Positions 1 to 64,000 of a stretch of 64,000 nt of DNA are shown here, one piece after another. The notes below the pieces were generated by a model. That model ran no database searches, was not told the origin of the DNA, and saw only the letters and a list, made by a program, of their open reading frames with translations. Source of the DNA: Limisalsivibrio acetivorans (GTDB taxonomy: Bacteria > Chrysiogenota > Deferribacteres > Deferribacterales > Geovibrionaceae); the NCBI RefSeq assembly GCF_000421105.1, contig NZ_ATWF01000001.1, positions 1,561,407 through 1,625,406 of the forward strand, read 5' to 3'. The translations under genes were made by a program, and so were the position numbers. The stretch's first letter is position 1. Every line of letters begins with the position of its first letter.

Positions 1-963
<963 letters not shown>

Positions 964-994
964 TTATATCATCTATAAACTAAATTCAAAGCTT

Positions 995-1019
995 AAAAAA
1001 GGGGGGCTTTACCCCCCCT
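995..1019 (-). terminator. Intrinsic terminator between ilvN and ilvC
   Basis: On the minus strand, immediately after the ilvN stop, a G6/C6 stem (1001-1006 with 1013-1018, extended by one A-T pair) with a six-base loop is followed by a run of six T. This is a standard Rho-independent terminator shape. It should end or reduce transcription from the ilvD promoter before ilvC, so ilvC either relies on read-through or on its own promoter in the AT-rich bases 934-994. Confidence 0.8.
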
Positions 1020-1025
1020 GCATTT

Positions 1026-1520
1026 TTATCTGTCGCTGGTGGCCTTGCTGCCCCGGGCTATTGCTACACTTCCGGTGCGAACCACCTCGATAACTCCATA
1101 CGGTTCAAGGACATTCAGAAAAGCCATATTCTTGTCCTTGCTTCCTGTTATCTCCACCACAAGGGAATCGCCGTTGAGATCGATGATCTTACCCCTGAAG
1201 GTGTTTACAATGTTGAATATCTCAGGCCTTGTTCTTCCGTTGGCATGGATCTTAACGAGGAGCATCTCCCGCTCGATGTGGTCCATCGTTACAACATCAC
1301 GAACCTTGAGCACGTTTACAAGCTTGCGAAGCTGTTTGATAATCTGCTCCACAACCCTATCGTCACCCCTTGTTACGATGGTCATAACGGAGAGTCCGCT
1401 CTCCATTGTCTCCCCCACCGAGAGGCTCTCGATATTGTATCCCCTTCCGCTGAAGAGTCCTGAAATCCTTGAGAGAACGCCGAACTTATTTTCCACAAGT
1501 ATGGATATGATATGTCTCAT
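1026..1520 (-). CDS. ilvN: Acetolactate synthase small (regulatory) subunit
   Basis: Regulatory subunit of acetohydroxyacid synthase. It stimulates the catalytic subunit and gives valine feedback inhibition. The N-terminus MRHIISILVENKFGVLSRI is the typical ACT domain (residues 1-75), with the glycine-rich turn around GVLSRISGLFSGRGYNIESL. A second ACT-like C-terminal domain follows (residues 85-160). At 164 residues it has the usual full length of the IlvN/IlvH family. It starts 12 bases after the ilvB stop in the same transcription unit. Valine binding is known for the family and not tested here. Confidence 0.96.
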   Translation of the reverse strand: MRHIISILVENKFGVLSRISGLFSGRGYNIESLSVGETMESGLSVMTIVTRGDDRVVEQIIKQLRKLVNVLKVRDVVTMDHIEREMLLVKIHANGRTRPEIFNIVNTFRGKIIDLNGDSLVVEITGSKDKNMAFLNVLEPYGVIEVVRTGSVAIARGSKATSDR

Positions 1521-1532
1521 CTGCTCAACCCC

Positions 1533-3224
1533 CTACTTGAAGACCATTTCGTTTATGGCTGCACCGGCGGGAACCATGGGGAAAACGTTCTCTTCCCTGT
1601 CCACACGGAAGTCAAGCAGCACGGGCTTGTTCTCTATCTTGAGTGATTCCTTGATGACACCCTCAACATCCGCAGGGCTCTCCGCTCTGAGACCGGGGCA
1701 TCCGAAGGAATCGGCCAGTTTAATGAAATCGGGCTGGCAGTCGAGACAGCTGTTTGAGTATCTCTTATTGAAGAAGAGATCCTGCCACTGGCGTATCATG
1801 CCGAGGAAGCGGTTATTAAGGATGGCGACCTTTACACCGACCCTGTACTGAACCGCAGTACAAATCTCCTGGATGTTCATCATGAAGCTGCCATCACCTG
1901 CAATGTCAAAGACATGCTTATCGGGGCAGCCGAGCTTGGCTCCGATAGCAGCAGGGAAGCCGTATCCCATAGTACCGAGACCGCCGGAGGAGATGAACTG
2001 GCGGGGCTGTTTAAAGTTGTAGAACTGCCCTGCCCACATCTGGTTTTGGCCGACCTCTGTACATATGATGGCGTTGCCGCCTGTCAACTCGCTTATCTTC
2101 TCAACAACAAACTGGGGCTTGATCACCTTGTCGGAATAGTCGTAGCTGAAGGGCTTTTCGCTGTTCCACTTCCTCGTCTGTTCTACCCATTCTTTTCTCG
2201 GACCTTCGTTCTTTCTCCAGTCGTAGTTCTCTATATCGTCGAGAACCTGCTTGAGAACAACCTTGCAGTCGCCAACTATAGGTATCTCAATGGGAACGTT
2301 CTTACTGATCGATGCAGGATCTACGTCGATGTGCGCTATCTTCGCATTCTGGGCAAAGCCGGAGAGCCTGCCTGTGGAACGGTCGGAGAAGCGTGTTCCG
2401 ATGGCTATGATGAAGTCCGCATCGCTCATCGCCATGTTGGAGGCGTAGTTTCCGTGCATTCCGTACCATCCGGTGAAGTTCGGGTGATCGCCGGGGAAGC
2501 TTCCAAGGCCGAGGAAGGAGGATACAACAGGTATCTCCACCCGTTCGGATAAACGCAGAAGCTCCTTGTTCGCCTCGCTTATGGTAACACCGCCACCTGT
2601 GAGGATAACGGGCTTTTTAGCCCCCTCCAGCAGACGGAGCATCTTCTTAATCTGCCCCGGATGCCCTTTTATGTTGGGGTTGTAGCCGGGGAGGTTAACG
2701 GTGTCCTTCCATACGAACTTGGTCTTGTCTGTGGCCACATCCTTGGGAAGGTCGATGACAACGGGACCGGGACGGCCTGTTCTTGCTATATAAAACGCCT
2801 CTTTAATGGTGTCCGCAAGCTCACGAACATCCTTAACGAGGTAACTGTGCTTAACAATAGGGCCTGTAATGCCCACTATGTCCGCCTCCTGAAAGGCATC
2901 TCCTCCTATGAGGTTTGTGGGGACCTGGCCTGTGAAAACAACGAGTGGTACGGAATCCATATGCGCATTTGCGATACCTGTTACGAGGTTCGTAGCTCCG
3001 GGACCGGATGTTCCAAAGCATACACCCACCTTGCCGGTGGCTCTTGCGTATCCGTCTGCAGCGTGTATTCCTCCCTGTTCGTGTCTGGGCAGTATGTGCA
3101 GGAGATCGGCATCGAAAAGTGTATCGTAGATACCGAGAAGCACTCCGCCCGGATACCCGAACAGAAGATCGACTCCTTCCCTCTGAAGGGATTTTACTAA
3201 TATTTCAGCACCGGTTATCGGCAT
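1533..3224 (-). CDS. ilvB: Acetolactate synthase large (catalytic) subunit
   Basis: Thiamine-diphosphate enzyme that condenses two pyruvates (or pyruvate and 2-oxobutyrate), the first common step of branched-chain amino acid synthesis. The N-terminal pyrimidine-binding domain has the catalytic glutamate in RHEQGGIHAADGYARATG (about residue 50). A central FAD-type domain follows, and then the C-terminal pyrophosphate domain with GDGSFMMN...ILNN (about residues 440-470), the TPP/Mg motif. It is 563 residues, full length. ATG is preceded by AAGGAG. It sits between ilvD (30 bases upstream) and ilvN, consistent with one operon. Confidence 0.97.
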   Translation of the reverse strand: MPITGAEILVKSLQREGVDLLFGYPGGVLLGIYDTLFDADLLHILPRHEQGGIHAADGYARATGKVGVCFGTSGPGATNLVTGIANAHMDSVPLVVFTGQVPTNLIGGDAFQEADIVGITGPIVKHSYLVKDVRELADTIKEAFYIARTGRPGPVVIDLPKDVATDKTKFVWKDTVNLPGYNPNIKGHPGQIKKMLRLLEGAKKPVILTGGGVTISEANKELLRLSERVEIPVVSSFLGLGSFPGDHPNFTGWYGMHGNYASNMAMSDADFIIAIGTRFSDRSTGRLSGFAQNAKIAHIDVDPASISKNVPIEIPIVGDCKVVLKQVLDDIENYDWRKNEGPRKEWVEQTRKWNSEKPFSYDYSDKVIKPQFVVEKISELTGGNAIICTEVGQNQMWAGQFYNFKQPRQFISSGGLGTMGYGFPAAIGAKLGCPDKHVFDIAGDGSFMMNIQEICTAVQYRVGVKVAILNNRFLGMIRQWQDLFFNKRYSNSCLDCQPDFIKLADSFGCPGLRAESPADVEGVIKESLKIENKPVLLDFRVDREENVFPMVPAGAAINEMVFK

Positions 3225-3254
3225 ATCATTACTCCTTGAACCTTACAAAAATGA

Positions 3255-4916
3255 TTAATCTTCGTCACGTTTAAACACTGCTCCCTCCGCTGCGCTGGAG
3301 ACGCCTCGGTAGTACTTGAGCAGGTAGCCCTTTTTGATCTTAGGTTCAGGTTTCACATAGCGGGCCCGACGTTCCGCGATAACTTCTTCTGGAACATCTA
3401 GGCCGATTCTCCTGCCGGGGATGTCTATTGATATGGAGTCCCCGTCCTCCACGAGGGCGATAAGCCCCCCTTCGGCCGCTTCGGGGGAGATGTGGCCCAC
3501 GCAGGGTCCTCTCGTTCCGCCAGAGAAGCGTCCATCGGTGATGAGAGCAACCTTGTCGAGCCCCTTGCCCATGATGGCGGCTGTGGGTGCAAGCATCTCT
3601 CTCATACCAGGCCCCCCTTTGGGACCTTCGTATCTGATAACGACAACGTCGCCGTTTGCAATCTTATCCGCACGGATGGCTTCCATCGAGTCCTCTTCGG
3701 TATTGAAAACCTTTGCCTTCCCTGTGAAAACAAGCATATCGTCATTTACAGCGGACTGCTTGATAACGCAGCCGTCGGGTGCGATGTTTCCTCTGAGTAC
3801 GGCGATCCCCCCCTCCTGATGGAAGGGTTTATCAAGGGGTCTCACGATGTCTTCATCCATGATCATTGCCTTATCCGCAATCTGTTTTACGTTGAAGCCG
3901 GAGACGGTGATATTGTCTTCCAGCTTGTTAATAAGGCGTTTCTGGAATGCGGGGATACCCCCTGCATAATCTATATCTTCCATAAAGTAATCACCGCCGG
4001 GGCGGATATTTGTGATATGGGGTGTTGTTTTGCTTAGTTCATCAAAGAGCTCAAGGCCGAAGGGAACCTCCGCCTCGTAGGCGATGGCGGGGAGGTGCAG
4101 TGTTGTATTGGTGGAACCGCCGAGAGCGAGGTCCATCATAACAGCGTTGCGGAAGGCCTTTTCATTTAAGATGTCACGGGTGGATACACCCTGACGCACA
4201 AGCTCGCATACCTGAACGCCCGATTCAAAGGCTATGCGCTTCTTCTTCGCAGAGCCGGCAAGGCCCGTTCCGCATCCGGGGAGGCTCATCCCCATAGCCT
4301 CGGTGAGGCATGCCATGGTGTTTGCCGTATAAAGTCCCTGACAGGAGCCCTGACCGGGGCAGGCGTTCATCTCAAGATGCCCCATCTCCTCATCATCTAT
4401 CTTGCCGGAGCGGCACTGCTCCATAGCCTCGAAGGTGTCCCTAACGAAGGAGCGTCTCTGCATCCGCCAGTTCCCGCTAGCCATGGGCCCCGCCGTAACA
4501 ATGATTGCTGGCACGTCAAGACGTGCCGCCGCCATGAGCATTCCAGGGGTGATCTTGTCGCAGTTGCTAAGGAACACAACGCCGTCAAGGGCATGGGCCT
4601 CAACAACGCATTCAACCATATCCGCAATGGCATCCCTGCTGGGGAGGCTGTAATGCATGCCGACATGCCCCATGGCGATGCCGTCGCATATGCCGGGAAC
4701 GGAGAAGATAAAACCGTGTCCGCCGCCGGTGTGGATTCCTTTGTCGATGAACCTTTCAAGCTCCCTCATGCCGGTGTGCCCGGGGATAAGATCCGTAAAG
4801 CTGGAGCAGATACCTATGTGGGGCCTCTCCATGCTGGATTTTGGAACGCCGGTTCCGTACATGAGCGATCTTGCTGGAGCTCTGTCCAGTCCCTTCTTCA
4901 CCCTGTCGCTTCGCAT
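3255..4916 (-). CDS. ilvD: Dihydroxy-acid dehydratase
   Basis: Fe-S enzyme that dehydrates dihydroxyisovalerate and dihydroxymethylvalerate to the 2-oxo acids. Family motifs are clear: [10 protein letters not shown] (about residue 118, cluster cysteine), [18 protein letters not shown] (about residues 188-205, cluster cysteine) and [19 protein letters not shown] near the C-terminus. Length 553 is usual. The start ATG has AAGGAG seven bases upstream, directly after the T-run of the leader terminator, so terminator read-through decides expression. It is the first gene of ilvD-ilvB-ilvN. Confidence 0.97.
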
Positions 4917-4929
4917 TACGCACTCCTTT

Positions 4930-4995
4930 TTAAAAAAAGGCCCTGAAACCCTTTATGGGGAGGCCTTTCACTGCGGTTATAAGAACACCAGACAC
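4930..4995 (-). CDS. Possible attenuation leader peptide of the ilv operon (21 residues)
   Basis: A short ORF starting with GTG in the predicted ilvD leader translates as [21 protein letters not shown] and stops within the terminator T-run. Codons 4-6 are Val-Leu-Ile in a row, with another Val at codon 9, all located just before the terminator stem. That is the arrangement expected for ribosome-stalling control by branched-chain aminoacyl-tRNAs. Against it: the upstream ribosome-binding site is weak (AGG about 7 bases before), the start is GTG, and the control-codon run is short. This is a hypothesis. Confidence 0.35.
4933..4968 (-). terminator. Attenuator-like terminator hairpin before ilvD
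   Basis: On the minus strand AAAGGCC (4968-4962) pairs with GGCCTTT (4942-4936), with a small inner CCC/GGG pairing, and the stem runs into seven T. It lies between the predicted promoter and the ilvD start, 17 bases before the ATG, so it can only act as a conditional terminator of the ilv operon. Confidence 0.7.
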
Positions 4996-5018
4996 TTAAG
5001 CCTGACTAAACTTTGTTA

Positions 5019-5047
5019 AGTTTAGATGATAACACAGATGGTGTCAA
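5019..5047 (-). promoter_or_regulatory. Sigma70-type promoter of the ilvDBN operon
   Basis: On the minus strand TTGACA (5047-5042) is followed after exactly 17 bases by TAAACT (5024-5019). The -35 is perfect and the -10 is a 4/6 match. Predicted transcription would start near 5012, giving a leader of about 95 bases that contains the short ORF and terminator described at 4930-4995 and 4933-4968. Confidence 0.65.
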
Positions 5048-5128
5048 GGGATCAACACTAAAACGGCGTTATCTGATTAAAGTTGACTGCAATGGTACGT
5101 TTTTACCATCACCCTGTCAAAGGGAATA

Positions 5129-5157
5129 TTGCTTTTTAACCTCCTAAAAAGTATACT
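5129..5157 (+). promoter_or_regulatory. Predicted promoter of ruvB-radA-fabI (leaderless)
   Basis: TTGCTT (5129-5134), a 17-base spacer and TATACT (5152-5157). The normal start distance from the -10 puts the first transcribed base at or next to the A of the ruvB ATG (5164). No Shine-Dalgarno sequence precedes that ATG, in agreement with a leaderless message. Confidence 0.5.
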
Positions 5158-5163
5158 TGCCGG

Positions 5164-6195
5164 ATGGAACATGACGATATTTTCTCACAGGAAAAATTTG
5201 AAGAAGATAACCTGACCTCAAGCATCCGCCCCGACGATTTCAACAGCTATATTGGGCAGGAGAAGGTTAAGGAAAACCTCAAGATATTCGTTCAGGCGGC
5301 AAGGAAGAGGGAGGAGAGTCTCGACCACTGCCTCTTTTACGGCCCGCCCGGGCTTGGTAAAACAACCCTTGCAAACATCATCGCAAACGAGATGGGGGTT
5401 AATATAAACTCCACCAGCGGCCCCGTTATAGAGAAGCAGGGGGATCTAGCCGCCATCCTCACAAACATGCAGGAGGGGGATGTGCTCTTCATAGATGAGA
5501 TACACCGCCTTCATTCTAATGTGGAGGAGATTCTCTATCCCGCCATGGAGGACTTCAAGCTCGACATAATCATTGGACAGGGTCCTGCGGCAAGAACCAT
5601 TAAGGTGGATCTCCAGCGATTCACCCTGGTTGGCGCAACCACACGTGCAGGACTGCTCACCTCCCCCTTGCGCGACCGTTTCGGTGTAATCATGCGCCTG
5701 GAGTTCTATACCCCCGAAAACCTTGCACAGATCATCACCAACGCAGCAGATATACTTGATCTTAATATTGAGCCGAAGGCATCCCTTGAGATAGCAAGGA
5801 GGAGCCGGGGTACACCGAGGATCGCCCACAGGATCCTGCGCCGTGTACGTGATTTCGCAGATGTGCTTAACAACGGCCTTGTGGATCTCGAGATCGCCAA
5901 GCAGGGGCTTAGCAGGTTGGAGATAGACGAAGAGGGGCTGGACGCATCGGACAGAAACCTCCTTCTGGCGGTTGTAAATAAGTACGACGGGGGACCTGTC
6001 GGGGTGGAAACATTGGCCGCAACCCTCTCCGAAGAGCGGGATACCATCGAAGACGTTATCGAGCCCTACCTTATATATAAGGGCTTCATAAAGAAGACAC
6101 CCCGAGGACGAGTTGTGACAAGGCTGGCATATGAGCATCTTAAGCTGGATCCCAGACAGAACAGCCTCACCGTTGACGACTTTCTGGAGGACTAG
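5164..6195 (+). CDS. ruvB: Holliday junction branch migration helicase subunit RuvB
   Basis: Hexameric AAA+ motor that, with RuvA, drives Holliday junction branch migration during recombinational repair. The sequence shows [20 protein letters not shown] (N-terminus), Walker [10 protein letters not shown] (about residues 61-69), Walker B FIDEIHRL (about residues 110-117), sensor 1 [17 protein letters not shown], and the winged-helix C-terminal domain with TPRGRVVT. Length 343 is typical. No Shine-Dalgarno is seen before the ATG; a -10 box ends six bases upstream. ruvA and ruvC are not adjacent downstream; radA follows after 3 bases. Confidence 0.97.
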
Positions 6196-6198
6196 GGC

Positions 6199-7533
6199 GT
6201 GGCTAAGAAGAGAAGTACATACGTCTGCCAAAGCTGCGGAGCCGTTTCCCCTAAATGGGTGGGGAAATGCCCCGAGTGCGAAACGTGGAGCAGTATGGTG
6301 GAGGAAGCACCCGAACCCGAGGCAAAGAAGGGCTCCATCGCAGGGCGCGATGTTGAGCCCCAGATACTCGGCTCCATCAAGGGTGTAGAGGTAGACCGCA
6401 CACCCACAGGGATCGGCGAGCTGGATCAGGTTCTTGGCGGAGGTCTTGTGCTCGGCTCTGTGGTTCTCGTAGGAGGAGAGCCGGGAATTGGCAAGTCCAC
6501 CATCATGTTACAGGTGGCTGGCATCCTCGGCAACACCGGTAAAAACACCCTTTACGTCTCCGGCGAGGAATCCCCTTCCCAGATAAAACTCAGGGCGGAC
6601 AGGCTGGGTGTTCATACCGAGAACGTCTCCATACTCTCCACAAACTCCCTTGAGGATATAATCGCCGCCCTCACAAAACAGAGGTATGATTACCTCGTGA
6701 CCGATTCGATCCAGACCGTGGCGTCGGAGGAGCTCACCTCTGCGCCTGGTACTGTGGGGCAGGTCAAGCATGTCACATATAGAATGGTGGAGATAGCCAA
6801 ACAGAAGGGGATCACAACCTTTATCGTAGGGCAGGTAACCAAAGAGGGTTACATCGCAGGGCCGAAGGTTCTTGAGCATCTTGTGGACACGGTGCTTTAT
6901 TTCGAAGGGGATTACTCCAGAGGGATCAGGATCCTCCGGTCGGTGAAAAACCGGTTCGGACCCACCAACGAAGTGGGGCTTTTTGAGATGAGCGACAAGG
7001 GGCTAATGGAGCTTAACGAAAGCGGTCTTCTTGCCGGTGCGGAAAACGCCGCCGCCGGAAAGGTCTTTGTAACACTAATGGAAGGAACCAGAGCGTTTCT
7101 CGTGGAGCTGCAGGCGCTGGTAACCCCCACGTTTTTCCAGTTTTCCCGTCGAAACGCCATGGGGTTTGACGCAAACAGGCTTAATATGCTATTAGCCGTT
7201 CTCGATAAAAAAGCGGGGCTGAACCTTGGAGCCTCGGATGTTTATATGAACGTCGCCGGCGGTATGAAGATAAGCGAAACGGCGGCGGATCTTGCCATAT
7301 GTGCTGCTGTTGTGTCATCATTCCGTGATAACGCCGTCTCCACCGACACAGTATTCATCGGTGAAGTGGGGCTCACAGGGGAGATACGCAACGTTTCCAA
7401 TATGAAAAGCAGACTTGCGGAGGCTTCCAAGTTCGGCATCAAAAGGGCATTCCTACCTGAAAAGGTGGATTTTGACGGAAAAATTGATATAATTCCTGTT
7501 AAAAATGTCACTGAATTTATAGATAAGTTCTAG
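6199..7533 (+). CDS. radA: DNA repair protein RadA/Sms
   Basis: RecA-like branch-migration ATPase for recombinational repair. It begins with a four-cysteine zinc finger, CQSCGAVSPKWVGKCPEC (residues 10-27). Walker A GEPGIGKST (about residues 94-102), the RadA signature KNRFG (in VKNRFGPTNEVG, about residue 251) and a C-terminal Lon-like domain (from about residue 270) follow. Length 444 is normal. The start is GTG at 6199, with GGAGG overlapping the end of ruvB, which implies translational coupling. fabI follows 12 bases later. Confidence 0.96.
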   Translation: MAKKRSTYVCQSCGAVSPKWVGKCPECETWSSMVEEAPEPEAKKGSIAGRDVEPQILGSIKGVEVDRTPTGIGELDQVLGGGLVLGSVVLVGGEPGIGKSTIMLQVAGILGNTGKNTLYVSGEESPSQIKLRADRLGVHTENVSILSTNSLEDIIAALTKQRYDYLVTDSIQTVASEELTSAPGTVGQVKHVTYRMVEIAKQKGITTFIVGQVTKEGYIAGPKVLEHLVDTVLYFEGDYSRGIRILRSVKNRFGPTNEVGLFEMSDKGLMELNESGLLAGAENAAAGKVFVTLMEGTRAFLVELQALVTPTFFQFSRRNAMGFDANRLNMLLAVLDKKAGLNLGASDVYMNVAGGMKISETAADLAICAAVVSSFRDNAVSTDTVFIGEVGLTGEIRNVSNMKSRLAEASKFGIKRAFLPEKVDFDGKIDIIPVKNVTEFIDKF

Positions 7534-7545
7534 GAGGAAATATAA

Positions 7546-8319
7546 ATGGGTATACTCGAAGGAAAAAAGGCTCTTATATTCGGCATCGCCAACAATAAGA
7601 GCATAGCATACGGAATCGCCAAGCGGTTCAAAGAGGAAGGGGCCGAGCTCGGTTTCTCCTATGCAGGTGAGAAGATGGAAAAGCGGGTTACACCCATCTC
7701 CGAAGAACTTGGCGGGAAGTTCTGTGTATCCTGCGACGTAAACAAGGACGAGGAAATAGAGAGCACATTCAAAACCGTAAAGGAGGAATTCGGAACATTT
7801 GACATCCTCCTGCACTCCATCGCCTTCGCACCCGCAGATGCACTCAAGGGCCGCTATATCGAAACCACCAGAGACGCCTACAACACCGCCCTTGAGACCA
7901 GCGCATATTCCCTCGTGGCACTATGTCGTGCGGCGGAGCCCCTTATGAACAAGGGTGGAAGCGTCATTAACCTCACCTATTACGGGAGCGAGAAGGTTAT
8001 ACCCAACTACAACGTAATGGGCGTTGCGAAATCAGCACTCGAGTGTTCCACACGCTACCTCGCCTACGATATGGGAGAGAACGGAATCAGGGTGAACTCA
8101 ATATCCGCTGGTCCCATAAAGACTCTTGCGGCATCCGGTATCGGCGGATTCAAGAATATACTCGACTTTATCGAAAGGAACTCCCCCCTCAGAAGCAATG
8201 TGACCATTGATGATGTTGCCGGCACAGCCGTTTATCTGGGAAGCGAGCTCTCCAACAAAACCACCGGCGAGATCATATACGTGGACGGCGGATACAATGT
8301 TATGGGAATCGGTCTCTAG
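7546..8319 (+). CDS. fabI: Enoyl-[acyl-carrier-protein] reductase (FabI type)
   Basis: NADH-dependent last step of each fatty-acid elongation cycle, and the target of triclosan in this family. It is an SDR fold with the FabI-style nucleotide site GIANNKSIAYGIAK (residues 13-26) and the active-site Tyr-x6-Lys arrangement in YNVMGVAKSALE (about residues 155-166). Length 257 is usual. ATG is preceded by AGGAGGAA. It is the last gene of ruvB-radA-fabI, ended by a strong terminator at 8355. Confidence 0.95.
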   Translation: MGILEGKKALIFGIANNKSIAYGIAKRFKEEGAELGFSYAGEKMEKRVTPISEELGGKFCVSCDVNKDEEIESTFKTVKEEFGTFDILLHSIAFAPADALKGRYIETTRDAYNTALETSAYSLVALCRAAEPLMNKGGSVINLTYYGSEKVIPNYNVMGVAKSALECSTRYLAYDMGENGIRVNSISAGPIKTLAASGIGGFKNILDFIERNSPLRSNVTIDDVAGTAVYLGSELSNKTTGEIIYVDGGYNVMGIGL

Positions 8320-8346
8320 GAAAAACTAAGGATATACTTTCAGGAA

Positions 8347-9036
8347 TTATACAGAGGAGCCGCAAGGCTCCTTTTTTTCTATTATCTCAAAATGATTTGC
8401 TAAATCCTCATTGTATGTAGTAACTGTAATAATATCACGAAGGAAGATAATAACATCCTCTGTGGGTGATGCTGTGCTTGTCTCTTTTCCTGGATATTCA
8501 GTTGTTAGAACAAGCTCTTTAGTGTCAGCCTTTCTATAGCCGCTTAGTATTGGAGTTATAACGACAATCTTTTCATTGTAGTCTATCCAGTTTGTAACAT
8601 CGTAATACCTGATAAAGCCAATATAAACCTTGTCGTTTGACAGTGTAACCATTGCAGGTTCAGCATATAAAATCATGTCGTTGATTCTTTCATAAAGCCT
8701 CACCTCCGGCACACGCAATTCTCCAAAATTTTTTTGATAAAACAGGTACAACAAAGGGTTAGCTATAGCAGGCAGAACTGATGCAATAAATAACTTATCA
8801 TACATCTCTGTTTCAGAAGGAAACAATGAATTGCATTGCGTGTATACTGCAGGCAAAAAAAATTCAACCAGTTTAGCTAAAATAAAAATTGAGAGGAAAT
8901 TAATGCCTCCAAAAAGAGCTGTCCTAAACACAAGCTCCCACCCTTGAGGCTTAAAGAAATAGGTTTCAGTCTTTTTCGAATAGTACAGCCAGAATGTCAG
9001 ATACCCTGAAATGCAGAGGAAGATAATGGACGCCAC
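8347..9036 (-). CDS. Membrane protein of unknown function (DUF6338-like)
   Basis: A 229-residue protein with an N-terminal hydrophobic helix followed by YYSKKTETYFFKPQGWE, and a second and third hydrophobic segment around residues 34-52 and 80-98. A soluble C-terminal half contains YAEPAMVTLSNDKVYIGFI and DIITVTTYNEDL. This layout resembles the DUF6338 family of uncharacterised membrane-anchored proteins; that assignment is from memory and moderate. The gene is clearly more AT-rich than its neighbours and is preceded by a 60-residue ORF with 3 bases between them. Its 3' end uses the fabI terminator sequence, which suggests it arrived by insertion next to fabI. No function can be given. Confidence 0.75.
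   Translation of the reverse strand: MASIIFLCISGYLTFWLYYSKKTETYFFKPQGWELVFRTALFGGINFLSIFILAKLVEFFLPAVYTQCNSLFPSETEMYDKLFIASVLPAIANPLLYLFYQKNFGELRVPEVRLYERINDMILYAEPAMVTLSNDKVYIGFIRYYDVTNWIDYNEKIVVITPILSGYRKADTKELVLTTEYPGKETSTASPTEDVIIFLRDIITVTTYNEDLANHFEIIEKKEPCGSSV
8355..8378 (+). terminator. Intrinsic terminator after fabI
   Basis: AGGAGCC (8355-8361), loop GCAA, GGCTCCT (8366-8372), then a run of seven T on the plus strand. The hairpin lies inside the last codons of the convergent gene at 8347-9036, whose C-terminal KKEPCGSSV is encoded by its complement. Confidence 0.85.
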
Positions 9037-9039
9037 AGG

Positions 9040-9222
9040 TCAACCCTTAGAAAGCTTTAGCTTGCCGAGGATTCTTTCTCTAACTTCATCTCTTCTCAAT
9101 TTATCCTCTTCTGTATCCCTTGAGCCATATCCGCTTCCTTTAAACACTACCTTGCCCTTGGGCTCCCTCTTACGCATAACAGCAGACTCATTTATATCAA
9201 TCTTCTTTTTAGCAATTGGCAT
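9040..9222 (-). CDS. Small basic hypothetical protein (60 residues)
   Basis: Reads MPIAKKKIDINESAVMRKRE and ends ERILGKLKLSKG. It is highly charged and basic with no cysteines or membrane segment. A good ribosome-binding site (GGAGG nine bases before ATG) and a 3-base gap to the membrane protein gene downstream support real translation and co-expression. It shares the AT-rich composition of that gene. I do not recognise the family; a small partner or regulator of the membrane protein is possible. Confidence 0.6.
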   Translation of the reverse strand: MPIAKKKIDINESAVMRKREPKGKVVFKGSGYGSRDTEEDKLRRDEVRERILGKLKLSKG

Positions 9223-9315
9223 ATCAATTCACCTCCAGCTATAAATAGCATAGTGATGTATGTTTTATATAATAATTATCGACAGTATGCAACGCAACTG
9301 AATATTCACTGGCGT

Positions 9316-10188
9316 TTATTTCAGTCTCAGGCGGTACTTCTTGAGCATCTGATCGGGGATATAGCTGCTCTTTGCCATGCGAAGGGCGGTTTTGCCCAGA
9401 TCCTGCTCGAAGTTGAGGTAGGTGTATCGCTCGGGGAGTATCTTTGCAAAGTTGTTAAACAGGAACTGATAAACACCCTTGAAGTCCACAAGACCCTTGG
9501 CGAAATGGATAACAAAAGTGTGCCGGTTCAGCTCCTCGCCTAGAACAAAGCCGGCCGGCTCCTCATCTGCATAATAAACGAGACCGCACAAGTTCAGTTC
9601 CTTATTAAGCTTGAGCGCTTCGCAGCAGGCGTGATAGTCCGTATCTTCCTTTGCCTGACCGCTCCCCTCCTGCCAATCCTCAAGGATCTGCTTGGCGGTT
9701 TGCACATGATCCCCCACCATGGGAAAGGCCATGTGCTCATAGTTCTGCCTGAACTGCTTCAGAAGGTTGCGCTTCTTGTGGAGCTTGCGACCTTTGTAAG
9801 TGCACATCTTCTCCACGGTGTATATGTAGTCGGAATCACCCTCATCGTTGGTCTGCTCCGCCTCGTCCATATCAAATGATACTGACCATTCCTGCGGTAT
9901 TGGGAAGAAGAAGTCAACGTCCTTCTGCATCTCAAGGAGGGTCTCACGATCGTATTCCCTTATATCCTTCGTGGGTAGGTAGAAGGTGCTTCCATCATAG
10001 GTCGCTCCTCGAACAAAGACGTCTCCCTCGTTTTCTGCCACCTCATACTTATGTATGTGGCGGAAAAGATACAGGTTTGCAAAACTGAACTCCGAAAGTG
10101 GGACAGTTATCGCTTTAAGTTTATCGTAGAGAAGTTGTTTATGCTTTAAATCAATCTTTTCCCAATCCATAGCACGTGAAAAATACAT
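9316..10188 (-). CDS. DUF2156 / phosphatidylglycerol lysyltransferase C-terminal-like protein
   Basis: About 290 residues with two GNAT-like halves. Typical family segments are PLSEFSFANLYLFR near residue 31, GRKLHKKRNLLKQF in the middle (about residue 133) and PAGFVLGEEL near residue 211, then FAKGLVDFKGVYQFLFNNFAK. These match the DUF2156 family, related to the soluble acyltransferase domain of lysyl-phosphatidylglycerol synthases but lacking the membrane part. The ATG at 10188 has AGGAG five bases upstream and is preferred over the TTG three bases earlier. The gene stands alone. The substrate is unknown. Confidence 0.85.
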   Translation of the reverse strand: MYFSRAMDWEKIDLKHKQLLYDKLKAITVPLSEFSFANLYLFRHIHKYEVAENEGDVFVRGATYDGSTFYLPTKDIREYDRETLLEMQKDVDFFFPIPQEWSVSFDMDEAEQTNDEGDSDYIYTVEKMCTYKGRKLHKKRNLLKQFRQNYEHMAFPMVGDHVQTAKQILEDWQEGSGQAKEDTDYHACCEALKLNKELNLCGLVYYADEEPAGFVLGEELNRHTFVIHFAKGLVDFKGVYQFLFNNFAKILPERYTYLNFEQDLGKTALRMAKSSYIPDQMLKKYRLRLK

Positions 10189-10376
10189 CAATGCTCCTAT
10201 TTATTCAATCAAAACATTTTTCCTCTTATTTAATCATAACCGAAAGAAGCTTAAATGTAAGTAAAGATAAGTTCCAGTATTAAATTCCCTGTAATCTGGT
10301 GTGATTTACAAAATTTGCCTTTTCAAAACGGGGCAGTTTTAGTATCTTATTAATGTCAATAAGCTAAGGAGATACG

Positions 10377-11165
10377 ATGCTCTTTGATTTAGCGCTCGCA
10401 GCCTCAATACTCGCTTTTTTGCACATTACGCTATACTTTTATCTTGGTTATGAGAACCTTAAGCATATAACGAACCTCTTTGCCGTGCTTGCTTTTCTGT
10501 TCAATACCGCTTCGCTCATATACCGCTGGCATGATATAGGGCATTTTCCATCAAGCTATATGTCCGATCTGTTTATGCTCCTGTGCCTGTCTCTTTCCCT
10601 CACATACATAATACTTTACATGATATTCAAAAGACCGCTCCTCGCCCTTTTCATCTTCCCGGTGATTATGGCCCTTGGTCTTTTCGCAAAGATGATGCCC
10701 ACCACAGGCCCGAGCGATGTGATAATCGAGAGCGTTTGGCTGTATATACACCTACCCTTCACAATACTGGGCACAGCGCTTTTTCTTTTCGCAACGATCT
10801 CAAGCATCATGTACTTCGTACAGGAAAAACAGCTTAAAAAGAAAAACTTCGGGTTTATATTCAGGCGTTTTCCACCCTTGGATGTTATAAACAGTCTCAC
10901 AACATCCACGCTGATGACCGGTTTTTACTTCTTCAGTATTGGAGTGTTCTCAGGAATTATATGGATGGGATACGAGCATGGGCGGATGGGAATATTCAGC
11001 CCGAAGATGATATTTGCAATAGTTACATGGTTTATTTTTGGAACTATAACATACTTCAAACAATTTAGAGGCATGACACCGAGAAGCACCGCATATTCCA
11101 CTGTGGCTGGCTTTGTATCCGTTGTGGTCACCTACATCGGTGTTGCTATCTTTCTGATGGGCTGA
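10377..11165 (+). CDS. HemX/CcsA-like cytochrome c assembly membrane protein
   Basis: A 262-residue protein with about eight hydrophobic segments (for example residues 3-25, 34-50, 62-81, 85-101, 117-138, 180-200, 209-225, 239-260), matching the cytochrome c assembly (CcsA/HemX) fold. The haem-handling WWD motif of true CcsA is not evident; only WMGYEHGRMG stands at the equivalent loop, as in HemX-type members. It is the first gene of the haem operon, eight bases before hemA, the same position as hemX in other bacteria, where HemX limits HemA levels. ATG has AAGGAG upstream. The exact role here is inferred from context. Confidence 0.85.
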   Translation: MLFDLALAASILAFLHITLYFYLGYENLKHITNLFAVLAFLFNTASLIYRWHDIGHFPSSYMSDLFMLLCLSLSLTYIILYMIFKRPLLALFIFPVIMALGLFAKMMPTTGPSDVIIESVWLYIHLPFTILGTALFLFATISSIMYFVQEKQLKKKNFGFIFRRFPPLDVINSLTTSTLMTGFYFFSIGVFSGIIWMGYEHGRMGIFSPKMIFAIVTWFIFGTITYFKQFRGMTPRSTAYSTVAGFVSVVVTYIGVAIFLMG

Positions 11166-11172
11166 CAAATAT

Positions 11173-12441
11173 ATGCAGTTAGCAGTAGTTGGATTAAACC
11201 ACAATACGGCACCTGTTGAGGTGCGGGAGACACTCGCCGTTGCGGACGAGATGCTTGCAGAGCTCTATAAGGGCATCCTGACAAACGACCGCATATACGA
11301 AGCGATGGTTATCTCTACGTGCAACCGTGTGGAATACTACATCGTCACCGATGACTTCCTCTGCAACGTAGAGAGTGTACTCAGGATCGTTTCCGAAGTC
11401 TGTGGAATCTCCAGGGAAGAGCTCCAGAAATATACGTATATCCATTGCGGCTCCGATTCTGTTAAGCATATATTCCGTGTGGCTTCCGGTCTCGATTCCC
11501 TCGTGCTGGGCGAACCCCAGATTTTCGGTCAGGTGAAGGACGCCTTTGAGAACGCCCGCAAACTCAATGCATCCAAGACCTTTCTGCGGAAGCTTGAGGA
11601 ATACGTCATAAAAACCACCAAGCGCATCCGAACCCATACGGGCATAGGCGACAATCCCGTCTCAGTAAGCTCCGCCGCCGTTGAACTTGCAGAAAAGATC
11701 TTCGGCAAGCTGGAGAAAAAGGCCGCCCTTATCATCGGCGCAGGTGAGATGTGCGAGATAGCGTGTAAGCACCTAATATCCTCCGGTATCGGCGAGTTAA
11801 AAGTTACAAACCGAACCTTCGCAAAGGCTCAGGCGCTGGCAGAAAGTACAGGCGGAAAGGCTGTTCCCATGGAGCATTATAAGGATGAGCTTGCCAATGT
11901 GGATATCGTACTCAGCTCCACGGGTGCTCCGTGCTATATGGTTGAAAGCACTGATATAAAGAAGGTAATGGCTAAGCGTAAGTATAAGCCGATGTTTCTG
12001 ATCGACATTGCCGTACCCAGGGATATTGACCCCGCCATAACAGATATCGAAAACGCATATGTATATGATATAGACGACCTCAAGGCTGTTGTGGAATCTA
12101 ACAAGAAACTGCGGCAGAAAGAGGCGCAGAAGGCGATGGAATACGTTGAGTCCGGTTTGGAGAGCTTCTATCACTGGGTTGAATCTATGAAGATCGTGCC
12201 TGTGATAAAATCCCTTCGTGAGTATTTTGATGACAAAAAGTACCTTGAGCTGAACAGGTTCTGTGATAAATTCAAGGTGACGGACAAAGAGGAGAGGCGT
12301 AGGCTTGAGTATCTTCTCTCGGCATACATGAACAAGGCGCTGCACACGCCTTTGAACAATCTGAAAGACAAGGGACCCAATAAGGGGAAATACACCCTGG
12401 ATGAGGCTCTGGAAATAATATTCGATCTAAAGGATAGTTGA
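11173..12441 (+). CDS. hemA: Glutamyl-tRNA reductase
   Basis: NADPH-dependent reduction of Glu-tRNA(Glu) to glutamate-1-semialdehyde, the committed step of C5-pathway haem synthesis. The N-terminal catalytic domain has VGLNHNTAPVEVRE and the nucleophilic cysteine in ISTCNRVEYY (about residue 50). The NADPH domain has GAGEMCEIACKHL (about residue 191), and a C-terminal dimerisation helix follows. Length 422 is normal. It lies between the HemX-like gene (7-base gap) and hemC (1-base gap). Confidence 0.97.
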   Translation: MQLAVVGLNHNTAPVEVRETLAVADEMLAELYKGILTNDRIYEAMVISTCNRVEYYIVTDDFLCNVESVLRIVSEVCGISREELQKYTYIHCGSDSVKHIFRVASGLDSLVLGEPQIFGQVKDAFENARKLNASKTFLRKLEEYVIKTTKRIRTHTGIGDNPVSVSSAAVELAEKIFGKLEKKAALIIGAGEMCEIACKHLISSGIGELKVTNRTFAKAQALAESTGGKAVPMEHYKDELANVDIVLSSTGAPCYMVESTDIKKVMAKRKYKPMFLIDIAVPRDIDPAITDIENAYVYDIDDLKAVVESNKKLRQKEAQKAMEYVESGLESFYHWVESMKIVPVIKSLREYFDDKKYLELNRFCDKFKVTDKEERRRLEYLLSAYMNKALHTPLNNLKDKGPNKGKYTLDEALEIIFDLKDS

Positions 12442-12442
12442 A

Positions 12443-13378
12443 ATGGATAAGGTTAGAATCGCCACAAGGGGGAGCATGCTCGCCCTTTGGCAGGCGGAAC
12501 ACATTAAGGCGCTTCTGGAGAAGGAGCATAACGTTGAATGCGAACTTAAGGTAATCAAGACCATGGGGGATAAGATTCTTGATGTCCCCCTCGCCAAAAT
12601 CGGCGGAAAGGGTCTTTTTGTCAAAGAGATAGAGAACGCACTCATAGAAGATGAGGCGGACTTGGCTGTGCACAGCATGAAGGATGTACCCATGGAGCTC
12701 CCCGAAGGGCTTACACTCTACGCAAGCCCCAAGGGTGAATGCCCCGAAGACGCCTTCGTTTCCAATAAATTCAAGACACTGGACGATCTCCCCGAGGGCT
12801 CCGTTGTGGGCACCAGCAGCCTGCGCCGCAAGGTCCAGCTAATGAAGGTGCGTCCCGATCTGGAGATTAATGATCTCAGAGGAAACGTTAACACACGCCT
12901 GCGTAAGCTGGACGAAGGGCAGTACGATGCTATAATCCTCGCAAGGGCTGGCCTTGTCCGCCTTGAGATGGACGACAGGATCGCCTCTGTTATCCAGCCG
13001 GAGCAGATGCTACCCGCTGTGTGTCAGGGTATCCTCGGTATAGAGATACGTGAGGATGATGAGCGGATGAAGGGGTATCTCAACTTCCTGCGCCATGAGG
13101 AAACCATGTACCGTGTTGCATGCGAAAGGTCCTACCTCCGAACCCTTGAGGGGGGATGTCAGGCGCCCATTGCTGGTCATTCCATCATAGAAAACGGACA
13201 GATATCCATGAAGGGGATCGTCGCTGATCTTAAGGGTGAGATGTTCGTTGAGGCTGAAAACAGCGGAAGTGTGGATGACGCAGAGAGCATAGGCAAGGCC
13301 CTTGCAGATACAATACTCGCTGCAGGCGGAAAATCCATACTCGATGAGATATACGGAGAGGAAGAATCAAACCGATGA
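12443..13378 (+). CDS. hemC: Porphobilinogen deaminase (hydroxymethylbilane synthase)
   Basis: Polymerises four porphobilinogens into hydroxymethylbilane. Visible motifs are IATRGSMLALWQAE at the N-terminus, the catalytic aspartate region DLAVHSMKDVPMELPEG (about residues 74-90), TSSLRRKVQL, and the cysteine that carries the dipyrromethane cofactor in EGGCQAPIAGHS (about residue 240). Length 311 is typical. Its 3' end overlaps hemD by 4 bases. Confidence 0.97.
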   Translation: MDKVRIATRGSMLALWQAEHIKALLEKEHNVECELKVIKTMGDKILDVPLAKIGGKGLFVKEIENALIEDEADLAVHSMKDVPMELPEGLTLYASPKGECPEDAFVSNKFKTLDDLPEGSVVGTSSLRRKVQLMKVRPDLEINDLRGNVNTRLRKLDEGQYDAIILARAGLVRLEMDDRIASVIQPEQMLPAVCQGILGIEIREDDERMKGYLNFLRHEETMYRVACERSYLRTLEGGCQAPIAGHSIIENGQISMKGIVADLKGEMFVEAENSGSVDDAESIGKALADTILAAGGKSILDEIYGEEESNR

Positions 13379-14073
13379 ATGTTCTCGTCACCAGGCAGGA
13401 GAAACAGTCCGGCGAAATGATGGAGATGCTCAAAGGCATAGGATGTGAGCCGTTCCTCCTCCCCCTGATCGAAACTGTGTCCGTAAAGGCTGATATACCT
13501 GATCTGGAGTTTGACGTAGTCGTGTTCACCAGCACAAATGCAGTGGACAGCTTCGTACCCTACTTCCGCTCCACAAAATACAAGTGGGTAGTTGCTGTGG
13601 GGATAAAGACCAAAGAGGTTTTGGAAAACCTCGATATTCCATGCGACGGCATGCCCTCTGAGTTCTCATCCGAAGGTCTTAAGCGCTACTTTGATGAAAT
13701 AGATGTGAAGGGTAAGCGTTTTCTCCTTCCCGGGCCCCGTAAACGTATGGGCAACTTCATAGAGTATCTCGAGGAGAGAGGGGCAGAGGTGCATAATGTG
13801 GTCACCTATGAAACACTCCACAAGATATACCCCGACGGCTTCGTTGATAACTGTCTTAAAGATAATGATATAGATATTATCACACTCACATCCCCCTCCT
13901 GCGCCCAGAGTCTGCTCAAGCAGACAGAGGATCTTGGCGGGTACAGGGTAGTATGCGTTGGTAAAACCACAGGAGAATACCTGGAGAATAGAGGCGTTAA
14001 GGCATATTGGCCGGACAGATACACCGTCCGGGATATGGTTGAGCTTATCGCTGAAATGAATAAAGGAGACTGA
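13375..14073 (+). CDS. hemD: Uroporphyrinogen-III synthase
   Basis: Cyclises hydroxymethylbilane with inversion of ring D. The family is poorly conserved. Support comes from the two-domain alpha/beta pattern, N-terminal [29 protein letters not shown] (residues 43-56), [19 protein letters not shown], and the C-terminal [15 protein letters not shown] and [14 protein letters not shown] segments, which match HemD. Position between hemC (ATGA overlap) and hemB confirms it. Length 232 is a little short but within range; it is a stand-alone gene, not fused to a methyltransferase. Confidence 0.93.
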
Positions 14074-14074
14074 T

Positions 14075-15046
14075 ATGCCATTCCCCATAGACAGAGGCAG
14101 AAGACTTAGAAGAAATGATACAATACGCCGCATGGTCCGAGAGACAAAACTTTCCATCGATGATTTCATCTACCCTCTCTTCGTCTGTGAAGGTGAAGGC
14201 GTTAAGAACGAAGTCCCCTCCATGCCCGGCGTGTACCAGATGAGCATCGATAATATAGTACATGAATGCCTTGTGCTAACGGGTCTGGGCGTTCCCGCAG
14301 TTATTCTCTTCGGCATACCGGATCATAAGGACCCCCAGGGGAGTGAGGCATACAACGACAACGGAATCATACAAAGAGCGATCAGAGCGATCAAGAAAGA
14401 GGTTCCGCAGATGTATGTGGTCACCGATGTCTGCATGTGCGAGTATACGGACCACGGCCACTGCGGGATAATACACGACAACGATGTTAATAACGATGAA
14501 ACGCTGAAGTACCTGGGGCTCGAAGCGCTATCCCACGCCAAGGCGGGTGCGGATATGGTTGCACCAAGCGATATGATGGACGGCCGTGTGGCCGTTATCC
14601 GGGATACTCTCGATGTTGAGGGCTACACAGATATACCCGTAATGAGCTACGCAGTTAAATACTGCTCTGCATTCTATGGACCCTTCAGGGACGCCGCAGA
14701 CAGTGCCCCCTCCTTCGGCGACAGAAGGACATACCAGATGGATCCGGCAAACCGTCAGGAAGCGATAAGAGAGGCCGCAACGGATGTTGAAGAGGGTGCG
14801 GACCTGCTTATGGTTAAACCTGCGCTTCCCTATCTAGATATTATCAGAGAGCTCAAGGATAACTTCGATAAGCCGATTGCCGCTTATAACGTAAGCGGTG
14901 AATACTCCATGCTCAAGGCAGCGGCGGAGAAAGGCTGGCTCGACCATGACAAGGTGGTTATGGAATCCCTCCTCTCCATGAAGCGTGCCGGAGCGGATCT
15001 TATACTCACATACTATGCAAAGGATGCGGCAAGGCTACTGGGATGA
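14075..15046 (+). CDS. hemB: Delta-aminolevulinic acid dehydratase (porphobilinogen synthase)
   Basis: Condenses two 5-aminolevulinates. The metal site [12 protein letters not shown] (about residues 118-129) is the cysteine-rich, zinc-dependent type. Schiff-base lysines lie in [19 protein letters not shown] (about residue 195) and [14 protein letters not shown] (about residue 248). Length 323 is usual. One base separates it from hemD, and it overlaps the following ATPase gene by 4 bases (ATGA). Confidence 0.97.
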
Positions 15047-15792
15047 ACAGACCGGCCGCATACCGCTGGAAAAACGGAGGTCTTGAGCCCATAGGGGCGC
15101 TGGAGGATGTGTACAGAACTGATCTGGTTGCCCTTGAGCGTCAGATAGATCTTATAACAGCCAACATTGAGTCGTTTATAGAAACAGGCTTCGCACTGGA
15201 CATTCTACTCTGGGGTGAGCGGGGCGCTGGGAAATCGTCCATAATAAAGATGGTTCTCACAGAGTATGCAGAGAAAGGCCTTCGGGCTGTGGAATTCCGG
15301 CAGGAAGATATTGCGGATATCCACGACTTATACGCTGTGATACGAAAGGATCCCGAGCTCCGATTTCTCATCTACTTCGATGATATTTCATTCGACAGTG
15401 ACGATATCCTATTCAGACGCTTCAAGTCGACCATAGAAGGGGGGCTTGAGACAAAGCCCGCCAACTGTATCTTCACCGCAACATCAAACATGCGCCATAT
15501 GGTTCGTGAATCCGCTGCAGATACAGAAGATATATACGACAGAGATGCCGCAAACGAGCGCACATCCCTCTTCGCACGTTTCGGCTTATCCGTGGGATTC
15601 TACCCTGTTCCCAAAAAGGATTACCTCGCCATAGCAGAGCATTACCTCAACAAGCTGGATGTCAGGGACAGAATCGACTGGGAGCGTGAAGCAGAAAACT
15701 TTGCCATAAACAGGGGAGGAAGAAGTGGAAGGATAGCGAAGCAGTTTGCCGTCTGGAAGCTGATCGAGTCTCGTGCATCGAAAGATGGTTAG
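15043..15792 (+). CDS. DUF815-family AAA ATPase
   Basis: A 249-residue P-loop ATPase. Walker A is GERGAGKSS (about residues 58-66), Walker B-like [10 protein letters not shown] (about residues 107-116), and an arginine-rich sensor region follows with [12 protein letters not shown] and [10 protein letters not shown]. These match the DUF815 family, of unknown function. It is the last gene of the haem operon with an ATGA overlap to hemB, so its product is made together with the haem enzymes; whether it acts in haem metabolism is unknown. It overlaps the convergent NUDIX gene by 4 bases. Confidence 0.85.
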
Positions 15793-16181
15793 GGTTCTAG
15801 AAACCTGCCGAGTTGTTCGATAAAATATATGTCGGCTGGTGCTAGCCTGTACTCATGCAGTTCATTAAGTGAAACCCATGCTGTTTCGTCATGTTCTTTG
15901 GGCACAAGCCAGCCGTCTACCCATCTGCAGATGTAGGCCCTGAGGTTCACTGTCCAGCCGTCGTAATCGTGGATATTCTCGCCGACGTAGTCCTTTACTT
16001 CAATGTTAATTCCGAACTCCTCACGTATCTCACGCTTAAGGGCGGACTCGGAGGTTTCCCCCTGCTCAACCTTACCGCCGGGAAACTCCCAGAAACCAGC
16101 AAGACGCTGGGTCGGCCCCCTTCTGGCAAGAAAGATCTTTCCATCACGCAAAATAACCGCAGCCGAAACATCCACAGACAT
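15789..16181 (-). CDS. NUDIX hydrolase, MutT-like (8-oxo-dGTP diphosphatase)
   Basis: A 130-residue single-domain protein with a perfect Nudix box GGKVEQGETSESALKREIRE then EFGI (residues 35-58), which binds the metal used for diphosphate hydrolysis. The N-terminal SAAVILRDGKIFLARRGPT and C-terminal EHDETAWVSLNEL are like MutT enzymes that clean oxidised dGTP, though substrate cannot be settled from sequence. It is divergent from the PilZ gene and convergent with the DUF815 gene. Confidence 0.9.
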   Translation of the reverse strand: MSVDVSAAVILRDGKIFLARRGPTQRLAGFWEFPGGKVEQGETSESALKREIREEFGINIEVKDYVGENIHDYDGWTVNLRAYICRWVDGWLVPKEHDETAWVSLNELHEYRLAPADIYFIEQLGRFLEP

Positions 16182-16262
16182 AAAGAACTCCTTCTTCAGA
16201 CAATATTACTATAAGTCATCCCTCATTTCTAGACAGTTATTACTATTTTCATAAATGATAGC

Positions 16263-16291
16263 TTGAAGAAAACCCGACTCTTCAATAAAAT
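16263..16291 (+). promoter_or_regulatory. Predicted sigma70-type promoter for the PilZ gene
   Basis: TTGAAG (16263-16268), 17-base spacer, TAAAAT (16286-16291). Predicted start near 16298 would give a 5' leader of about 30 bases with GGAG six bases before the PilZ ATG. Confidence 0.45.
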
Positions 16292-16326
16292 AAGTAATAT
16301 AAAATACTCAATGCGTCGGAGTCCAA

Positions 16327-16764
16327 ATGCTCAATAAATTCAAAAATATGGTTGGCAAAGGCCAGATAAAAAGAAAACATCCCAGGGCGGACAGCAATTT
16401 TCGGTTGTGCGTCTCAGTATTTGAGATGGACAAAAATTCCGGTGTTAAAAAGTCCGGCAAATGTTTTATGGCTATGGTTAAAAACTTCAGTGCAGGTGGA
16501 CTTTGTATAGTACATGGCAACAACCTGCTCATCGATGAAACTATAGAGATTGGAAACAAGCATTCTCTTAAGCGTATGGAATGCGTTAACTGCCCTAATA
16601 TGGCATTAACTGCTGATAACTTTGCCAGCGAGGTGATTACTGGTAGGGTTGTGTGGCGTACGCATAAACTCTGCGGAATAAAGTTTACAGATATAAGGAA
16701 GAAGGATCAGGAACGTATTGAGGACATGGTAATGAAGATCCTCACCGGCGACAGTAAGGGGTGA
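16327..16764 (+). CDS. PilZ-domain protein (cyclic-di-GMP receptor)
   Basis: A 145-residue protein with the two PilZ ligand motifs: RKHPR (RxxxR, about residues 16-20) and NFSAGG ([D/N]xSxxG, about residues 56-61), followed by the beta-barrel segment ITGRVVWRTHKLCGIKF. This predicts binding of cyclic-di-GMP and a switch role in motility, adhesion or polysaccharide output. The sequence CVNCPNMALTADNFA inserted before the last strands is less usual. It stands alone; its 3' side faces the hairpin repeat array, and a palindrome beginning nine bases after its stop may also serve as its terminator. Confidence 0.88.
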   Translation: MLNKFKNMVGKGQIKRKHPRADSNFRLCVSVFEMDKNSGVKKSGKCFMAMVKNFSAGGLCIVHGNNLLIDETIEIGNKHSLKRMECVNCPNMALTADNFASEVITGRVVWRTHKLCGIKFTDIRKKDQERIEDMVMKILTGDSKG

Positions 16765-16772
16765 GAAAGGGA

Positions 16773-16860
16773 GAATAATTTCCATGGATGGAAAATTATT
16801 CAGATAGATAAAAATGGGTTTTTGAGGGGCTGTTAAGGGGTGGTTTGTTCCCTAATATAA
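16773..16860 (+). repeat. Repeat array, vestigial unit 0 (hairpin plus tail)
   Basis: A near-perfect palindrome (GAATAATTT...AAATTATTC around CCA-TGGA-TGG, 16773-16801) resembles the first hairpin of the full units in its CCA/TGG core but has different outer arms. It is followed by a tail (16811-16860) almost identical to the tail at 17311-17360. The three central hairpins of a full unit are missing, so this looks like a unit that lost its middle. Confidence 0.65.
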
Positions 16861-17092
16861 TCTATGGAATTTACCATCCATGGAAATTCCATTGCTGTTC
16901 GGGCAGGGAAACCCTGCCCTCTCGTACTTCCGGCTACGTGAATTGAGCAAAGCCCAATTCAGCTACGCCTTCAGAGCCAACATCCGTGTTGGCTTTATTC
17001 GCTTCAACCTTTATAAATCCCAAAAATGGGTTTTTAAGGGGATTCTAAGGGGAAAGTTTTCCCTAAAAATTTCCCTTTAGTCTTTATTTTAT
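16861..17092 (+). repeat. Repeat array, full unit A (five hairpins)
   Basis: Contains in order: hairpin P0 (16864-16892; ATGGAATTT pairs with AAATTCCAT around CCA/TGG), H1 (16901-16919; 8-bp perfect stem GGGCAGGG/CCCTGCCC, loop AAA), H2 (16939-16961; TGAATTG/CAATTCA plus GC/GC around AAA), H3 (16975-16994; AGCCAACA/TGTTGGCT, loop TCCG) and a tail hairpin (17045-17080; 11-bp stem with one G-T pair) followed by a T-rich stretch. No known element is recognised. The 66-codon ORF inside is discussed under rejected items. Confidence 0.85.
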
Positions 17093-17386
17093 CTATGGAA
17101 TTTACCATCCATGGAAATTCCATTGCTGTTCGGGCAAGGAGACCTTGCCCTCTCGTGCTTCCGGCTTCGTCAGACCAGCAAAGCTGTTCTTCCTTTCGCC
17201 TTCAGGGCTTCCATCCTTGGAAGCCTGTTGCGTATCAACTTTATTTGCATGATTAGCATAAGCTTTCATGGGTTAAGGCGCACTACACATCAATCATTAT
17301 AATTATCTTCAACGTGAGTTTTTGAGGGGCTGTTAAGGGGTGGTTTGTTCCCTAATATAATCTATATATAATCTATGGAAATTTTA
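17093..17386 (+). repeat. Repeat array, unit B (diverged, with insertion)
   Basis: Core aligns to unit A without gaps through hairpin H3 (P0 17095-17123, H1 17132-17150, H2 17170-17192, H3 17206-17225). Stems differ by paired changes: H1 has GGGCAAGG/CCTTGCCC, H3 has GGCTTCCA/TGGAAGCC. About 75 extra bases lie between H3 and the tail, which is of the type seen at 16811-16860 (17311-17360). Confidence 0.8.
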
Positions 17387-17616
17387 TCTATGGAATTTAC
17401 CATCCATGGAAATTCCATTGCTGTTCGGGCAGGGAAACCCTGCCCTCTCGTACTTCCGGCTAAGTGAATTGAGCAAAGCCCAATTCAGCTACGCCTTCAG
17501 AGCCAACATCCGTGTTGGCTTTATTCGCTTCAACCTTTATAAATCCCAAAAATGGGTTTTTAAGGGGATTCTAAGGGGAAAGTTTTCCCTAAAAATTTCC
17601 CCTTAGTCTTATTTTT
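17387..17616 (+). repeat. Repeat array, full unit C (near copy of A)
   Basis: Nearly identical to unit A at a constant offset of 526 bases (P0 17390-17418, H1 17427-17445, H2 17465-17487, H3 17501-17520). Its tail stem (17571-17581 with 17596-17606) is a perfect 11-bp pairing followed by TCTTATTTTTT, a good intrinsic-terminator shape on the plus strand. The tail preceding C matches the tail preceding A, so a segment tail-core-tail was duplicated around unit B. Confidence 0.85.
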
Positions 17617-17701
17617 TACAAACTTATACTCGAAATTAGTCACTAATGTATTAGTCTTGCGCTTATGCGCCACATACCTTTTAGAAAAGTATGCAAAATA
17701 A
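17617..17701. other. Intergenic remainder between repeat array and pgk terminator
   Basis: No gene seen. Contains two small imperfect inverted repeats, GACTAATACATTAGTGAC on the minus strand (complement of about 17638-17655) and GCGCTTATGCGC (17660-17671). Whether they belong to the array is unclear. Confidence 0.4.
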
Positions 17702-17723
17702 AAGCGGCCCCTAAAGGCCGCTT
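17702..17723 (-). terminator. Intrinsic terminator of the gap-pgk operon
   Basis: AAGCGGCC/GGCCGCTT 8-bp stem with a six-base loop; on the minus strand it is followed by a T-rich run (TTTATTTT). It lies 22 bases after the pgk stop. Confidence 0.85.
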
Positions 17724-17745
17724 ATATATAGTTTGAATTGATTAT

Positions 17746-18912
17746 TTAGCCCAGTATCTCCACACCGGGGAGCTTCCCGAATTCAAGATACTCAAGAGAT
17801 GCTCCGCCACCTGTGGATATATGGTCGATTTTGTCTGCGATGCCTGCCATTTTCACTGCGGAGACGGAATCACCGCCGCCAACAACGACTGTGGCATCAC
17901 TATCACCCAGAAAGTTTGCGATGGCAAAGGTTCCTGCGGCGAACTGTTCCTTCTCGAACACACCCATGGGGCCGTTCCAGAGAACAGTTTTGCACTCCCC
18001 AAGGGTCTTAGTGTAAAGCTCGACGGTCTCATGCCCGATATCGAGCCCCATCATATCATCGGGGATATCCGGATCCCCCACATCGATACCTTCAGGAGAG
18101 TTAAACTCCTTTGCAGCAACGTGGTCCACGGGGAGAAGAAGCTCAACGTTCTTCTCCTTCGCCTTGGCAAGGATTCTATCCACAGTATCCTTCTGGTCCT
18201 CTTCCACTAGCGATTTGCCCACATTTCTACCCATAAACTTGAGGAATGTATAGGCCATCGCACCGCCGATAAGGATCCTGTCCGCTCTTTCCATAAGGGA
18301 TTCGATAACACCTATCTTGTCAGAAACCTTGGCTCCGCCTAGGATAGCCGCAAAGGGTTTGTCCGCACTTTTAAGAAGCTTTTCGAAATAGCTGATCTCC
18401 TTAGCAACAAGGAAACCCGCACCCTTTTCTTCCATTTTGGCCGCAAGGCCGTAAACGGAGGCGTGCTCACGATGGCATGTACCGAAAGCATCATTGACAT
18501 AAACTTCTGCAAGCTGCGCCAGTTCATCAACGAATTCGGGATAGTTCTTCTCTTCCCCTTTGTGGAAGCGAAGGTTTTCGAGGAGGGCAACCTCGCCGTT
18601 ATTGAGCTTTCCGGCCGCTTGCGCCTCGGGACCGATACAGTCTGCGGCGAAGGTCACGGGGAAATATTTTTCTGATATATAGTCTGCAACAGGCTTGAGC
18701 GACATCTCCGGTACACGCTCCCCCTTCGGCCTGCCGAGGTGGGAGGCTAGGATAAGCTTTGCACCCTGACTGCGGGCATATTCGATGGACTTCATCGCCT
18801 CCGCAATGCGGGTATCATCCTGTACCTTGCCGTCTTTGAGGGGGACATTGAAGTCCACCCTCATAAAAACTTTCTTACCTTCGAGCTGAAGGTCGGTTAT
18901 GCTCTTAGCCAT
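17746..18912 (-). CDS. pgk: Phosphoglycerate kinase
   Basis: Reversible ATP-forming transfer from 1,3-bisphosphoglycerate in glycolysis/gluconeogenesis. Motifs: [16 protein letters not shown] (residues 13-28), HLGRPKG (about residues 59-65), [14 protein letters not shown] (about residues 190-203) and the C-terminal [12 protein letters not shown] and [12 protein letters not shown] nucleotide-site segments. Length 388 is standard. It follows gap after 15 bases and ends the operon at a strong terminator. Confidence 0.97.
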
Positions 18913-18927
18913 ATCTGCAAAGCCCCC

Positions 18928-19959
<1,032 letters not shown>

Positions 19960-19969
19960 TTATAATAAT

Positions 19970-21835
19970 TTAACTACTATCTTTTACAGTTTTTTCCTCA
20001 GAATCGGAACCATTCTTTTCCTCTTCTTCGGAATTTTCCTCATCATCTTTCTTTTCTAGCGCCTTCGGCGCGTTCTTTCCCGCCTCTTTCTCTCTGCGCC
20101 TCTTCTCCTGCTTCTCAAACTCCATCTTAATGCGCTCTATCTCGCTGTTTGCAAAGGCGAGGCTCCGCTGGATATCCTCCTGCTTGAGCACATTCTTATT
20201 ATTAATGATATTGATCAGTCTTTCAAGCTGGTATGTGGTCTTCTTATTCAGCTCGCTAAAGCGGTTTGTGCTTTGTTCCAGATTTGTCTGGTAATTACGC
20301 AGAGCGCTGGCTGCACGGGAGAGTTTATTTCTAAGCTCGGCGTTCTCGGCTCTGGTTCTGAGGAGCTCGTTCATCTTATCCTCGGACAGCAGCTTCTCCA
20401 TCGCCTTACTCATCTTCTGATACTTTTCCATGAGCGAGTCATAGTTTTCACTAAGCTCGCCATAGGCCTTTTTCAGCTCCTCCTTTTCGTTGAGGTCACC
20501 GAGTTTTGCCTTCTTGAACTTACGAACCTGATCCCTTGCGCTTTCGAGGTTGTTGATGATCTCATACTGCTCGGTCATGTCGACAAGATGCTCGCCAATC
20601 TCGTCTATGTTCCCTTCACGATCATGGATAGGGTACATATTCTGTTCAAGCCGTAGTCTCTTACCGTCTTTGGTTACTTCTATATGTTCATTGGTACTAT
20701 CCAGACCTTCCTCTACAATGGAATTCATCTTACACCACGGGCAGGGCTCATCATAGCCGAAGATCACCTTGTAGCATATCCCGCCGACCATCTCGTTCAG
20801 CTTATCAACCTCGGCGAAATCACCGGAGGCCTTGTTTACGTTGCGCACCTTATAATCGAGCCCGATGGAAAATAGCGGCATGGGCATTCCATCAAGCAGT
20901 TTAAGCATCTTTGAGCGGCTGTTTCTAAGGATATCAACGGATTCCTCATTCTCTACCAGTGCCTGGGTTTTCTCCTCCAGCTCAAGCTCAAGCTCCCGAA
21001 CCTTATCATCGGATTCGGCAAGGTTGGTTTCGTATTCGTCTATCTTTTTCTCGAGGATCTTACATCCTTCGGAATCACCGGCAACCTCTTTCTGCAGGGC
21101 CTTGATATCTTCGTTTTTCTCATCAAGGAGCTCTCTGAGGTCGCCCATCTCAAGCTCCATCCTGCGTAGGGCACTTTTGAGATTCTTCATCTCATCGGCA
21201 TCGTCCCCACCCTTCTCAAGCTCTTCAATGGTCTCCTTCTGCTCCATGATGGTGCGTTCAAGGTTCTTAACCTTTCCCTGACTACTGGCGAGCTCAATCT
21301 CTGCATCGGTGAGTTTATCAACCATCTTACGGAGCTCCGCCTTGATATCCTCATCGGCGTTGAGATGGTCGAAGTCGGAGATATTGCGTTCCTCTAGCTC
21401 CTGTTTGGTTCGCTCAAGTCTCGACTTGGCCTCACCCAACTGGGACGAGTGCTCCTCCGCTTCTGCTCTGTATTTCCTCGCCTCAGAATCAAGCTGAACG
21501 GCTTTCTTCTCAAAGTTGTTCATCATGGAGGTAACGGTGGCCATGAATATGCCGGCTCTTCCGCCCCCCCTCGTGTCCTGAATAACAAGAACAATGTCTT
21601 CGTTATCCATTTTCATGCGGATAAAATAGAAGACAACGTAGTTGTTCCCTTTCTTGAAATAACTGATATACCTGCCGGAATCGGTAAGAGGACGCTTAAT
21701 GGGTGCGGGCACTTTCATTGCACGTGCTTCCCCATTCTCTAGGTGAAACATGGATGAATCACCCGGGAAATATACAAAAACCGGAAAACCCAGCCCGCCT
21801 GTGTATTCAGCGAGCTTCAGAACGAGATCCTTCAA
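19970..21835 (-). CDS. PAS-domain protein with long coiled coils and a cysteine cluster
   Basis: A 621-residue protein of unknown function. Residues 1-100 form an alpha/beta region with VYFPGDSSMF and IVLVIQDTRGG. Residues about 105-315 are an almost uninterrupted coiled coil. A PAS domain follows (about 308-425; LLDGMPMPLFSIGLDYKVRNVN ... EIGEHLVDMTEQ as shorter matches), carrying Cys354 and a C-P-W-C pair (365-368) in CYKVIFGYDEPCPWC. A second coiled coil covers about 425-590, and the tail is a highly acidic/lysine-rich stretch. There is no kinase, cyclase or DNA-binding domain and no membrane segment, so it is probably a cytosolic sensor-scaffold. It overlaps comF by 4 bases and lies upstream of gap. 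Confidence 0.8.
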   Translation of the reverse strand: MKDLVLKLAEYTGGLGFPVFVYFPGDSSMFHLENGEARAMKVPAPIKRPLTDSGRYISYFKKGNNYVVFYFIRMKMDNEDIVLVIQDTRGGGRAGIFMATVTSMMNNFEKKAVQLDSEARKYRAEAEEHSSQLGEAKSRLERTKQELEERNISDFDHLNADEDIKAELRKMVDKLTDAEIELASSQGKVKNLERTIMEQKETIEELEKGGDDADEMKNLKSALRRMELEMGDLRELLDEKNEDIKALQKEVAGDSEGCKILEKKIDEYETNLAESDDKVRELELELEEKTQALVENEESVDILRNSRSKMLKLLDGMPMPLFSIGLDYKVRNVNKASGDFAEVDKLNEMVGGICYKVIFGYDEPCPWCKMNSIVEEGLDSTNEHIEVTKDGKRLRLEQNMYPIHDREGNIDEIGEHLVDMTEQYEIINNLESARDQVRKFKKAKLGDLNEKEELKKAYGELSENYDSLMEKYQKMSKAMEKLLSEDKMNELLRTRAENAELRNKLSRAASALRNYQTNLEQSTNRFSELNKKTTYQLERLINIINNKNVLKQEDIQRSLAFANSEIERIKMEFEKQEKRRREKEAGKNAPKALEKKDDEENSEEEEKNGSDSEEKTVKDSS

Positions 21836-22515
21836 AGGGAACCCCCTAATAAACGGAATGCGCCGGTGAACGCATATACATCAACCGTATCAGCACCTTT
21901 CCGTTTCAATACAGCAGAGCATTCATCAACGGTTGAGCCTGTAGTGATTATATCATCCACCAGCAGAATTTTCAATTGGTTGCAGTTCTCATCAATGCCG
22001 AAGGCACCCTTTACGTTGTGTCTGCGGACATCCTTTCCGATGCTCCACTGATAAAGCGTTCTTCTCTTCCTGTACAGAGCATCTGAATACTGCACCCCTG
22101 CCCCTTCGGCGATGAGCTTTGCAGCCGATGTTGCGGGGTGTACAAACCGCCTCAGCCTCCTTGTGTAATGGGAGGGGACGGGTATTACTCTATCATAGTG
22201 CTCAAATCTTTCCATATTGCCGATAAGCCCGCCAAGGGAGTAAGCACCCCGTATGCGGTAGCCGAACTTTATCTCTTTCAGAAGCCTGCGCACCGGGGTG
22301 TGGTAGGCGTAGTCCACATGGAGCCTGTCCCACTTCTTCCCACCTGCGCATACGGCACAGGCAACAACGTTCTTCACCCTTGAAGGGGTTCCGCATCCTG
22401 AGCAGAAGTTCTCGAAACCTTCGCACCTTTCAACGCATTCACTGCAGAACAGTACCTCACCGGAAACAAGCCTCCCGCAGCCTGTGCAGAATGGGGTAAA
22501 GACCTCGGAAAGCAT
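21832..22515 (-). CDS. ComF-family phosphoribosyltransferase-like protein
   Basis: N-terminal cysteine-rich zinc-binding region (CTGCGRLVSGEVLFCSEC, residues 10-27; then CSGCGTP and CAVC, eight cysteines in four pairs) followed by a type I phosphoribosyltransferase fold with the PRPP-binding motif ILLVDDIITTGSTVDECS (about residues 188-205). This is the ComF/GntX architecture, linked in other bacteria to DNA uptake and single-strand DNA handling during transformation. No other competence gene is adjacent. It overlaps gpmI by 1 base and the PAS protein gene by 4, so it is translated as part of the glycolysis operon. Confidence 0.88.
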   Translation of the reverse strand: MLSEVFTPFCTGCGRLVSGEVLFCSECVERCEGFENFCSGCGTPSRVKNVVACAVCAGGKKWDRLHVDYAYHTPVRRLLKEIKFGYRIRGAYSLGGLIGNMERFEHYDRVIPVPSHYTRRLRRFVHPATSAAKLIAEGAGVQYSDALYRKRRTLYQWSIGKDVRRHNVKGAFGIDENCNQLKILLVDDIITTGSTVDECSAVLKRKGADTVDVYAFTGAFRLLGGSL

Positions 22516-24035
22516 TACTTTTCCAGCAAGCTTTCGCCTGTCATAGCTTCAGGTTTTTCAATGCCAAGCATGTCGAGGAGCGTGGGTGCTATATCCGCCA
22601 GCTTCCCACGCTTATCCTTAATACGGCATTCGTGGTTGTACACAGCAAAGGGAACGGGATTCAGCGTATGGGCGGTATGTGGCTGATCGTTCTCAAAATC
22701 CCACATCTGTTCGCAGTTTCCATGATCCGCAGTTACCACAAGGATAGAACCCGTCCTCTCTGCTATCTCCATAACCCTGCCGAGGTTTTTATCCACAGCG
22801 GCGCAGGCTGCAACGGCGGCCTCTTCAACACCGGAGTGCCCCACCATATCGGGGTTTGCAAAGTTCATAACAGCAACATCGATACCCTTATTTATGAAAA
22901 CATCCTCGAATGTGTCTGCAACGGTTTCAACGCTCATCTCGGGTTTTTTGTCGTATGTAGGCACATCCTTGGGCGACGGGATCAGCTCCCTGAGCTCTCC
23001 GTCAAAGACAAGCTCACGCCCGCCGTTAAAGAAGTAGGTGACATGGGCATACTTCTCCGTTTCCGCAATACGGAGCTGCTTAAGCCCTTTTGCGGATACT
23101 ACCTCACCAAAGATCTCGTTAAGCTCAGCTGGAGGGTACGCCACAGGATAGGGGTAGTCCTTCTCGTAGCGTGTCATGGTCATGTATTTTATCTGGGGGG
23201 CCTCTACCCTCTCGAATCCGTCGAAGTCTTTCTCGTTGAGAGCTTCGGTGAGCTCCCTTGCCCTGTCCGCACGGAAGTTGAAGAAGAATCCTGAATCTCC
23301 ATCACGTACATCACCCTCTGCATCGTCTATGATGGTGGGGCGGATGAACTCATCGGTTTCTCCTCTGGCATAGGCATCGCTGACAGCCTGGGCTCCGGTA
23401 TCAGCCTTAAGCCCTTCACCTCGGCGAACGGCACGGTATGCCTGCTCTATCCTGTCCCAGCGCTTATCCCTGTCCATGGCGTAGTAGCGCCCTGATACTG
23501 TTGCGACCCTGCCGACACCCTGCTCCGCAAGGAAAGCCTCCAGCTCCTTCATGTATTCGATACCGCTCTTAGGGGGTGTGTCGCGACCATCCATAAAGGC
23601 ATGGACAAAGATATCCTCAACTCCGATATCCTTGGCAAAGCTTATGAGCCCCTTGAGGTGCTTTATATGACTGTGGACTCCGCCATCGGACAGAAGGCCG
23701 AAGAAATGGAGCCTTCCGCCGGAGGAGGCGGTTTCCTCAAAGAATGATTTTATGTTCGCATTATTGCGTATCTCCCCCGATTCCACATCCATATTAATCT
23801 TGAGAAAGTCCTGATAAACGATGCGACCTGCACCGATATTGGTGTGCCCCACCTCGGAGTTCCCCATCTGCCCAGGAGGTAGCCCGACAGATTCTTCACT
23901 GGCATTGAGCAGGGTTTTGGGTGAGTTCGCCCAAAGGCGGTTGAAGTTCACGGGGTTTGATATATGAACGGCATTATGGCGGCTGTCCTCACGGTATCCC
24001 CAGCCATCCAGAATGAGCAGAATAAGTCTCTTCAT
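22515..24035 (-). CDS. gpmI: 2,3-bisphosphoglycerate-independent phosphoglycerate mutase
   Basis: Interconverts 3- and 2-phosphoglycerate with two Mn ions and a phosphoserine intermediate. LLILDGWGYRE (residues 5-15), the active serine in GNSEVGHTNIGAGRIVYQD (about residue 60), VHAFMDGRDTPP, and the metal-binding C-terminal segments NFANPDMVGHSG and VTADHGNCEQM are intact. The ATG at 24035 (GGAG ten bases upstream) is preferred to an in-frame TTG at 24041; length 506 is normal. First gene of gpmI-comF-PAS-gap-pgk. Confidence 0.95.
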   Translation of the reverse strand: MKRLILLILDGWGYREDSRHNAVHISNPVNFNRLWANSPKTLLNASEESVGLPPGQMGNSEVGHTNIGAGRIVYQDFLKINMDVESGEIRNNANIKSFFEETASSGGRLHFFGLLSDGGVHSHIKHLKGLISFAKDIGVEDIFVHAFMDGRDTPPKSGIEYMKELEAFLAEQGVGRVATVSGRYYAMDRDKRWDRIEQAYRAVRRGEGLKADTGAQAVSDAYARGETDEFIRPTIIDDAEGDVRDGDSGFFFNFRADRARELTEALNEKDFDGFERVEAPQIKYMTMTRYEKDYPYPVAYPPAELNEIFGEVVSAKGLKQLRIAETEKYAHVTYFFNGGRELVFDGELRELIPSPKDVPTYDKKPEMSVETVADTFEDVFINKGIDVAVMNFANPDMVGHSGVEEAAVAACAAVDKNLGRVMEIAERTGSILVVTADHGNCEQMWDFENDQPHTAHTLNPVPFAVYNHECRIKDKRGKLADIAPTLLDMLGIEKPEAMTGESLLEK

Positions 24036-24096
24036 AAACAATCATCTCCAAAAATATCGATATCTCCGCTGGGTGAACTACCACACAGCCCAATTC

Positions 24097-24125
24097 AAGA
24101 TAATATCGTAATTGGTTTTCATCAA
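24097..24125 (-). promoter_or_regulatory. Possible promoter of the gpmI operon
   Basis: On the minus strand TTGATG (24125-24120), 17-base spacer, TATCTT (24102-24097), located between the dksA-like terminator and the gpmI start. Both boxes are 4/6 matches, so the call is tentative. Confidence 0.35.
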
Positions 24126-24156
24126 CGAAAAAAAGGTGTGACGGGGGGTTAGGCAT

Positions 24157-24180
24157 AAAAAAAGGGGCTTTTTAAGCCCC
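24157..24180 (-). terminator. Intrinsic terminator after the dksA-like gene
   Basis: GGGGCTT (24164-24170) pairs with AAGCCCC (24174-24180), with extra outer pairing, and on the minus strand the stem is followed by seven T. It separates rlmH/dksA-like from gpmI. Confidence 0.85.
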
Positions 24181-24187
24181 CTTGTAA

Positions 24188-24550
24188 TTACATCTTAACA
24201 AGACCCTTCTTCTCAAGCTCGGTTTTACACTCTGTGCAGTAGCGGGCAAAGGGAACGTACTCGAGCCGCTTCTCCTCAATATCCTCTTCACACTCCATGC
24301 AAACGCCGTAGGTTCCGGCTTCAAGCCTCTGCAGAGCTTGTTCCACAAGGCGAAGCTTAAGGGCATCGGTTTCAACCTTGCCGAGCATAAGGTTTTTATT
24401 ATAGATATTGTATGCTTCATCGGCGGAATCCTGGATTCCATCACCGCCGAGATCGATGGCTTCGTTGTATTTCTCGTTGAGCTTTCTTACAAGATCGGTG
24501 CGCATATCAACGAGTCTTTTTCTGTAGCGCTCCTTCCTTTCTACATCCAT
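24188..24550 (-). CDS. DksA/TraR-family zinc-finger transcription factor
   Basis: A 120-residue protein with an N-terminal coiled-coil hairpin (residues 1-70), an acidic tip at DLGGDGIQDSADEA (about residues 33-46), and a C-terminal four-cysteine zinc finger CMEC...CTEC (about residues 84-108). This is the DksA/TraR fold that enters the RNA polymerase secondary channel and acts with ppGpp. It lacks the DxxDxA tip of classical DksA in recognisable form, so it may be a DksA-like paralogue of other function. It starts 11 bases after rlmH and ends in a terminator. Confidence 0.85.
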   Translation of the reverse strand: MDVERKERYRKRLVDMRTDLVRKLNEKYNEAIDLGGDGIQDSADEAYNIYNKNLMLGKVETDALKLRLVEQALQRLEAGTYGVCMECEEDIEEKRLEYVPFARYCTECKTELEKKGLVKM

Positions 24551-24561
24551 AACAAACCCTC

Positions 24562-24996
24562 CTATTTATGGTAGGGATGCCCCTTGATTATGGTCATCGA
24601 CCGGTAAAGCTGTTCCGCCAGCATCACCAGACATATCCTGTGACCCATTGTCAAGCCTGTCAGGGAAATTAACTCATCGGCGTTTTTTTTCAAGGTTTTA
24701 TTAAGCCCATCCGCCTCGCCGATGTAAAAGGTTACACCGCCGTGAGTCTCCAGCTTTCCGTTCAGCCATTCCGCAAAGGCCTCGCTGGATTTATGCTGTT
24801 TCCCTGCCGGGTCCATCCCGACCAGCCAGCCGCTACCGGCTTTCAAAAGAGCCTGTGCCTGCTTCTCCGGATTGGAGTTAGCAATCTCCTGCATGGAGCA
24901 TTCGGCCCAGGCATTCGTCCTCTTAATGTATTCCGAGGCAAGTTCTTCCACCTGCCTGTCCTTCACCCTTGAGGACATTATTATCCTGAGTTTCAT
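24562..24996 (-). CDS. rlmH: 23S rRNA pseudouridine-1915 N3-methyltransferase
   Basis: SPOUT methyltransferase that modifies helix 69 of 23S rRNA in the assembled 70S ribosome. The signature C-terminus is present: FYIGEADGL (the family usually has IGGA-x-G, so one glycine is replaced by Glu), RICLVMLAEQLYRSMTIIKG and the ending HPYHK. Length 144 is slightly shorter than the 155-160 typical. Followed closely by the dksA-like gene. Confidence 0.9.
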   Translation of the reverse strand: MKLRIIMSSRVKDRQVEELASEYIKRTNAWAECSMQEIANSNPEKQAQALLKAGSGWLVGMDPAGKQHKSSEAFAEWLNGKLETHGGVTFYIGEADGLNKTLKKNADELISLTGLTMGHRICLVMLAEQLYRSMTIIKGHPYHK

Positions 24997-25201
24997 AAAT
25001 TAACCGGAAATATCAGAACGGGGCGGGTATGTCAACGATTATCGCCTTTTTTTTAGCACTTTGCAAAACTACTACAGAAGGCTCAATCAGCCGTTTTGGT
25101 AAATTCCCCGCTCCATTCTTTTGGAGCAGGGTTGATTTTCTGTTCAGAAGGAGGAGTTTTACTGTTAGGCTTGGAGATATTTATTATCTGGAGGGTTTAC
25201 C

Positions 25202-26533
25202 ATGAAGCACTTTGATGCGGCTGTTCTGGGCGGAGGCCCTGCGGGGATAACGGCGGCGGTTCTCTTGAGCCGTGGAGGGCTGAAAACATGTATCGTTGAA
25301 ACGAGCCTGGAGCGTATCGGAGGAACCTGCGTAAACGAGGGCTGCATGCCTACGAAGTCCTTCATACGGGCGGCGGAGGCTTGCGAGCAGATACGGAGCT
25401 GTGGTGAATTCGGTGTTTATTCCGGCGGTCTCAGGGTGGACTTCCCCGAGATGAACAGGGTCGTGAAGGCGAACATAGATCTTTTGAGTGCCGGCTCTAC
25501 AAGGCAGATAGAAAAGTCCGATGCTGAATTCATCCAGGGGTTGGCAAGCTTCAAGGATGAAAGAACCATCACCGTAAAGGGTCACGAGGATACCGAGTTT
25601 ACAGCAGACCGCATAGTTATATGCACAGGAGCAAGAGCCGTAGAGCTTCCGAGTATCCCTTTCAACGGCAAAGAGGTGGTGAACTCCACCGATATGCTCT
25701 ATAACGACAGCCTCCCGGAGGAACTTGTCATAGTAGGCGGCGGAGCGATCGGGTGTGAGTTTGCAAACATGTACTGCGCCTTCGGGAGCAATGTCCGCAT
25801 CGTCGAAATGGCGGATCAGCTCCTCCCCGGCGAAGACAAAGAGGCGGCGGATATCCTCGCCGACGTATTCAAAGGCAGACGTGTGCGGATACACACCGAG
25901 ACCAAGATAACATCCTCACGCATAAACGATGGGAGGGTTACCCTCGAGACGGACAGGGGTACCCATTACTCAGCGGACAAGGTTCTGGTAGCCGCCGGCA
26001 GAAGGCCGGATCTGGATGCACTGAATCTGGAGGCCGCAGGCATTGATTCGGAGAAGGGCTTCATAAGCGTAAACGAGAAGTTCCAGACCTCAAAGCCGCA
26101 TATCTATGCCGCCGGGGATGTCATAGGGCGCAACATGCTCGCCCACGCCGCCGAGTATGAGGCCATGGTTCTAGCCAAGGGGATCCTCGGCAAGGATATC
26201 GAGATGGACTGGGACAAGCCCGTGCCGAGAGCTGTTTTCACAACGCCGCAGGTGGCTTCCGTTGGAGATCTGTCAAAGGCTTCCGAGGTTAAGGAGTTCC
26301 GCTTCGCCCACAACGGCAAGGCAATCGTCACCCATGCAAGGGAAGGCTTCGTCAAGATAGGCATTGACGGGGATGGGATCGTAAAGAGCGGGGTGATCAT
26401 AGGGCGCTACGCCGCAGAGATGATCCACGAGATAACCCTCGCCATAGACAAGGGGCTCCATGTTAAGGATGTGGCACTCACAATACATGTGCACCCCACA
26501 TTCTCCGAGGCGGTGAACGGGGCGGCGAGGTAG
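25202..26533 (+). CDS. FAD-dependent pyridine nucleotide-disulfide oxidoreductase (dihydrolipoamide dehydrogenase-like)
   Basis: A 443-residue flavoprotein of the class I disulfide reductase family. FAD motif GGGPAGITAAVLLSRGG (residues 10-26), redox-active pair GGTCVNEGCMPTK (CX4C, about residues 40-52), NAD motif VGGGAIGCEFANMY (about residues 179-192), second FAD motif IYAAGDVIGRNMLAHAAEYE, and the catalytic His-Glu in HVHPTFSEAVNGAAR at the C-terminus. This is closest to dihydrolipoyl dehydrogenases and mercuric reductase-like enzymes; no oxo-acid dehydrogenase genes are nearby, so the substrate is open. RBS GGAGGG precedes ATG. A second, strong AAGGAGGAG lies 47 bases upstream without a matching ORF. 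Confidence 0.88.
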   Translation: MKHFDAAVLGGGPAGITAAVLLSRGGLKTCIVETSLERIGGTCVNEGCMPTKSFIRAAEACEQIRSCGEFGVYSGGLRVDFPEMNRVVKANIDLLSAGSTRQIEKSDAEFIQGLASFKDERTITVKGHEDTEFTADRIVICTGARAVELPSIPFNGKEVVNSTDMLYNDSLPEELVIVGGGAIGCEFANMYCAFGSNVRIVEMADQLLPGEDKEAADILADVFKGRRVRIHTETKITSSRINDGRVTLETDRGTHYSADKVLVAAGRRPDLDALNLEAAGIDSEKGFISVNEKFQTSKPHIYAAGDVIGRNMLAHAAEYEAMVLAKGILGKDIEMDWDKPVPRAVFTTPQVASVGDLSKASEVKEFRFAHNGKAIVTHAREGFVKIGIDGDGIVKSGVIIGRYAAEMIHEITLAIDKGLHVKDVALTIHVHPTFSEAVNGAAR

Positions 26534-28051
26534 CTACGCCTGCCTGTCCAGCACACGGTAATGCAATGCTTCAAGGATATGCCTGCTCTGTATGTCAGAG
26601 GATGATTCCAGATCCGCTATGGATCTGGCAACCTTAAGGATTTTTGCGTACGCTCTTGCGGAATAGCCGTATTTATCGCAGGCGTTCTCCAGCATCTTCA
26701 TCGACTTATCGTCCAGCCGGCAGTGTTTTTTGATATCCTGCTCGCTCATTCCGGCGTTGAAGCCGTTTCCGCCGAAACGCCTGTTCTGAGCCTCTCTGGC
26801 GGCCAGCACCTTATCCGCCATGCTCTCCGATGGCTCACCGTCCTCCAGTTCCGCAAGCTCCTTAAGCTCCACAGCCTGCATCTCCATATGGATATCTATC
26901 CTGTCCAGCAACGGACCGGAAAGGCGCATACGGTATTTGTTGATGGTACTCTGGGAGCAGGTGCATTCCCGTTTCTTGTCGCCGAAATAACCGCACGGGC
27001 ATGGGTTGCACGCCCCCACAAGCATAAACGATGAGGGATAGGTTACCGTCTTCCCCGCCCTTGCCACGGTCACTATTCTGTCTTCAAGGGGCTGACGGAG
27101 GGTTTCCAGAAGGGAGCGGTTGAATTCCAGCATCTCATCAAGGAAGAGAATACCGTTGTGGGCGAGGCTTACATGCCCGGGGAGGGCTTTACCTGTTCCA
27201 CCTATGATGGCGGCGTTACTGCTGGTATGATGGGGTGCGATGAACGGCCTCTCAAGTACCGGACGCTCTATCTCCCCTGCCGTTCCTGCCACGGAGTGTA
27301 TCTTTAGGGTCTCCAGCGCATCCTCCGTTGCCATAGGGGGGAGTATGCCGGGGAGTCGTCTTGCAATCATAGTCTTTCCGCTTCCCGGAGGGCCTATCAT
27401 GAGGATGTTGTGCATCCCTGCGGCGGCGATTAGGCTGGCACGTCTGGCCGTATACTGCCCCTTAACGTCACGGAAGTCATGGGCCGACCCCCGTTTCGCC
27501 TCAAGGCGGGAGGCATCGCCGTAAACGGGCTTTATCTCCTCCCTGCCCATAAGCCATGCGAGAACCTGGGAAAGGTTCTCCACACCGACAATCTCAAGAC
27601 CATCCACCAGGGATGCCTCTGTGACATTCCCCTCGGGGAGTACGATGCGTCTGAACCCTTTCTTCTGTATGGAGGAGGCAATGGGGAGTATACCGCTAAC
27701 GGGGCGGATACGGCCGTCGAGGGAGAGTTCGCCGATGAAGATGGTCTCATCCGTGTCCCCCTCAAAGGCCTTGGCAGATTTTAGCAGACCCACCGCCATG
27801 GGGAGATCGAGCCTTGTCCCCTCCTTCTTGAAATCCGCAGGGGCGAGGTTCACCGTTATGGGGCGGGTAAAGATATTGAAGCCGATATTCTTCAGGGCGG
27901 AACGCACCCTGTCCTTGCTCTCACGAACAGAGGCCTCGGCCAGACCGACTATACCAAAGGCGGGCAGACCGTTTGAGGACATATCCACCTCAACATCGAT
28001 CAATACCCCCTCTATACCTGAAAGATGGGCGCTGTATATCTTTGAAAACAA
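26534..28051 (-). CDS. YifB/ComM-family magnesium chelatase-like AAA ATPase
   Basis: A 505-residue protein with an N-terminal Lon-protease-like domain (GIEGVLIDVEVDMSSNGLPAF..., residues 12-165) and an AAA+ core with Walker A GPPGSGKTMIARRLPG (about residues 218-233) and Walker B ILFLDEMLEF (about residues 298-307), then a zinc-type cluster CNPCPCGYFGDKKRECTCS and a C-terminal Mg-chelatase lid. In species with natural transformation, ComM is a branch-migration helicase; here comF at 21832 is the only other hint. The start is TTG at 28051 with GGAG seven bases upstream. Convergent with the flavoprotein gene, no gap. Confidence 0.92.
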   Translation of the reverse strand: MFSKIYSAHLSGIEGVLIDVEVDMSSNGLPAFGIVGLAEASVRESKDRVRSALKNIGFNIFTRPITVNLAPADFKKEGTRLDLPMAVGLLKSAKAFEGDTDETIFIGELSLDGRIRPVSGILPIASSIQKKGFRRIVLPEGNVTEASLVDGLEIVGVENLSQVLAWLMGREEIKPVYGDASRLEAKRGSAHDFRDVKGQYTARRASLIAAAGMHNILMIGPPGSGKTMIARRLPGILPPMATEDALETLKIHSVAGTAGEIERPVLERPFIAPHHTSSNAAIIGGTGKALPGHVSLAHNGILFLDEMLEFNRSLLETLRQPLEDRIVTVARAGKTVTYPSSFMLVGACNPCPCGYFGDKKRECTCSQSTINKYRMRLSGPLLDRIDIHMEMQAVELKELAELEDGEPSESMADKVLAAREAQNRRFGGNGFNAGMSEQDIKKHCRLDDKSMKMLENACDKYGYSARAYAKILKVARSIADLESSSDIQSRHILEALHYRVLDRQA

Positions 28052-28079
28052 TTCATTCTCCGCAAGTTATTCCACGCTG

Positions 28080-28108
28080 AGTATAGAAAAGACTTTGCGG
28101 AATGTAAA
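28080..28108 (-). promoter_or_regulatory. Predicted promoter of the YifB gene
   Basis: On the minus strand TTTACA (28108-28103), 17-base spacer, TATACT (28085-28080); both are 5/6 matches. Predicted start near 28073, about 22 bases before the TTG start codon. Confidence 0.6.
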
Positions 28109-28123
28109 ATATTTATTTCGCTT

Positions 28124-28987
28124 CTACATCCCCGGATCGTAGAGGTAGTAAAAATCAGGAACATCGCTCCGGCTGAAAAAGCCTTTATAGACGCCCATCA
28201 TACGCTCCCAGACATCCTCTTTAGGCGTGTATCTGCGAAGCTCAAGGGTGTCTATGCCGATCTCCTTCTTCATCTCCTCAAAGGCATCACGCCAGCTTCC
28301 GAGGTTGTCCACAAAGCCGAGATCCTTGGCACGCTTTCCGGTGAAAATCCTTCCGTCCGCATACTTCCGGAGATGATCCTCCTCCATATTCCGCCGCTTG
28401 AGGATATCCGCAATGAAGAGCTCGTACATATCCATAACCGTCTGCTGGAGGATCTCACGCTCCTCCCTTGTCATTTCACGTGTGGGTGAGGCGATATCCT
28501 TGAACTCACCACTTTTGATGATAACGTTCTTGATGCCGATCTTGTCCATCAGCTCCTGTGTGTTGCTGAGATGCATGATAACGCCGATGCTCCCCGTTAT
28601 GGTTGAGGGCATGGCAAATACCTTATCCGCTGCGATTGATATATAGTATCCGCCCGAGGCTGCCATTGTGTCCATGGCGGAATAGACGGGCTTGTTTATG
28701 GTTGCTATGTAGTCATATATCTCTTTGGTAGGTGTTATAACTCCACCCGGTGAATTAACCTTGAGGATTATCCCCTTAATGCGCTCATCCTCGCTGAAAC
28801 GCTTGAGGATGTTTATATATGTATCAGCATCGGAGATGAGCCCCTCCATATCAAGGGCAACTACGGTGTTCTCGGGATAGTGCCTTTTATCCTGCCCTGT
28901 GAGAACATAGGCCATACGGCCGAAGATACCTAAAATAAGTATAATTATTATAAACTTAAGAACAAATCGTCCCCAGCTTCGTCTCAT
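28124..28987 (-). CDS. sppA: Signal peptide peptidase SppA (short form)
   Basis: Membrane-anchored serine protease of the S49 family that degrades cleaved signal peptides. An N-terminal transmembrane segment (FVLKFIIIILILGIFGRMAY, about residues 8-27) anchors a periplasmic ClpP-like domain with ILKVNSPGGVITPTKEIYDY, the catalytic serine in MAASGGYYISIAAD (about residue 110) and the general-base lysine in FTGKRAKDLGFVD (about residue 220). Using ATG 28987 (GGAGG seven bases upstream) gives 287 residues; an in-frame upstream start at 29050 has no such site. Divergent from the GT39 gene. Confidence 0.9.
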   Translation of the reverse strand: MRRSWGRFVLKFIIIILILGIFGRMAYVLTGQDKRHYPENTVVALDMEGLISDADTYINILKRFSEDERIKGIILKVNSPGGVITPTKEIYDYIATINKPVYSAMDTMAASGGYYISIAADKVFAMPSTITGSIGVIMHLSNTQELMDKIGIKNVIIKSGEFKDIASPTREMTREEREILQQTVMDMYELFIADILKRRNMEEDHLRKYADGRIFTGKRAKDLGFVDNLGSWRDAFEEMKKEIGIDTLELRRYTPKEDVWERMMGVYKGFFSRSDVPDFYYLYDPGM

Positions 28988-29118
28988 GCGGTTTCCTCCC
29001 TCAATGTTACAGAAAAACAATAACAGAACCCCGGCGGACAGACAAGACAAAGGAGGGAGCGCAAATAATGTTGAATATCATCACCGCTGGTGATATCTAT
29101 ATACCGCCGGAGGTTAGA

Positions 29119-30717
29119 ATGCTTCGTTTAATGCGCTTCTTCTATGAATCAAGATGGGTTACATTCCTCGTATTCGCCGTTTTCGGCCACGGGATGATAA
29201 GACACGACCTCAGACAGGACGGCCTACTCTACGCCGCCGTATCCAAGAGTGTCCTGCATTCGCCGGATCCTCTCATAATGCACTCGGGGGATCTCGTATA
29301 CCTCAACAAGCCCCCTCTATTCTTCTGGATAAACGCAGTATTCATAAAAATCTTCGGCAGTATCCCCTTTGCGGCAAAGATGGGGGGATTCCTTTCATTC
29401 CTGATACTCTCATGGCTCCTCTTCTACATCGCAAGAAAGATATTCATATCACGCCACACAGGCATCGTTAGCGTCTTTGCGGTCTGCACCAGCTACACCG
29501 TATACCAGAACACATTCACCAACCGGATGGAGGGGATGGTGAGCATGTTCATCGTTCTCTCACTTCTTATGCTGATGAAGTTCATGGAGGACAGGAAGAA
29601 CAAGTGGCTGTATCTATGGGGATTCACAGCTGGGCTAGCCGTACTCGTGAAGGGGCCGCTGGGGTTTCTGACTATAATTACAGGACTGGCTTACTTCATC
29701 CTCTTCGATCGTGCCATCTTCAAGGAGAATTTCAAAGGGCTTACCAGCTCCCTTGTGATATTCGCCCTGACCTTCGCATGGTGGTACGCCTATGCCATTC
29801 TCAACTCCGATTTCCTCAATGTATTCTTCAATGAACAGGTTATGGAACGGGTTCAGGGTGAGGGGGAATTCAACGGAGGGCAGAATACCCCCTTATACGA
29901 ATACTTCCGATTCATCGCCCAGAGGTACTTCATCTACATCCCCTTCCTGCTCTTCGGTTTCTACAAGGCTTTCAGAAACCATAGGGGCAAGCCGGAGCTG
30001 AGACTCTGGGCCGTCACCATGGTGATACACTTCGCCCTTATCCACCTTGTATCCACTCGGGATGACCGATACCTCTATCAGTTCTACGTCTTCGCCTCGA
30101 TCTTCACCGCATACGGCATCTACTCCATCAAACACTTCGATTACGAAAAGGTGGTTATCGGCTTTGCCGCCATATACGCCTCCCTCCTCCTCGTTTACCC
30201 CTATCCGCTGAACTGGGATTCCTATAAGTGTCTTATAGAGGCAAACAGGATCTCTAAACTGAGCGGAATGCCGATAGTTGGTCAGGAACGCTGGCGGGAG
30301 GACATAGGCTACAATGCAGCGATGACATTCTTCCTAGACAGATACAGCTACAAAGCACCGGAGGACAGGCCCTATCTGTTCATTGCAGGAAGAGGCTACG
30401 AACCGAAGGATAGCGAACGAGTTATCGGACGCTCAAGGCGTGTGCGAACGGTGCTCGTGCGCCCTGTGGAGATACATGAAAGGGTTATAGAGAAGGAATG
30501 CGAACCCATAGAGTGCCCCCAAGGGGACAACGGAACTGCAAAGGGCATAACAGCGGACAATGGAACAGCACCAGTTAACGAAACAACATCGGATAACGGA
30601 ACAGAAGCGGATAACCTGACGGACAACCTGACCATAGACGAGCTTAAGCGTGATCTGGAAAGGGAGATAGAAAAACCGGGACTTCATAGCACGAAGGACA
30701 ACGCAACCTCTATCTAG
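29119..30717 (+). CDS. GT39/ArnT-like membrane glycosyltransferase with sequon-rich tail
   Basis: A 532-residue polytopic membrane protein of the dolichyl-/polyprenyl-phosphate-sugar-dependent glycosyltransferase type. The first loop has HDLRQDGLLYAAVSK, with acidic residues at the position of the catalytic D-x-[D/E] site, and KPPLFFWINA, typical of the PMT_2 group; about eleven hydrophobic helices follow to residue 380. The last 60 residues are hydrophilic and contain seven N-x-S/T triplets (DNGT three times, NETT, NLTD, NLTI, DNAT). ATG 29119 with GGAGG five bases upstream is chosen over 29068. Acceptor unknown; lipid A or protein glycosylation are options. Its 3' end overlaps the convergent crotonase gene by 4 bases. 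Confidence 0.85.
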   Translation: MLRLMRFFYESRWVTFLVFAVFGHGMIRHDLRQDGLLYAAVSKSVLHSPDPLIMHSGDLVYLNKPPLFFWINAVFIKIFGSIPFAAKMGGFLSFLILSWLLFYIARKIFISRHTGIVSVFAVCTSYTVYQNTFTNRMEGMVSMFIVLSLLMLMKFMEDRKNKWLYLWGFTAGLAVLVKGPLGFLTIITGLAYFILFDRAIFKENFKGLTSSLVIFALTFAWWYAYAILNSDFLNVFFNEQVMERVQGEGEFNGGQNTPLYEYFRFIAQRYFIYIPFLLFGFYKAFRNHRGKPELRLWAVTMVIHFALIHLVSTRDDRYLYQFYVFASIFTAYGIYSIKHFDYEKVVIGFAAIYASLLLVYPYPLNWDSYKCLIEANRISKLSGMPIVGQERWREDIGYNAAMTFFLDRYSYKAPEDRPYLFIAGRGYEPKDSERVIGRSRRVRTVLVRPVEIHERVIEKECEPIECPQGDNGTAKGITADNGTAPVNETTSDNGTEADNLTDNLTIDELKRDLEREIEKPGLHSTKDNATSI

Positions 30718-31355
30718 CCCTGCATTATCTCCCGCTTCATCATCGCCAGAAGCTCTCTGTCCGTGCGGGTGAGCTTTTCGGCAAGGCCTGAACTGTAATC
30801 CAGCATCGTAGCCCTGTCCGGGAAGGTCTGCCAGAGATAGCCCGATTCCCGCATAAAGTCCGCCTCGAAGATGTCGCCTGTATTGAAGAGCTCCTGCAGA
30901 TGCGCCGGACGCATTAACCTCGGTATAGCCTGAGTTCCGCCGAACCCTGTTATTATGCCGAGCTTAGGCCCCGGATGAGCAAACTTTGAATGCCTCACAG
31001 CCAGACGGAAATCACAAGCAGCGGCAAAATCCATACCCCCGCCCATGCAGAAGCCGTCGATCTCGGCAATAATAATCTGCGGCATGCGGCGCATGAGCCC
31101 GAAGAGGGAGTTTCCCAGAACGGAGAAGCCCTTGGCATCCATGCCGTCGTAGGAATACATTGTTTTCAGGTCAGCCCCCACGGCGAAACATCCACCCTCG
31201 CCGAGTATGCGGATAACCTTTGCGGGGCTGAACTCAAGCCGGCGCAGGACGGAACGAATCTCCTTGAGGGTGGGCACATCGAGCAGGGTAAAGCGTCCTT
31301 CGTGGGGAATAAGCCTTATATACGCCGTCTCATGCTCAAGCTTGAGCTCGATCAT
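30714..31355 (-). CDS. Crotonase-fold protein lacking the usual catalytic glutamates
   Basis: A 213-residue member of the enoyl-CoA hydratase/isomerase superfamily with the oxyanion-hole segments GGCFAVGADLKTMYSY and FCMGGGMDFAAACDFRLA, and LGIITGFGGTQAIPR. Where hydratases have Glu in G-x-E-x-A and in P-E-V/x-x-L-G, this protein has Asp (GMDFA) and HPGPKLG without Glu. It is also about 45 residues short at the C-terminus compared with typical 258-residue enzymes. It may be an isomerase-type or other crotonase activity rather than a hydratase. It overlaps its upstream paralogue by 4 bases. Confidence 0.85.
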   Translation of the reverse strand: MIELKLEHETAYIRLIPHEGRFTLLDVPTLKEIRSVLRRLEFSPAKVIRILGEGGCFAVGADLKTMYSYDGMDAKGFSVLGNSLFGLMRRMPQIIIAEIDGFCMGGGMDFAAACDFRLAVRHSKFAHPGPKLGIITGFGGTQAIPRLMRPAHLQELFNTGDIFEADFMRESGYLWQTFPDRATMLDYSSGLAEKLTRTDRELLAMMKREIMQG

Positions 31356-32137
31356 TCCTTATCCTCGAAGGATATGTCCTCCCAGCGCACCTTGAAGTCC
31401 GGCCGACGTTTCTCTATGAAGGCTCCCATACCCTCCTTTTTGTCGGGTGAGGAAAAGGAGAAGGTGAAGGCGTTCTGCTCAAGGAGGAGTGCCTTGTCCA
31501 GATCCATGCCGATCCCTGCGTTTATGGTTTCCTTAGCCAGACCGAGGGCGAAGGAGCTTCGTTTTGACATACGTTCAGCGAGTTCATCGGTATACGCCCT
31601 AAGCTCTTCAGATGTATCGAAAACCCTGTTCACTATCCCCCGTTCACGCATCTCCGCCGCACTCACAGCATCACCGGTGAAAACAAGGTATTTGACGAAG
31701 GTTTCATAGATCTTTCGTGTGAAAAGCTGTGTTCCGCCGAAACCTGGCACTATCCCCAGCTTTACCTCGGGAAAGGCGAAGGATGAGCCTTTGGTGGTGA
31801 GTATGATATCCGAGGCAAGGGCTATCTCAAATCCAGGCCCGAATGCCTCGCCGTCTATGGAGGATATAAGGGGCTTCTTCAATTCACGCATCCCCTTTAT
31901 AAGCCTCTGCCCACGCACAGCATAGGCTCTGGCCTCCTTAAGGCCGAAATCGTTAAGATCCTCCACAGGCCTGCCTATGCAGAAACGACCCTCACGCCCC
32001 TTAAGGACAATAACGTCAACAGCCCTATCCCCCTCAAGGCGAAGGAGTTCCTCGGCCAGTAAAGAGGGATCGCCGCAAGTTCCGCCCAACGTTATAACGG
32101 CGATTCCGTTTCCGGTTTCGGTTTCAAAACAGTTCAT
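31352..32137 (-). CDS. Enoyl-CoA hydratase/isomerase family protein
   Basis: A 261-residue crotonase of normal length. Both catalytic glutamates of the hydratase type are present: GPGFEIALASDI (about residue 107) and FPEVKLGIVPGFGGTQL (about residue 127). The oxyanion-hole glycine lies in IDGEAFGPGFE. It would hydrate 2-enoyl-CoA in fatty- or aromatic-acid breakdown. It sits between DUF1634 (adjacent, no gap) and a second crotonase gene. No thiolase or acyl-CoA dehydrogenase is next to it, so pathway is open. Confidence 0.9.
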   Translation of the reverse strand: MNCFETETGNGIAVITLGGTCGDPSLLAEELLRLEGDRAVDVIVLKGREGRFCIGRPVEDLNDFGLKEARAYAVRGQRLIKGMRELKKPLISSIDGEAFGPGFEIALASDIILTTKGSSFAFPEVKLGIVPGFGGTQLFTRKIYETFVKYLVFTGDAVSAAEMRERGIVNRVFDTSEELRAYTDELAERMSKRSSFALGLAKETINAGIGMDLDKALLLEQNAFTFSFSSPDKKEGMGAFIEKRRPDFKVRWEDISFEDKE

Positions 32138-32464
32138 CTAGCCCCCTTGTACAATAACTATTGCGAGCATCAGAAAGATAATAAGGCACATCAGCGAATA
32201 CCTGAATGAGCCCTTCATGAGAAAATGCACCATCATATAGAAAAGCCCGCAGAGGGGCGTGATTATAAGAACGAGTACGCCTGCGTAAAGGGTCTGCACG
32301 GGATCGAAGGAGACAAGCCCTGAGAACATCTCCCCAAGATCTGTATACGGCGTATGCTCCATATCCGCATGGAGGAAGAGCCCCTCCCCGATGCCGATTA
32401 TCATGAGAGCCACACTCAGAAGCCCGCCGGACTTAAGGACAACAGACAGGTTCCTTTCCATCAT
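32138..32464 (-). CDS. DUF1634 membrane protein
   Basis: A 108-residue protein with three hydrophobic helices (about residues 10-29, 57-78, 88-105) and the loop DLGEMFSGLVSFDPVQTLYAGVLVLI. This matches DUF1634, a small protein almost always encoded next to a TauE/SafE permease, as here (4-base overlap). Probably an accessory subunit of that permease. Confidence 0.88.
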   Translation of the reverse strand: MMERNLSVVLKSGGLLSVALMIIGIGEGLFLHADMEHTPYTDLGEMFSGLVSFDPVQTLYAGVLVLIITPLCGLFYMMVHFLMKGSFRYSLMCLIIFLMLAIVIVQGG

Positions 32465-33282
32465 TGCAGCCCCTTTATAAACATCTGCAGTGCAACAAAA
32501 AGCAGGAACAGGATAAATATCAGCTTTACCTTCTTATCGGTAACCTTAGTGAGCTTTCTTGTGGCATATCTTGAACCGAAGAGAACCCCCACAACCATAG
32601 AACCGGCCACAAGCGGATTAACATACCCTGCCCTGAAATAGGCGATGCACCCTGCGGCGGCGGTGAAACCTATCATAAAATTGCTGGTAGCCGTTGCCAC
32701 ACGTATGGGGATACAGCTGACTATATTCATGGCTGGCACCTTGAATATCCCGCCACCAACGCCTAGCATGCCGGAAATAAGCCCCGCCGCTCCAGAAACG
32801 CCGAGGGTGGGTGCGATCCTTTTCACGCAGTAGTTCACATGCACTCCCCTCGACTCATCATAATAAAAAGAATCGAGAGCTCCGCTCCCCTCTTCCTGTT
32901 CAAGTGCTTCGGAGGGCTGGGATTTCTTCCACATGAAAACTGCTGTAACAACCATAACAAAGGCAAAAACAAGAGAGAGGGGTTTCTCGGGTATGGAGAC
33001 GCTTATGAAACTGCCGATGATTGCGCCGAAGACCGTAACCAGCTCGAGGGTAACGGCGTATCGTATATTGATGATCTCCTTGCGCAGGTTCACCGAGGCA
33101 ACCATGATGCTCCCCGCTATGATAGCCACAAGGGATGAGGCTATAGCCTCATGGATTGGATAGCCGAAGACAAGGACCAGAACAGGTACAATCAATGCAC
33201 CGCCGCCAAGCCCCAACAGGTATCCGATAACCCCCACTGCGAAACCCATAATAAGGAGAAGCAATATCTCAATCATTACCAA
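32461..33282 (-). CDS. TauE/SafE-family anion permease
   Basis: A 273-residue inner-membrane protein of about eight helices in two homologous halves, each starting with a glycine-rich segment: GYLLGLGGGALIVPVLVLVFG (split here as GYLLGLGGGALIVPVL) and LISGMLGVGGGIFKVPAMNI. This is the sulfite/organosulfonate exporter-permease family. It is first of TauE-DUF1634-crotonase-crotonase, which may point to organic acid or sulfur compound transport rather than sulfite alone. Substrate cannot be read from sequence. Confidence 0.9.
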   Translation of the reverse strand: MVMIEILLLLIMGFAVGVIGYLLGLGGGALIVPVLVLVFGYPIHEAIASSLVAIIAGSIMVASVNLRKEIINIRYAVTLELVTVFGAIIGSFISVSIPEKPLSLVFAFVMVVTAVFMWKKSQPSEALEQEEGSGALDSFYYDESRGVHVNYCVKRIAPTLGVSGAAGLISGMLGVGGGIFKVPAMNIVSCIPIRVATATSNFMIGFTAAAGCIAYFRAGYVNPLVAGSMVVGVLFGSRYATRKLTKVTDKKVKLIFILFLLFVALQMFIKGLQ

Positions 33283-33307
33283 GATATAAGACAGGGGGGT
33301 GCTAAAG

Positions 33308-34150
33308 TCAAGCGGGGTTATACTCGCTGGCGTTTCCTCTTCTCAGGGTGTCCTTAAGCTGGGAGGGTGTCGTGGTTCTAAGCAGATCGTCACGCTTCTT
33401 CCTAGCCTCGTCCATGGCGCCCTTCCCCGTAGGGTCGTGCTCCTTGAGCTCATGGTAGCCGTTCTCCACAGAGGCCTTAACGAATCTCTCCGCCTCCCTG
33501 CGGAAGATGGTGCAGTGTTCTTTAAAACTCGGCATGCTCATCATCTTATAAGCCTTAACCATATCCTGAAGACGGAACATCTTCTGATAGTATACCGCAC
33601 GACGGATCGACATAGCCTCACGGTAAAAGTAATCCCTGTCCACACCCATTACACGCAGGAAGAGCTCGCCGTTTATATGCGCATCATCAATGAGGCTCAG
33701 CAAACGCCCACGATACTTGTTGTTATGGAGCGCCTCCTCCGCATACTCAAGGAGAAGGTGAGAACTCATCCTACCCTTGCCCATATAGAGCATGTGCTGG
33801 GGTACAAAGCTGTTGTGGGCGATGATATCCGCAGAGAGATGGGCGGCGTAGCCGTGGGCAAAAGCCTTCTCCGCATCGGTTTCCGCACCCTTAAACAAAC
33901 GGCTTACAGTGCGCCATGAATGGGTCTCCATCGACCTTTTAACCGATGAAAAGTCCTTCAGGAAGTTGAAGAAATCGGGGAATATATTCCCGAGCAGAAA
34001 GTGTACGGGATAGCTTCTGAGTACAAGCATATCCGTATCTGCCAGTATCTTCGTTCCCATGGCTATATGTGTCTGAAAGCCCCACGCAAGGGCGTTTTCA
34101 GGAAGGAATATCAAAAAAGCGGTGAAAACCGCTGCTGCACGTATTATCAT
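33308..34150 (-). CDS. Zinc-dependent phospholipase C family protein, secreted
   Basis: Signal peptide MIIRAAAVFTAFLIFLPENALA then WGFQTHIAMG, where the mature N-terminal Trp and His would be zinc ligands in this family (PF00882). Other ligand segments are GNIFPDFFNF, METHSW and FAHGYAAHLSADIIAHNSFVP. The C-terminal half is helical and charged. Using ATG 34150 gives 280 residues. The longer form from TTG 34186 would start inside the -35 box of the predicted promoter. Substrate is not known; bacterial members include phospholipases and uncharacterised proteins. Confidence 0.82.
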   Translation of the reverse strand: MIIRAAAVFTAFLIFLPENALAWGFQTHIAMGTKILADTDMLVLRSYPVHFLLGNIFPDFFNFLKDFSSVKRSMETHSWRTVSRLFKGAETDAEKAFAHGYAAHLSADIIAHNSFVPQHMLYMGKGRMSSHLLLEYAEEALHNNKYRGRLLSLIDDAHINGELFLRVMGVDRDYFYREAMSIRRAVYYQKMFRLQDMVKAYKMMSMPSFKEHCTIFRREAERFVKASVENGYHELKEHDPTGKGAMDEARKKRDDLLRTTTPSQLKDTLRRGNASEYNPA

Positions 34151-34158
34151 AATTATAG

Positions 34159-34186
34159 ATAATAGTCCTAATACTGAATTGGTCAA
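34159..34186 (-). promoter_or_regulatory. Predicted promoter of the phospholipase-like gene (leaderless)
   Basis: On the minus strand TTGACC (34186-34181), 16-base spacer, TATTAT (34164-34159). Only eight bases separate the -10 from the ATG at 34150, so the message would start at or next to the start codon. It is arranged back to back with the plus-strand promoter at 34193. Confidence 0.5.
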
Positions 34187-34192
34187 TCCCCG

Positions 34193-34221
34193 TTGACAAA
34201 ATCAATTAGGATAATTATGGT
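34193..34221 (+). promoter_or_regulatory. Predicted promoter for the 77-residue protein gene
   Basis: TTGACA (34193-34198, perfect), 17-base spacer, TATGGT (34216-34221, 4/6). The start would be near 34228, about 60 bases before the ATG. Confidence 0.5.
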
Positions 34222-34288
34222 GTTATTATAATTAATCGATTGTAGCCCCAAGAGAGAGGGGTTTAAGACCTTTATTGGAGGTGGAATC

Positions 34289-34522
34289 ATGAAAGAGAGA
34301 GCACTTGAGTTAAGGAAAGAGATCGTTCACATGAAGGATGCGTGGGAGGAGCTCACCATCGGAGAAAGAAACGTTGTAGAAGACATGGAAAAGGAACTTG
34401 ATAAACTCACCAGTGATATGAACGATATCGACCGCCAGTGGGTCGAGAATGAGTTCGGCAAGTGGTACGAGAAATATCTTGAGGTTGAAACCAAGGTGTT
34501 CATTAAGCCCCATGAAGGTTAA
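34289..34522 (+). CDS. Small helical hypothetical protein (77 residues)
   Basis: MKERALELRKEIVHMKDAW... is a charged, almost entirely helical protein with heptad-like spacing over residues 3-60 and an aromatic stretch FGKWYEKYLEVE. No membrane segment, cysteine or recognised domain. A strong ribosome-binding site (GGAGG) and its own promoter support expression. Function unknown. Confidence 0.65.
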   Translation: MKERALELRKEIVHMKDAWEELTIGERNVVEDMEKELDKLTSDMNDIDRQWVENEFGKWYEKYLEVETKVFIKPHEG

Positions 34523-34528
34523 TGCGGT

Positions 34529-34558
34529 TTGCCAAATCCCCCTTTTGGTGCGTATTAT
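34529..34558 (+). promoter_or_regulatory. Predicted promoter of the lipoprotein gene
   Basis: TTGCCA (34529-34534), 18-base spacer, TATTAT (34553-34558); -35 is 4/6 to 5/6 and -10 is 5/6. Start near 34565 would leave a 30-base leader with GGGGAGG before the ATG. Confidence 0.5.
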
Positions 34559-34594
34559 ATAGATGCACTACATAATAAAGGGGAGGCATAGTGT

Positions 34595-35164
34595 ATGCGT
34601 TTTATAAAGATAATATCGATCGCCCTTATCATTGGCGGCTTGGCCTGTGCTCCTGTTAAGCAGGGGAGAACCATTGATGATGCGAGCAAAGTGTACTTTA
34701 CCCAGTACAGCTTCTATTACGTTAACTCAAGCCACAAGACCACCAACTACCGTGGTGGGAAGCTTCTGCCCGTAAACACTCCTGTGAGGGTTGTATCCTT
34801 CGGCGGCAAAGATATTCTGGGGCATGGAACCTATGTTATCCAGACCGTTGAGGGTAACAGGAAGATTACAGTTGTAAACTTCAAGTCCGAGACGGGTAAG
34901 ACCCTCAATCAGGTTCGTGAGCTTATGCTTGGTGAGAAGAGTGTAAACCTCGGTCAATGGAGCGAGCAGGCGGCGGCACTGATAAAGCAGGGTAAACCCG
35001 CTATAAATATGGACAAGGAGATGGTTCTCACCGCCATGGGCTACCCTCCGGAGAGCATGACGGCGACTCTTGATAAGGATGCCTGGATCTACTATCGTGA
35101 CAGGCTCCAGAAGACAAGGATCTATTTCAACGATGAGGGGAAGGTTACGGACATAGTCCACTAA
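34595..35164 (+). CDS. Lipoprotein with BamE/SmpA-like C-terminal segment
   Basis: A 189-residue protein. Residues 1-18 form a lipoprotein signal with lipobox GLAC (Cys18). After a middle region with SSHKTTNYRGG and VRVVSFGGKDIL, the C-terminus reads MDKEMVLTAMGYPP ... DAWIYYRDRLQKTRIYFNDEGKV, the pattern of the BamE/SmpA fold in which a short helix is followed by strands. It may therefore be an outer-membrane-associated lipoprotein, but the N-terminal part is not typical of BamE. Convergent with truA with 4 bases overlap. Confidence 0.75.
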   Translation: MRFIKIISIALIIGGLACAPVKQGRTIDDASKVYFTQYSFYYVNSSHKTTNYRGGKLLPVNTPVRVVSFGGKDILGHGTYVIQTVEGNRKITVVNFKSETGKTLNQVRELMLGEKSVNLGQWSEQAAALIKQGKPAINMDKEMVLTAMGYPPESMTATLDKDAWIYYRDRLQKTRIYFNDEGKVTDIVH

Positions 35165-35901
35165 TCCCCATAGAAGACCTTTACTAATGTTAATCCATGG
35201 GCGGGTGCTGTTATGCCCGCCCTGTCTCTGTTCCTTGATGCAAAAACATCCCGTATATCCCCGGGGGTACACCCCCAAAGGGTGAAATCCACGCAGGTTC
35301 CCACAATGTTGCGAACCATCATATGGAGGAACCCGCTTCCGTTTATCTCAAGACTGAAGAACCCGTCTGAATGTTCCATCTGTAAACTGTTTATCCGCCT
35401 TACCGTATTCTCCTTCAAGCTCTGACGGACACAGAATGCGGCGAAATCGTGCTCACCCTCAAATACGGACAAAAGCTCGCCGAACAGTACATGATCCAGC
35501 GGCTTCTTTATCCACCAGAGCCTGTTCCGCTCCAATGCTGAGCCGTACTCACGGGAAAGGATGCGGTATCGGTAGGTTTTGCTGAGGGCACTCTGCTGGG
35601 CGTGGAACTCCAGAGGGGCATCTTCGGCATCCTTGATAACGACATCATCGGGTAGGAGGCTGTTAAGCCCGTACACAAGGGCCTTTCTATCCAGATACTT
35701 ATCGGTAATGAAGCTGAAAACCTGCCCTTCGGCATGGACACCTGAGTCTGTTCTGCCCGAACCGATGATCTTCACAGGTGCCTTGTACATCTCGGTGAGC
35801 TTCTCCTCTATAACCTGCTGAACCGTCCGCCCCGTACTCTGCACCTGCCAGCCCGCAAAGCCCGTTCCGTCATACTCCACAACGCAACGCTTGTTATACA
35901 A
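35161..35901 (-). CDS. truA: tRNA pseudouridine synthase A
   Basis: Forms pseudouridine 38-40 in the anticodon stem-loop. The catalytic aspartate lies in the motif GSGRTDSGVHAEGQVFSF (Asp at about residue 52), and the N-terminus VEYDGTGFAGWQVQ and the FLHMMVRNIVGT segment are standard. Length 246 is usual. It overlaps the ecfT-like gene by 8 bases. Confidence 0.96.
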   Translation of the reverse strand: MYNKRCVVEYDGTGFAGWQVQSTGRTVQQVIEEKLTEMYKAPVKIIGSGRTDSGVHAEGQVFSFITDKYLDRKALVYGLNSLLPDDVVIKDAEDAPLEFHAQQSALSKTYRYRILSREYGSALERNRLWWIKKPLDHVLFGELLSVFEGEHDFAAFCVRQSLKENTVRRINSLQMEHSDGFFSLEINGSGFLHMMVRNIVGTCVDFTLWGCTPGDIRDVFASRNRDRAGITAPAHGLTLVKVFYGD

Positions 35902-36574
35902 GGATCACCCCCGCACAGAAAATGAGGGCAAGTCCAGCTGTATAGGCATCACTCGGGCCCATACCCGGCATACGGACAACCTCGTCAAAATTATCGAGTA
36001 TCTCCTGCACGGATTCGGAGGAATAGTTCAACGCACCGTTGTAAAGCCTGCGAATCCTTTCCATGATCCCCCCCTCCCCCTTCGCCTCGCTGAGGAATCT
36101 TGGGAGGAAGCGCACGGCCACTAGCATCGATGTACTTATACCCTTTGCATCAACAAAGGGGATACGGCGGAGTATATGATAGAAGACCCCCACAAGCTCG
36201 CCTGTGGGGGTTGTGAATGTGAGCACCGAAGAGAATCCAATCAGTATCCCTATCCTGAGAGCAACCACAGCTGCATCTGCTATACTCCTCTCACCGAAGA
36301 AGTAATGGCTTATGAACGAAACGCCGAGGATCGGGATAAAAGGACGGAGTGCTCTATAATAGGAATAGGCGGGTATTTTTGATATACCAAAGGTGAGCAA
36401 AAGAAACAGAAGGGAAATAATGAGTGAAGCCTTAGTCTCAGCCCCACCTGCAAAGAGCATAACAGTAACGAGGGAGAAGAACTTAACGCCGGGGTGTGTC
36501 CTGTGAAGCAGAGAATCCCCTCCATGATAGCTTCCGAAGCTCACGCCGGTGTTTTCATAACTTACGCCGGTCAA
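35894..36574 (-). CDS. Energy-coupling factor transporter transmembrane protein (EcfT/CbiQ-like)
   Basis: A 226-residue membrane protein of about five helices with the N-terminal SLLHRTHPGVKFFSLVTVM and the cytoplasmic coupling region STSMLVAVRFLPRFLSEAKGEGG in the place of the EcfT coupling helices with conserved Arg. EcfT couples substrate-binding S proteins to ABC ATPases for vitamins or metals. No EcfA or S subunit is adjacent, so it is either a solitary T component or incompletely assigned. The start is a TTG with GGAG eight bases upstream; no in-frame ATG fits. Confidence 0.78.
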   Translation of the reverse strand: MTGVSYENTGVSFGSYHGGDSLLHRTHPGVKFFSLVTVMLFAGGAETKASLIISLLFLLLTFGISKIPAYSYYRALRPFIPILGVSFISHYFFGERSIADAAVVALRIGILIGFSSVLTFTTPTGELVGVFYHILRRIPFVDAKGISTSMLVAVRFLPRFLSEAKGEGGIMERIRRLYNGALNYSSESVQEILDNFDEVVRMPGMGPSDAYTAGLALIFCAGVILV

Positions 36575-36620
36575 AGGGGATTCTCCATAAATCTAGATGA
36601 TTAAAGAAAAACGCCTGAAA

Positions 36621-36860
36621 CTATGCGTCCTTCTTTTCGTCTTTTTCTTCGTCTTTATTTTCGGAACCGGAGATCTTTTTCTTATCGTCCTCTTCATCGG
36701 GTGTTATATCGATGGCGTCTTCGGCTTCCTTGGCGGATTTCTTGAAGTTGCGGATAGCTTTACCCATTCCTTCGCCGATCTGCGGGAGTTTGCCCGCACC
36801 GAAGATAACCATAGCGATGATCAAAACGATGAGAAGTTCCTGAGAACCTAATCCAAACAT
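36621..36860 (-). CDS. tatA: Sec-independent translocase protein TatA
   Basis: A 79-residue Tat channel component: [21 protein letters not shown] membrane helix (here positions 1-21 in two parts), the [23 protein letters not shown] hinge and amphipathic helix, then an acidic/lysine tail. tatC is not in the window. Exports folded, cofactor-bearing proteins such as hydrogenases in this kind of organism. A promoter-like TTGTAT-N17-TATATT lies upstream near 36890. Confidence 0.93.
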
Positions 36861-36980
36861 AGCTGCCTCCTGAGAATGTAGAAAACATTAATATACATTG
36901 TAGTTAAATTCAATACAAAACATTGCTTCGAGGGGCTTTCGCTCCTCTTATAAAGGGCAGAATCCGCCGGATTAAGCTCC

Positions 36981-38468
36981 TTAGTTTTTAAAGCGTCTTC
37001 GCCTCTTCTCCACCCTTTTTCTTATCTCCAGGATAACCGCAAGCAGAGCTAGAAGCGGCATCCAGAGATAGCCAAGGGTCCTGAAGGGGGTATCCGCCTG
37101 AACAACGGGAACCTGAGCATCTATGAAGCCCTTTTTCCCTATGCCCATAATATCCGCTAATCTTCCATCGGAGAGGATCACAGCGGATATGCCTGACTGC
37201 GTGGCCCGCACAACGCTTCGGTTGTACTCCGCCGCTCGCATAACATCCACAGCCAGATGCTGTATCCTGCCTGCTGAGCCGCCGAACCAGCTGTCGTTAC
37301 TGAGGATAACAACCATCTCAGCACCGAGCTTAAGCTGCCGCCTCAGCTGGAAGCTGTACGCACCCTCGTAGCAGATCATCGGTGCAACCTTTATCCCGTT
37401 CACATCAAAGACCTGAACCTCACTGCCGGGGGTAAAGTCTTCACCCCCCTGAAAGAAATAATGCTCAATGGGCTTAAACATATCGCCGAGGGGGAAGTAT
37501 TCGCCAAAGGGGACAAGATGCACCTTGTTGTAAACATCCCCTTTACCCTCATTGAATAGGAGTGCGCTGTTGTAGTATCTCCTCTTTCCGTCGACAACCT
37601 CGTAGCGCATCGCCCCTGTTATAACAGGAACATCATGCCCCACGGTCTTTAGGAGTATGTCGACCTCCGGATCGTTCTGAATAAAACCGGGATATGCGGT
37701 TTCCGGCAGGATTATCATATCGAAATCACCGTCCGCACTCTCCCTGAGCATTCCGCTTACCAGCGAGTATATGTTGTACTTCTCACTCCGCTCCCATTTA
37801 ATATCCTGGGAGTAGCCGGGCTGTACTATCCTCACATCCGCCTTTTTCGTCTCCGCCGTCTGCTGGTTCATGTAATAGCCGTAGCCATAGACCAGTCCGG
37901 CGGTGAGGACGGCGTAGAAGAGGTACTGATATCTTCTGCCGTCGATGAATCTGTATACCAGCAGATTCACCAGAGCGATTATGAAACTCAGTCCGTATTC
38001 ACCCGCAAGCCCCGCAAAGGAGAGCATGTTATATGAGCTGTACTGGGTCTGGGCAAGGGTAAGCCATGGGAAACCGGTAAACGCCCAACCCCTTATCAGC
38101 TCCGATAACGCAAGAGCCAGCGGTGGAATGAGAGCATTATGCCCCATCTTTGAGTAAGCCAAGGTAAAGAAATAATAGAAAAGTGATAAAACAAGCGCAA
38201 AAAGAAAAACTGCCAAACCGGAGAGAACCCAGGGCGCATGCCCGAACCGGCTGAGGGGTATGGTCATCCAGCTGAGGTTTGTGGCGTAGAATATTGTGCC
38301 GAACATCACAGCGGTTTTCAGAGGGCCTGCATATCCATGGTCGAGTATGTGGAAAAGGGGTATGAAGGCGAAAAAGGCCAAAAAGCCCCTGCCGTGGCCG
38401 GGAACCGCCAGAGTGAGCATAGCGGCGGAAACAGCCGCAAGGGCGAGGGCTACTATCAGTTTGCGCAT
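36981..38468 (-). CDS. lnt: Apolipoprotein N-acyltransferase
   Basis: Inner-membrane enzyme that adds the third acyl chain to lipoproteins. N-terminal multi-helix membrane domain (residues 1-210), then a nitrilase-fold domain with the catalytic triad: Glu in ILPETAYPG (about residue 262), Lys in YNKVHLVPFGEYFP (about residue 330) and Cys in APMICYEGAYSF (about residue 380). A C-terminal membrane helix follows. ATG 38468 with AAGGA upstream gives 495 residues; the frame remains open to 38528, but this would overlap the epimerase. Confidence 0.93.
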   Translation of the reverse strand: MRKLIVALALAAVSAAMLTLAVPGHGRGFLAFFAFIPLFHILDHGYAGPLKTAVMFGTIFYATNLSWMTIPLSRFGHAPWVLSGLAVFLFALVLSLFYYFFTLAYSKMGHNALIPPLALALSELIRGWAFTGFPWLTLAQTQYSSYNMLSFAGLAGEYGLSFIIALVNLLVYRFIDGRRYQYLFYAVLTAGLVYGYGYYMNQQTAETKKADVRIVQPGYSQDIKWERSEKYNIYSLVSGMLRESADGDFDMIILPETAYPGFIQNDPEVDILLKTVGHDVPVITGAMRYEVVDGKRRYYNSALLFNEGKGDVYNKVHLVPFGEYFPLGDMFKPIEHYFFQGGEDFTPGSEVQVFDVNGIKVAPMICYEGAYSFQLRRQLKLGAEMVVILSNDSWFGGSAGRIQHLAVDVMRAAEYNRSVVRATQSGISAVILSDGRLADIMGIGKKGFIDAQVPVVQADTPFRTLGYLWMPLLALLAVILEIRKRVEKRRRRFKN

Positions 38469-38493
38469 AAAAGCATTCCTTTTATATTCATTA

Positions 38494-39486
38494 TCAGGAA
38501 AGCCCCGTCTGCTCCTGTACGGAAACATCCCTGAGCCAGTCTATATTCTCCCTGTACCAGCGGATACTCCTCTCAAGCCCCTCATCCAGATCTATCTCCG
38601 GCTCCCAACCGAGAAGCTCACGAGCCTTGTTTATATCCGCTCTGGTTTCTGTCATATCGGCGGAGTGAAACTCCTTCCTGTCTATAACAGCCTGCTTGCC
38701 GAGGCTTTTCTCTATGGTTGAGATCACCTCATTCAGCTGAACAGGCCGCTTGCCGCCGCCGAGATTTATTATCTCATAGCCCACATCCTTCAATGCCGCA
38801 ACGGTTCCCCGGGCGATATCCTCGACGTAGGTGAAATCCCTGCTCTGTGTTCCATCCCCGTAGAGGGTGAGGGGTGTCCCCTCGTCTATCCATTTTATGA
38901 ACCGGAAGATACTCATATCCGGCCTTCCGGCCGGCCCGTATACGGTGAAGTAGCGTACCACAGAGACATCGATGCCGTAGTGGAAGTGGTAGGTATAAGC
39001 CATCACCTCCGCACCCTTCTTGCTCGCCGCATAGGGTGATATGGGGGTATTTACGGGAAGATTCTCGCTAAAGGGCATCTTCTGCCCTGCGTAGAGGGAG
39101 GAGGTCGAGGCGAGTACGAACTTCCTTATCCCGTGTTTGCGCATAAGCTCCAGCAGAACAAGGGTTCCCTGTGTGTTTGTTCGCAGGTATATGTGGGGAT
39201 TCTCCAGGCTGTAGCGCACACCCGCTCTGGCGGCGAGATTAATAACCGCATCGAAGGAATGCTCGGCAAAAACACCCTCCATCGCCTCCATGTCAGCGAT
39301 ATCACCCTTGATGAAGGTAAAGTTCTCCCTCTCTTCAAGGTTGTTCAGGCGGTAGCTCTTGAGTCTCACATCGTAGTAGCTGTTCAGATCATCGATCCCC
39401 ACAACGCTAATACCCTGCTCCAGCAGTAGTTTTGCCGTGTACCAACCTATGAAGCCCGCCGCTCCGGTAACAAGTATCTTTTTCAT
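38494..39486 (-). CDS. NAD-dependent sugar-nucleotide epimerase (UDP-glucuronate 4-epimerase-like)
   Basis: Extended SDR enzyme of 330 residues. NAD motif VTGAAGFIGWYTAKLL (residues 6-21), the catalytic Ser in LASTSSLYAG and Tyr-x3-Lys in PYAASKKGAE (about residues 150-160), then VVRYFTVYGPAGRPDM, which is usual for UDP-glucuronate 4-epimerases. It would make UDP-galacturonate for lipopolysaccharide or capsule. Positioned between hypF and lnt. Confidence 0.88.
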   Translation of the reverse strand: MKKILVTGAAGFIGWYTAKLLLEQGISVVGIDDLNSYYDVRLKSYRLNNLEERENFTFIKGDIADMEAMEGVFAEHSFDAVINLAARAGVRYSLENPHIYLRTNTQGTLVLLELMRKHGIRKFVLASTSSLYAGQKMPFSENLPVNTPISPYAASKKGAEVMAYTYHFHYGIDVSVVRYFTVYGPAGRPDMSIFRFIKWIDEGTPLTLYGDGTQSRDFTYVEDIARGTVAALKDVGYEIINLGGGKRPVQLNEVISTIEKSLGKQAVIDRKEFHSADMTETRADINKARELLGWEPEIDLDEGLERSIRWYRENIDWLRDVSVQEQTGLS

Positions 39487-39520
39487 CTATCCTTCACCCG
39501 ATTATTTAACCGCTCAGGGT

Positions 39521-41737
39521 TCAAGTCTTTTTCAGTACGTCCGGTTTGTCAAGGAATTTCTCCCCCGCTGTATAGGCGTAGACCTGCCCGAGGGATATTC
39601 CGCCGTCGTTGGCGGGTACACGGCTGTGGATATGCACATTAAAGCCCGCACCCCTCAGAAACTCCACACTCCTTCTCAACAGAAGCAGATTCTGGAACAC
39701 ACCGCCGGAGAGTACCGCATCGCAGATACCCGTTCGGGAGCGTATCTCTATGCAGAGATCGAGTATCATACGGGCAAAGCCGTTATGGAACCTCGCCGAG
39801 ACCGTACCTATCGGTGTTTTCGCCTTTATATCATCGAGAAGCCCCGATATGAGGCCTCCGTGGGAGAATCCGTTTGTTTCGTAGAGTTCTGTAACCGAAG
39901 TATCCGCCGCACGCTCCAGAGCCATTGCAGCATGCCCTTCAAAATCGTTTTCATCTATCCCCAGCAGGAGTGAACCAGCCCCCTCGAAGAGCCTTCCCGC
40001 ACTGGAGGTATCGATACAGTTCGTACCGCTCTTCAACATACCCTGCACAAGGGGGAGCATGTTGTTATCAATGTATTCCTCCGCTTTGTGCTCGCTGAAG
40101 CTCCGGATATACGACACCGCCATCATCCATGGCTTTTTGGCTGCTGCATCCATCCCGGGCTGGGGTGTGTAGGGGAGATGCGCCTCACGGCTTATTACAC
40201 CGCCCCTGCGCAGAAAAACTTCGCCGCCCCATATATTTCCATCGCTGCCGAGCCCTGTTCCATCCAGAATAACCCCTATACAGTCGCCGGATATGCCGTT
40301 TTCCGCACAGCAGGAGTACATATGCGCCAGATGGTGCTGTACCTGTACAACCTCAGCCCCTTCGTCATGCGCAAAGCGTGTGCTGTGATAGTCGGGATGA
40401 AGATCGGTAACGAGGATATCGGGCTCCATCCCGAGAAGTCTTTTTAGCTTTATAAAGGTTTCATCGAAGAAATCACGTGTTCCCGGATTGTCCAGATCCC
40501 CTATGTACTGACTCACAAAGGCGTATTCATCCGAAGCGAGGCACACGGTGCTTTTCAGATGCGCCCCCATTCCGGCTATGCCCCTTTCCGTCTTCTCAGG
40601 AAGCATGACAGGCCACGGTGCAAAGCCTCTGGCACGGCGGATTACATAGGGCACACCATCCACACATGCGGTTACAGAATCGTCGAGACGGTTATGTATT
40701 TCCCTGTTATGATGAAGGAAATGGCTCGTATAGTGACCGAGATTCTCTTCCGCCTCATCCTCCGATGCGGCTATGGGTTCATCCCGCAGGTTTCCGCTGG
40801 TGGCTACTATATATCCGCTTGAAACCCCGTCCAGTATCAGCTCGTGCAACGGTGTATAGGGCATCATAAACCCGATGTCATCACCCATGGGGTTGATATA
40901 CTCTGAGACGGATGCTCCCTCCGCCTTGAGAAGAACCACAGGCGCCTGGGGGGATTCGAAGAGACTCCGCTCACCCTCCCCCATCACCACGCCGGGCTCA
41001 CGGCACATTACGGCGAAGGGCTTATCCCCACGTCTTTTCAGCTCACGGAGCCTAAGAACTGCACTGTCATTGCATGCATCACAAACAAGATGATACCCGC
41101 CAAGCCCCTTAACGGAAACTATCCCGCCGCTGTTTATAAGCTCCACGGTACACTTAAGGGCATCCTCACCTTTCAGCTCTCCCATACTTATCTCCGGGCC
41201 GCAAAGGGAACAGCAATCGGGCTGGGCATGGAAACGTCTGTCGGCCGGATCAGCATATTCCGAGGCGCAGTCGGGGCACATGGTGAATTCATCCATCACA
41301 GTATTAGGCCTGTCGTAGGGGAGGGACTTCATTATGGAATATCTGGGGCCGCAATTGGTGCAGTTTATGAAGGGATAGCGGTGGCGTCTGTCATTTGAAT
41401 CGAATAGCTCCCTTCGGCAGTCGGGGCAGAGGGCACTGTCCGGCGGGATCAGGGTAAACCCTCCCCCCTGTTTCGATTCTATTATTCTGAAACCCTCGCC
41501 CGTATCCGCATCGGTTCTATCATATTCCACAAAGGAGATGTGCGCCAAAGGCGGGGCGAAGCGTTTTATATCGTTAATGAATCCTTCGGGGCTGGAGCAG
41601 TCGCATAAGATCTCAACACCGCCGCTGTGGTTGTGCACACTTCCGCTGATACCCCTCTCATGGGCGAGGCGGTATATGAACGGGCGGAAACCCACCCCCT
41701 GCACAATGCCTTTTATGCGTATTCGCCAGCTGATCAT
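39521..41737 (-). CDS. hypF: [NiFe]-hydrogenase maturation carbamoyltransferase HypF
   Basis: Makes the thiocarboxamide on HypE that becomes the CN ligands of NiFe hydrogenases. Domains in order: acylphosphatase-like (GIVQGVGFRPFIYRLA, residues 10-25), two zinc fingers (CPDCRREL...CTNCGPRYS; CPDCASEY...CSLCGPE, about residues 104-180), YrdC-like domain (VSVKGLGGYHLVCDA, about residue 209), and the Kae1-like carbamoyltransferase domain with HHLAHMYSCCAENG and VLSGGVFQNLLL. Length 738 is standard. No other hyp or hydrogenase gene is in the window. It overlaps trkH by 4 bases. Confidence 0.95.
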   Translation of the reverse strand: MISWRIRIKGIVQGVGFRPFIYRLAHERGISGSVHNHSGGVEILCDCSSPEGFINDIKRFAPPLAHISFVEYDRTDADTGEGFRIIESKQGGGFTLIPPDSALCPDCRRELFDSNDRRHRYPFINCTNCGPRYSIMKSLPYDRPNTVMDEFTMCPDCASEYADPADRRFHAQPDCCSLCGPEISMGELKGEDALKCTVELINSGGIVSVKGLGGYHLVCDACNDSAVLRLRELKRRGDKPFAVMCREPGVVMGEGERSLFESPQAPVVLLKAEGASVSEYINPMGDDIGFMMPYTPLHELILDGVSSGYIVATSGNLRDEPIAASEDEAEENLGHYTSHFLHHNREIHNRLDDSVTACVDGVPYVIRRARGFAPWPVMLPEKTERGIAGMGAHLKSTVCLASDEYAFVSQYIGDLDNPGTRDFFDETFIKLKRLLGMEPDILVTDLHPDYHSTRFAHDEGAEVVQVQHHLAHMYSCCAENGISGDCIGVILDGTGLGSDGNIWGGEVFLRRGGVISREAHLPYTPQPGMDAAAKKPWMMAVSYIRSFSEHKAEEYIDNNMLPLVQGMLKSGTNCIDTSSAGRLFEGAGSLLLGIDENDFEGHAAMALERAADTSVTELYETNGFSHGGLISGLLDDIKAKTPIGTVSARFHNGFARMILDLCIEIRSRTGICDAVLSGGVFQNLLLLRRSVEFLRGAGFNVHIHSRVPANDGGISLGQVYAYTAGEKFLDKPDVLKKT

Positions 41738-43185
41738 TTTCTCCAGAACATGGGTGTAAAAAGCACAAGTACCGTATAAAGCTCAAGCCTCCCCACAAGC
41801 ATGGCGAAGCTGAGCACCCATTTAACATAGTCGGGATAGAAGGCGTAATTGTCCACAGGCCCCACAAGACCGAAACCGGGACCGATATTGCCCACCGTGG
41901 CAAGGGCTGTGGTAATGGAGGTTGTCAAATCCGCCCCCGATGTGGATACGATGAGCATAACCACGAGGAGCAGGAATATATACAGGTAGAAGAAGCCGGA
42001 TATGGCGTAGACAATATTCTTGCGAACTGGGTATCCGCTGAGCCGGAGGATGAAAACACCCCTCGGATGGATAAGGAACTTCATCTCGTTAAGCCCCTGC
42101 TTAAGGAGCGTCACTATACGGATAACCTTAATTCCGCCACCCGTGGAGCCGGCGCATCCACCCACAAACATCAGCATGAAGAGGATCATCTGCGCGAAGA
42201 TAGGCCAGTTCTCGTAGTTGTCCGTGGCATAACCCGTTGTAGTAACGAAGGAGGCCGCCTGAAATGCGGCGTAGCGGAGGGATTCGCTGTAGTCTTCGTA
42301 TACTTTGCCGTAAAGGCCTATGGATATGGCTATACTTGCGGCGATGAATATCGCCAGATACGCCTTAAGCTCCGTATTCTTCCTCAGTTCGCCTAGATTA
42401 CCCATCAGAAGCCTGAAATGTAGGGTGAAGTTAATCCCCGCAAGCACCATGAAGAGGGTTACCACCCAGTCGATGTAGGCGGAATCGAAGTGCTTGATGC
42501 TCAGGTTTTTGGTGGAGAATCCACCAGTTGCCACAGTTCCGAAGGCATGGGTGAGGCTCTCGTAAAGATCCATGCCGCCGAACATAAGCAGAACGGTCTC
42601 TATAACAGTGAACCCGATATATATGAGCCAGAGGTACTTCGCAGTAACGGCGATCCTCGGTGTTATCTTGTCAACGGAAGGACCGGGTGCCTCCGCCCGC
42701 ATGAGCTGCATCCCTCCGATACCGAGCAGGGGAAGGATTGCAACAGCGAGAACAACGATACCCATACCCCCCAGCCAGTGGGTTAGGGAACGCCAGAAAA
42801 GAAGTGACTTGGGCATAGCCTCTATGTTCGTGAGGATCGATGCCCCCGTTGTGGAGAAGCCGGACATAGTCTCAAAGAAGGCATCCGCATAACCGGGGAT
42901 CGCCCCTGAGATCCAGAATGGAAGCGCACCCACAGCGGAGGCTGTTATCCAGCTGAGGGTTACAAACATGAAGCCGTCCCTCGGAGAGAGGGTCTGTTTA
43001 ACCTTTTTTCTCGTAAGGGCGAGTATTATTCCAGCCGCACCGCCGGAACCGATGGCGGCAAAGAGAAAACCTCTCATGGATAGATACTCACCGTAATAAT
43101 AGGCAAGGGCTCCACACGCAAGGAGGAAGCCGTCCAGTATAAGAAGAAGGATGGCGATTATATTTAATACGGTTCGTATATGCAT
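41734..43185 (-). CDS. trkH: Trk potassium uptake system membrane protein TrkH
   Basis: A 483-residue K+ channel-like subunit with four M1-P-M2 repeats. Selectivity-filter-like glycines are visible in SGFSTTGASIL (about residue 112), GTVATGGFSTKNLS (about residue 219), VTTTGYATDNYE (about residue 316) and ALATVGNIGPGFG (about residue 433). It works with TrkA, encoded 3 bases upstream in the same operon. Confidence 0.95.
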   Translation of the reverse strand: MHIRTVLNIIAILLLILDGFLLACGALAYYYGEYLSMRGFLFAAIGSGGAAGIILALTRKKVKQTLSPRDGFMFVTLSWITASAVGALPFWISGAIPGYADAFFETMSGFSTTGASILTNIEAMPKSLLFWRSLTHWLGGMGIVVLAVAILPLLGIGGMQLMRAEAPGPSVDKITPRIAVTAKYLWLIYIGFTVIETVLLMFGGMDLYESLTHAFGTVATGGFSTKNLSIKHFDSAYIDWVVTLFMVLAGINFTLHFRLLMGNLGELRKNTELKAYLAIFIAASIAISIGLYGKVYEDYSESLRYAAFQAASFVTTTGYATDNYENWPIFAQMILFMLMFVGGCAGSTGGGIKVIRIVTLLKQGLNEMKFLIHPRGVFILRLSGYPVRKNIVYAISGFFYLYIFLLLVVMLIVSTSGADLTTSITTALATVGNIGPGFGLVGPVDNYAFYPDYVKWVLSFAMLVGRLELYTVLVLFTPMFWRK

Positions 43186-43188
43186 GGC

Positions 43189-44535
43189 TTAACCGGAAAA
43201 CATCTCCGAAAGCTCCTGGGATGCCTCTTTACCGGAGAATGTTATGATCCTGTCCCCGTCCTCCAGCACAAAGCTCCCATCGGGGATATAGTTCTGATCA
43301 CCCCTCGTCACCGCCACAATTAGCGCACCGGAGGGGAGCTTAACATCCTTGAGCGCCTTGCCGGTAAGCCCTGCGCCCTGGGGGAGGCTGAGCTCGGTAA
43401 CCTCCGCCTGCCCCTCGAATATCTTGTATACGTTCAGTATGTTACCCCTTCGCATATACTTCATGATGGCGTTTACCGAACTGGATTTCGGGCTTACAGT
43501 GGAGTTCAGCCCCAGCTGGGCGGAGATGTGCATATAGTTCGACTTGTTCACAAGGGCTATCGCCTTCTTGATGCCGAGGGTTTTGCCGTAGATAGCTGTG
43601 AGGATATTAAGCTCCTCGTTGCTCGTTGTGGTTATGATAAGATCGCTTCCTGCAAGGCTCTCATCCTCAAAGACGGATTGATCGCTGATATCCCCGTTTA
43701 TCACAAGAGCTTTGGGGAAGTCTGCGGCGATCTCCTTACACTTCTCATAGTCCTTATCCACGATACTGACACTTCTCCCCAGCCTGAGGAGTTTTTCAGC
43801 AACGTAGCGCCCTGTTCTGCCGCCCCCTGCTATGATAACGCTCCTGATCCGGCGTTTTGGGTTGCCTATTTTGGCAAAGACCTTTTCAAAGGTCTGGGAG
43901 GTGGCCACAACGAATACGTGGTCCCCCTCTTTAATCACTGTATCGCCATCGGGGATAGTTATCTGGTCGTTTCTGAGTATCCCCGCAACGATGAAGTCCT
44001 CCCTGAGCCTACCTTTAACATCCTTAAGGGCACGCTCTAAGAAGGGGTGCTCATCATCGATATAGATGTCCCTCAGCTGAATCTCTGAATCGTTGAAATG
44101 GAATATATCGCTCATGGCGCCGTGCTGGACATTGCTGACGATGGACTTCGCCGCCTCGATCTCGGGGTTCACCACGAAATCTATACCGCTGTGCACGTTG
44201 CCGTTGAAGAGCCTCGTTTTGGAGTATTTAAGACTGCGCACCCTGGCTATCTTGATGGGAACGTTGAACTCGCTCGCCACGATGAAGCATGAGATCATGT
44301 TCACCTCATCGTAGTCCGTGGCGGAGATAAACGCCGCAGCCTTACCCACGCCGGCTTTTTTCAGGGTTTCAACATTCGTGGCGTCATCGTTTATCACCAT
44401 ACAGTCAAGATGGTTTCCCGCATGCTTGGCACGCTCCTGATCCTTCTCTATGATAACAACGTCACGATTCTCCTGAACAAGCTGCTGAGCGATGTGGAAG
44501 CCGACCTCGCCGGCCCCCGCTATAACTATCTTCAT
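43189..44535 (-). CDS. trkA: Trk potassium uptake regulator TrkA
   Basis: Cytosolic NAD(H)-binding gating ring of TrkH. A 448-residue protein with two RCK_N/RCK_C pairs: first Rossmann IAGAGEVGFHIAQQL (residues 4-18) and second VIIAGGGRTGRYVAEKLL (about residues 232-249), each followed by a TrkA-C domain (VFVVATS; ITFSGKEAS). Starts right after the DHOD-like gene. Confidence 0.95.
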   Translation of the reverse strand: MKIVIAGAGEVGFHIAQQLVQENRDVVIIEKDQERAKHAGNHLDCMVINDDATNVETLKKAGVGKAAAFISATDYDEVNMISCFIVASEFNVPIKIARVRSLKYSKTRLFNGNVHSGIDFVVNPEIEAAKSIVSNVQHGAMSDIFHFNDSEIQLRDIYIDDEHPFLERALKDVKGRLREDFIVAGILRNDQITIPDGDTVIKEGDHVFVVATSQTFEKVFAKIGNPKRRIRSVIIAGGGRTGRYVAEKLLRLGRSVSIVDKDYEKCKEIAADFPKALVINGDISDQSVFEDESLAGSDLIITTTSNEELNILTAIYGKTLGIKKAIALVNKSNYMHISAQLGLNSTVSPKSSSVNAIMKYMRRGNILNVYKIFEGQAEVTELSLPQGAGLTGKALKDVKLPSGALIVAVTRGDQNYIPDGSFVLEDGDRIITFSGKEASQELSEMFSG

Positions 44536-45516
44536 CTACTCTCCGATGTATCTGGCGTCCGCCACCTTCATGTACTGTATACGTTCGAAGGTCATATGCT
44601 CACGGGAGTTCTTCTTCCCTGCGGTTCCGCGAACCTCATCAAGGGTCTTCTGCCTTGTGGCGAGCCAGCCGGAAACACCCTCAAGGATATCGCTAATGGT
44701 TTTGAACCCTTTCTGATAAACAGCGCTGACAACCTGAACGGTCTTTGCTCCTGCAATTATCTGCTGTATGAACGCATCGGAGGTGTGGACACCCGTGCTG
44801 GCGCTTATATCGATGTCGAGCTGGGGTGAAAGAGCCGCCACCCAGCGGAGTACCTTGAAGGTCTCCTCCTCACTGCTGTAGAAATGCATAGGCCTGAGAT
44901 CAAGCGTGCGGGTGTCGATACCCATCTGGTAGTAGCGGTTGAACATAACAAGAGCGTCCGCTCCGGCGTTCTCTATCTGCTTAGCTGTCCAAGGGATAGA
45001 GCTGAAATTCTGGCCTATCTTTACGGCAACGGGGATCTTGATCCTGCTCTTAACCTCTTTTATAACATCAACGTATCTCTGCTCAACGTCTCTGGGGTTC
45101 TCGTTCACATCAAAGGGGACGAAGGATATGTTCAGCTCAAGGGCATCCGCACCCGCTCCCTCTATGTTTGAGGCGAAATCGGACCACCATTTCCCGCCGA
45201 GGCAGTTTACGCTGGCAATAACGGGCATGCTTGAAGCCTTTTTAGCATCCTTAATGTTGTCCAGATACTCCTTGGCTCCGTAAACCACAGCCGCCTCGCT
45301 CTGCATATACTCATACGCCTCGGGGTGGAAATCATCCCCGTATCCGCCGTCCTGCTTGCGAAGCTCCTCCTCGAAGAGGGATTTTAGAACCACTGCTCCC
45401 GCTCCGGCATCGGCTGCTGCTTTAACGTTGTCCATGGTTTTGGGCATGGTAGAGCTTCCGAGTATTAGGGGGCTCTCAAGCTCGAGGCCCATATAATTAA
45501 CTTTGAGATCTGCCAT
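44536..45516 (-). CDS. Dihydroorotate dehydrogenase-like flavoprotein
   Basis: A 326-residue FMN-binding TIM barrel related to PyrD: YMGLELESPLILGSSTMPK at the N-terminus, SVNCLGGKWWSDFA and ALELNISFVPFD in mid-sequence, and KIGQNFSSIP with VVSAVYQKGF at the C-terminus. It belongs to the dihydroorotate dehydrogenase-like subgroup seen in anaerobes and cyanobacteria, which may not be true pyrimidine enzymes. Neighbours (ftsK, trkA) give no pathway hint. Confidence 0.85.
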   Translation of the reverse strand: MADLKVNYMGLELESPLILGSSTMPKTMDNVKAAADAGAGAVVLKSLFEEELRKQDGGYGDDFHPEAYEYMQSEAAVVYGAKEYLDNIKDAKKASSMPVIASVNCLGGKWWSDFASNIEGAGADALELNISFVPFDVNENPRDVEQRYVDVIKEVKSRIKIPVAVKIGQNFSSIPWTAKQIENAGADALVMFNRYYQMGIDTRTLDLRPMHFYSSEEETFKVLRWVAALSPQLDIDISASTGVHTSDAFIQQIIAGAKTVQVVSAVYQKGFKTISDILEGVSGWLATRQKTLDEVRGTAGKKNSREHMTFERIQYMKVADARYIGE

Positions 45517-45529
45517 TTCTATAAACTCC

Positions 45530-47839
45530 TTAATCGTTGTTTTTCTTTATAACTTCCCTTGGCTTGGATGTTCCATCACTGGGGGCGACTACCCCCTTCT
45601 GCTCCATGATCTCAACGATCCTTGCCGCCCTGTTGTATCCAATGCGCAGGTACCGCTGTATCATGCTTATGGAGGCGAAGCCCTTCTGCTGAACAAGCTC
45701 CAGCGCCTCATAGTATTTATCATCTATCTCGGATTCGTCAATCTCTCCGGGATCCGAGGTCTCCTCACGCACAAGATCCATATTGTATTCCGGCTCGCCA
45801 AGTGTCTTAAGATGCTCTACTATCCGGCCTACCTCATCATCTGAAACAAAACAGCCGTGCACACGCACAGTCTCACTCGTCCCGGGAGGCACAAAGAGGC
45901 TGTCACCCTTGCCGAGGAGAAGCTCCGCACCATTCTGGTCTATCACCGTACGGCTGTCTATCTTCGAGGAAACCTTGAAGGATAGCCTTGCGGGCATATT
46001 CGCCTTGATGATGCCTGTTATTACATTAACCGAAGGACGCTGTGTTGCAAGTATAAGATGGATACCCACCGCTCTGGCCATCTGGGCTATGCGTATGATC
46101 GACTGCTCAACCTCTTTGCCCGCAACCATCATAAGATCGGCAAACTCATCCACAACAACCACAAGGTATGGCATCCTCTCAAGCTCGGGGTCACGGTCCG
46201 CCTTCTGGTTGTAGGAATCGATATTCCTCACCTTCATCTGCGCAAGGCTGGCATAGCGCCCTTCCATCTCCTCCACAACATTCTTAAGAACGTTTGCCGC
46301 TTTGCGGACATCCACAACAACGGGTGCGGCAAGATGGGGTATACCTTCGTATACACTGAGCTCCACCATCTTCGGATCGATCATAACAAACTTAACAAGA
46401 TCGGGGGATGCCTTATACAGCACCGAGCAGAGCATCGTATTCACCGATACAGACTTACCGCTACCCGTGGTTCCTGCGATGAGCAGATGGGGCATCTTGG
46501 CGAGATCGCTTATATATGGTTTACCCGAAGCATCCTTGCCCATGGCGAAGGTTAGAAGGGATGGACTTTCGGCAAATTTCGCAGATGTCAGAAGCTCACT
46601 GAGGCTAACAGCTCCCCTGTTACGGTTGGGAAGCTCTATACCAACCACAGATTTGCCCGGAATGGGTGCTATGATCCTGACGCTCAATGCGCTCATGGCG
46701 AGGGCGAGGTCATCGGAAAGGCCTGCTATCTTGTTTATCTTTACGCCGGGAGCCGGCTCATACTCGAAAAGGGTTACCACCGGGCCGGGACGTATCTCAC
46801 GAACCTTACCGTCCACGCCGAAATCGGCAAGCTTCGCCTCAAGCTGTCTCGCCTTCTCCTTCAGCTGTTCGTCACTTTCCCCCTGCACGGAGACCGAGGG
46901 CTTATCCAGCAGATCAAGGGGTATGCTGTAATCCGTTTCCGCCTTTTCAAAGCTTTCGAGGGGCTTTATATCTATACCATTCTGGGCTGTACCCGCTCCG
47001 CTTGTAGCTGAAGCGGACCTGTCTTCATGGTCTTCGCCCTTCTCTGGTTCAGACTCTTCATTATTATTCTGCTCAGCCTCATCCAGAACAGCCTCCTCCA
47101 TCATCTTCTCCTCGAGAGCTTCATGGATCCCCGTTTCGGGGTTTATACCCATCCTCTCGTAGGCGGGTCTTTCGCCGTCGTCGGAGGCTATGCCGTCCAT
47201 CTCTTTGCCGTTATCCTTTCTTCCCCCCCTCTTAAGCTCGGGGATCTTGGGCAGCTCGGGCATCTTAGGTATCGATGAGGGAACACCCCTCTTAACAGCG
47301 CCGAAGAGCTGGCTGAGGGATAATGAGAAATACAGCATGATACTGATAACAAGGAGGAACATGGAGATAAGAACGCCCCCTGCCGTTCCCAGCAGTGAGG
47401 ATAAGAAATCCGCCGAAACCAGTCCGATAAGTCCCCCTGTGGGCTTGTCGGTGAAGAAAACATCACTACCGCCTATGAAACCTGTGGTAACCGATAACAA
47501 AGCGGGGAGCACGAAGGCGGCGACAAGCACTGCTAAGGGGGTAAGCCTGCGCTCGATAATACCCTTCTTGATCTGATAGAGCTTCACGGGAACCGAGACG
47601 AGGAGAAGCGGGAGCAGAAGAGCTGTCCAGCCGAAGATGGTTCCGGCGAGGTCCCCAGTGTATGCCCCCGTTTTACCGAAGAGGTTGCGCACCTCCTGCT
47701 GATAATCGGAGAAGATTATATGTGAGTACGAGGGATCCTCCGGCGAATGCGAATAGATCGACATGCCGAGAAAGATTACCAGAAGAACGCTCAGGAGAAA
47801 AATTATGTCGAGGGTGAGACTCTTTCTTTCTACATCCAT
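45530..47839 (-). CDS. ftsK: DNA translocase FtsK
   Basis: Septum-anchored DNA pump for chromosome segregation and dimer resolution. Four N-terminal membrane helices (residues 10-175), a charged linker rich in Glu (about 195-300), then the RecA-like motor with Walker A LIAGTTGSGKSVSVNT (about residue 440) and Walker B LVVVVDEFADLMMV, and the C-terminal gamma winged helix ALELVQQKGFASISMIQRYL that reads KOPS sites. Length 769 is typical of a short-linker FtsK/SpoIIIE. It overlaps uppP by 10 bases. Confidence 0.95.
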   Translation of the reverse strand: MDVERKSLTLDIIFLLSVLLVIFLGMSIYSHSPEDPSYSHIIFSDYQQEVRNLFGKTGAYTGDLAGTIFGWTALLLPLLLVSVPVKLYQIKKGIIERRLTPLAVLVAAFVLPALLSVTTGFIGGSDVFFTDKPTGGLIGLVSADFLSSLLGTAGGVLISMFLLVISIMLYFSLSLSQLFGAVKRGVPSSIPKMPELPKIPELKRGGRKDNGKEMDGIASDDGERPAYERMGINPETGIHEALEEKMMEEAVLDEAEQNNNEESEPEKGEDHEDRSASATSGAGTAQNGIDIKPLESFEKAETDYSIPLDLLDKPSVSVQGESDEQLKEKARQLEAKLADFGVDGKVREIRPGPVVTLFEYEPAPGVKINKIAGLSDDLALAMSALSVRIIAPIPGKSVVGIELPNRNRGAVSLSELLTSAKFAESPSLLTFAMGKDASGKPYISDLAKMPHLLIAGTTGSGKSVSVNTMLCSVLYKASPDLVKFVMIDPKMVELSVYEGIPHLAAPVVVDVRKAANVLKNVVEEMEGRYASLAQMKVRNIDSYNQKADRDPELERMPYLVVVVDEFADLMMVAGKEVEQSIIRIAQMARAVGIHLILATQRPSVNVITGIIKANMPARLSFKVSSKIDSRTVIDQNGAELLLGKGDSLFVPPGTSETVRVHGCFVSDDEVGRIVEHLKTLGEPEYNMDLVREETSDPGEIDESEIDDKYYEALELVQQKGFASISMIQRYLRIGYNRAARIVEIMEQKGVVAPSDGTSKPREVIKKNND

Positions 47840-48621
47840 ACTATGGCAGTTATCCCCACTACGAGACAGTAGATTGCGAATATTGTAAGGCTTGCACGCT
47901 TTATAAAGAATACCATAAACCCTATAGCAATGAAGCCGCTAATGAAAGCCGCCAGCATACCAACGCCGTAAGCCGGAAGGTGCTCGAAGGGAACATCCTT
48001 CAGGTGCCGGATCTGCAGGATTGCCGCACCGAAGATTGCGGGAACGCTCATCAAAAAGGAGAACTCCGCCATCTCCTCACGCTTTATCCCGAGGAAAAGA
48101 CCCGCCGCAACGGTGGAGCCCGAACGGGATATACCCGGTATAACAGCAAACCCCTGCACAATTCCGATAAGGAACGATCTGGGCCCGTCTATCTCTCCCA
48201 CTGTACGAACCTTGTCCGAAAGAACCAGAAGCACTGAGGTAAGGATCAGGAAATAACCCACATAAGAAGGCGTTGCAAACATCCCCTCCACTGTGGACTC
48301 AAGCCCGAGCCCCACAACGGCTGTGGGTATGGAGGCAATAATAATACCCCATAGAAAACGCTTATTCTCGAAATACATAACCTTATACTCCTGGGAAAAT
48401 ATCCCCAGAAGCGAAAGCACAAGCACACGCACCTTCTCCCTGAAATAGAGGAGCACTGCAAATAGTGTGGCAAGGTGGAGCATCGTATCGAAAAGCAGAC
48501 CGGGCTGCTCAAAATCTCTCATTAAGGACTGGGCAAGAACAAGATGCCCCGAACTGCTCACAGGAAGGAACTCCGTAAGCCCCTGTAAAAGGCCGAGCAG
48601 TGCTGCGGTTAAAACCCCCAT
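47830..48621 (-). CDS. uppP: Undecaprenyl-diphosphatase
   Basis: BacA/UppP family integral membrane phosphatase that recycles the cell-wall lipid carrier. Family motifs LLQGLTEFLPVSSSGHLVLA (residues 12-31) and GIVQGFAVIPGISRSGSTVA (about residues 153-172) contain the catalytic Glu, Ser and Arg residues. 263 residues with about eight helices. It abuts RNase J with no gap. Confidence 0.95.
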   Translation of the reverse strand: MGVLTAALLGLLQGLTEFLPVSSSGHLVLAQSLMRDFEQPGLLFDTMLHLATLFAVLLYFREKVRVLVLSLLGIFSQEYKVMYFENKRFLWGIIIASIPTAVVGLGLESTVEGMFATPSYVGYFLILTSVLLVLSDKVRTVGEIDGPRSFLIGIVQGFAVIPGISRSGSTVAAGLFLGIKREEMAEFSFLMSVPAIFGAAILQIRHLKDVPFEHLPAYGVGMLAAFISGFIAIGFMVFFIKRASLTIFAIYCLVVGITAIVWM

Positions 48622-50256
48622 CTAAACCTCCATGACAGCGGCGGCCACCGCAGGCCTCCTGTCCATGGTTTTTCTGAAATGTCTGCGGACTAGTTTTTTG
48701 ATGTACTCCTCAAGGAGTGGGAAGTCATCACCCGTTTCCTCAAGGAGGCTCTGAATATTGTGATTGAGAAACTTGCGGAGCTCAAACATCCGGTGATCCG
48801 GCATGGCGAACCCGGTGACCCGCACCACGGGAGGCATCTCCATCCCTCCCTTAGCCCTGTTGTAAATAACGGAAACGGAAACAGCCCCGTCACGGCAGAG
48901 GCTTTTTCTATCCTTCAGGGTTTCATCGTCAATAACCATCCGTCCACGGAGGTCTATATATACAGTACCGTGCTCCACTTCGTCAACGCCGGCGAAGCCC
49001 CTTCGATCAAATCCTATCCTGGAGCCGTTCTTGCCCCTTATGATCCCCCGGTTTTTCATATCTACGGATTCTCTGGCAAGCTTCCTCTGGCTGGCGAGGT
49101 GCATCTCTTCGCCGTGGACGGGGAGCAGGTAGCGGGGCTTTGTGAGCTTGAGCATGGTTTTAAGCTCATCCTGTGCGGCATGGCCGGAAACATGGATATG
49201 CCTGCTGCCGATATCCACAACCTCGCCTCCGTTCTCATATATATTGTTGATAAGCCTGTTCAGGCTCTTCTCATTTCCGGGAATAACCCTGGCGGATATT
49301 ATGAACAGGTCCCCTTCTTTAACGTGCAGGTCCTTCCTCTCACGTGAGGCCACACGGTAAAGGGTGCTGTTCATCTCCCCTTGACTTCCGGTTATTATAA
49401 AACAGACCTTGGAATCCTTCATCTTCCTTGCATGGGAGAGGGGAATAATGGTGTCCGAGGGGATCTCCATATAGCCGAGCTTTGTGGCTATATTAACGTT
49501 CCTTTCGAGGGATGCCCCCTCCACAACAACCTTACGGCCGGTCTCCTTTGCGATCTCCATAATCTGGCGGATTCTATCGAGGTTCGATGAAAAGGTGGTG
49601 AAGAAGACCCGCCCCTCGGCATTCTGCATTATATCGCTAAGCTCCGAGCGGAGTGATGATTCGGAATCGGTACTCCCCGGCACATGGGCGTTTGTGGCAT
49701 CCATGAGCAGAAGATCAAGACCCGCCAGGGGTGCAAAATCCTCATTACGGAAGGGCTCGCCGTAGGCGGGAGTATAGTCTATCTTAAAGTCGGAAACGTG
49801 GAGTGCACTAAAATCGGGTGTCTGCACTGCCAGGGCGTAGGTATCCCCTATGGAGTGGGTTACGGGGAGGAATGTCACCGATATATCGCCTATCTCCACA
49901 GTCTCCCGCTTCTCAACACGCCTCAGCTCATAGCCCAGCTTCCTGCGGGAGAGCTTCGCCTCAAGAATTCCGAGGGAAAGAGCCCCGCCGTAAACGGGGA
50001 GGTTGTACTCAGCAAGGAGGAAGGATATTCCGCCTATATGATCCTCATGTCCGTGGGATATAAAGATCCCCTTAAGCTTGTCCTTTATCCTTTCCAGATA
50101 GGAAAAATCGGGGATTATGTAATCAACACCCGGTGTGGAATAGTCGGCGAACATAACGCCGCAGTCAACTATGACCGCAGTGTCCATAGATTCGTAAACG
50201 TACATGTTCATGCCGATCTCGCCCACGCCGCCGAGAACCGTTAAATAAGATGACAT
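48622..50256 (-). CDS. rnj: Ribonuclease J
   Basis: Metallo-beta-lactamase ribonuclease with 5'-exonuclease and endonuclease activity in mRNA decay and rRNA maturation. Zinc ligands: HGHEDHIGG (about residues 70-78), PVTHSIGDTYAL (about residue 137), DATNAHVPGS, then the beta-CASP domain with GSQGEMNSTLYRVA, HVSGHAAQDELK and LPVHGEEMHL. The C-terminal domain (about residues 450-544) is present. Length 544 is typical. Its presence rather than an RNase E gene in view is consistent with an RNase J-type decay system, though the rest of the genome is not seen. Confidence 0.94.
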   Translation of the reverse strand: MSSYLTVLGGVGEIGMNMYVYESMDTAVIVDCGVMFADYSTPGVDYIIPDFSYLERIKDKLKGIFISHGHEDHIGGISFLLAEYNLPVYGGALSLGILEAKLSRRKLGYELRRVEKRETVEIGDISVTFLPVTHSIGDTYALAVQTPDFSALHVSDFKIDYTPAYGEPFRNEDFAPLAGLDLLLMDATNAHVPGSTDSESSLRSELSDIMQNAEGRVFFTTFSSNLDRIRQIMEIAKETGRKVVVEGASLERNVNIATKLGYMEIPSDTIIPLSHARKMKDSKVCFIITGSQGEMNSTLYRVASRERKDLHVKEGDLFIISARVIPGNEKSLNRLINNIYENGGEVVDIGSRHIHVSGHAAQDELKTMLKLTKPRYLLPVHGEEMHLASQRKLARESVDMKNRGIIRGKNGSRIGFDRRGFAGVDEVEHGTVYIDLRGRMVIDDETLKDRKSLCRDGAVSVSVIYNRAKGGMEMPPVVRVTGFAMPDHRMFELRKFLNHNIQSLLEETGDDFPLLEEYIKKLVRRHFRKTMDRRPAVAAAVMEV

Positions 50257-50320
50257 TAAAACCTTCCTCTAGGCAGAAGTTTAAGGAAGAAAAAAAGAAA
50301 TGGCAAGCTGTGTTTCTTTC

Positions 50321-51187
50321 TCAGGAATGCTCCCAGCCGATGAGTGAAACGTTTTTATCCCCCATATAAACGCCCTCACCGGAGAGAACCTTGCCGATAC
50401 GGTGAACCGGCCTGCCGAGACTCCTATGAATTCCCCTTTCAAGCTCTTCCGCTTTGCCGGGGGGTACTGTAAAAAGGAGGGCAAACTCCTCACCGGACTG
50501 TACAGCTCTTTCAGGCGGATACATCGGGATGAGCTCGTGATCGATCATTATTCGTACGTTGCTCGACTCCGCAATGTGCCCCGCATCCCTGCCAAGACCG
50601 TCGCTTATATCTATACATGATGATACGCCGAACTCGCCGAGAAAGCTTCCAAGCTTCGTCTCCGCCTCGAAAAGATAGTGGGAGAAATCCTTACCCCCCC
50701 TAAGCTCCTTCTCCAGCAGTTCGAGAGCTCCACCCACGGGGCGGGATAAGTAGAGCACATCCCCCGCCTTTGCTCCGCTTCTGCGGAGTACATGACCGCC
50801 GGGTTCCCCTAAAACGGTGAGCGAGGCAAAGAAACCGTTCTTAGATGATGTTGTGTCACCACCGACTATCTCAACACCGTAGAAAACAGCAGCACGCCCC
50901 ACAGCCTGGATGAGCTCCTCGGAGTTAAGGCCAGAGGGCTTTGCAAAACCGAGAAGAACCCTCTTTGCCCTTCCGCCCATGGCGGCTATGTCGCTTACGT
51001 TTGCTGTGAAAAGACGGAATATTATATTCCGGAGGGGGGCATCGGAGGAGAAATGTACACCCTCTGCCATGATATCCTTAGCCATAAGGACACCGCCGGA
51101 GAGGGCTGCATCATCGCCGATACCAATCTCGGAAAGCGGTTTATCAAGGCCTGAAGCGAGCCTTTTTATGAACTCAAATTCCTTCAA
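50321..51187 (-). CDS. thiL: Thiamine-monophosphate kinase
   Basis: Converts thiamine phosphate to thiamine diphosphate. Family features: IGIGDDAALSGG near residue 22 (phosphate/Mg binding), VGGDTTSSKNGFFASLTVLGE (about residue 113) and CIDISDGLGRDAGHIAESS (about residue 195). 288 residues. The ATG overlaps the thiE stop by 4 bases; it is the third gene of thiC-thiE-thiL. Confidence 0.94.
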   Translation of the reverse strand: MKEFEFIKRLASGLDKPLSEIGIGDDAALSGGVLMAKDIMAEGVHFSSDAPLRNIIFRLFTANVSDIAAMGGRAKRVLLGFAKPSGLNSEELIQAVGRAAVFYGVEIVGGDTTSSKNGFFASLTVLGEPGGHVLRRSGAKAGDVLYLSRPVGGALELLEKELRGGKDFSHYLFEAETKLGSFLGEFGVSSCIDISDGLGRDAGHIAESSNVRIMIDHELIPMYPPERAVQSGEEFALLFTVPPGKAEELERGIHRSLGRPVHRIGKVLSGEGVYMGDKNVSLIGWEHS

Positions 51188-51828
51188 AGCTTCTCCACCA
51201 TCTCTCTCAGTTCCGCTGCCGCACGCTCAGGATCCTCCGATGCGCAGATGCTTGAGGACACCGCCACACCTTTCAGATTCAGCCCGCAGAGCTCACCGCA
51301 GTTTGCGGCGGTTATTCCGCCTATGGCAATGGCGGGGACCGGGCATGAGGCGATAAGCTCACCTATGCCGGATGGACCCCTCAGCTCACGTAAATCCTTC
51401 TTCGTATCAGTGGGGAAGGCCGGCCCTGTGCCTATGTAGTCAACACCCGCACTAAGAGCCGTCTGGACGTCCTCCGGCGTATTGCAGGAATAGCCGATGA
51501 TATAATCGCTGTTAAGACCTCTCACTGCCGAAGGGGGTATATCCTTTGCGCCCACGTGGACACCATCCGCACCAGAGCAGAGGGCTATATCCGCCCTGTC
51601 ATTTATAATAAGCGGAACGCCTGTTCCCTCAAGCATCGATCTGAGGCTGAGGGCGGAGCGGTAGTTCTGCGCCCCGTTCAGTTCCTTGCTCCTGAGCTGG
51701 ATACAGGTTACACCGCCACGGATAACCGCCGGAATGAACTCCTCCGGCGGGATCTTCAGCATCGGCTCCTCGTAGACGAGGTAGAGCTTCAGTATGTCGG
51801 TGATTTTTTGTCTATCTTCACTGCGCAT
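51184..51828 (-). CDS. thiE: Thiamine-phosphate synthase
   Basis: Joins the pyrimidine and thiazole units. TIM-barrel motifs: [14 protein letters not shown] (about residue 45), [21 protein letters not shown] (split: [11 protein letters not shown] and [15 protein letters not shown]) and [23 protein letters not shown] 51828 is chosen over an in-frame GTG at 51840; even so the gene overlaps the end of thiC by about 40 bases, which is unusually long and suggests translational coupling. 214 residues. Confidence 0.92.
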
Positions 51829-53066
51829 AGCTTTCCGCACATTGAGCAGGAGTCAACATCCCTGTTCTTCTCGAACTTCTCTCTTGCTTTAACGGGATCG
51901 ATACACTCTTCGAACATCCCCTCCCAGTCAAGCTTCTTACGGTACTGGCTCATGCGTATGTCACGCTCCGCAGCACCGGGTACACCTTTTGCGATATCTG
52001 CGATGTGCCCTGCGATACGGGATGCGATAACGCCTTCGTAAACGTCCTTCTCATCGGGGAGTGCGAGGTGCTCGGCGGGGGTTACATAGCAGAGAAAATC
52101 CGCACCGGCAGATGCCGCTATGGCTCCGCCGATGGCCGCTGTTATGTGGTCGTATCCTGGTGCGATATCGGTGGGGAGGGGGCCGAGGATGTAGAAGGGT
52201 GCATCATCGCACAGGCTCTTCTGGATCGTCATGTTCGCCTCGATCTGCTTGAGCGGAACATGGCCGGGGCCCTCTATCATCGCCTGAACACCCGCCTCTT
52301 TGGCGCGTTTTGCCAGCTCGCCGAGGATTATGAGTTCATCTATCTGCGCCCTGTCCGTTGCATCCGCAATGGCACCGGGGCGGAAGCCGTCGCCGAGGCT
52401 GAGTGTCACATCATGCTTGGCGCATATTTTAAGGAGATCATCATAGTATTCGTAAAGGGGGTTGTCCTTTCCGTTTCTGCGTATCCAGTCCGCCGTGATG
52501 GAGCCCCCACGGCTTACAATGCCGCAGACCCTGTCTGATCTGTCCATTCTGGCAACGGATTCCTTGGTAACACCGCAGTGTACCGTTATATAGTCCACAC
52601 CAGATTCGCACTGCTTCTCAATACTCTTAAGAAGAACATCGGGGTCCATCTCGCTGGTGGATTTATCCTCTGCCGCAAGCCTGGCCGCTACGGCGTATAT
52701 GGGAACAGCCCCGACCATTACAGGTGATTTCTCCAGGATAACCCTGCGTATCTCGTCAAGGTCTCCCCCTGTGGAAAGGTCCATGACGCTGTCCGTTCCC
52801 GCCTCTATGGCGGCCTCGAGCTTATCCAGCTCGCATTCAATATGGGGTCTGTCGCCGGAGGTTCCTATATTGGCGTTCACCTTTGTGCGCAGGCCTCTGC
52901 CTATACCTCTCACATCCTTGAAGTTCCTGTTAACGTTTTTCGGGATAACAACCTTTCCATCGGCAACAAGATCACGGAGCTTTTCAGCATCCATCTGCTC
53001 ATCAGCCGCTATCTTCTTCATCTCATCGGTTATAACACCGTTGAGAGCTGATTGAAGCTGGGTCAT
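51789..53066 (-). CDS. thiC: Phosphomethylpyrimidine synthase (ThiC)
   Basis: Radical-SAM-type conversion of aminoimidazole ribotide to the thiamine pyrimidine. 425 residues, the short form without the N-terminal domain of E. coli Thi[18 protein letters not shown] (about residue 68), [22 protein letters not shown] and [14 protein letters not shown] are family segments. The C-terminal iron-sulfur motif reads CSMCGKLC (about residues 408-415), spacing CX2CX3C instead of the CX2CX4C of enteric enzymes. It is preceded by a TPP riboswitch; GAGG upstream of ATG. Confidence 0.94.
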
Positions 53067-53118
53067 ACTTCACCTCTGTTAATACATTTTTTTCTGGGGG
53101 AACGGCGGTGACTTGCAT

Positions 53119-53147
53119 AAAAAAATCCCGTCCTGATTCGGCGGGAT
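53119..53147 (-). terminator. TPP riboswitch expression-platform terminator
   Basis: On the minus strand ATCCCG (53147-53142) pairs with CGGGAT (53130-53125), with further inner pairing, and is followed by seven T. It lies between the aptamer and thiC, so ligand-bound aptamer would favour termination. Confidence 0.85.
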
Positions 53148-53157
53148 GCGATGTAAA

Positions 53158-53242
53158 CCACCGTCTACCTACGCCGGCATTACCCGGATCAGGTTCATAG
53201 GGTATATCTCAGCCCGCACACTTGCGAGCACCCCCACGGTTG
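53158..53242 (-). promoter_or_regulatory. TPP (THI-box) riboswitch aptamer
   Basis: On the minus strand the conserved THI elements are present in order: GGGGGTGCTC, CGGGCTGAGATATACCC, then ACCTGATCCGGGTAATGCCG and GCGTAGG, closed by an outer stem (ACCGT with ACGGT). These are the thiamine-diphosphate-binding elements CUGAGA and ACCUGA..GGNUAAUNCC. It controls thiC-thiE-thiL. Confidence 0.96.
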
Positions 53243-53252
53243 AACTTTTGTT

Positions 53253-53281
53253 AATTTACACCTGTAATGTCCTGATTGCAA
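53253..53281 (-). promoter_or_regulatory. Possible promoter of the thi operon
   Basis: On the minus strand TTGCAA (53281-53276), 17-base spacer, TAAATT (53258-53253). Transcription would begin near 53246, just before the riboswitch aptamer. Confidence 0.45.
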
Positions 53282-53316
53282 CAGTTTCCTGACAAAATAC
53301 AGGCTCAGGTTGAGAT

Positions 53317-54219
53317 TCAGACAGTTATGAGAAGCTCGGAGACACTGCCGCGCTTGTCCGCACGGCTGTTTATCATCCTACTCGCTTTAACCCTTTTTAT
53401 GGTGAACCCTTCGTAGAGGTCATCGAAGAAGTTGTCATCGGGATCATTGTTTTTCGGATCGGAATTACTGAGCATCTGACGCACACCCCTTCCCGCAAGC
53501 TTACGGAAGGTTGCGGCAAGGCGTTCCTGCTCTGCATCGTCAAAACTGTTTGCACTGTATGATGTGAAATGGGATGTCCTGCTTATGGGGCGGTAGGGGG
53601 GATCATAATAGACGAAATCACCCCTTGCGGCGTTTGCAACGGAGTCGTCGAAATCATCGTTGCCGATCTCCGCCTCTGTCTCACGCAACAGGGCGCTGAA
53701 AAGACGCACATTCTCCGGCTCGACTATACTGGGGCTTTTGTATCTGCCGGCGGGGACGTTGAACTCACCCTTGCTGTTCACCCTGTAAAGGCCGTTGTAG
53801 CAGGTTTTGTTGAGAAAAACGGTCATCGCCGCCCTTGCTGCGGGACTCGCGGGGCATTCACGGTTGTAGGCCTGCCTTGTGTCGTAGTAGAACTCCGCCC
53901 TGCCTGCACCATCCAGTCCAAGGTAATAGTCCCGCATAGCGCAAGCTCGCTCTATGAGCTCCTCCGGTTCATCTCGAACAACGGTATATAGATTAACAAG
54001 TTCGGTATTAAGATCGTTCAGGAAGGCCTTCTTCACGAGCCCCCTTGAGGCAAGGTACAAAAATACCGCTCCACCACCGGCAAATGGTTCGTAATAAACG
54101 ACCCCTCTGTTCGGAAAATACGGTTTATACTGGGGGATAAGCCTTGTTTTACCCCCTGCCCATTTGAGCAGAGGTCTAACGGGGTTCTCGCTCCTTTCAA
54201 GAGCAGTTCTCGCCTGCAA
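53317..54219 (-). CDS. dam: DNA adenine methylase (Dam, D12 class)
   Basis: SAM-dependent N6-adenine methyltransferase. SAM-binding motif KWAGGKTRLIPQYKPYFP (about residues 19-36), YYEPFAGGGAVF (about residue 41), and the catalytic DPPYRP (about residue 206) in FVYYDPPYRP. 300 residues; the target is expected to be GATC by family membership. The start is TTG with GGAGAG five bases upstream. No restriction enzyme is adjacent, so it is likely a solitary housekeeping methylase. Confidence 0.93.
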   Translation of the reverse strand: MQARTALERSENPVRPLLKWAGGKTRLIPQYKPYFPNRGVVYYEPFAGGGAVFLYLASRGLVKKAFLNDLNTELVNLYTVVRDEPEELIERACAMRDYYLGLDGAGRAEFYYDTRQAYNRECPASPAARAAMTVFLNKTCYNGLYRVNSKGEFNVPAGRYKSPSIVEPENVRLFSALLRETEAEIGNDDFDDSVANAARGDFVYYDPPYRPISRTSHFTSYSANSFDDAEQERLAATFRKLAGRGVRQMLSNSDPKNNDPDDNFFDDLYEGFTIKRVKASRMINSRADKRGSVSELLITV

Positions 54220-54271
54220 TATTCTCTCCAGTGTGGCAAACAGATTGAATTGGGTGTAATCCCCTTATCTG

Positions 54272-54910
54272 TCAGAGAATATCGGTCAGTTCGCTGATAT
54301 CATTAATGATATATGAAGGTTTGTATGAAAGGCACTCTTTTTCGGGCCCGAAACCGAAGCTCGCCCAGCAGGAGGGCATGCCGCAAGCCTGTGCATATGC
54401 CAGGTCCGGAATAGCATCTCCCACCATGAGGCAGTCCGCCGGCTCGATGCCGAAACGGGGGTATATGTCCATAAGAAAGGAATCGGGGGAAGGCTTGCCG
54501 AGGCGCCCTTCACGCTCGCCAAAAACATCCTGAATATAGGGTGACAGCCCTGTTCTTTTAACTGCTCTCTGCACACCGGGCTCGCTCTTGTTGCTGAGAA
54601 CGGCAAGCTTGTAGCCCTTTTCATGCAGACCCTGAACAGCCTCTATAGACCCCTTGAAAAGACGGGTGAGCTCGTGGCCCTCTTTGGTGTAGTATTTACG
54701 GTAGGTTTCGGTGATCTGCTCCGCATCCCCCTTCCCTTTGGAGAGTATCTCTATCATCTCCACGAGGGGTGTTCCGATAAGGTCATACAGCAGCATCTCT
54801 TCATAGCATTCAAGCTCGTGATCACGGAAGGTCCACTGCATGCATTTATTTATGGAGTTCCATGTGTCCGCAAGGGTTCCATCGAAATCGAAGATTATAA
54901 GCTTATGCAT
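54272..54910 (-). CDS. HAD-family phosphatase (Gph/PpaX-like)
   Basis: 212-residue haloacid dehalogenase hydrolase with motif I DFDGTLADT (residues 8-16, nucleophile Asp8), motif II LAVLSNKSE, motif III lysine in GKPSPDSFL and motif IV VGDAIPDLAYAQACG. The cap domain (residues 18-85) is the helical subclass I type of phosphoglycolate phosphatases and pyrophosphatase PpaX. Substrate cannot be decided. It overlaps the acylphosphatase gene by 1 base. Confidence 0.9.
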   Translation of the reverse strand: MHKLIIFDFDGTLADTWNSINKCMQWTFRDHELECYEEMLLYDLIGTPLVEMIEILSKGKGDAEQITETYRKYYTKEGHELTRLFKGSIEAVQGLHEKGYKLAVLSNKSEPGVQRAVKRTGLSPYIQDVFGEREGRLGKPSPDSFLMDIYPRFGIEPADCLMVGDAIPDLAYAQACGMPSCWASFGFGPEKECLSYKPSYIINDISELTDIL

Positions 54911-55182
54911 TAACGGCTTATCTCGAATGCGGCGAACTCGCCGGAAGGGTTCTGCTCCTCCATCTCCATGGAGGTTACGCTGGACATCGCCGAGCCTTTC
55001 CTCGATTCATCCATCGCCCTTTCAACATCACCCTGCTCACCCTCAACAACGATCTCAACCGTTCCATCGGGAAGATTCTTAACGTATCCGGTAACACCCA
55101 GAGCTTCGAGCCGGGACTGAACGGCGGCTCTGTAGCCAACACCCTGAACACGCCCCTTCGCAATCGCCTTGATCCTCTTCAT
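54910..55182 (-). CDS. acyP: Acylphosphatase
   Basis: A 90-residue enzyme hydrolysing acyl phosphates. The conserved phosphate loop GRVQGVGYRAAV (Arg at residue 15 or so) and the catalytic Asn in YVKNLPDGTVEIV are both present. The ATG at 55182 overlaps the upstream stop (TGATG), giving the usual family length; an in-frame earlier start at 55206 would reach into the peptidase gene. Confidence 0.93.
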   Translation of the reverse strand: MKRIKAIAKGRVQGVGYRAAVQSRLEALGVTGYVKNLPDGTVEIVVEGEQGDVERAMDESRKGSAMSSVTSMEMEEQNPSGEFAAFEISR

Positions 55183-56627
55183 CACCTGTCCTTTATCCTT
55201 ACCCATACGGTTCCAAGCTCCACACCCCCCGATTTCACAATAACCGGAAAGGTTTTGCCATCCCCGTCACGGGAGTATTTATCCATAAAATTACTGTTCA
55301 TAGGTATCTCATACCCACGATCGTCACCTGTGTTTGTGCTCACGGGTGGTACGTAACCTTTGAAGTTTACCGGATAGTCATGGCCGCAGGAACTGTCCGA
55401 AACTGCAGCAACGAATTCCAGGCGGTCACGCTTGCTTACATCTATGGTTTCATCGGCGAGGAAGGAACGCTTCTCACCGTTCACCTTAACTATGAAAACA
55501 AGGTACTTGCCGTTTTTTGTTCTTTTAAGCTTAAGGTCGATGAGCCCCATCTTGTCGTTATCCTTGCGGAAAACTATCTTCGTATCGTCATTAACCTGTA
55601 TTTTCTTTCTGTAATCATTAAGCTCCCCCGTTCCCAGAACATCGCAGGAAACCCCCCGCTGGTAGTTCGCCTCGATGTGGGTAACCTCAACCAAATCCCC
55701 CTTCTCGATAATGAGGGTCTCACCCTCATCGATAATCTTAGGCACACCGTTCACATTCACAACGGTGTAATAGAGCTGGGGCTTAAGCAGGAAGATGCTC
55801 GGATGCTCAGGAACTATGCCGTAGTAGTGCATAAATTCGTTCACAGCGTAGTTGTGATGGAGAACCTTCATCTCCAGAGTGGGGAGGTTCTTTGAACTCT
55901 CCACCCCGAAGGAGGGGAGGCAATATGTCTGCAGGGCGTAGTATGTGGCGGTTTTGCGCATATCACCGAAGCGTGTGTTGGGGTCCTCGGTGTTCGTATT
56001 GAAATAGTGGAGGTGGTACTTCTTATCCTCGATCCGGTTGTTCACCTTATCAAGTACGGTATTTGCAATACCTCTGAGATCCAACTCGGTGCCATCGCTG
56101 CATTTGAAGATATTTGCATCGGTAATAATCGACTGGCCGAAGCGGAACGGGTTTCTCCATTTATCAACATATGTGGGGTAATGATAACCCCAGCCGTCGT
56201 GGAGGTTCAGGAATACATCCGATTCCTTCATTAACTCCATTATAATCCCGACGACCTTGTCCATATCATCCTTGGGATGCTCCCCCTTGAAGCGGCGGTT
56301 CATATCGCCGTCGGGGCCTCTGTCGTAAAGTATGATAGACTTAAAGTTCGCCCTCGGGATTACTATAAGGTTACCCTTCTCAAGGCGGAGTCCGGAATAA
56401 AGATCCGCAGAGAGGAATCCCCCCGGCTCGTCCCCCTGTATACCGCCGACGATGAGCATGGTCTTGCCGTCCTGACGACCGTATATGCGGTATACGTTCA
56501 GCTCATAGTCCGTACCCTTAAAGTAAACATCATGTTCCTTGGACGGACGCTCAACGGCAAGGGCTGAGATGGTCATTAAAAAAGAAAGTATTAAAACGGA
56601 AAGGCTGAGCCTCAAAGCGGTCTCCAT
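55182..56627 (-). CDS. Csd4/Pgp1-like peptidoglycan DL-carboxypeptidase
   Basis: A secreted M14-like zinc peptidase of about 481 residues. After a signal peptide (ending ISALA) come IVGGIQGDEPGGFLSADLY, where Gln and Glu replace the usual His-x-x-Glu, and LNLHDGWGYHYPTYVD with the third zinc ligand His. NRRFKGE is the substrate carboxylate-binding arginine motif. Gln as a zinc ligand is the hallmark of Csd4 (Helicobacter) and Pgp1 (Campylobacter), which trim tripeptide to dipeptide in peptidoglycan and create helical cells. Two C-terminal beta domains (about residues 290-480) fit the Csd4 layout. Start 56627 has no clear ribosome-binding site; 56660 is an alternative. It overlaps the csd6-like gene. 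Confidence 0.85.
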   Translation of the reverse strand: METALRLSLSVLILSFLMTISALAVERPSKEHDVYFKGTDYELNVYRIYGRQDGKTMLIVGGIQGDEPGGFLSADLYSGLRLEKGNLIVIPRANFKSIILYDRGPDGDMNRRFKGEHPKDDMDKVVGIIMELMKESDVFLNLHDGWGYHYPTYVDKWRNPFRFGQSIITDANIFKCSDGTELDLRGIANTVLDKVNNRIEDKKYHLHYFNTNTEDPNTRFGDMRKTATYYALQTYCLPSFGVESSKNLPTLEMKVLHHNYAVNEFMHYYGIVPEHPSIFLLKPQLYYTVVNVNGVPKIIDEGETLIIEKGDLVEVTHIEANYQRGVSCDVLGTGELNDYRKKIQVNDDTKIVFRKDNDKMGLIDLKLKRTKNGKYLVFIVKVNGEKRSFLADETIDVSKRDRLEFVAAVSDSSCGHDYPVNFKGYVPPVSTNTGDDRGYEIPMNSNFMDKYSRDGDGKTFPVIVKSGGVELGTVWVRIKDR

Positions 56628-57895
56628 TGTTCGGATAGGATCCTGTATTCTCCGGGGCATCCCTCAAGCACAAGGGTTTTTATCCCCACATCGCTGTATG
56701 AGTCACCCCTGAAACGCTGCAGGAAGGTAACCCTCACCTTCATAGGGGCAAGCGGATGTACCCTGATATTCTCTATTCCAACATTTATATCATTGTATTT
56801 GATAAACTTTTCTGCCTTGTCATCACGCCATGAGTCCCTGTTCATACCATCGGAGGAGAATGAATCGCTGTAGTGAGCGATATACCTTTCAGTATCCATG
56901 CCCTCCCAGCTCTTCTTCCAATCCACCAAAAAGTTACCAGCGGATTCCTTCACCACATCATCACTGCTGCCGGGCCTGTACTCCTCGGCGATAATCCTGA
57001 ACTCGTCCACCTCACGGTTGAGATACAGCCGTTTGCGGCCGTAGGCGATTATATTCGGAGCGCAGTACATCTGATTGAAATCGTAGACGTACTCCGTGTC
57101 GTTCTCCTTAAAAACCCTTATGTCTGATATATCCACCTTTCTGTCGGGGTATATCTCCATAAGCTTTTTCTTCTGGTGCAGATAGGGGGCATAGCTCTGT
57201 CCGGAGGTGCTTTTGAAGTGAATGTGGAAGAACTTGCGGTAGGTTTCGAAATCCGAATCCTCCCAAGCCTGCATATGCTCCTTAAGGTTGCCTATGAGCA
57301 TCCCACGCTCAACGTTGTACGCCTGTTCGTCCATCATGTTGAGCTTTTCGGTTATGATAACAGGGGTCTTTTTATCGAGGAAACCTTTCAGGGAATCGAG
57401 CTTGCCGTTCTCCATGGCAACGCATCCCTTGGTGGCATTGTCCTCACGCCCCTCCTTCATTCCGTGGAGCCATATCCCCCCGCCGGTTTTGGAGTTTATC
57501 CTGTCCACTATGTTAGGATAGTTCAGCGGGAATGCTCCCGTACCGTAATCCTCCGCCAGAACACCGTAGGCATCATCCAGCTCATCGGGGGAGATATAGC
57601 GGCGGATGAAGTACACACCTTCAGGGGTTGCGAGATCACCCTGCTTAATCTTGTCGCTGTCGTTTTTACCTGTGATAACCTCAAGCTTGCGAAGAACGGA
57701 GGGTCTGTCACCCTTCATATCAACCAGAAAAAGGGTATTCGTGCTCTTTTCCACAACAACTGCATGGAAATCTGCCGCATCCTGGGAGAAAACGTTGCCC
57801 AGAACAAGACCTTCCTGTGCGAAGGTTACAGAGGTAATACAGAACAGTATGCTCAGGGTGATTAATATCTTATTAAAATTCAATGTTTCTTCCAT
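56612..57895 (-). CDS. Csd6/Pgp2-like L,D-peptidase (YkuD domain plus NTF2-like repeats)
   Basis: A 427-residue exported protein: signal peptide ending ITSVTFA, L,D-transpeptidase (YkuD) domain (about residues 40-190) with the active-site motif IWLHGMKEGRED and ATKGCVAMENGKLD (Cys at about residue 155), then two similar C-terminal segments (about 200-310 and 315-425; each with a W-x-S/D-W pattern, aromatic pairs and a D/E-I-RV strand) that look like NTF2-type domains. YkuD plus NTF2 is the architecture of Csd6/Pgp2, which act as LD-carboxypeptidases cutting tetrapeptide to tripeptide. It precedes the csd4-like gene in one transcription unit. Confidence 0.85.
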   Translation of the reverse strand: MEETLNFNKILITLSILFCITSVTFAQEGLVLGNVFSQDAADFHAVVVEKSTNTLFLVDMKGDRPSVLRKLEVITGKNDSDKIKQGDLATPEGVYFIRRYISPDELDDAYGVLAEDYGTGAFPLNYPNIVDRINSKTGGGIWLHGMKEGREDNATKGCVAMENGKLDSLKGFLDKKTPVIITEKLNMMDEQAYNVERGMLIGNLKEHMQAWEDSDFETYRKFFHIHFKSTSGQSYAPYLHQKKKLMEIYPDRKVDISDIRVFKENDTEYVYDFNQMYCAPNIIAYGRKRLYLNREVDEFRIIAEEYRPGSSDDVVKESAGNFLVDWKKSWEGMDTERYIAHYSDSFSSDGMNRDSWRDDKAEKFIKYNDINVGIENIRVHPLAPMKVRVTFLQRFRGDSYSDVGIKTLVLEGCPGEYRILSEQWRPL

Positions 57896-59195
57896 ATAGA
57901 AAATATCTGTCGAGTTTGTTTTTGAGGCGGCCTTCCACGGCCTTGGCTACGCCCACGGGCATACTACCCCAATAAAGTATCGGATTATGATAATCGGTGC
58001 TTTTTGGGATGTCAAACCCTTTTAGATACTGCAAAGCCTCATCCCTCTGGATATTCACAGAGGCATCATCCTTGAGAAAGGCCCCGAATTCCCATGCTGT
58101 CTGGGATGAAAGCTCCCCCTCCCTTTTCATAAACGTAAGTCCCGAACGGGAGAAACGCCCCCGTATATCGTTGTGGCAGGAGGACTGCAGGAGGATCCTG
58201 TCCCCCGCCTTAACCGTAAAAAGGTTATCCAGTTCCTTTTTGAAGTAATCCCTGTATCTTCCGTTAAGCCTGTTGGGTGCGGGTGTGGGCTTGAGCTCAC
58301 CACCCGGCTTGCGCAGTGCTGATACGAAAAAGCCGTCATAGGGCATCCTGTGGGGCATAACACGCAGAACACGGCTGTCTATCCTGTCATTCCCGCTGAG
58401 ACCTTCGGCACCCTCTTCGCTTATATCAACGAGCTCAGCGCCCCTCTCCTCCATAAGCATAGCAACGATATCCTCGTTCTCCTCGGGGGAGAATGTGCAT
58501 GTTGAATAGACAAGTACACCCCCAGGCTTCAGGCATTCCCATGCGGAGAGCGCTATCTCTGCCTGCAGTTTTGCCATCCGCTCAACAAGATCAGTGCACC
58601 ACTCACGGTTCACTGTATCGTTGCGGGCGATCTTGTTCTCGTTACTGCAAGGTGCATCGAGGAGTATACCGTCAAATACCCCCTCGTAGGCCTTGTGCAG
58701 GACTCGGCCGTCCATGCTCGATGTGCGCACATTGTGGCAACCGTGCTTCTCAAGGTTGAACTCCAGCGAACGCAGACGTTTTTTTGAGGGTTCATTCGCT
58801 ATGACCAGTCCGCCCCCGAGGAGCATGTCCGCCATGGCCACTGTCTTCCCTCCAGGTGCGGCGGAGACGTCCAGAAGAAGCGGATTCTCCGGCATCAGCT
58901 GTGTGAGAGACTCTGCGGGGAACACGGAGGAGGGGTTCATTATGTAGAAACCGCCAGTGATAAAACCCACGGTATCGGTGAGGCGTTGATCGGTTTCAGT
59001 TACGGAGAATACCTCCTCAAACATGCTGTCCTGCAAAGGGTTGAAGCCCTCCTGCTTGAGCTCATCTATATAGTCCGTATTTCTCTTGTTCAGTTTACGG
59101 ATGAAGCGTCCCGGCTTTTCCTGCATCGCATCGAAGAATGCGTCCGCCCCGGCACCAAGGAGCTCCCTGTATTTCGATTCAAACTCTTTATTCAT
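57873..59195 (-). CDS. RsmF/NOL1/NOP2-family rRNA cytosine-C5 methyltransferase
   Basis: A 440-residue SAM-dependent RNA m5C methyltransferase. SAM site LLDVSAAPGGKTVAMADML (about residue 108), LLDAPCSNENKI (motif IV, Pro-Cys) and VLVYSTCTFSPEENEDIV (motif VI, Cys nucleophile) are intact. A C-terminal domain with GRYRDYFKKEL and the ending SMPVGVAKAVEGRLKNK resembles the PUA-like part of RsmF. ATG 59195 with GGAG seven bases upstream is chosen; it overlaps the lipoprotein stop. Exact target base unknown. Confidence 0.9.
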   Translation of the reverse strand: MNKEFESKYRELLGAGADAFFDAMQEKPGRFIRKLNKRNTDYIDELKQEGFNPLQDSMFEEVFSVTETDQRLTDTVGFITGGFYIMNPSSVFPAESLTQLMPENPLLLDVSAAPGGKTVAMADMLLGGGLVIANEPSKKRLRSLEFNLEKHGCHNVRTSSMDGRVLHKAYEGVFDGILLDAPCSNENKIARNDTVNREWCTDLVERMAKLQAEIALSAWECLKPGGVLVYSTCTFSPEENEDIVAMLMEERGAELVDISEEGAEGLSGNDRIDSRVLRVMPHRMPYDGFFVSALRKPGGELKPTPAPNRLNGRYRDYFKKELDNLFTVKAGDRILLQSSCHNDIRGRFSRSGLTFMKREGELSSQTAWEFGAFLKDDASVNIQRDEALQYLKGFDIPKSTDYHNPILYWGSMPVGVAKAVEGRLKNKLDRYFLYGRNIEF

Positions 59196-59799
59196 CCGGA
59201 TTCTCCGAACCAAACTTCGATGCAAGCTCCAGAACATCCGCCGCAACGCCTCTGGCGGCAAGCCCTTCGGGTGTGGCAGTTTCAGGATCGAAGCTGAACT
59301 CGTTACGGTAGGCCGCTATCTTCCCATTCCTTTCTCCGCTCCTCGTTTTGGCAAACTCAACACTTAAAGCGAGGGAGGCTTCCGACCTGCTGCTGTCTGC
59401 CGGAAAGGTTTCAGCGCATCTCCTGAGCGCACCGTCCCAAAGGATACGATCCTCTGCGGCGAGATAGAACTCAACACCGCTGATAAGAACGCCTGCCCCG
59501 CCGTCACAATCTGCGGGGGAGATATCCGATATATAAACAACGATATCCGAGGGAACGGGGAGGGCATCTTTGTCTATGATGTGCGGGCGGGCACCCTGCC
59601 GAAAGAGTTCGTGGATGAACGCATTGGAATAAATACCCCCTTCGGGTAGGGATACTGCGAGGGTATGACCGCCGAAATCTGTATTGGCTATGTATTCGGG
59701 GGGAGCCGGATGCTTCTCCGGCTCCGCAATATTTTGTTTTTTAGTGGAGCATCCCCATGACACGGTCATGAGTAGCAGAAGAATGGTTGCGAGCCTCAA
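59188..59799 (-). CDS. Hypothetical lipoprotein
   Basis: 203 residues. Signal with lipobox VSWGC (Cys17), followed by a charged region and an alpha/beta domain with ANTDFGGHTLAVSLPEGGIYSNAF and VVYISDISPADCDGGAGVLI. No family recognised. It lies between the aminotransferase (2-base gap) and the rRNA methyltransferase (8-base overlap) in the envelope gene run. Confidence 0.75.
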   Translation of the reverse strand: MRLATILLLLMTVSWGCSTKKQNIAEPEKHPAPPEYIANTDFGGHTLAVSLPEGGIYSNAFIHELFRQGARPHIIDKDALPVPSDIVVYISDISPADCDGGAGVLISGVEFYLAAEDRILWDGALRRCAETFPADSSRSEASLALSVEFAKTRSGERNGKIAAYRNEFSFDPETATPEGLAARGVAADVLELASKFGSENPDE

Positions 59800-59801
59800 G
59801 C

Positions 59802-60929
59802 TCAGGCTCCGTAAAACTCACGTACTGCTGTAACAACAGCCTCTATGTCCTCATTCTTTTTATAGGCGCACATCGGAAGGCTTATGATGCTCTCGGAAAC
59901 CTTTTCCGCAACGGGGAAGGTTCCCTCGCCGCATCCGAGGTCGATGAACACCTCCTGCCTGTGAAGGGGAACGGGATAGTGTATTGCAGAAGGGATTCCC
60001 TTATCCCCCAGAAACTTCTGGAGCTCGTCACGCCTTTCTGCCATGAGGGAATACTGGGCCCAGACGGAGGTGTTTATCTCCTCCACAACGGGGGTTTTAA
60101 CCTGCTTAACGCTCTTAAGCATAGTGGTGTATATCTCTGCCACCTCATCCCTTTTGCGCACCTCTTCATTAACGAAGGTATCGAACTTGCCGAGGAGTAC
60201 AGCGGCCTGAATGGAATCGAGCCTGCCGTTTATACCCACAAGCTTATGCCTGTATCGCTCATTCTGACCGTGATTCCTTATCCATATTATCTTTTCCGCC
60301 AGCTCCTCGTTGTCGGTGAAGATCATTCCACCGTCGCCGTAACAGCCGAGGGGCTTTGCGGGGAAGAAGGATGTTGCGGCAACATCGCCGAAGGATCCGG
60401 CTCTGTTACCACGCTGGGTTGCACCGAAGCTCTGTGCGGCGTCCTCCATGAGGAACAGATCCAGTCCGCTATCATCAATGACCTGCTGGAGCTTCTCGTA
60501 ATCGGGGAGCTGGCCGTAAAGGTCTACGGCGATAACGCCCTTAACACGCTCCTTCTCCGCCGGAAGGTTGGCGAGAAGTGCCTTGAGGGCTTCGGGATCG
60601 ATGTTGCATGTCCTGTCTTCAATGTCCACAAAGAGGGGCTTTGCGCCGAGGAGGGCTATCATCTCCGCTGTGGCGATGAAGGTGAAGGGGGTGGTGATAA
60701 CGTAATCACCCGGTTTTACATCATAGGCCATGAGCCCCGCAAGGAGTGCATCGGTTCCGGAGGCAACGGCTATCGCCTTCTTTACTCCGGCGTATCCGGC
60801 GCATCTCTCCTCGAGCTCGGTTATCTCGGGTCCGAAGATGTAGCGTCCATGGGCGAGGACATCCATTATCCTCTTGTCTATATCATCCTTAAGCAGTGCG
60901 TACTGGCTTTTCAGGTCGCAGAATTCCAT
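59802..60929 (-). CDS. DegT/DnrJ/EryC1/StrS-family sugar aminotransferase
   Basis: PLP-dependent transaminase of nucleotide-linked keto sugars. 375 residues; MEFCDLKSQYALLKDDIDK at the N-terminus, SGTDALLAGLMAY (PLP phosphate loop), DAAQSFGATQRGN, and the Schiff-base lysine in FFPAKPLGCYGDGGMI (about residue 190). Resembles WbpE/WlbC types that form UDP-2-acetamido-3-amino sugars, which fits the dehydrogenase 18 bases upstream. Contributes to O-antigen or capsule sugars. Confidence 0.9.
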   Translation of the reverse strand: MEFCDLKSQYALLKDDIDKRIMDVLAHGRYIFGPEITELEERCAGYAGVKKAIAVASGTDALLAGLMAYDVKPGDYVITTPFTFIATAEMIALLGAKPLFVDIEDRTCNIDPEALKALLANLPAEKERVKGVIAVDLYGQLPDYEKLQQVIDDSGLDLFLMEDAAQSFGATQRGNRAGSFGDVAATSFFPAKPLGCYGDGGMIFTDNEELAEKIIWIRNHGQNERYRHKLVGINGRLDSIQAAVLLGKFDTFVNEEVRKRDEVAEIYTTMLKSVKQVKTPVVEEINTSVWAQYSLMAERRDELQKFLGDKGIPSAIHYPVPLHRQEVFIDLGCGEGTFPVAEKVSESIISLPMCAYKKNEDIEAVVTAVREFYGA

Positions 60930-60947
60930 AATAAAAACTCCTTAAAA

Positions 60948-62252
60948 TTAAAGTCTCCAGAACTTTACCCCTTCGGGCATCATATCCTTATTGAACATAC
61001 TTTTTACATCTATGAGCACTCCGTCATGATCAAGAACCTCACCTATCCTTTCGGGGGTGAGCTCATCCTTGAAAACATCGTGCTTAACAGCGATTATCAC
61101 ACTGTCGTACTTTCTATCTATCCCGTTAACAAGGGCAAAGCCGTACTCACCCTTCACCTCATCGGCATCCGCCACGGGATCGTATACATCAACATTAACG
61201 CCGTACTCGAAGAGCTCTTTCCTTATGTCCACAACCCTTGTGTTGCGGATATCCGGGCAGTTCTCCTTGAAGGTTATACCGCAGATGAGCGTCCTTGAGC
61301 CATGGATCTGCTTGGCGAGGCTTATCTGCAGTTTAACGGCCTTCTCTGCGATGAACTTGCCCATGCTGTCGTTCATCTTACGCCCGGAAAGGATTATCCT
61401 GGGGCTGAAACCAGCCTCCTCCGCCTTCCATGTGAGATAGTACGGATCCACACCGATGCAGTGCCCACCCACAAGACCGGGTCTGAAAGGGAGGAAGTTC
61501 CATTTGGTTCCCGCCGCTTCCAGAACACTCGTGGTATCGATGTTCAGAACATCGAAGAGCTGGGAGAGTTCATTCATCAGGGCTATGTTTATATCCCGCT
61601 GGGTATTCTCGATAACCTTGGCCGCTTCGGCGGTCTTTATATCCGCCGCCCTGTGGATGCCCGCCTCGATTACCTCGCCGTACAGCCCGCAGAGGAGATC
61701 CGCTGTTTCCTCCGTATCTCCGGCAACTATCTTCGTTATCTTCTCGATGCTGCGCTCCTTATCACCCGGATTAACCCTCTCCGGCGAATAGCCTATGAAG
61801 AAATCCTCCTTCCATTTACCGCCGGACATCATCTCCAGAACGGGAACGCAGAACTCTTCGGTAAGCCCGGGATAAACCGTTGACTCGTACACAACAACGG
61901 CTCCCTTACTGAGATTTCGCCCTACAAGCTCCGAGGCGGAGCGTACAGGACCGAGATCCGGAAGGTTATGGCTGTCTATCGGAGTGGGAACCGTTACAAT
62001 AACCACGGAGCAGTCCGCAATACAGCCGGGGTTCGATGAATATTTGATAGCGGCAGCTTTCAGAATATCACCAGACACTTCTCTGGTGCGGTCATAACCC
62101 GCCTTCAGCTCCTCGATCCTCTTCTCGTTGATATCGAATCCGGTAACGCTGAAGCTCTTGGAAAGAGCAACAGCGAGGGGGAGGCCGACATAACCGAGAC
62201 CTACGACACAGATCCCGTTAACGCCGCTCCTGAAATCATCCAATGAAAGCAT
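60948..62252 (-). CDS. UDP-N-acetylhexosamine 6-dehydrogenase (TviB/WbpO-like)
   Basis: 434-residue NAD-dependent nucleotide-sugar dehydrogenase. Rossmann VVGLGYVGLPLAVALSKSF (residues 16-34), the catalytic Cys in GGHCIGVDPYYLTWKAEEAG (about residue 265), and the C-terminal VDIRKELFEYGVNVDVYDPVAD. This subgroup oxidises UDP-GlcNAc or UDP-GalNAc to the uronic acid. Together with the next gene it would make 2,3-diamino-type uronates for surface polysaccharide. A structured element precedes it at 62276-62316. Confidence 0.9.
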   Translation of the reverse strand: MLSLDDFRSGVNGICVVGLGYVGLPLAVALSKSFSVTGFDINEKRIEELKAGYDRTREVSGDILKAAAIKYSSNPGCIADCSVVIVTVPTPIDSHNLPDLGPVRSASELVGRNLSKGAVVVYESTVYPGLTEEFCVPVLEMMSGGKWKEDFFIGYSPERVNPGDKERSIEKITKIVAGDTEETADLLCGLYGEVIEAGIHRAADIKTAEAAKVIENTQRDINIALMNELSQLFDVLNIDTTSVLEAAGTKWNFLPFRPGLVGGHCIGVDPYYLTWKAEEAGFSPRIILSGRKMNDSMGKFIAEKAVKLQISLAKQIHGSRTLICGITFKENCPDIRNTRVVDIRKELFEYGVNVDVYDPVADADEVKGEYGFALVNGIDRKYDSVIIAVKHDVFKDELTPERIGEVLDHDGVLIDVKSMFNKDMMPEGVKFWRL

Positions 62253-62275
62253 ACTACCTCTTTGAAATGGGTTTG

Positions 62276-62316
62276 CCCCGATAAGAGCAAAGCATCTTAC
62301 GTCCGTTTTATCGGGG
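62276..62316 (-). other. Unassigned hairpin in the 5' region of the UDP-sugar dehydrogenase gene
   Basis: A perfect 9-bp inverted repeat, CCCCGATAA and TTATCGGGG, encloses a 23-base loop that can also form a smaller stem (AAGA-TGC with GC-TCTT). It is 24 bases upstream of the start at 62252 and downstream of the response regulator stop. There is no T-run, so it is not a standard terminator; it may be a terminator without poly-U, an mRNA stabiliser or a regulatory leader. Confidence 0.5.
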
Positions 62317-62330
62317 TTGTCAAGAATGGG

Positions 62331-62723
62331 CTATACAAGGCCTAGCTTGTGGAGTTTATCCTTCATTACTTCGTGATTGAAGGGCTTAATCACGTAGTTG
62401 TTGCATCCCGCTGTGATGCTGTCGGAGATGCTGTCCTTATCCTTATGGGAGGTTACCATTATTATCTTAGATTTGAATTCATCGGGCACTCCCTTCTCAT
62501 CCTCCATACCACGGATCTGCAGGAGAACATCAAGGCCGGTTATGTCGGGAAGGGATATATCCAGTGTTATAACCCTGTAGGGATTCCAACCCTCCCATGC
62601 CTTTATGAAAGCAGCCACAGCCTGCTCCCCGTTTTCAACGAGATCACAAGCACCGAAGTGCTTCATAATCATATTCATTTTAACTCTGCTGACACGTTCG
62701 TCATCGACAATCATTATTCTCAT
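62331..62723 (-). CDS. Single-domain response regulator (CheY-like)
   Basis: A 130-residue receiver domain: acidic pocket IVDDERVSRVKM (Asp6-Asp7), phosphoacceptor Asp in VITLDISLPDITG (about residue 55), and the conserved lysine in YVIKPFNHE (about residue 115). No output domain. It is 13 bases downstream of the multi-receiver/HPt gene, so it is probably a phosphorelay partner of that protein or of chemotaxis. Confidence 0.92.
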   Translation of the reverse strand: MRIMIVDDERVSRVKMNMIMKHFGACDLVENGEQAVAAFIKAWEGWNPYRVITLDISLPDITGLDVLLQIRGMEDEKGVPDEFKSKIIMVTSHKDKDSISDSITAGCNNYVIKPFNHEVMKDKLHKLGLV

Positions 62724-62736
62724 TCAAAACTCCGTC

Positions 62737-64000
62737 TCAGGACTGCATTCCGGCAACTGCGGACTTCAGCTCGGTAAGCTCTTCTTCAATCAGAGGTATA
62801 AGCCTTGCGCACTCCGCCTTATCCCCCTCTTTGCCCGCCATCTCAAGCTTATAAGCCACAGATTTGAGCCTTCCTGCATGAAGGTTCGCAGCTCCACCCT
62901 TTATGGAATGGGCCTCTTTGCCTATATCTGTATATTCACCCTTATGAAGGGAAAGTTTCATATCCTCAATCTGTTCGGTGCATGCGTGGAAGAAGTCGGT
63001 CAGTACCTCGTTGAGAAACTCCGAATCGTTCTCAAACTCCTCAAGGGCAAGCTGATAGTCTATTACCTCATCGCTTTCCGGCTCTTCCTGAACCTCGTCA
63101 AGCTCCGCCTCAAGCTCCTTAGCAAGATTGCTCTGAGGCTGTTCAGCCACCTTGTGCTCCTCTTCACCGCTTCTATTAACCCATCTTTCAAGCATAGACA
63201 AGAGGGAAAGTTTCCTGAGAGGCTTTGTTATGTAATCATCCATACCGTTTTCAATGCATTTTTCACGGTAGCCTTCAAGGGCGTGGGCAGTCATCGCGAC
63301 GATGGGAACACGGATCTCTTCGCCGCTCTCCTCCCCCTCCTTCTCTTCGATATGCCTTATCTTTCTGGTTGCTGTAAAGCCGTCCATAATGGGCATCTGC
63401 ACATCCATAAGGATTATATCATAGCTGTTCTGTTTATAAAGCTCCACAGCCTCCTGGCCGTTCTCCGCCAGGTCCACCTTGTGTCCCGCCCTGACGAGAT
63501 GACGCAGTGCCACAGCCTGATTTGTGGGATAATCCTCCACAAGAAGTATATGCAGACCTCCGGACTGGGGAACGGTGCTCTCTTCGTCCTTCCTGTCCTC
63601 ATCAATAAAGGGGAGACCCTCCGTACCCTCGCCAACGCAGGAAAAAAGGAGTGACAGAAGCTTTAGCATGTTAACAGGCTTAACCAATGTTCCCCTGATA
63701 TCAAGCGCCTCCATCTCCTCCTCGGTGAATCCCCTGCCGGGGTAGCATACAACAACCTTCGATATGTCGCCGAGCCTCTTGTCCTGAACAAGCCTCTCAG
63801 TATAATCGCTGGAATCCTTCTTTGTATTGTCTGTCTCGATGATGAGGAGATCGATACTCTCCGGCTTTTCGCCATCAAACCTGAAAAAGTCACCCTCTGG
63901 GAAGGCCTCGTAGTATGACGCACCCAAGGTTTTCAGGTAGCGGTTCATAATCATATGGATCATCGGATCGTAGGTGACGCAAACCACATTCAGGTCCTTG
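62737..64000 (-). CDS. Receiver-receiver-HPt protein, probably C-terminal part of a hybrid sensor kinase (5' end outside window)
   Basis: The frame stays open to the right edge (KDLNVVCVTYDPM...), so the gene continues outside and the true start is not seen. Visible parts in order: a degenerate receiver (no acidic pair; Glu in LLIIETDN where Asp is expected), an intact receiver (VEDYPTNQ; phosphoacceptor in IILMDVQMPIMDG; lysine in ITKPL), an acidic linker, and an HPt domain with histidine in AHSIKGGAANL. This is the arrangement of BarA-like hybrid histidine kinases. Confidence 0.88.
   Translation of the reverse strand, partial: KDLNVVCVTYDPMIHMIMNRYLKTLGASYYEAFPEGDFFRFDGEKPESIDLLIIETDNTKKDSSDYTERLVQDKRLGDISKVVVCYPGRGFTEEEMEALDIRGTLVKPVNMLKLLSLLFSCVGEGTEGLPFIDEDRKDEESTVPQSGGLHILLVEDYPTNQAVALRHLVRAGHKVDLAENGQEAVELYKQNSYDIILMDVQMPIMDGFTATRKIRHIEEKEGEESGEEIRVPIVAMTAHALEGYREKCIENGMDDYITKPLRKLSLLSMLERWVNRSGEEEHKVAEQPQSNLAKELEAELDEVQEEPESDEVIDYQLALEEFENDSEFLNEVLTDFFHACTEQIEDMKLSLHKGEYTDIGKEAHSIKGGAANLHAGRLKSVAYKLEMAGKEGDKAECARLIPLIEEELTELKSAVAGMQS

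Follow-up and report, generated by a model that had tools for sequence, protein, structure and literature searches.

The array and its flanking genes

Within the window (the whole 64,000-nucleotide stretch of the Limisalsivibrio acetivorans genome analysed here), a PilZ-domain gene and pgk converge on the stretch 16773-17616, with stop codons at 16764 and 17746. We found that the array in this stretch comprises three units and one fragment, with structure far above chance. The features of the locus are as follows.

16327..16764, plus strand: PilZ-domain gene; its stop codon is 9 bp ahead of the array
16773..16801, plus strand: J-module hairpin (GAATAATTTCCATGGATGGAAAATTATTC), with the loop CATGGATG on the plus strand at 16783-16790; previously called a vestigial unit
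16814..16856, plus strand: h-type tail module (TTTTTGAGGGGCTGTTAAGGGGTGGTTTGTTCCC)
16861..17092, plus strand: unit A, modules A-C-D-E-F (repeat, BLAST, module scan and covariance model)
16864..16892, plus strand: P0 hairpin of unit A, with CATGGATG on the minus strand at 16875-16882
16901..16919, plus strand: H1 hairpin of unit A (GGGCAGGGAAACCCTGCCC; fold and covariation)
16932..16969, plus strand: H2 hairpin of unit A; the closing helix is an invariant GGC/GCC
16973..16995, plus strand: H3 hairpin of unit A, with CACGGATG on the minus strand at 16981-16988
17044..17080, plus strand: tail (F) hairpin of unit A (repeats and fold)
17092..17356, plus strand: unit B, modules A-C-d-g-I-h, with minus-strand loops at 17106-17113 and 17212-17219
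17357..17386, plus strand: broken, incomplete P0 sequence separating unit B from unit C (repeat family D3)
17387..17618, plus strand: unit C, modules A-C-D-E-F, 97-99% identical to unit A, with minus-strand loops at 17401-17408 and 17507-17514
17571..17606, plus strand: tail (F) hairpin of unit C (inverted repeat I6)
17625..17697, plus strand: fragment of module K (..GTCACTAAT..GCGCC ACATACCTTTTAGAAAAGTATG), outside the stretch first annotated
17703..17731, minus strand: probable terminator of pgk (AAGCGGCC..GGCCGCTT), beyond which the array is located
17746..18912, minus strand: pgk, convergent with the PilZ-domain gene

The initial annotation had proposed a tandem array of multi-hairpin units at this site, and direct repeats and folding bear this out. 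Direct repeats of 237 nt begin at 16854, 17085 and 17380, and a covariance model matches the units at 16861, 17092 and 17387. The fold of unit A has an energy of -80.8 kcal/mol, compared to -52.9 +/- 4.5 for shuffled sequences (z = -6.3 as RNA and -7.1 as DNA), and the P0, H1, H2, H3 and tail hairpins are located where they had been placed. Units A and C, described as near-identical, share 97% of their positions, whereas unit B, described as diverged, is approximately 61% identical in an ungapped comparison and has different H2, H3 and tail alleles. The proposed vestigial unit stands only in part. The covariance model does match a remnant on the reverse strand at 16730-16804 (E = 1.8e-5), but most of this remnant is a separate hairpin module, J (16773-16801), that has approximately 35 occurrences genome-wide and is followed here by a tail module.

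Stems vary while pairing is kept

We found that the stems of the units covary. In an alignment of 42 host units, both partners differed in one or more copies for 15 of the 32 base pairs, and 98.1% of pairing cells were paired, versus 87% in shuffled and at most 54% in slid alignments, with diverged H1 alleles forced into a single alignment frame. The H3 stem variants (GCCAAC/GTTGGC, GGCTTCC/GGAAGCC and GGCTCCC/GGGAGCC) are discrete alleles rather than single steps. P0 is either TATGGAATTT-ACCATCCATGG-AAATTCCAT or GGGAAATTC..GAATTTCCC, and its centre is fixed. The covariation may be neutral, produced by template switching that corrects imperfect palindromes, and we include this in the explanation favoured below.

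The host contains many copies built on one module order

The array is one of many in the host. BLAST with unit A gave 94 matches in the 2.97 Mb genome, on both large contigs. We counted at least 155 P0-type hairpins (88 of type A and 67 of type B) and at least 52 arrays; these host copy numbers come from searches and fetched stretches and are lower bounds. Almost all of the GGA-type hairpins (230/238) were intergenic. When approximately 50 fetched loci were scanned for 20 module sequences, 838 matches were found, together covering 37 kb. Of five control stretches of 20 kb each, four contained no modules and one contained a K-L-M-N-O set.

The order of the slots was constant: P0-H1-H2-H3-I-J-tail-K-L-M-N-O, with O reversed. 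Individual slots can be absent, and a slot can be filled by alternative hairpin alleles (P0 by A or B; H1 by C or c; H2 by D, d, e or P; H3 by E or g; the tail by F, f or h). The K-L-M-N-O composite (~420 bp; L042, L056, L058 and others) consists of further hairpins downstream. In K, L and O, A.C changes outnumbered G.T changes (91 versus 19), as if the minus strand were RNA. At one locus (L054), a CRISPR array with the repeat GTTCACTGCCGCACAGGCAGCTTAGAAA (type I-F-like) adjoins a repeat array, upstream of an IS30-like gene.

The repeat is confined to one family

By BLAST, unit A is nearly absent from 60 relatives. The hairpin core TTCCATCCATGGAA occurs 64 times in the host, 36 times in G004, 22 times in G007 and 9 times in G001; it was never found outside the GTDB family, and a reversed control gave 0 in every genome. 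With the covariance model built from host units, we obtained matches in 10 of the family's 11 other genomes, spanning four genera and in some cases limited to a single copy; 48 genomes outside the family gave none. The other genera keep the P0-H1-H2-H3 layout with different stems and spacers, and copy number varies greatly among species. The blastn and covariance-model searches that had been suggested as a check thus gave many dispersed host copies, clear covariation and matches in most genomes of the family.

Arrays accumulate at the 3' ends of genes and differ between orthologous sites

We found that the arrays prefer gaps between convergent genes. Host arrays lay in 30 convergent, 19 tandem and 3 divergent gaps, versus 7, 52 and 35 of the other gaps (Fisher p = 5e-11 for convergent); the comparison gaps were at least 60 bp and drawn partly from array neighbourhoods, and genes were called with a simple hexamer model. 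Array edges were closer to stop codons than to start codons (median distances 46 and 126 bp). On the pgk side in the window, at L181 and L199, and in further cases, the element is situated past a terminator that is already there.

Comparison of orthologous sites revealed gain or loss, changes in copy number and exchange of stems. At one site in genus g3, G002 is continuous, G011 has an additional 604 bp with two to three units, and G005 has approximately 0.4 kb with one unit, all directly 3' of the same terminator. Because the comparison does not fix polarity, the empty site in G002 could be a precise deletion. At orthologous sites in g2 the element is retained, but its copy number differs or one stem has been exchanged for another (GCCGCAGTAAATGCGGC in G004, GGCGGGGTAAACCCGCC in G007). 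L137 and L149, orthologous sites in related species, have kept the element with a different stem. Exact tandem copies are spaced 129-191 bp apart, which points to local duplication. At L143 and L180 the local tandem copies include the end of the flanking gene; such copies show duplication, not transposition.

We looked for enzymes that might move the repeat. In the three genomes richest in it (G000, G004 and G007) there was no candidate Y1/RAYT transposase (PF01797) and no reverse transcriptase (RVT_1), and we rejected both a RAYT/REP identity and spread driven by reverse transcriptase. One relative does have a Y1 transposase gene, with GGCGGCATTTCATATGCCGCC palindromes on its flanks (L078; G008:C6, ~285219-285479). 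This is an ordinary RAYT-REP system of that relative and is unrelated to the mosaic repeat.

Seven IS30-like genes are in or beside arrays, encoding 321 aa (L041, L042, L054 and L070) or 323 aa (L050, L058 and L068). They raise the possibility that the repeats are remnants of IS-derived non-autonomous elements mobilised by resident IS30-family transposases. However, the IS ends (CCTGGATTCAATAATTAAG...ATTCAGG) are unlike the module ends, and the IS copies are inserted within palindromes of the tail or K modules. The 323-aa element splits the same K palindrome (CATACTTTT..AAAAGTATG), the type to which the fragment at 17625..17697 belongs, in three of three cases, which suggests palindrome-targeted IS30 insertion. 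Since these elements have ends of their own and interrupt the palindromes, they are passengers that inserted into the repeats later, and we consider an origin from IS30 extremely improbable.

The hairpin loop resembles a CsrA-binding site

On the strand that runs against the unit direction, the loops of P0 and H3 have the sequence CA-N-GGA-(T/A)-G, where N is any base, and they sit on unrelated stems. The H3 loops of other genera are ATGGAT, AGGAT, AAGGAT, ATGGAA, AGGAA, ACGGAT and similar, and of the 41 distinct H3 hairpins that could be scored outside the host, in four genera, 36 had GGA (counted by hand). In the consensus that CsrA/RsmE binds with high affinity, the hexaloop ANGGAX is seated directly on a stem (PMC4005645), and the P0 and H3 loops have this form. 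The array loci (277 kb) contained 161 hairpins of the CsrA type, whereas control sequence (100 kb) contained one.

The same hairpin precedes flagellin genes of the clade, approximately 40 nt (30-57 nt) before the start (e.g., tgcgcAAGGATgcgca, gtcggcACGGATgccgac and tgggcATGGAAgccca; loci L207, L208, L210, L211, L214, L215, L221, L224, L225 and L227). Its stem, N and X are free, and a second GGA is at the ribosome-binding site. The flagellin leader of the host carries gcgcAAGGAAgcgc. Flagellin mRNA leaders are the classic target of CsrA, and a hairpin together with a GGA at the ribosome-binding site is how CsrA control is laid out in FliW-CsrA bacteria. These CANGGA(T/A)G hairpins are a candidate family of CsrA-responsive leaders across the order.

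All genomes of the GTDB family have csrA, as do most relatives without the repeats. Host CsrA retains L4 and R44. The host csrA gene comes after fliW (fliW-csrA, L057:1892-2601), and a repeat array begins at 2620, approximately 20 bp past the csrA stop codon. Because this array is just 3' of csrA, the csrA transcript may run into CsrA-type hairpins. If GGA-strand transcripts are made, their loops should, judging from sequence, bind CsrA.

The core hairpins show no strand preference

If the hairpins acted as RNA, the two strands might be distinguishable by gene orientation or by wobble pairs, and we compared both. In tandem gene pairs, sense versus antisense counts for the GGA strand were 4 versus 13 (host), 20 versus 5 (g2) and 5 versus 4 (g3 and g4 together). 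Wobble cells were nearly balanced, with 241 G.T versus 225 A.C overall and approximately 49 versus 53 in the core hairpins. Lacking a consistent sense strand and a wobble bias, the repeats are taken here as DNA first. The tail modules F and f had more G.T than A.C cells on the plus strand (30 versus 13), and because of this lean the tails may matter as terminators. The idea that the core hairpins belong to a structured RNA family, one of three offered initially, found no support, since wobble was equal on both strands and gene orientation revealed no sense strand.

Comparison with known repeats and RNAs

NIMEs of Neisseria combine palindromes with units of 30-160 bp in mosaic intergenic arrays of 200-2700 bp (PMC3898611). 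The repeat resembles them in that palindromes alternate with repeat units in intergenic arrays, in the host and in other genera. It differs in occurring in another phylum and in having approximately 12 slots in a fixed order. Moreover, the NIME palindrome dRS3 (ATTCCC-N8-GGGAAT) has constant arms and a variable centre, whereas the mosaic repeat has a constant centre, CANGGATG, and variable arms; its P0 does not match the dRS3 consensus.

REP and BIME sequences are palindromes that occur outside genes in many copies, frequently inverted and combined into composite arrays, and complementary residues in their stems take alternative forms (PMC2817692, PMC3733652). The mosaic repeat is likewise high-copy, mostly extragenic and made of palindromes in composite arrays. 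In contrast to REPs of 20-40 bp, however, its units are approximately 230 bp to 1 kb, and unlike RAYT-linked REP/BIME it has no Y1 transposase in its richest genomes. Inspection of one alignment by eye revealed no GTAG/CGTC tag beside P0 or H3; bases adjacent to H2 vary between GTAG and GAAG. REPINs are REP doublets tied to RAYT, whereas the repeats here are multi-hairpin mosaics without RAYT. What they share with the mosaic repeat is that they are non-autonomous, hairpin-forming and dispersed within one lineage (PMC3116915). The organisation is thus closest to that of NIMEs and BIMEs, and the defining features of both (the dRS3 consensus and RAYT) fail.

The hairpins are like those bound by CsrA/RsmA in CsrB/RsmZ sRNAs and flagellin leaders in that a stem carries an ANGGAX hexaloop whose N and X can be any base. 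They differ in being dispersed, in lying on either strand relative to genes, in having sparse loops and in that their transcripts are putative.

Several other identities were rejected or judged unlikely. At the Rfam gathering score there was no known ncRNA in the array or related loci, and relaxed thresholds gave chance-level matches only. (A TPP riboswitch, 71.9 bits, is at 53148-53245 of the window, minus strand.) There was no DNA match that would indicate plasmid or phage origin. A coding repeat is doubtful, as the 66- and 63-aa ORFs had no Pfam match, though the frame from CCATGG is open in 28/38 copies. An integron attC site is unlikely given the module order and the absence of cassettes. 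As far as Rfam and RAYT-linked REPs are concerned, the array is, as stated initially, neither REP nor a known ncRNA. The repeat is thus neither solitary nor a match to a described Rfam family. Text searches of the literature found no such repeats described for the phylum and no paper tying CsrA sites to REPs, although such absence is not proof.

Explanations for the array

We think it probable that the array belongs to a non-coding palindromic DNA repeat, mosaic in structure and specific to the family, that was spread and remodelled as DNA; in general kind it would resemble the BIMEs of enterobacteria and the NIMEs of Neisseria. Hairpins would form in single-stranded DNA, and would be duplicated and swapped between copies by template switching, slippage and gene conversion. 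Insertions would survive mainly between 3' ends, where they would be harmless, and a hairpin-recognising protein would hold the loop constant while the stems drift. Several points count against this explanation: the loop is conserved beyond the need of a purely neutral palindrome, the three richest genomes yielded no enzyme that could mobilise the repeat, the empty site in G002 may stem from a precise deletion, the copies at L143 and L180 show duplication rather than transposition, and the GGA strand in g2 is mostly sense (20/25), which a pure DNA model leaves unexplained. Among the three original suggestions, a non-autonomous mobile element with stem-loops is the best supported, by the dispersed copies, the empty and filled site and the accumulation at 3' ends. 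Unexpectedly, a binding array for a hairpin protein is supported as well, since the repeats share the CsrA-type loop of the clade; the binding itself is predicted. Overall, the three suggestions were partly supported.

The loop might instead be the reason for the repeats. P0, H3, I and J would then be dispersed CsrA-binding hairpins whose GGA-strand transcripts, from 3' UTRs, read-through or antisense transcription and with ANGGA(U/A) loops, form a distributed sponge or tune the preceding messages. The shared loop on unrelated stems in four genera, its fit to the ANGGAX consensus, its enrichment in array loci, the flagellin leaders (including that of the host), the conservation of csrA in the family and of the two residues in host CsrA, and the array 3' of csrA are all consistent with this. 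However, tandem gene pairs have no consistent sense strand, the GGA strand has no wobble bias, and csrA is also found in most relatives without the repeats. In addition, CsrB-type RNAs have densely spaced binding loops, whereas the P0 and H3 loops are approximately 100 nt apart. We consider this reading unlikely, and a stronger version, in which read-through of hundreds of mobile CsrA-binding hairpins titrates CsrA as a genome-wide sponge replacing a CsrB-type RNA, quite doubtful. It is very unlikely that the arrays are structured 3'-UTR RNAs that terminate or attenuate transcription or stabilise mRNA ends, roles that have been proposed for REPs. That arrays abut stop codons, that the structure is very stable and that the F and f tails lean to G.T would fit such a role, but the core hairpins lack a strand preference, several elements are beyond an existing terminator and copy number differs greatly between species. 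We therefore return to the DNA repeat as the preferred explanation, with CsrA binding as a specific predicted consequence or function of it.

These results add a lineage-wide mosaic hairpin repeat to a phylum for which the literature searched holds no such description. It is unusual for a repeat to evolve by trading discrete stem alleles among slots whose order is fixed. As the genomes lack RAYT, the usual suspect for such repeats, the mode of spread becomes a testable question. Because the loop is identical to that of the clade's flagellin-leader CsrA hairpin, the repeats also yield a specific and cheap prediction, that they bind CsrA; if this holds, it would link them to a global regulator.
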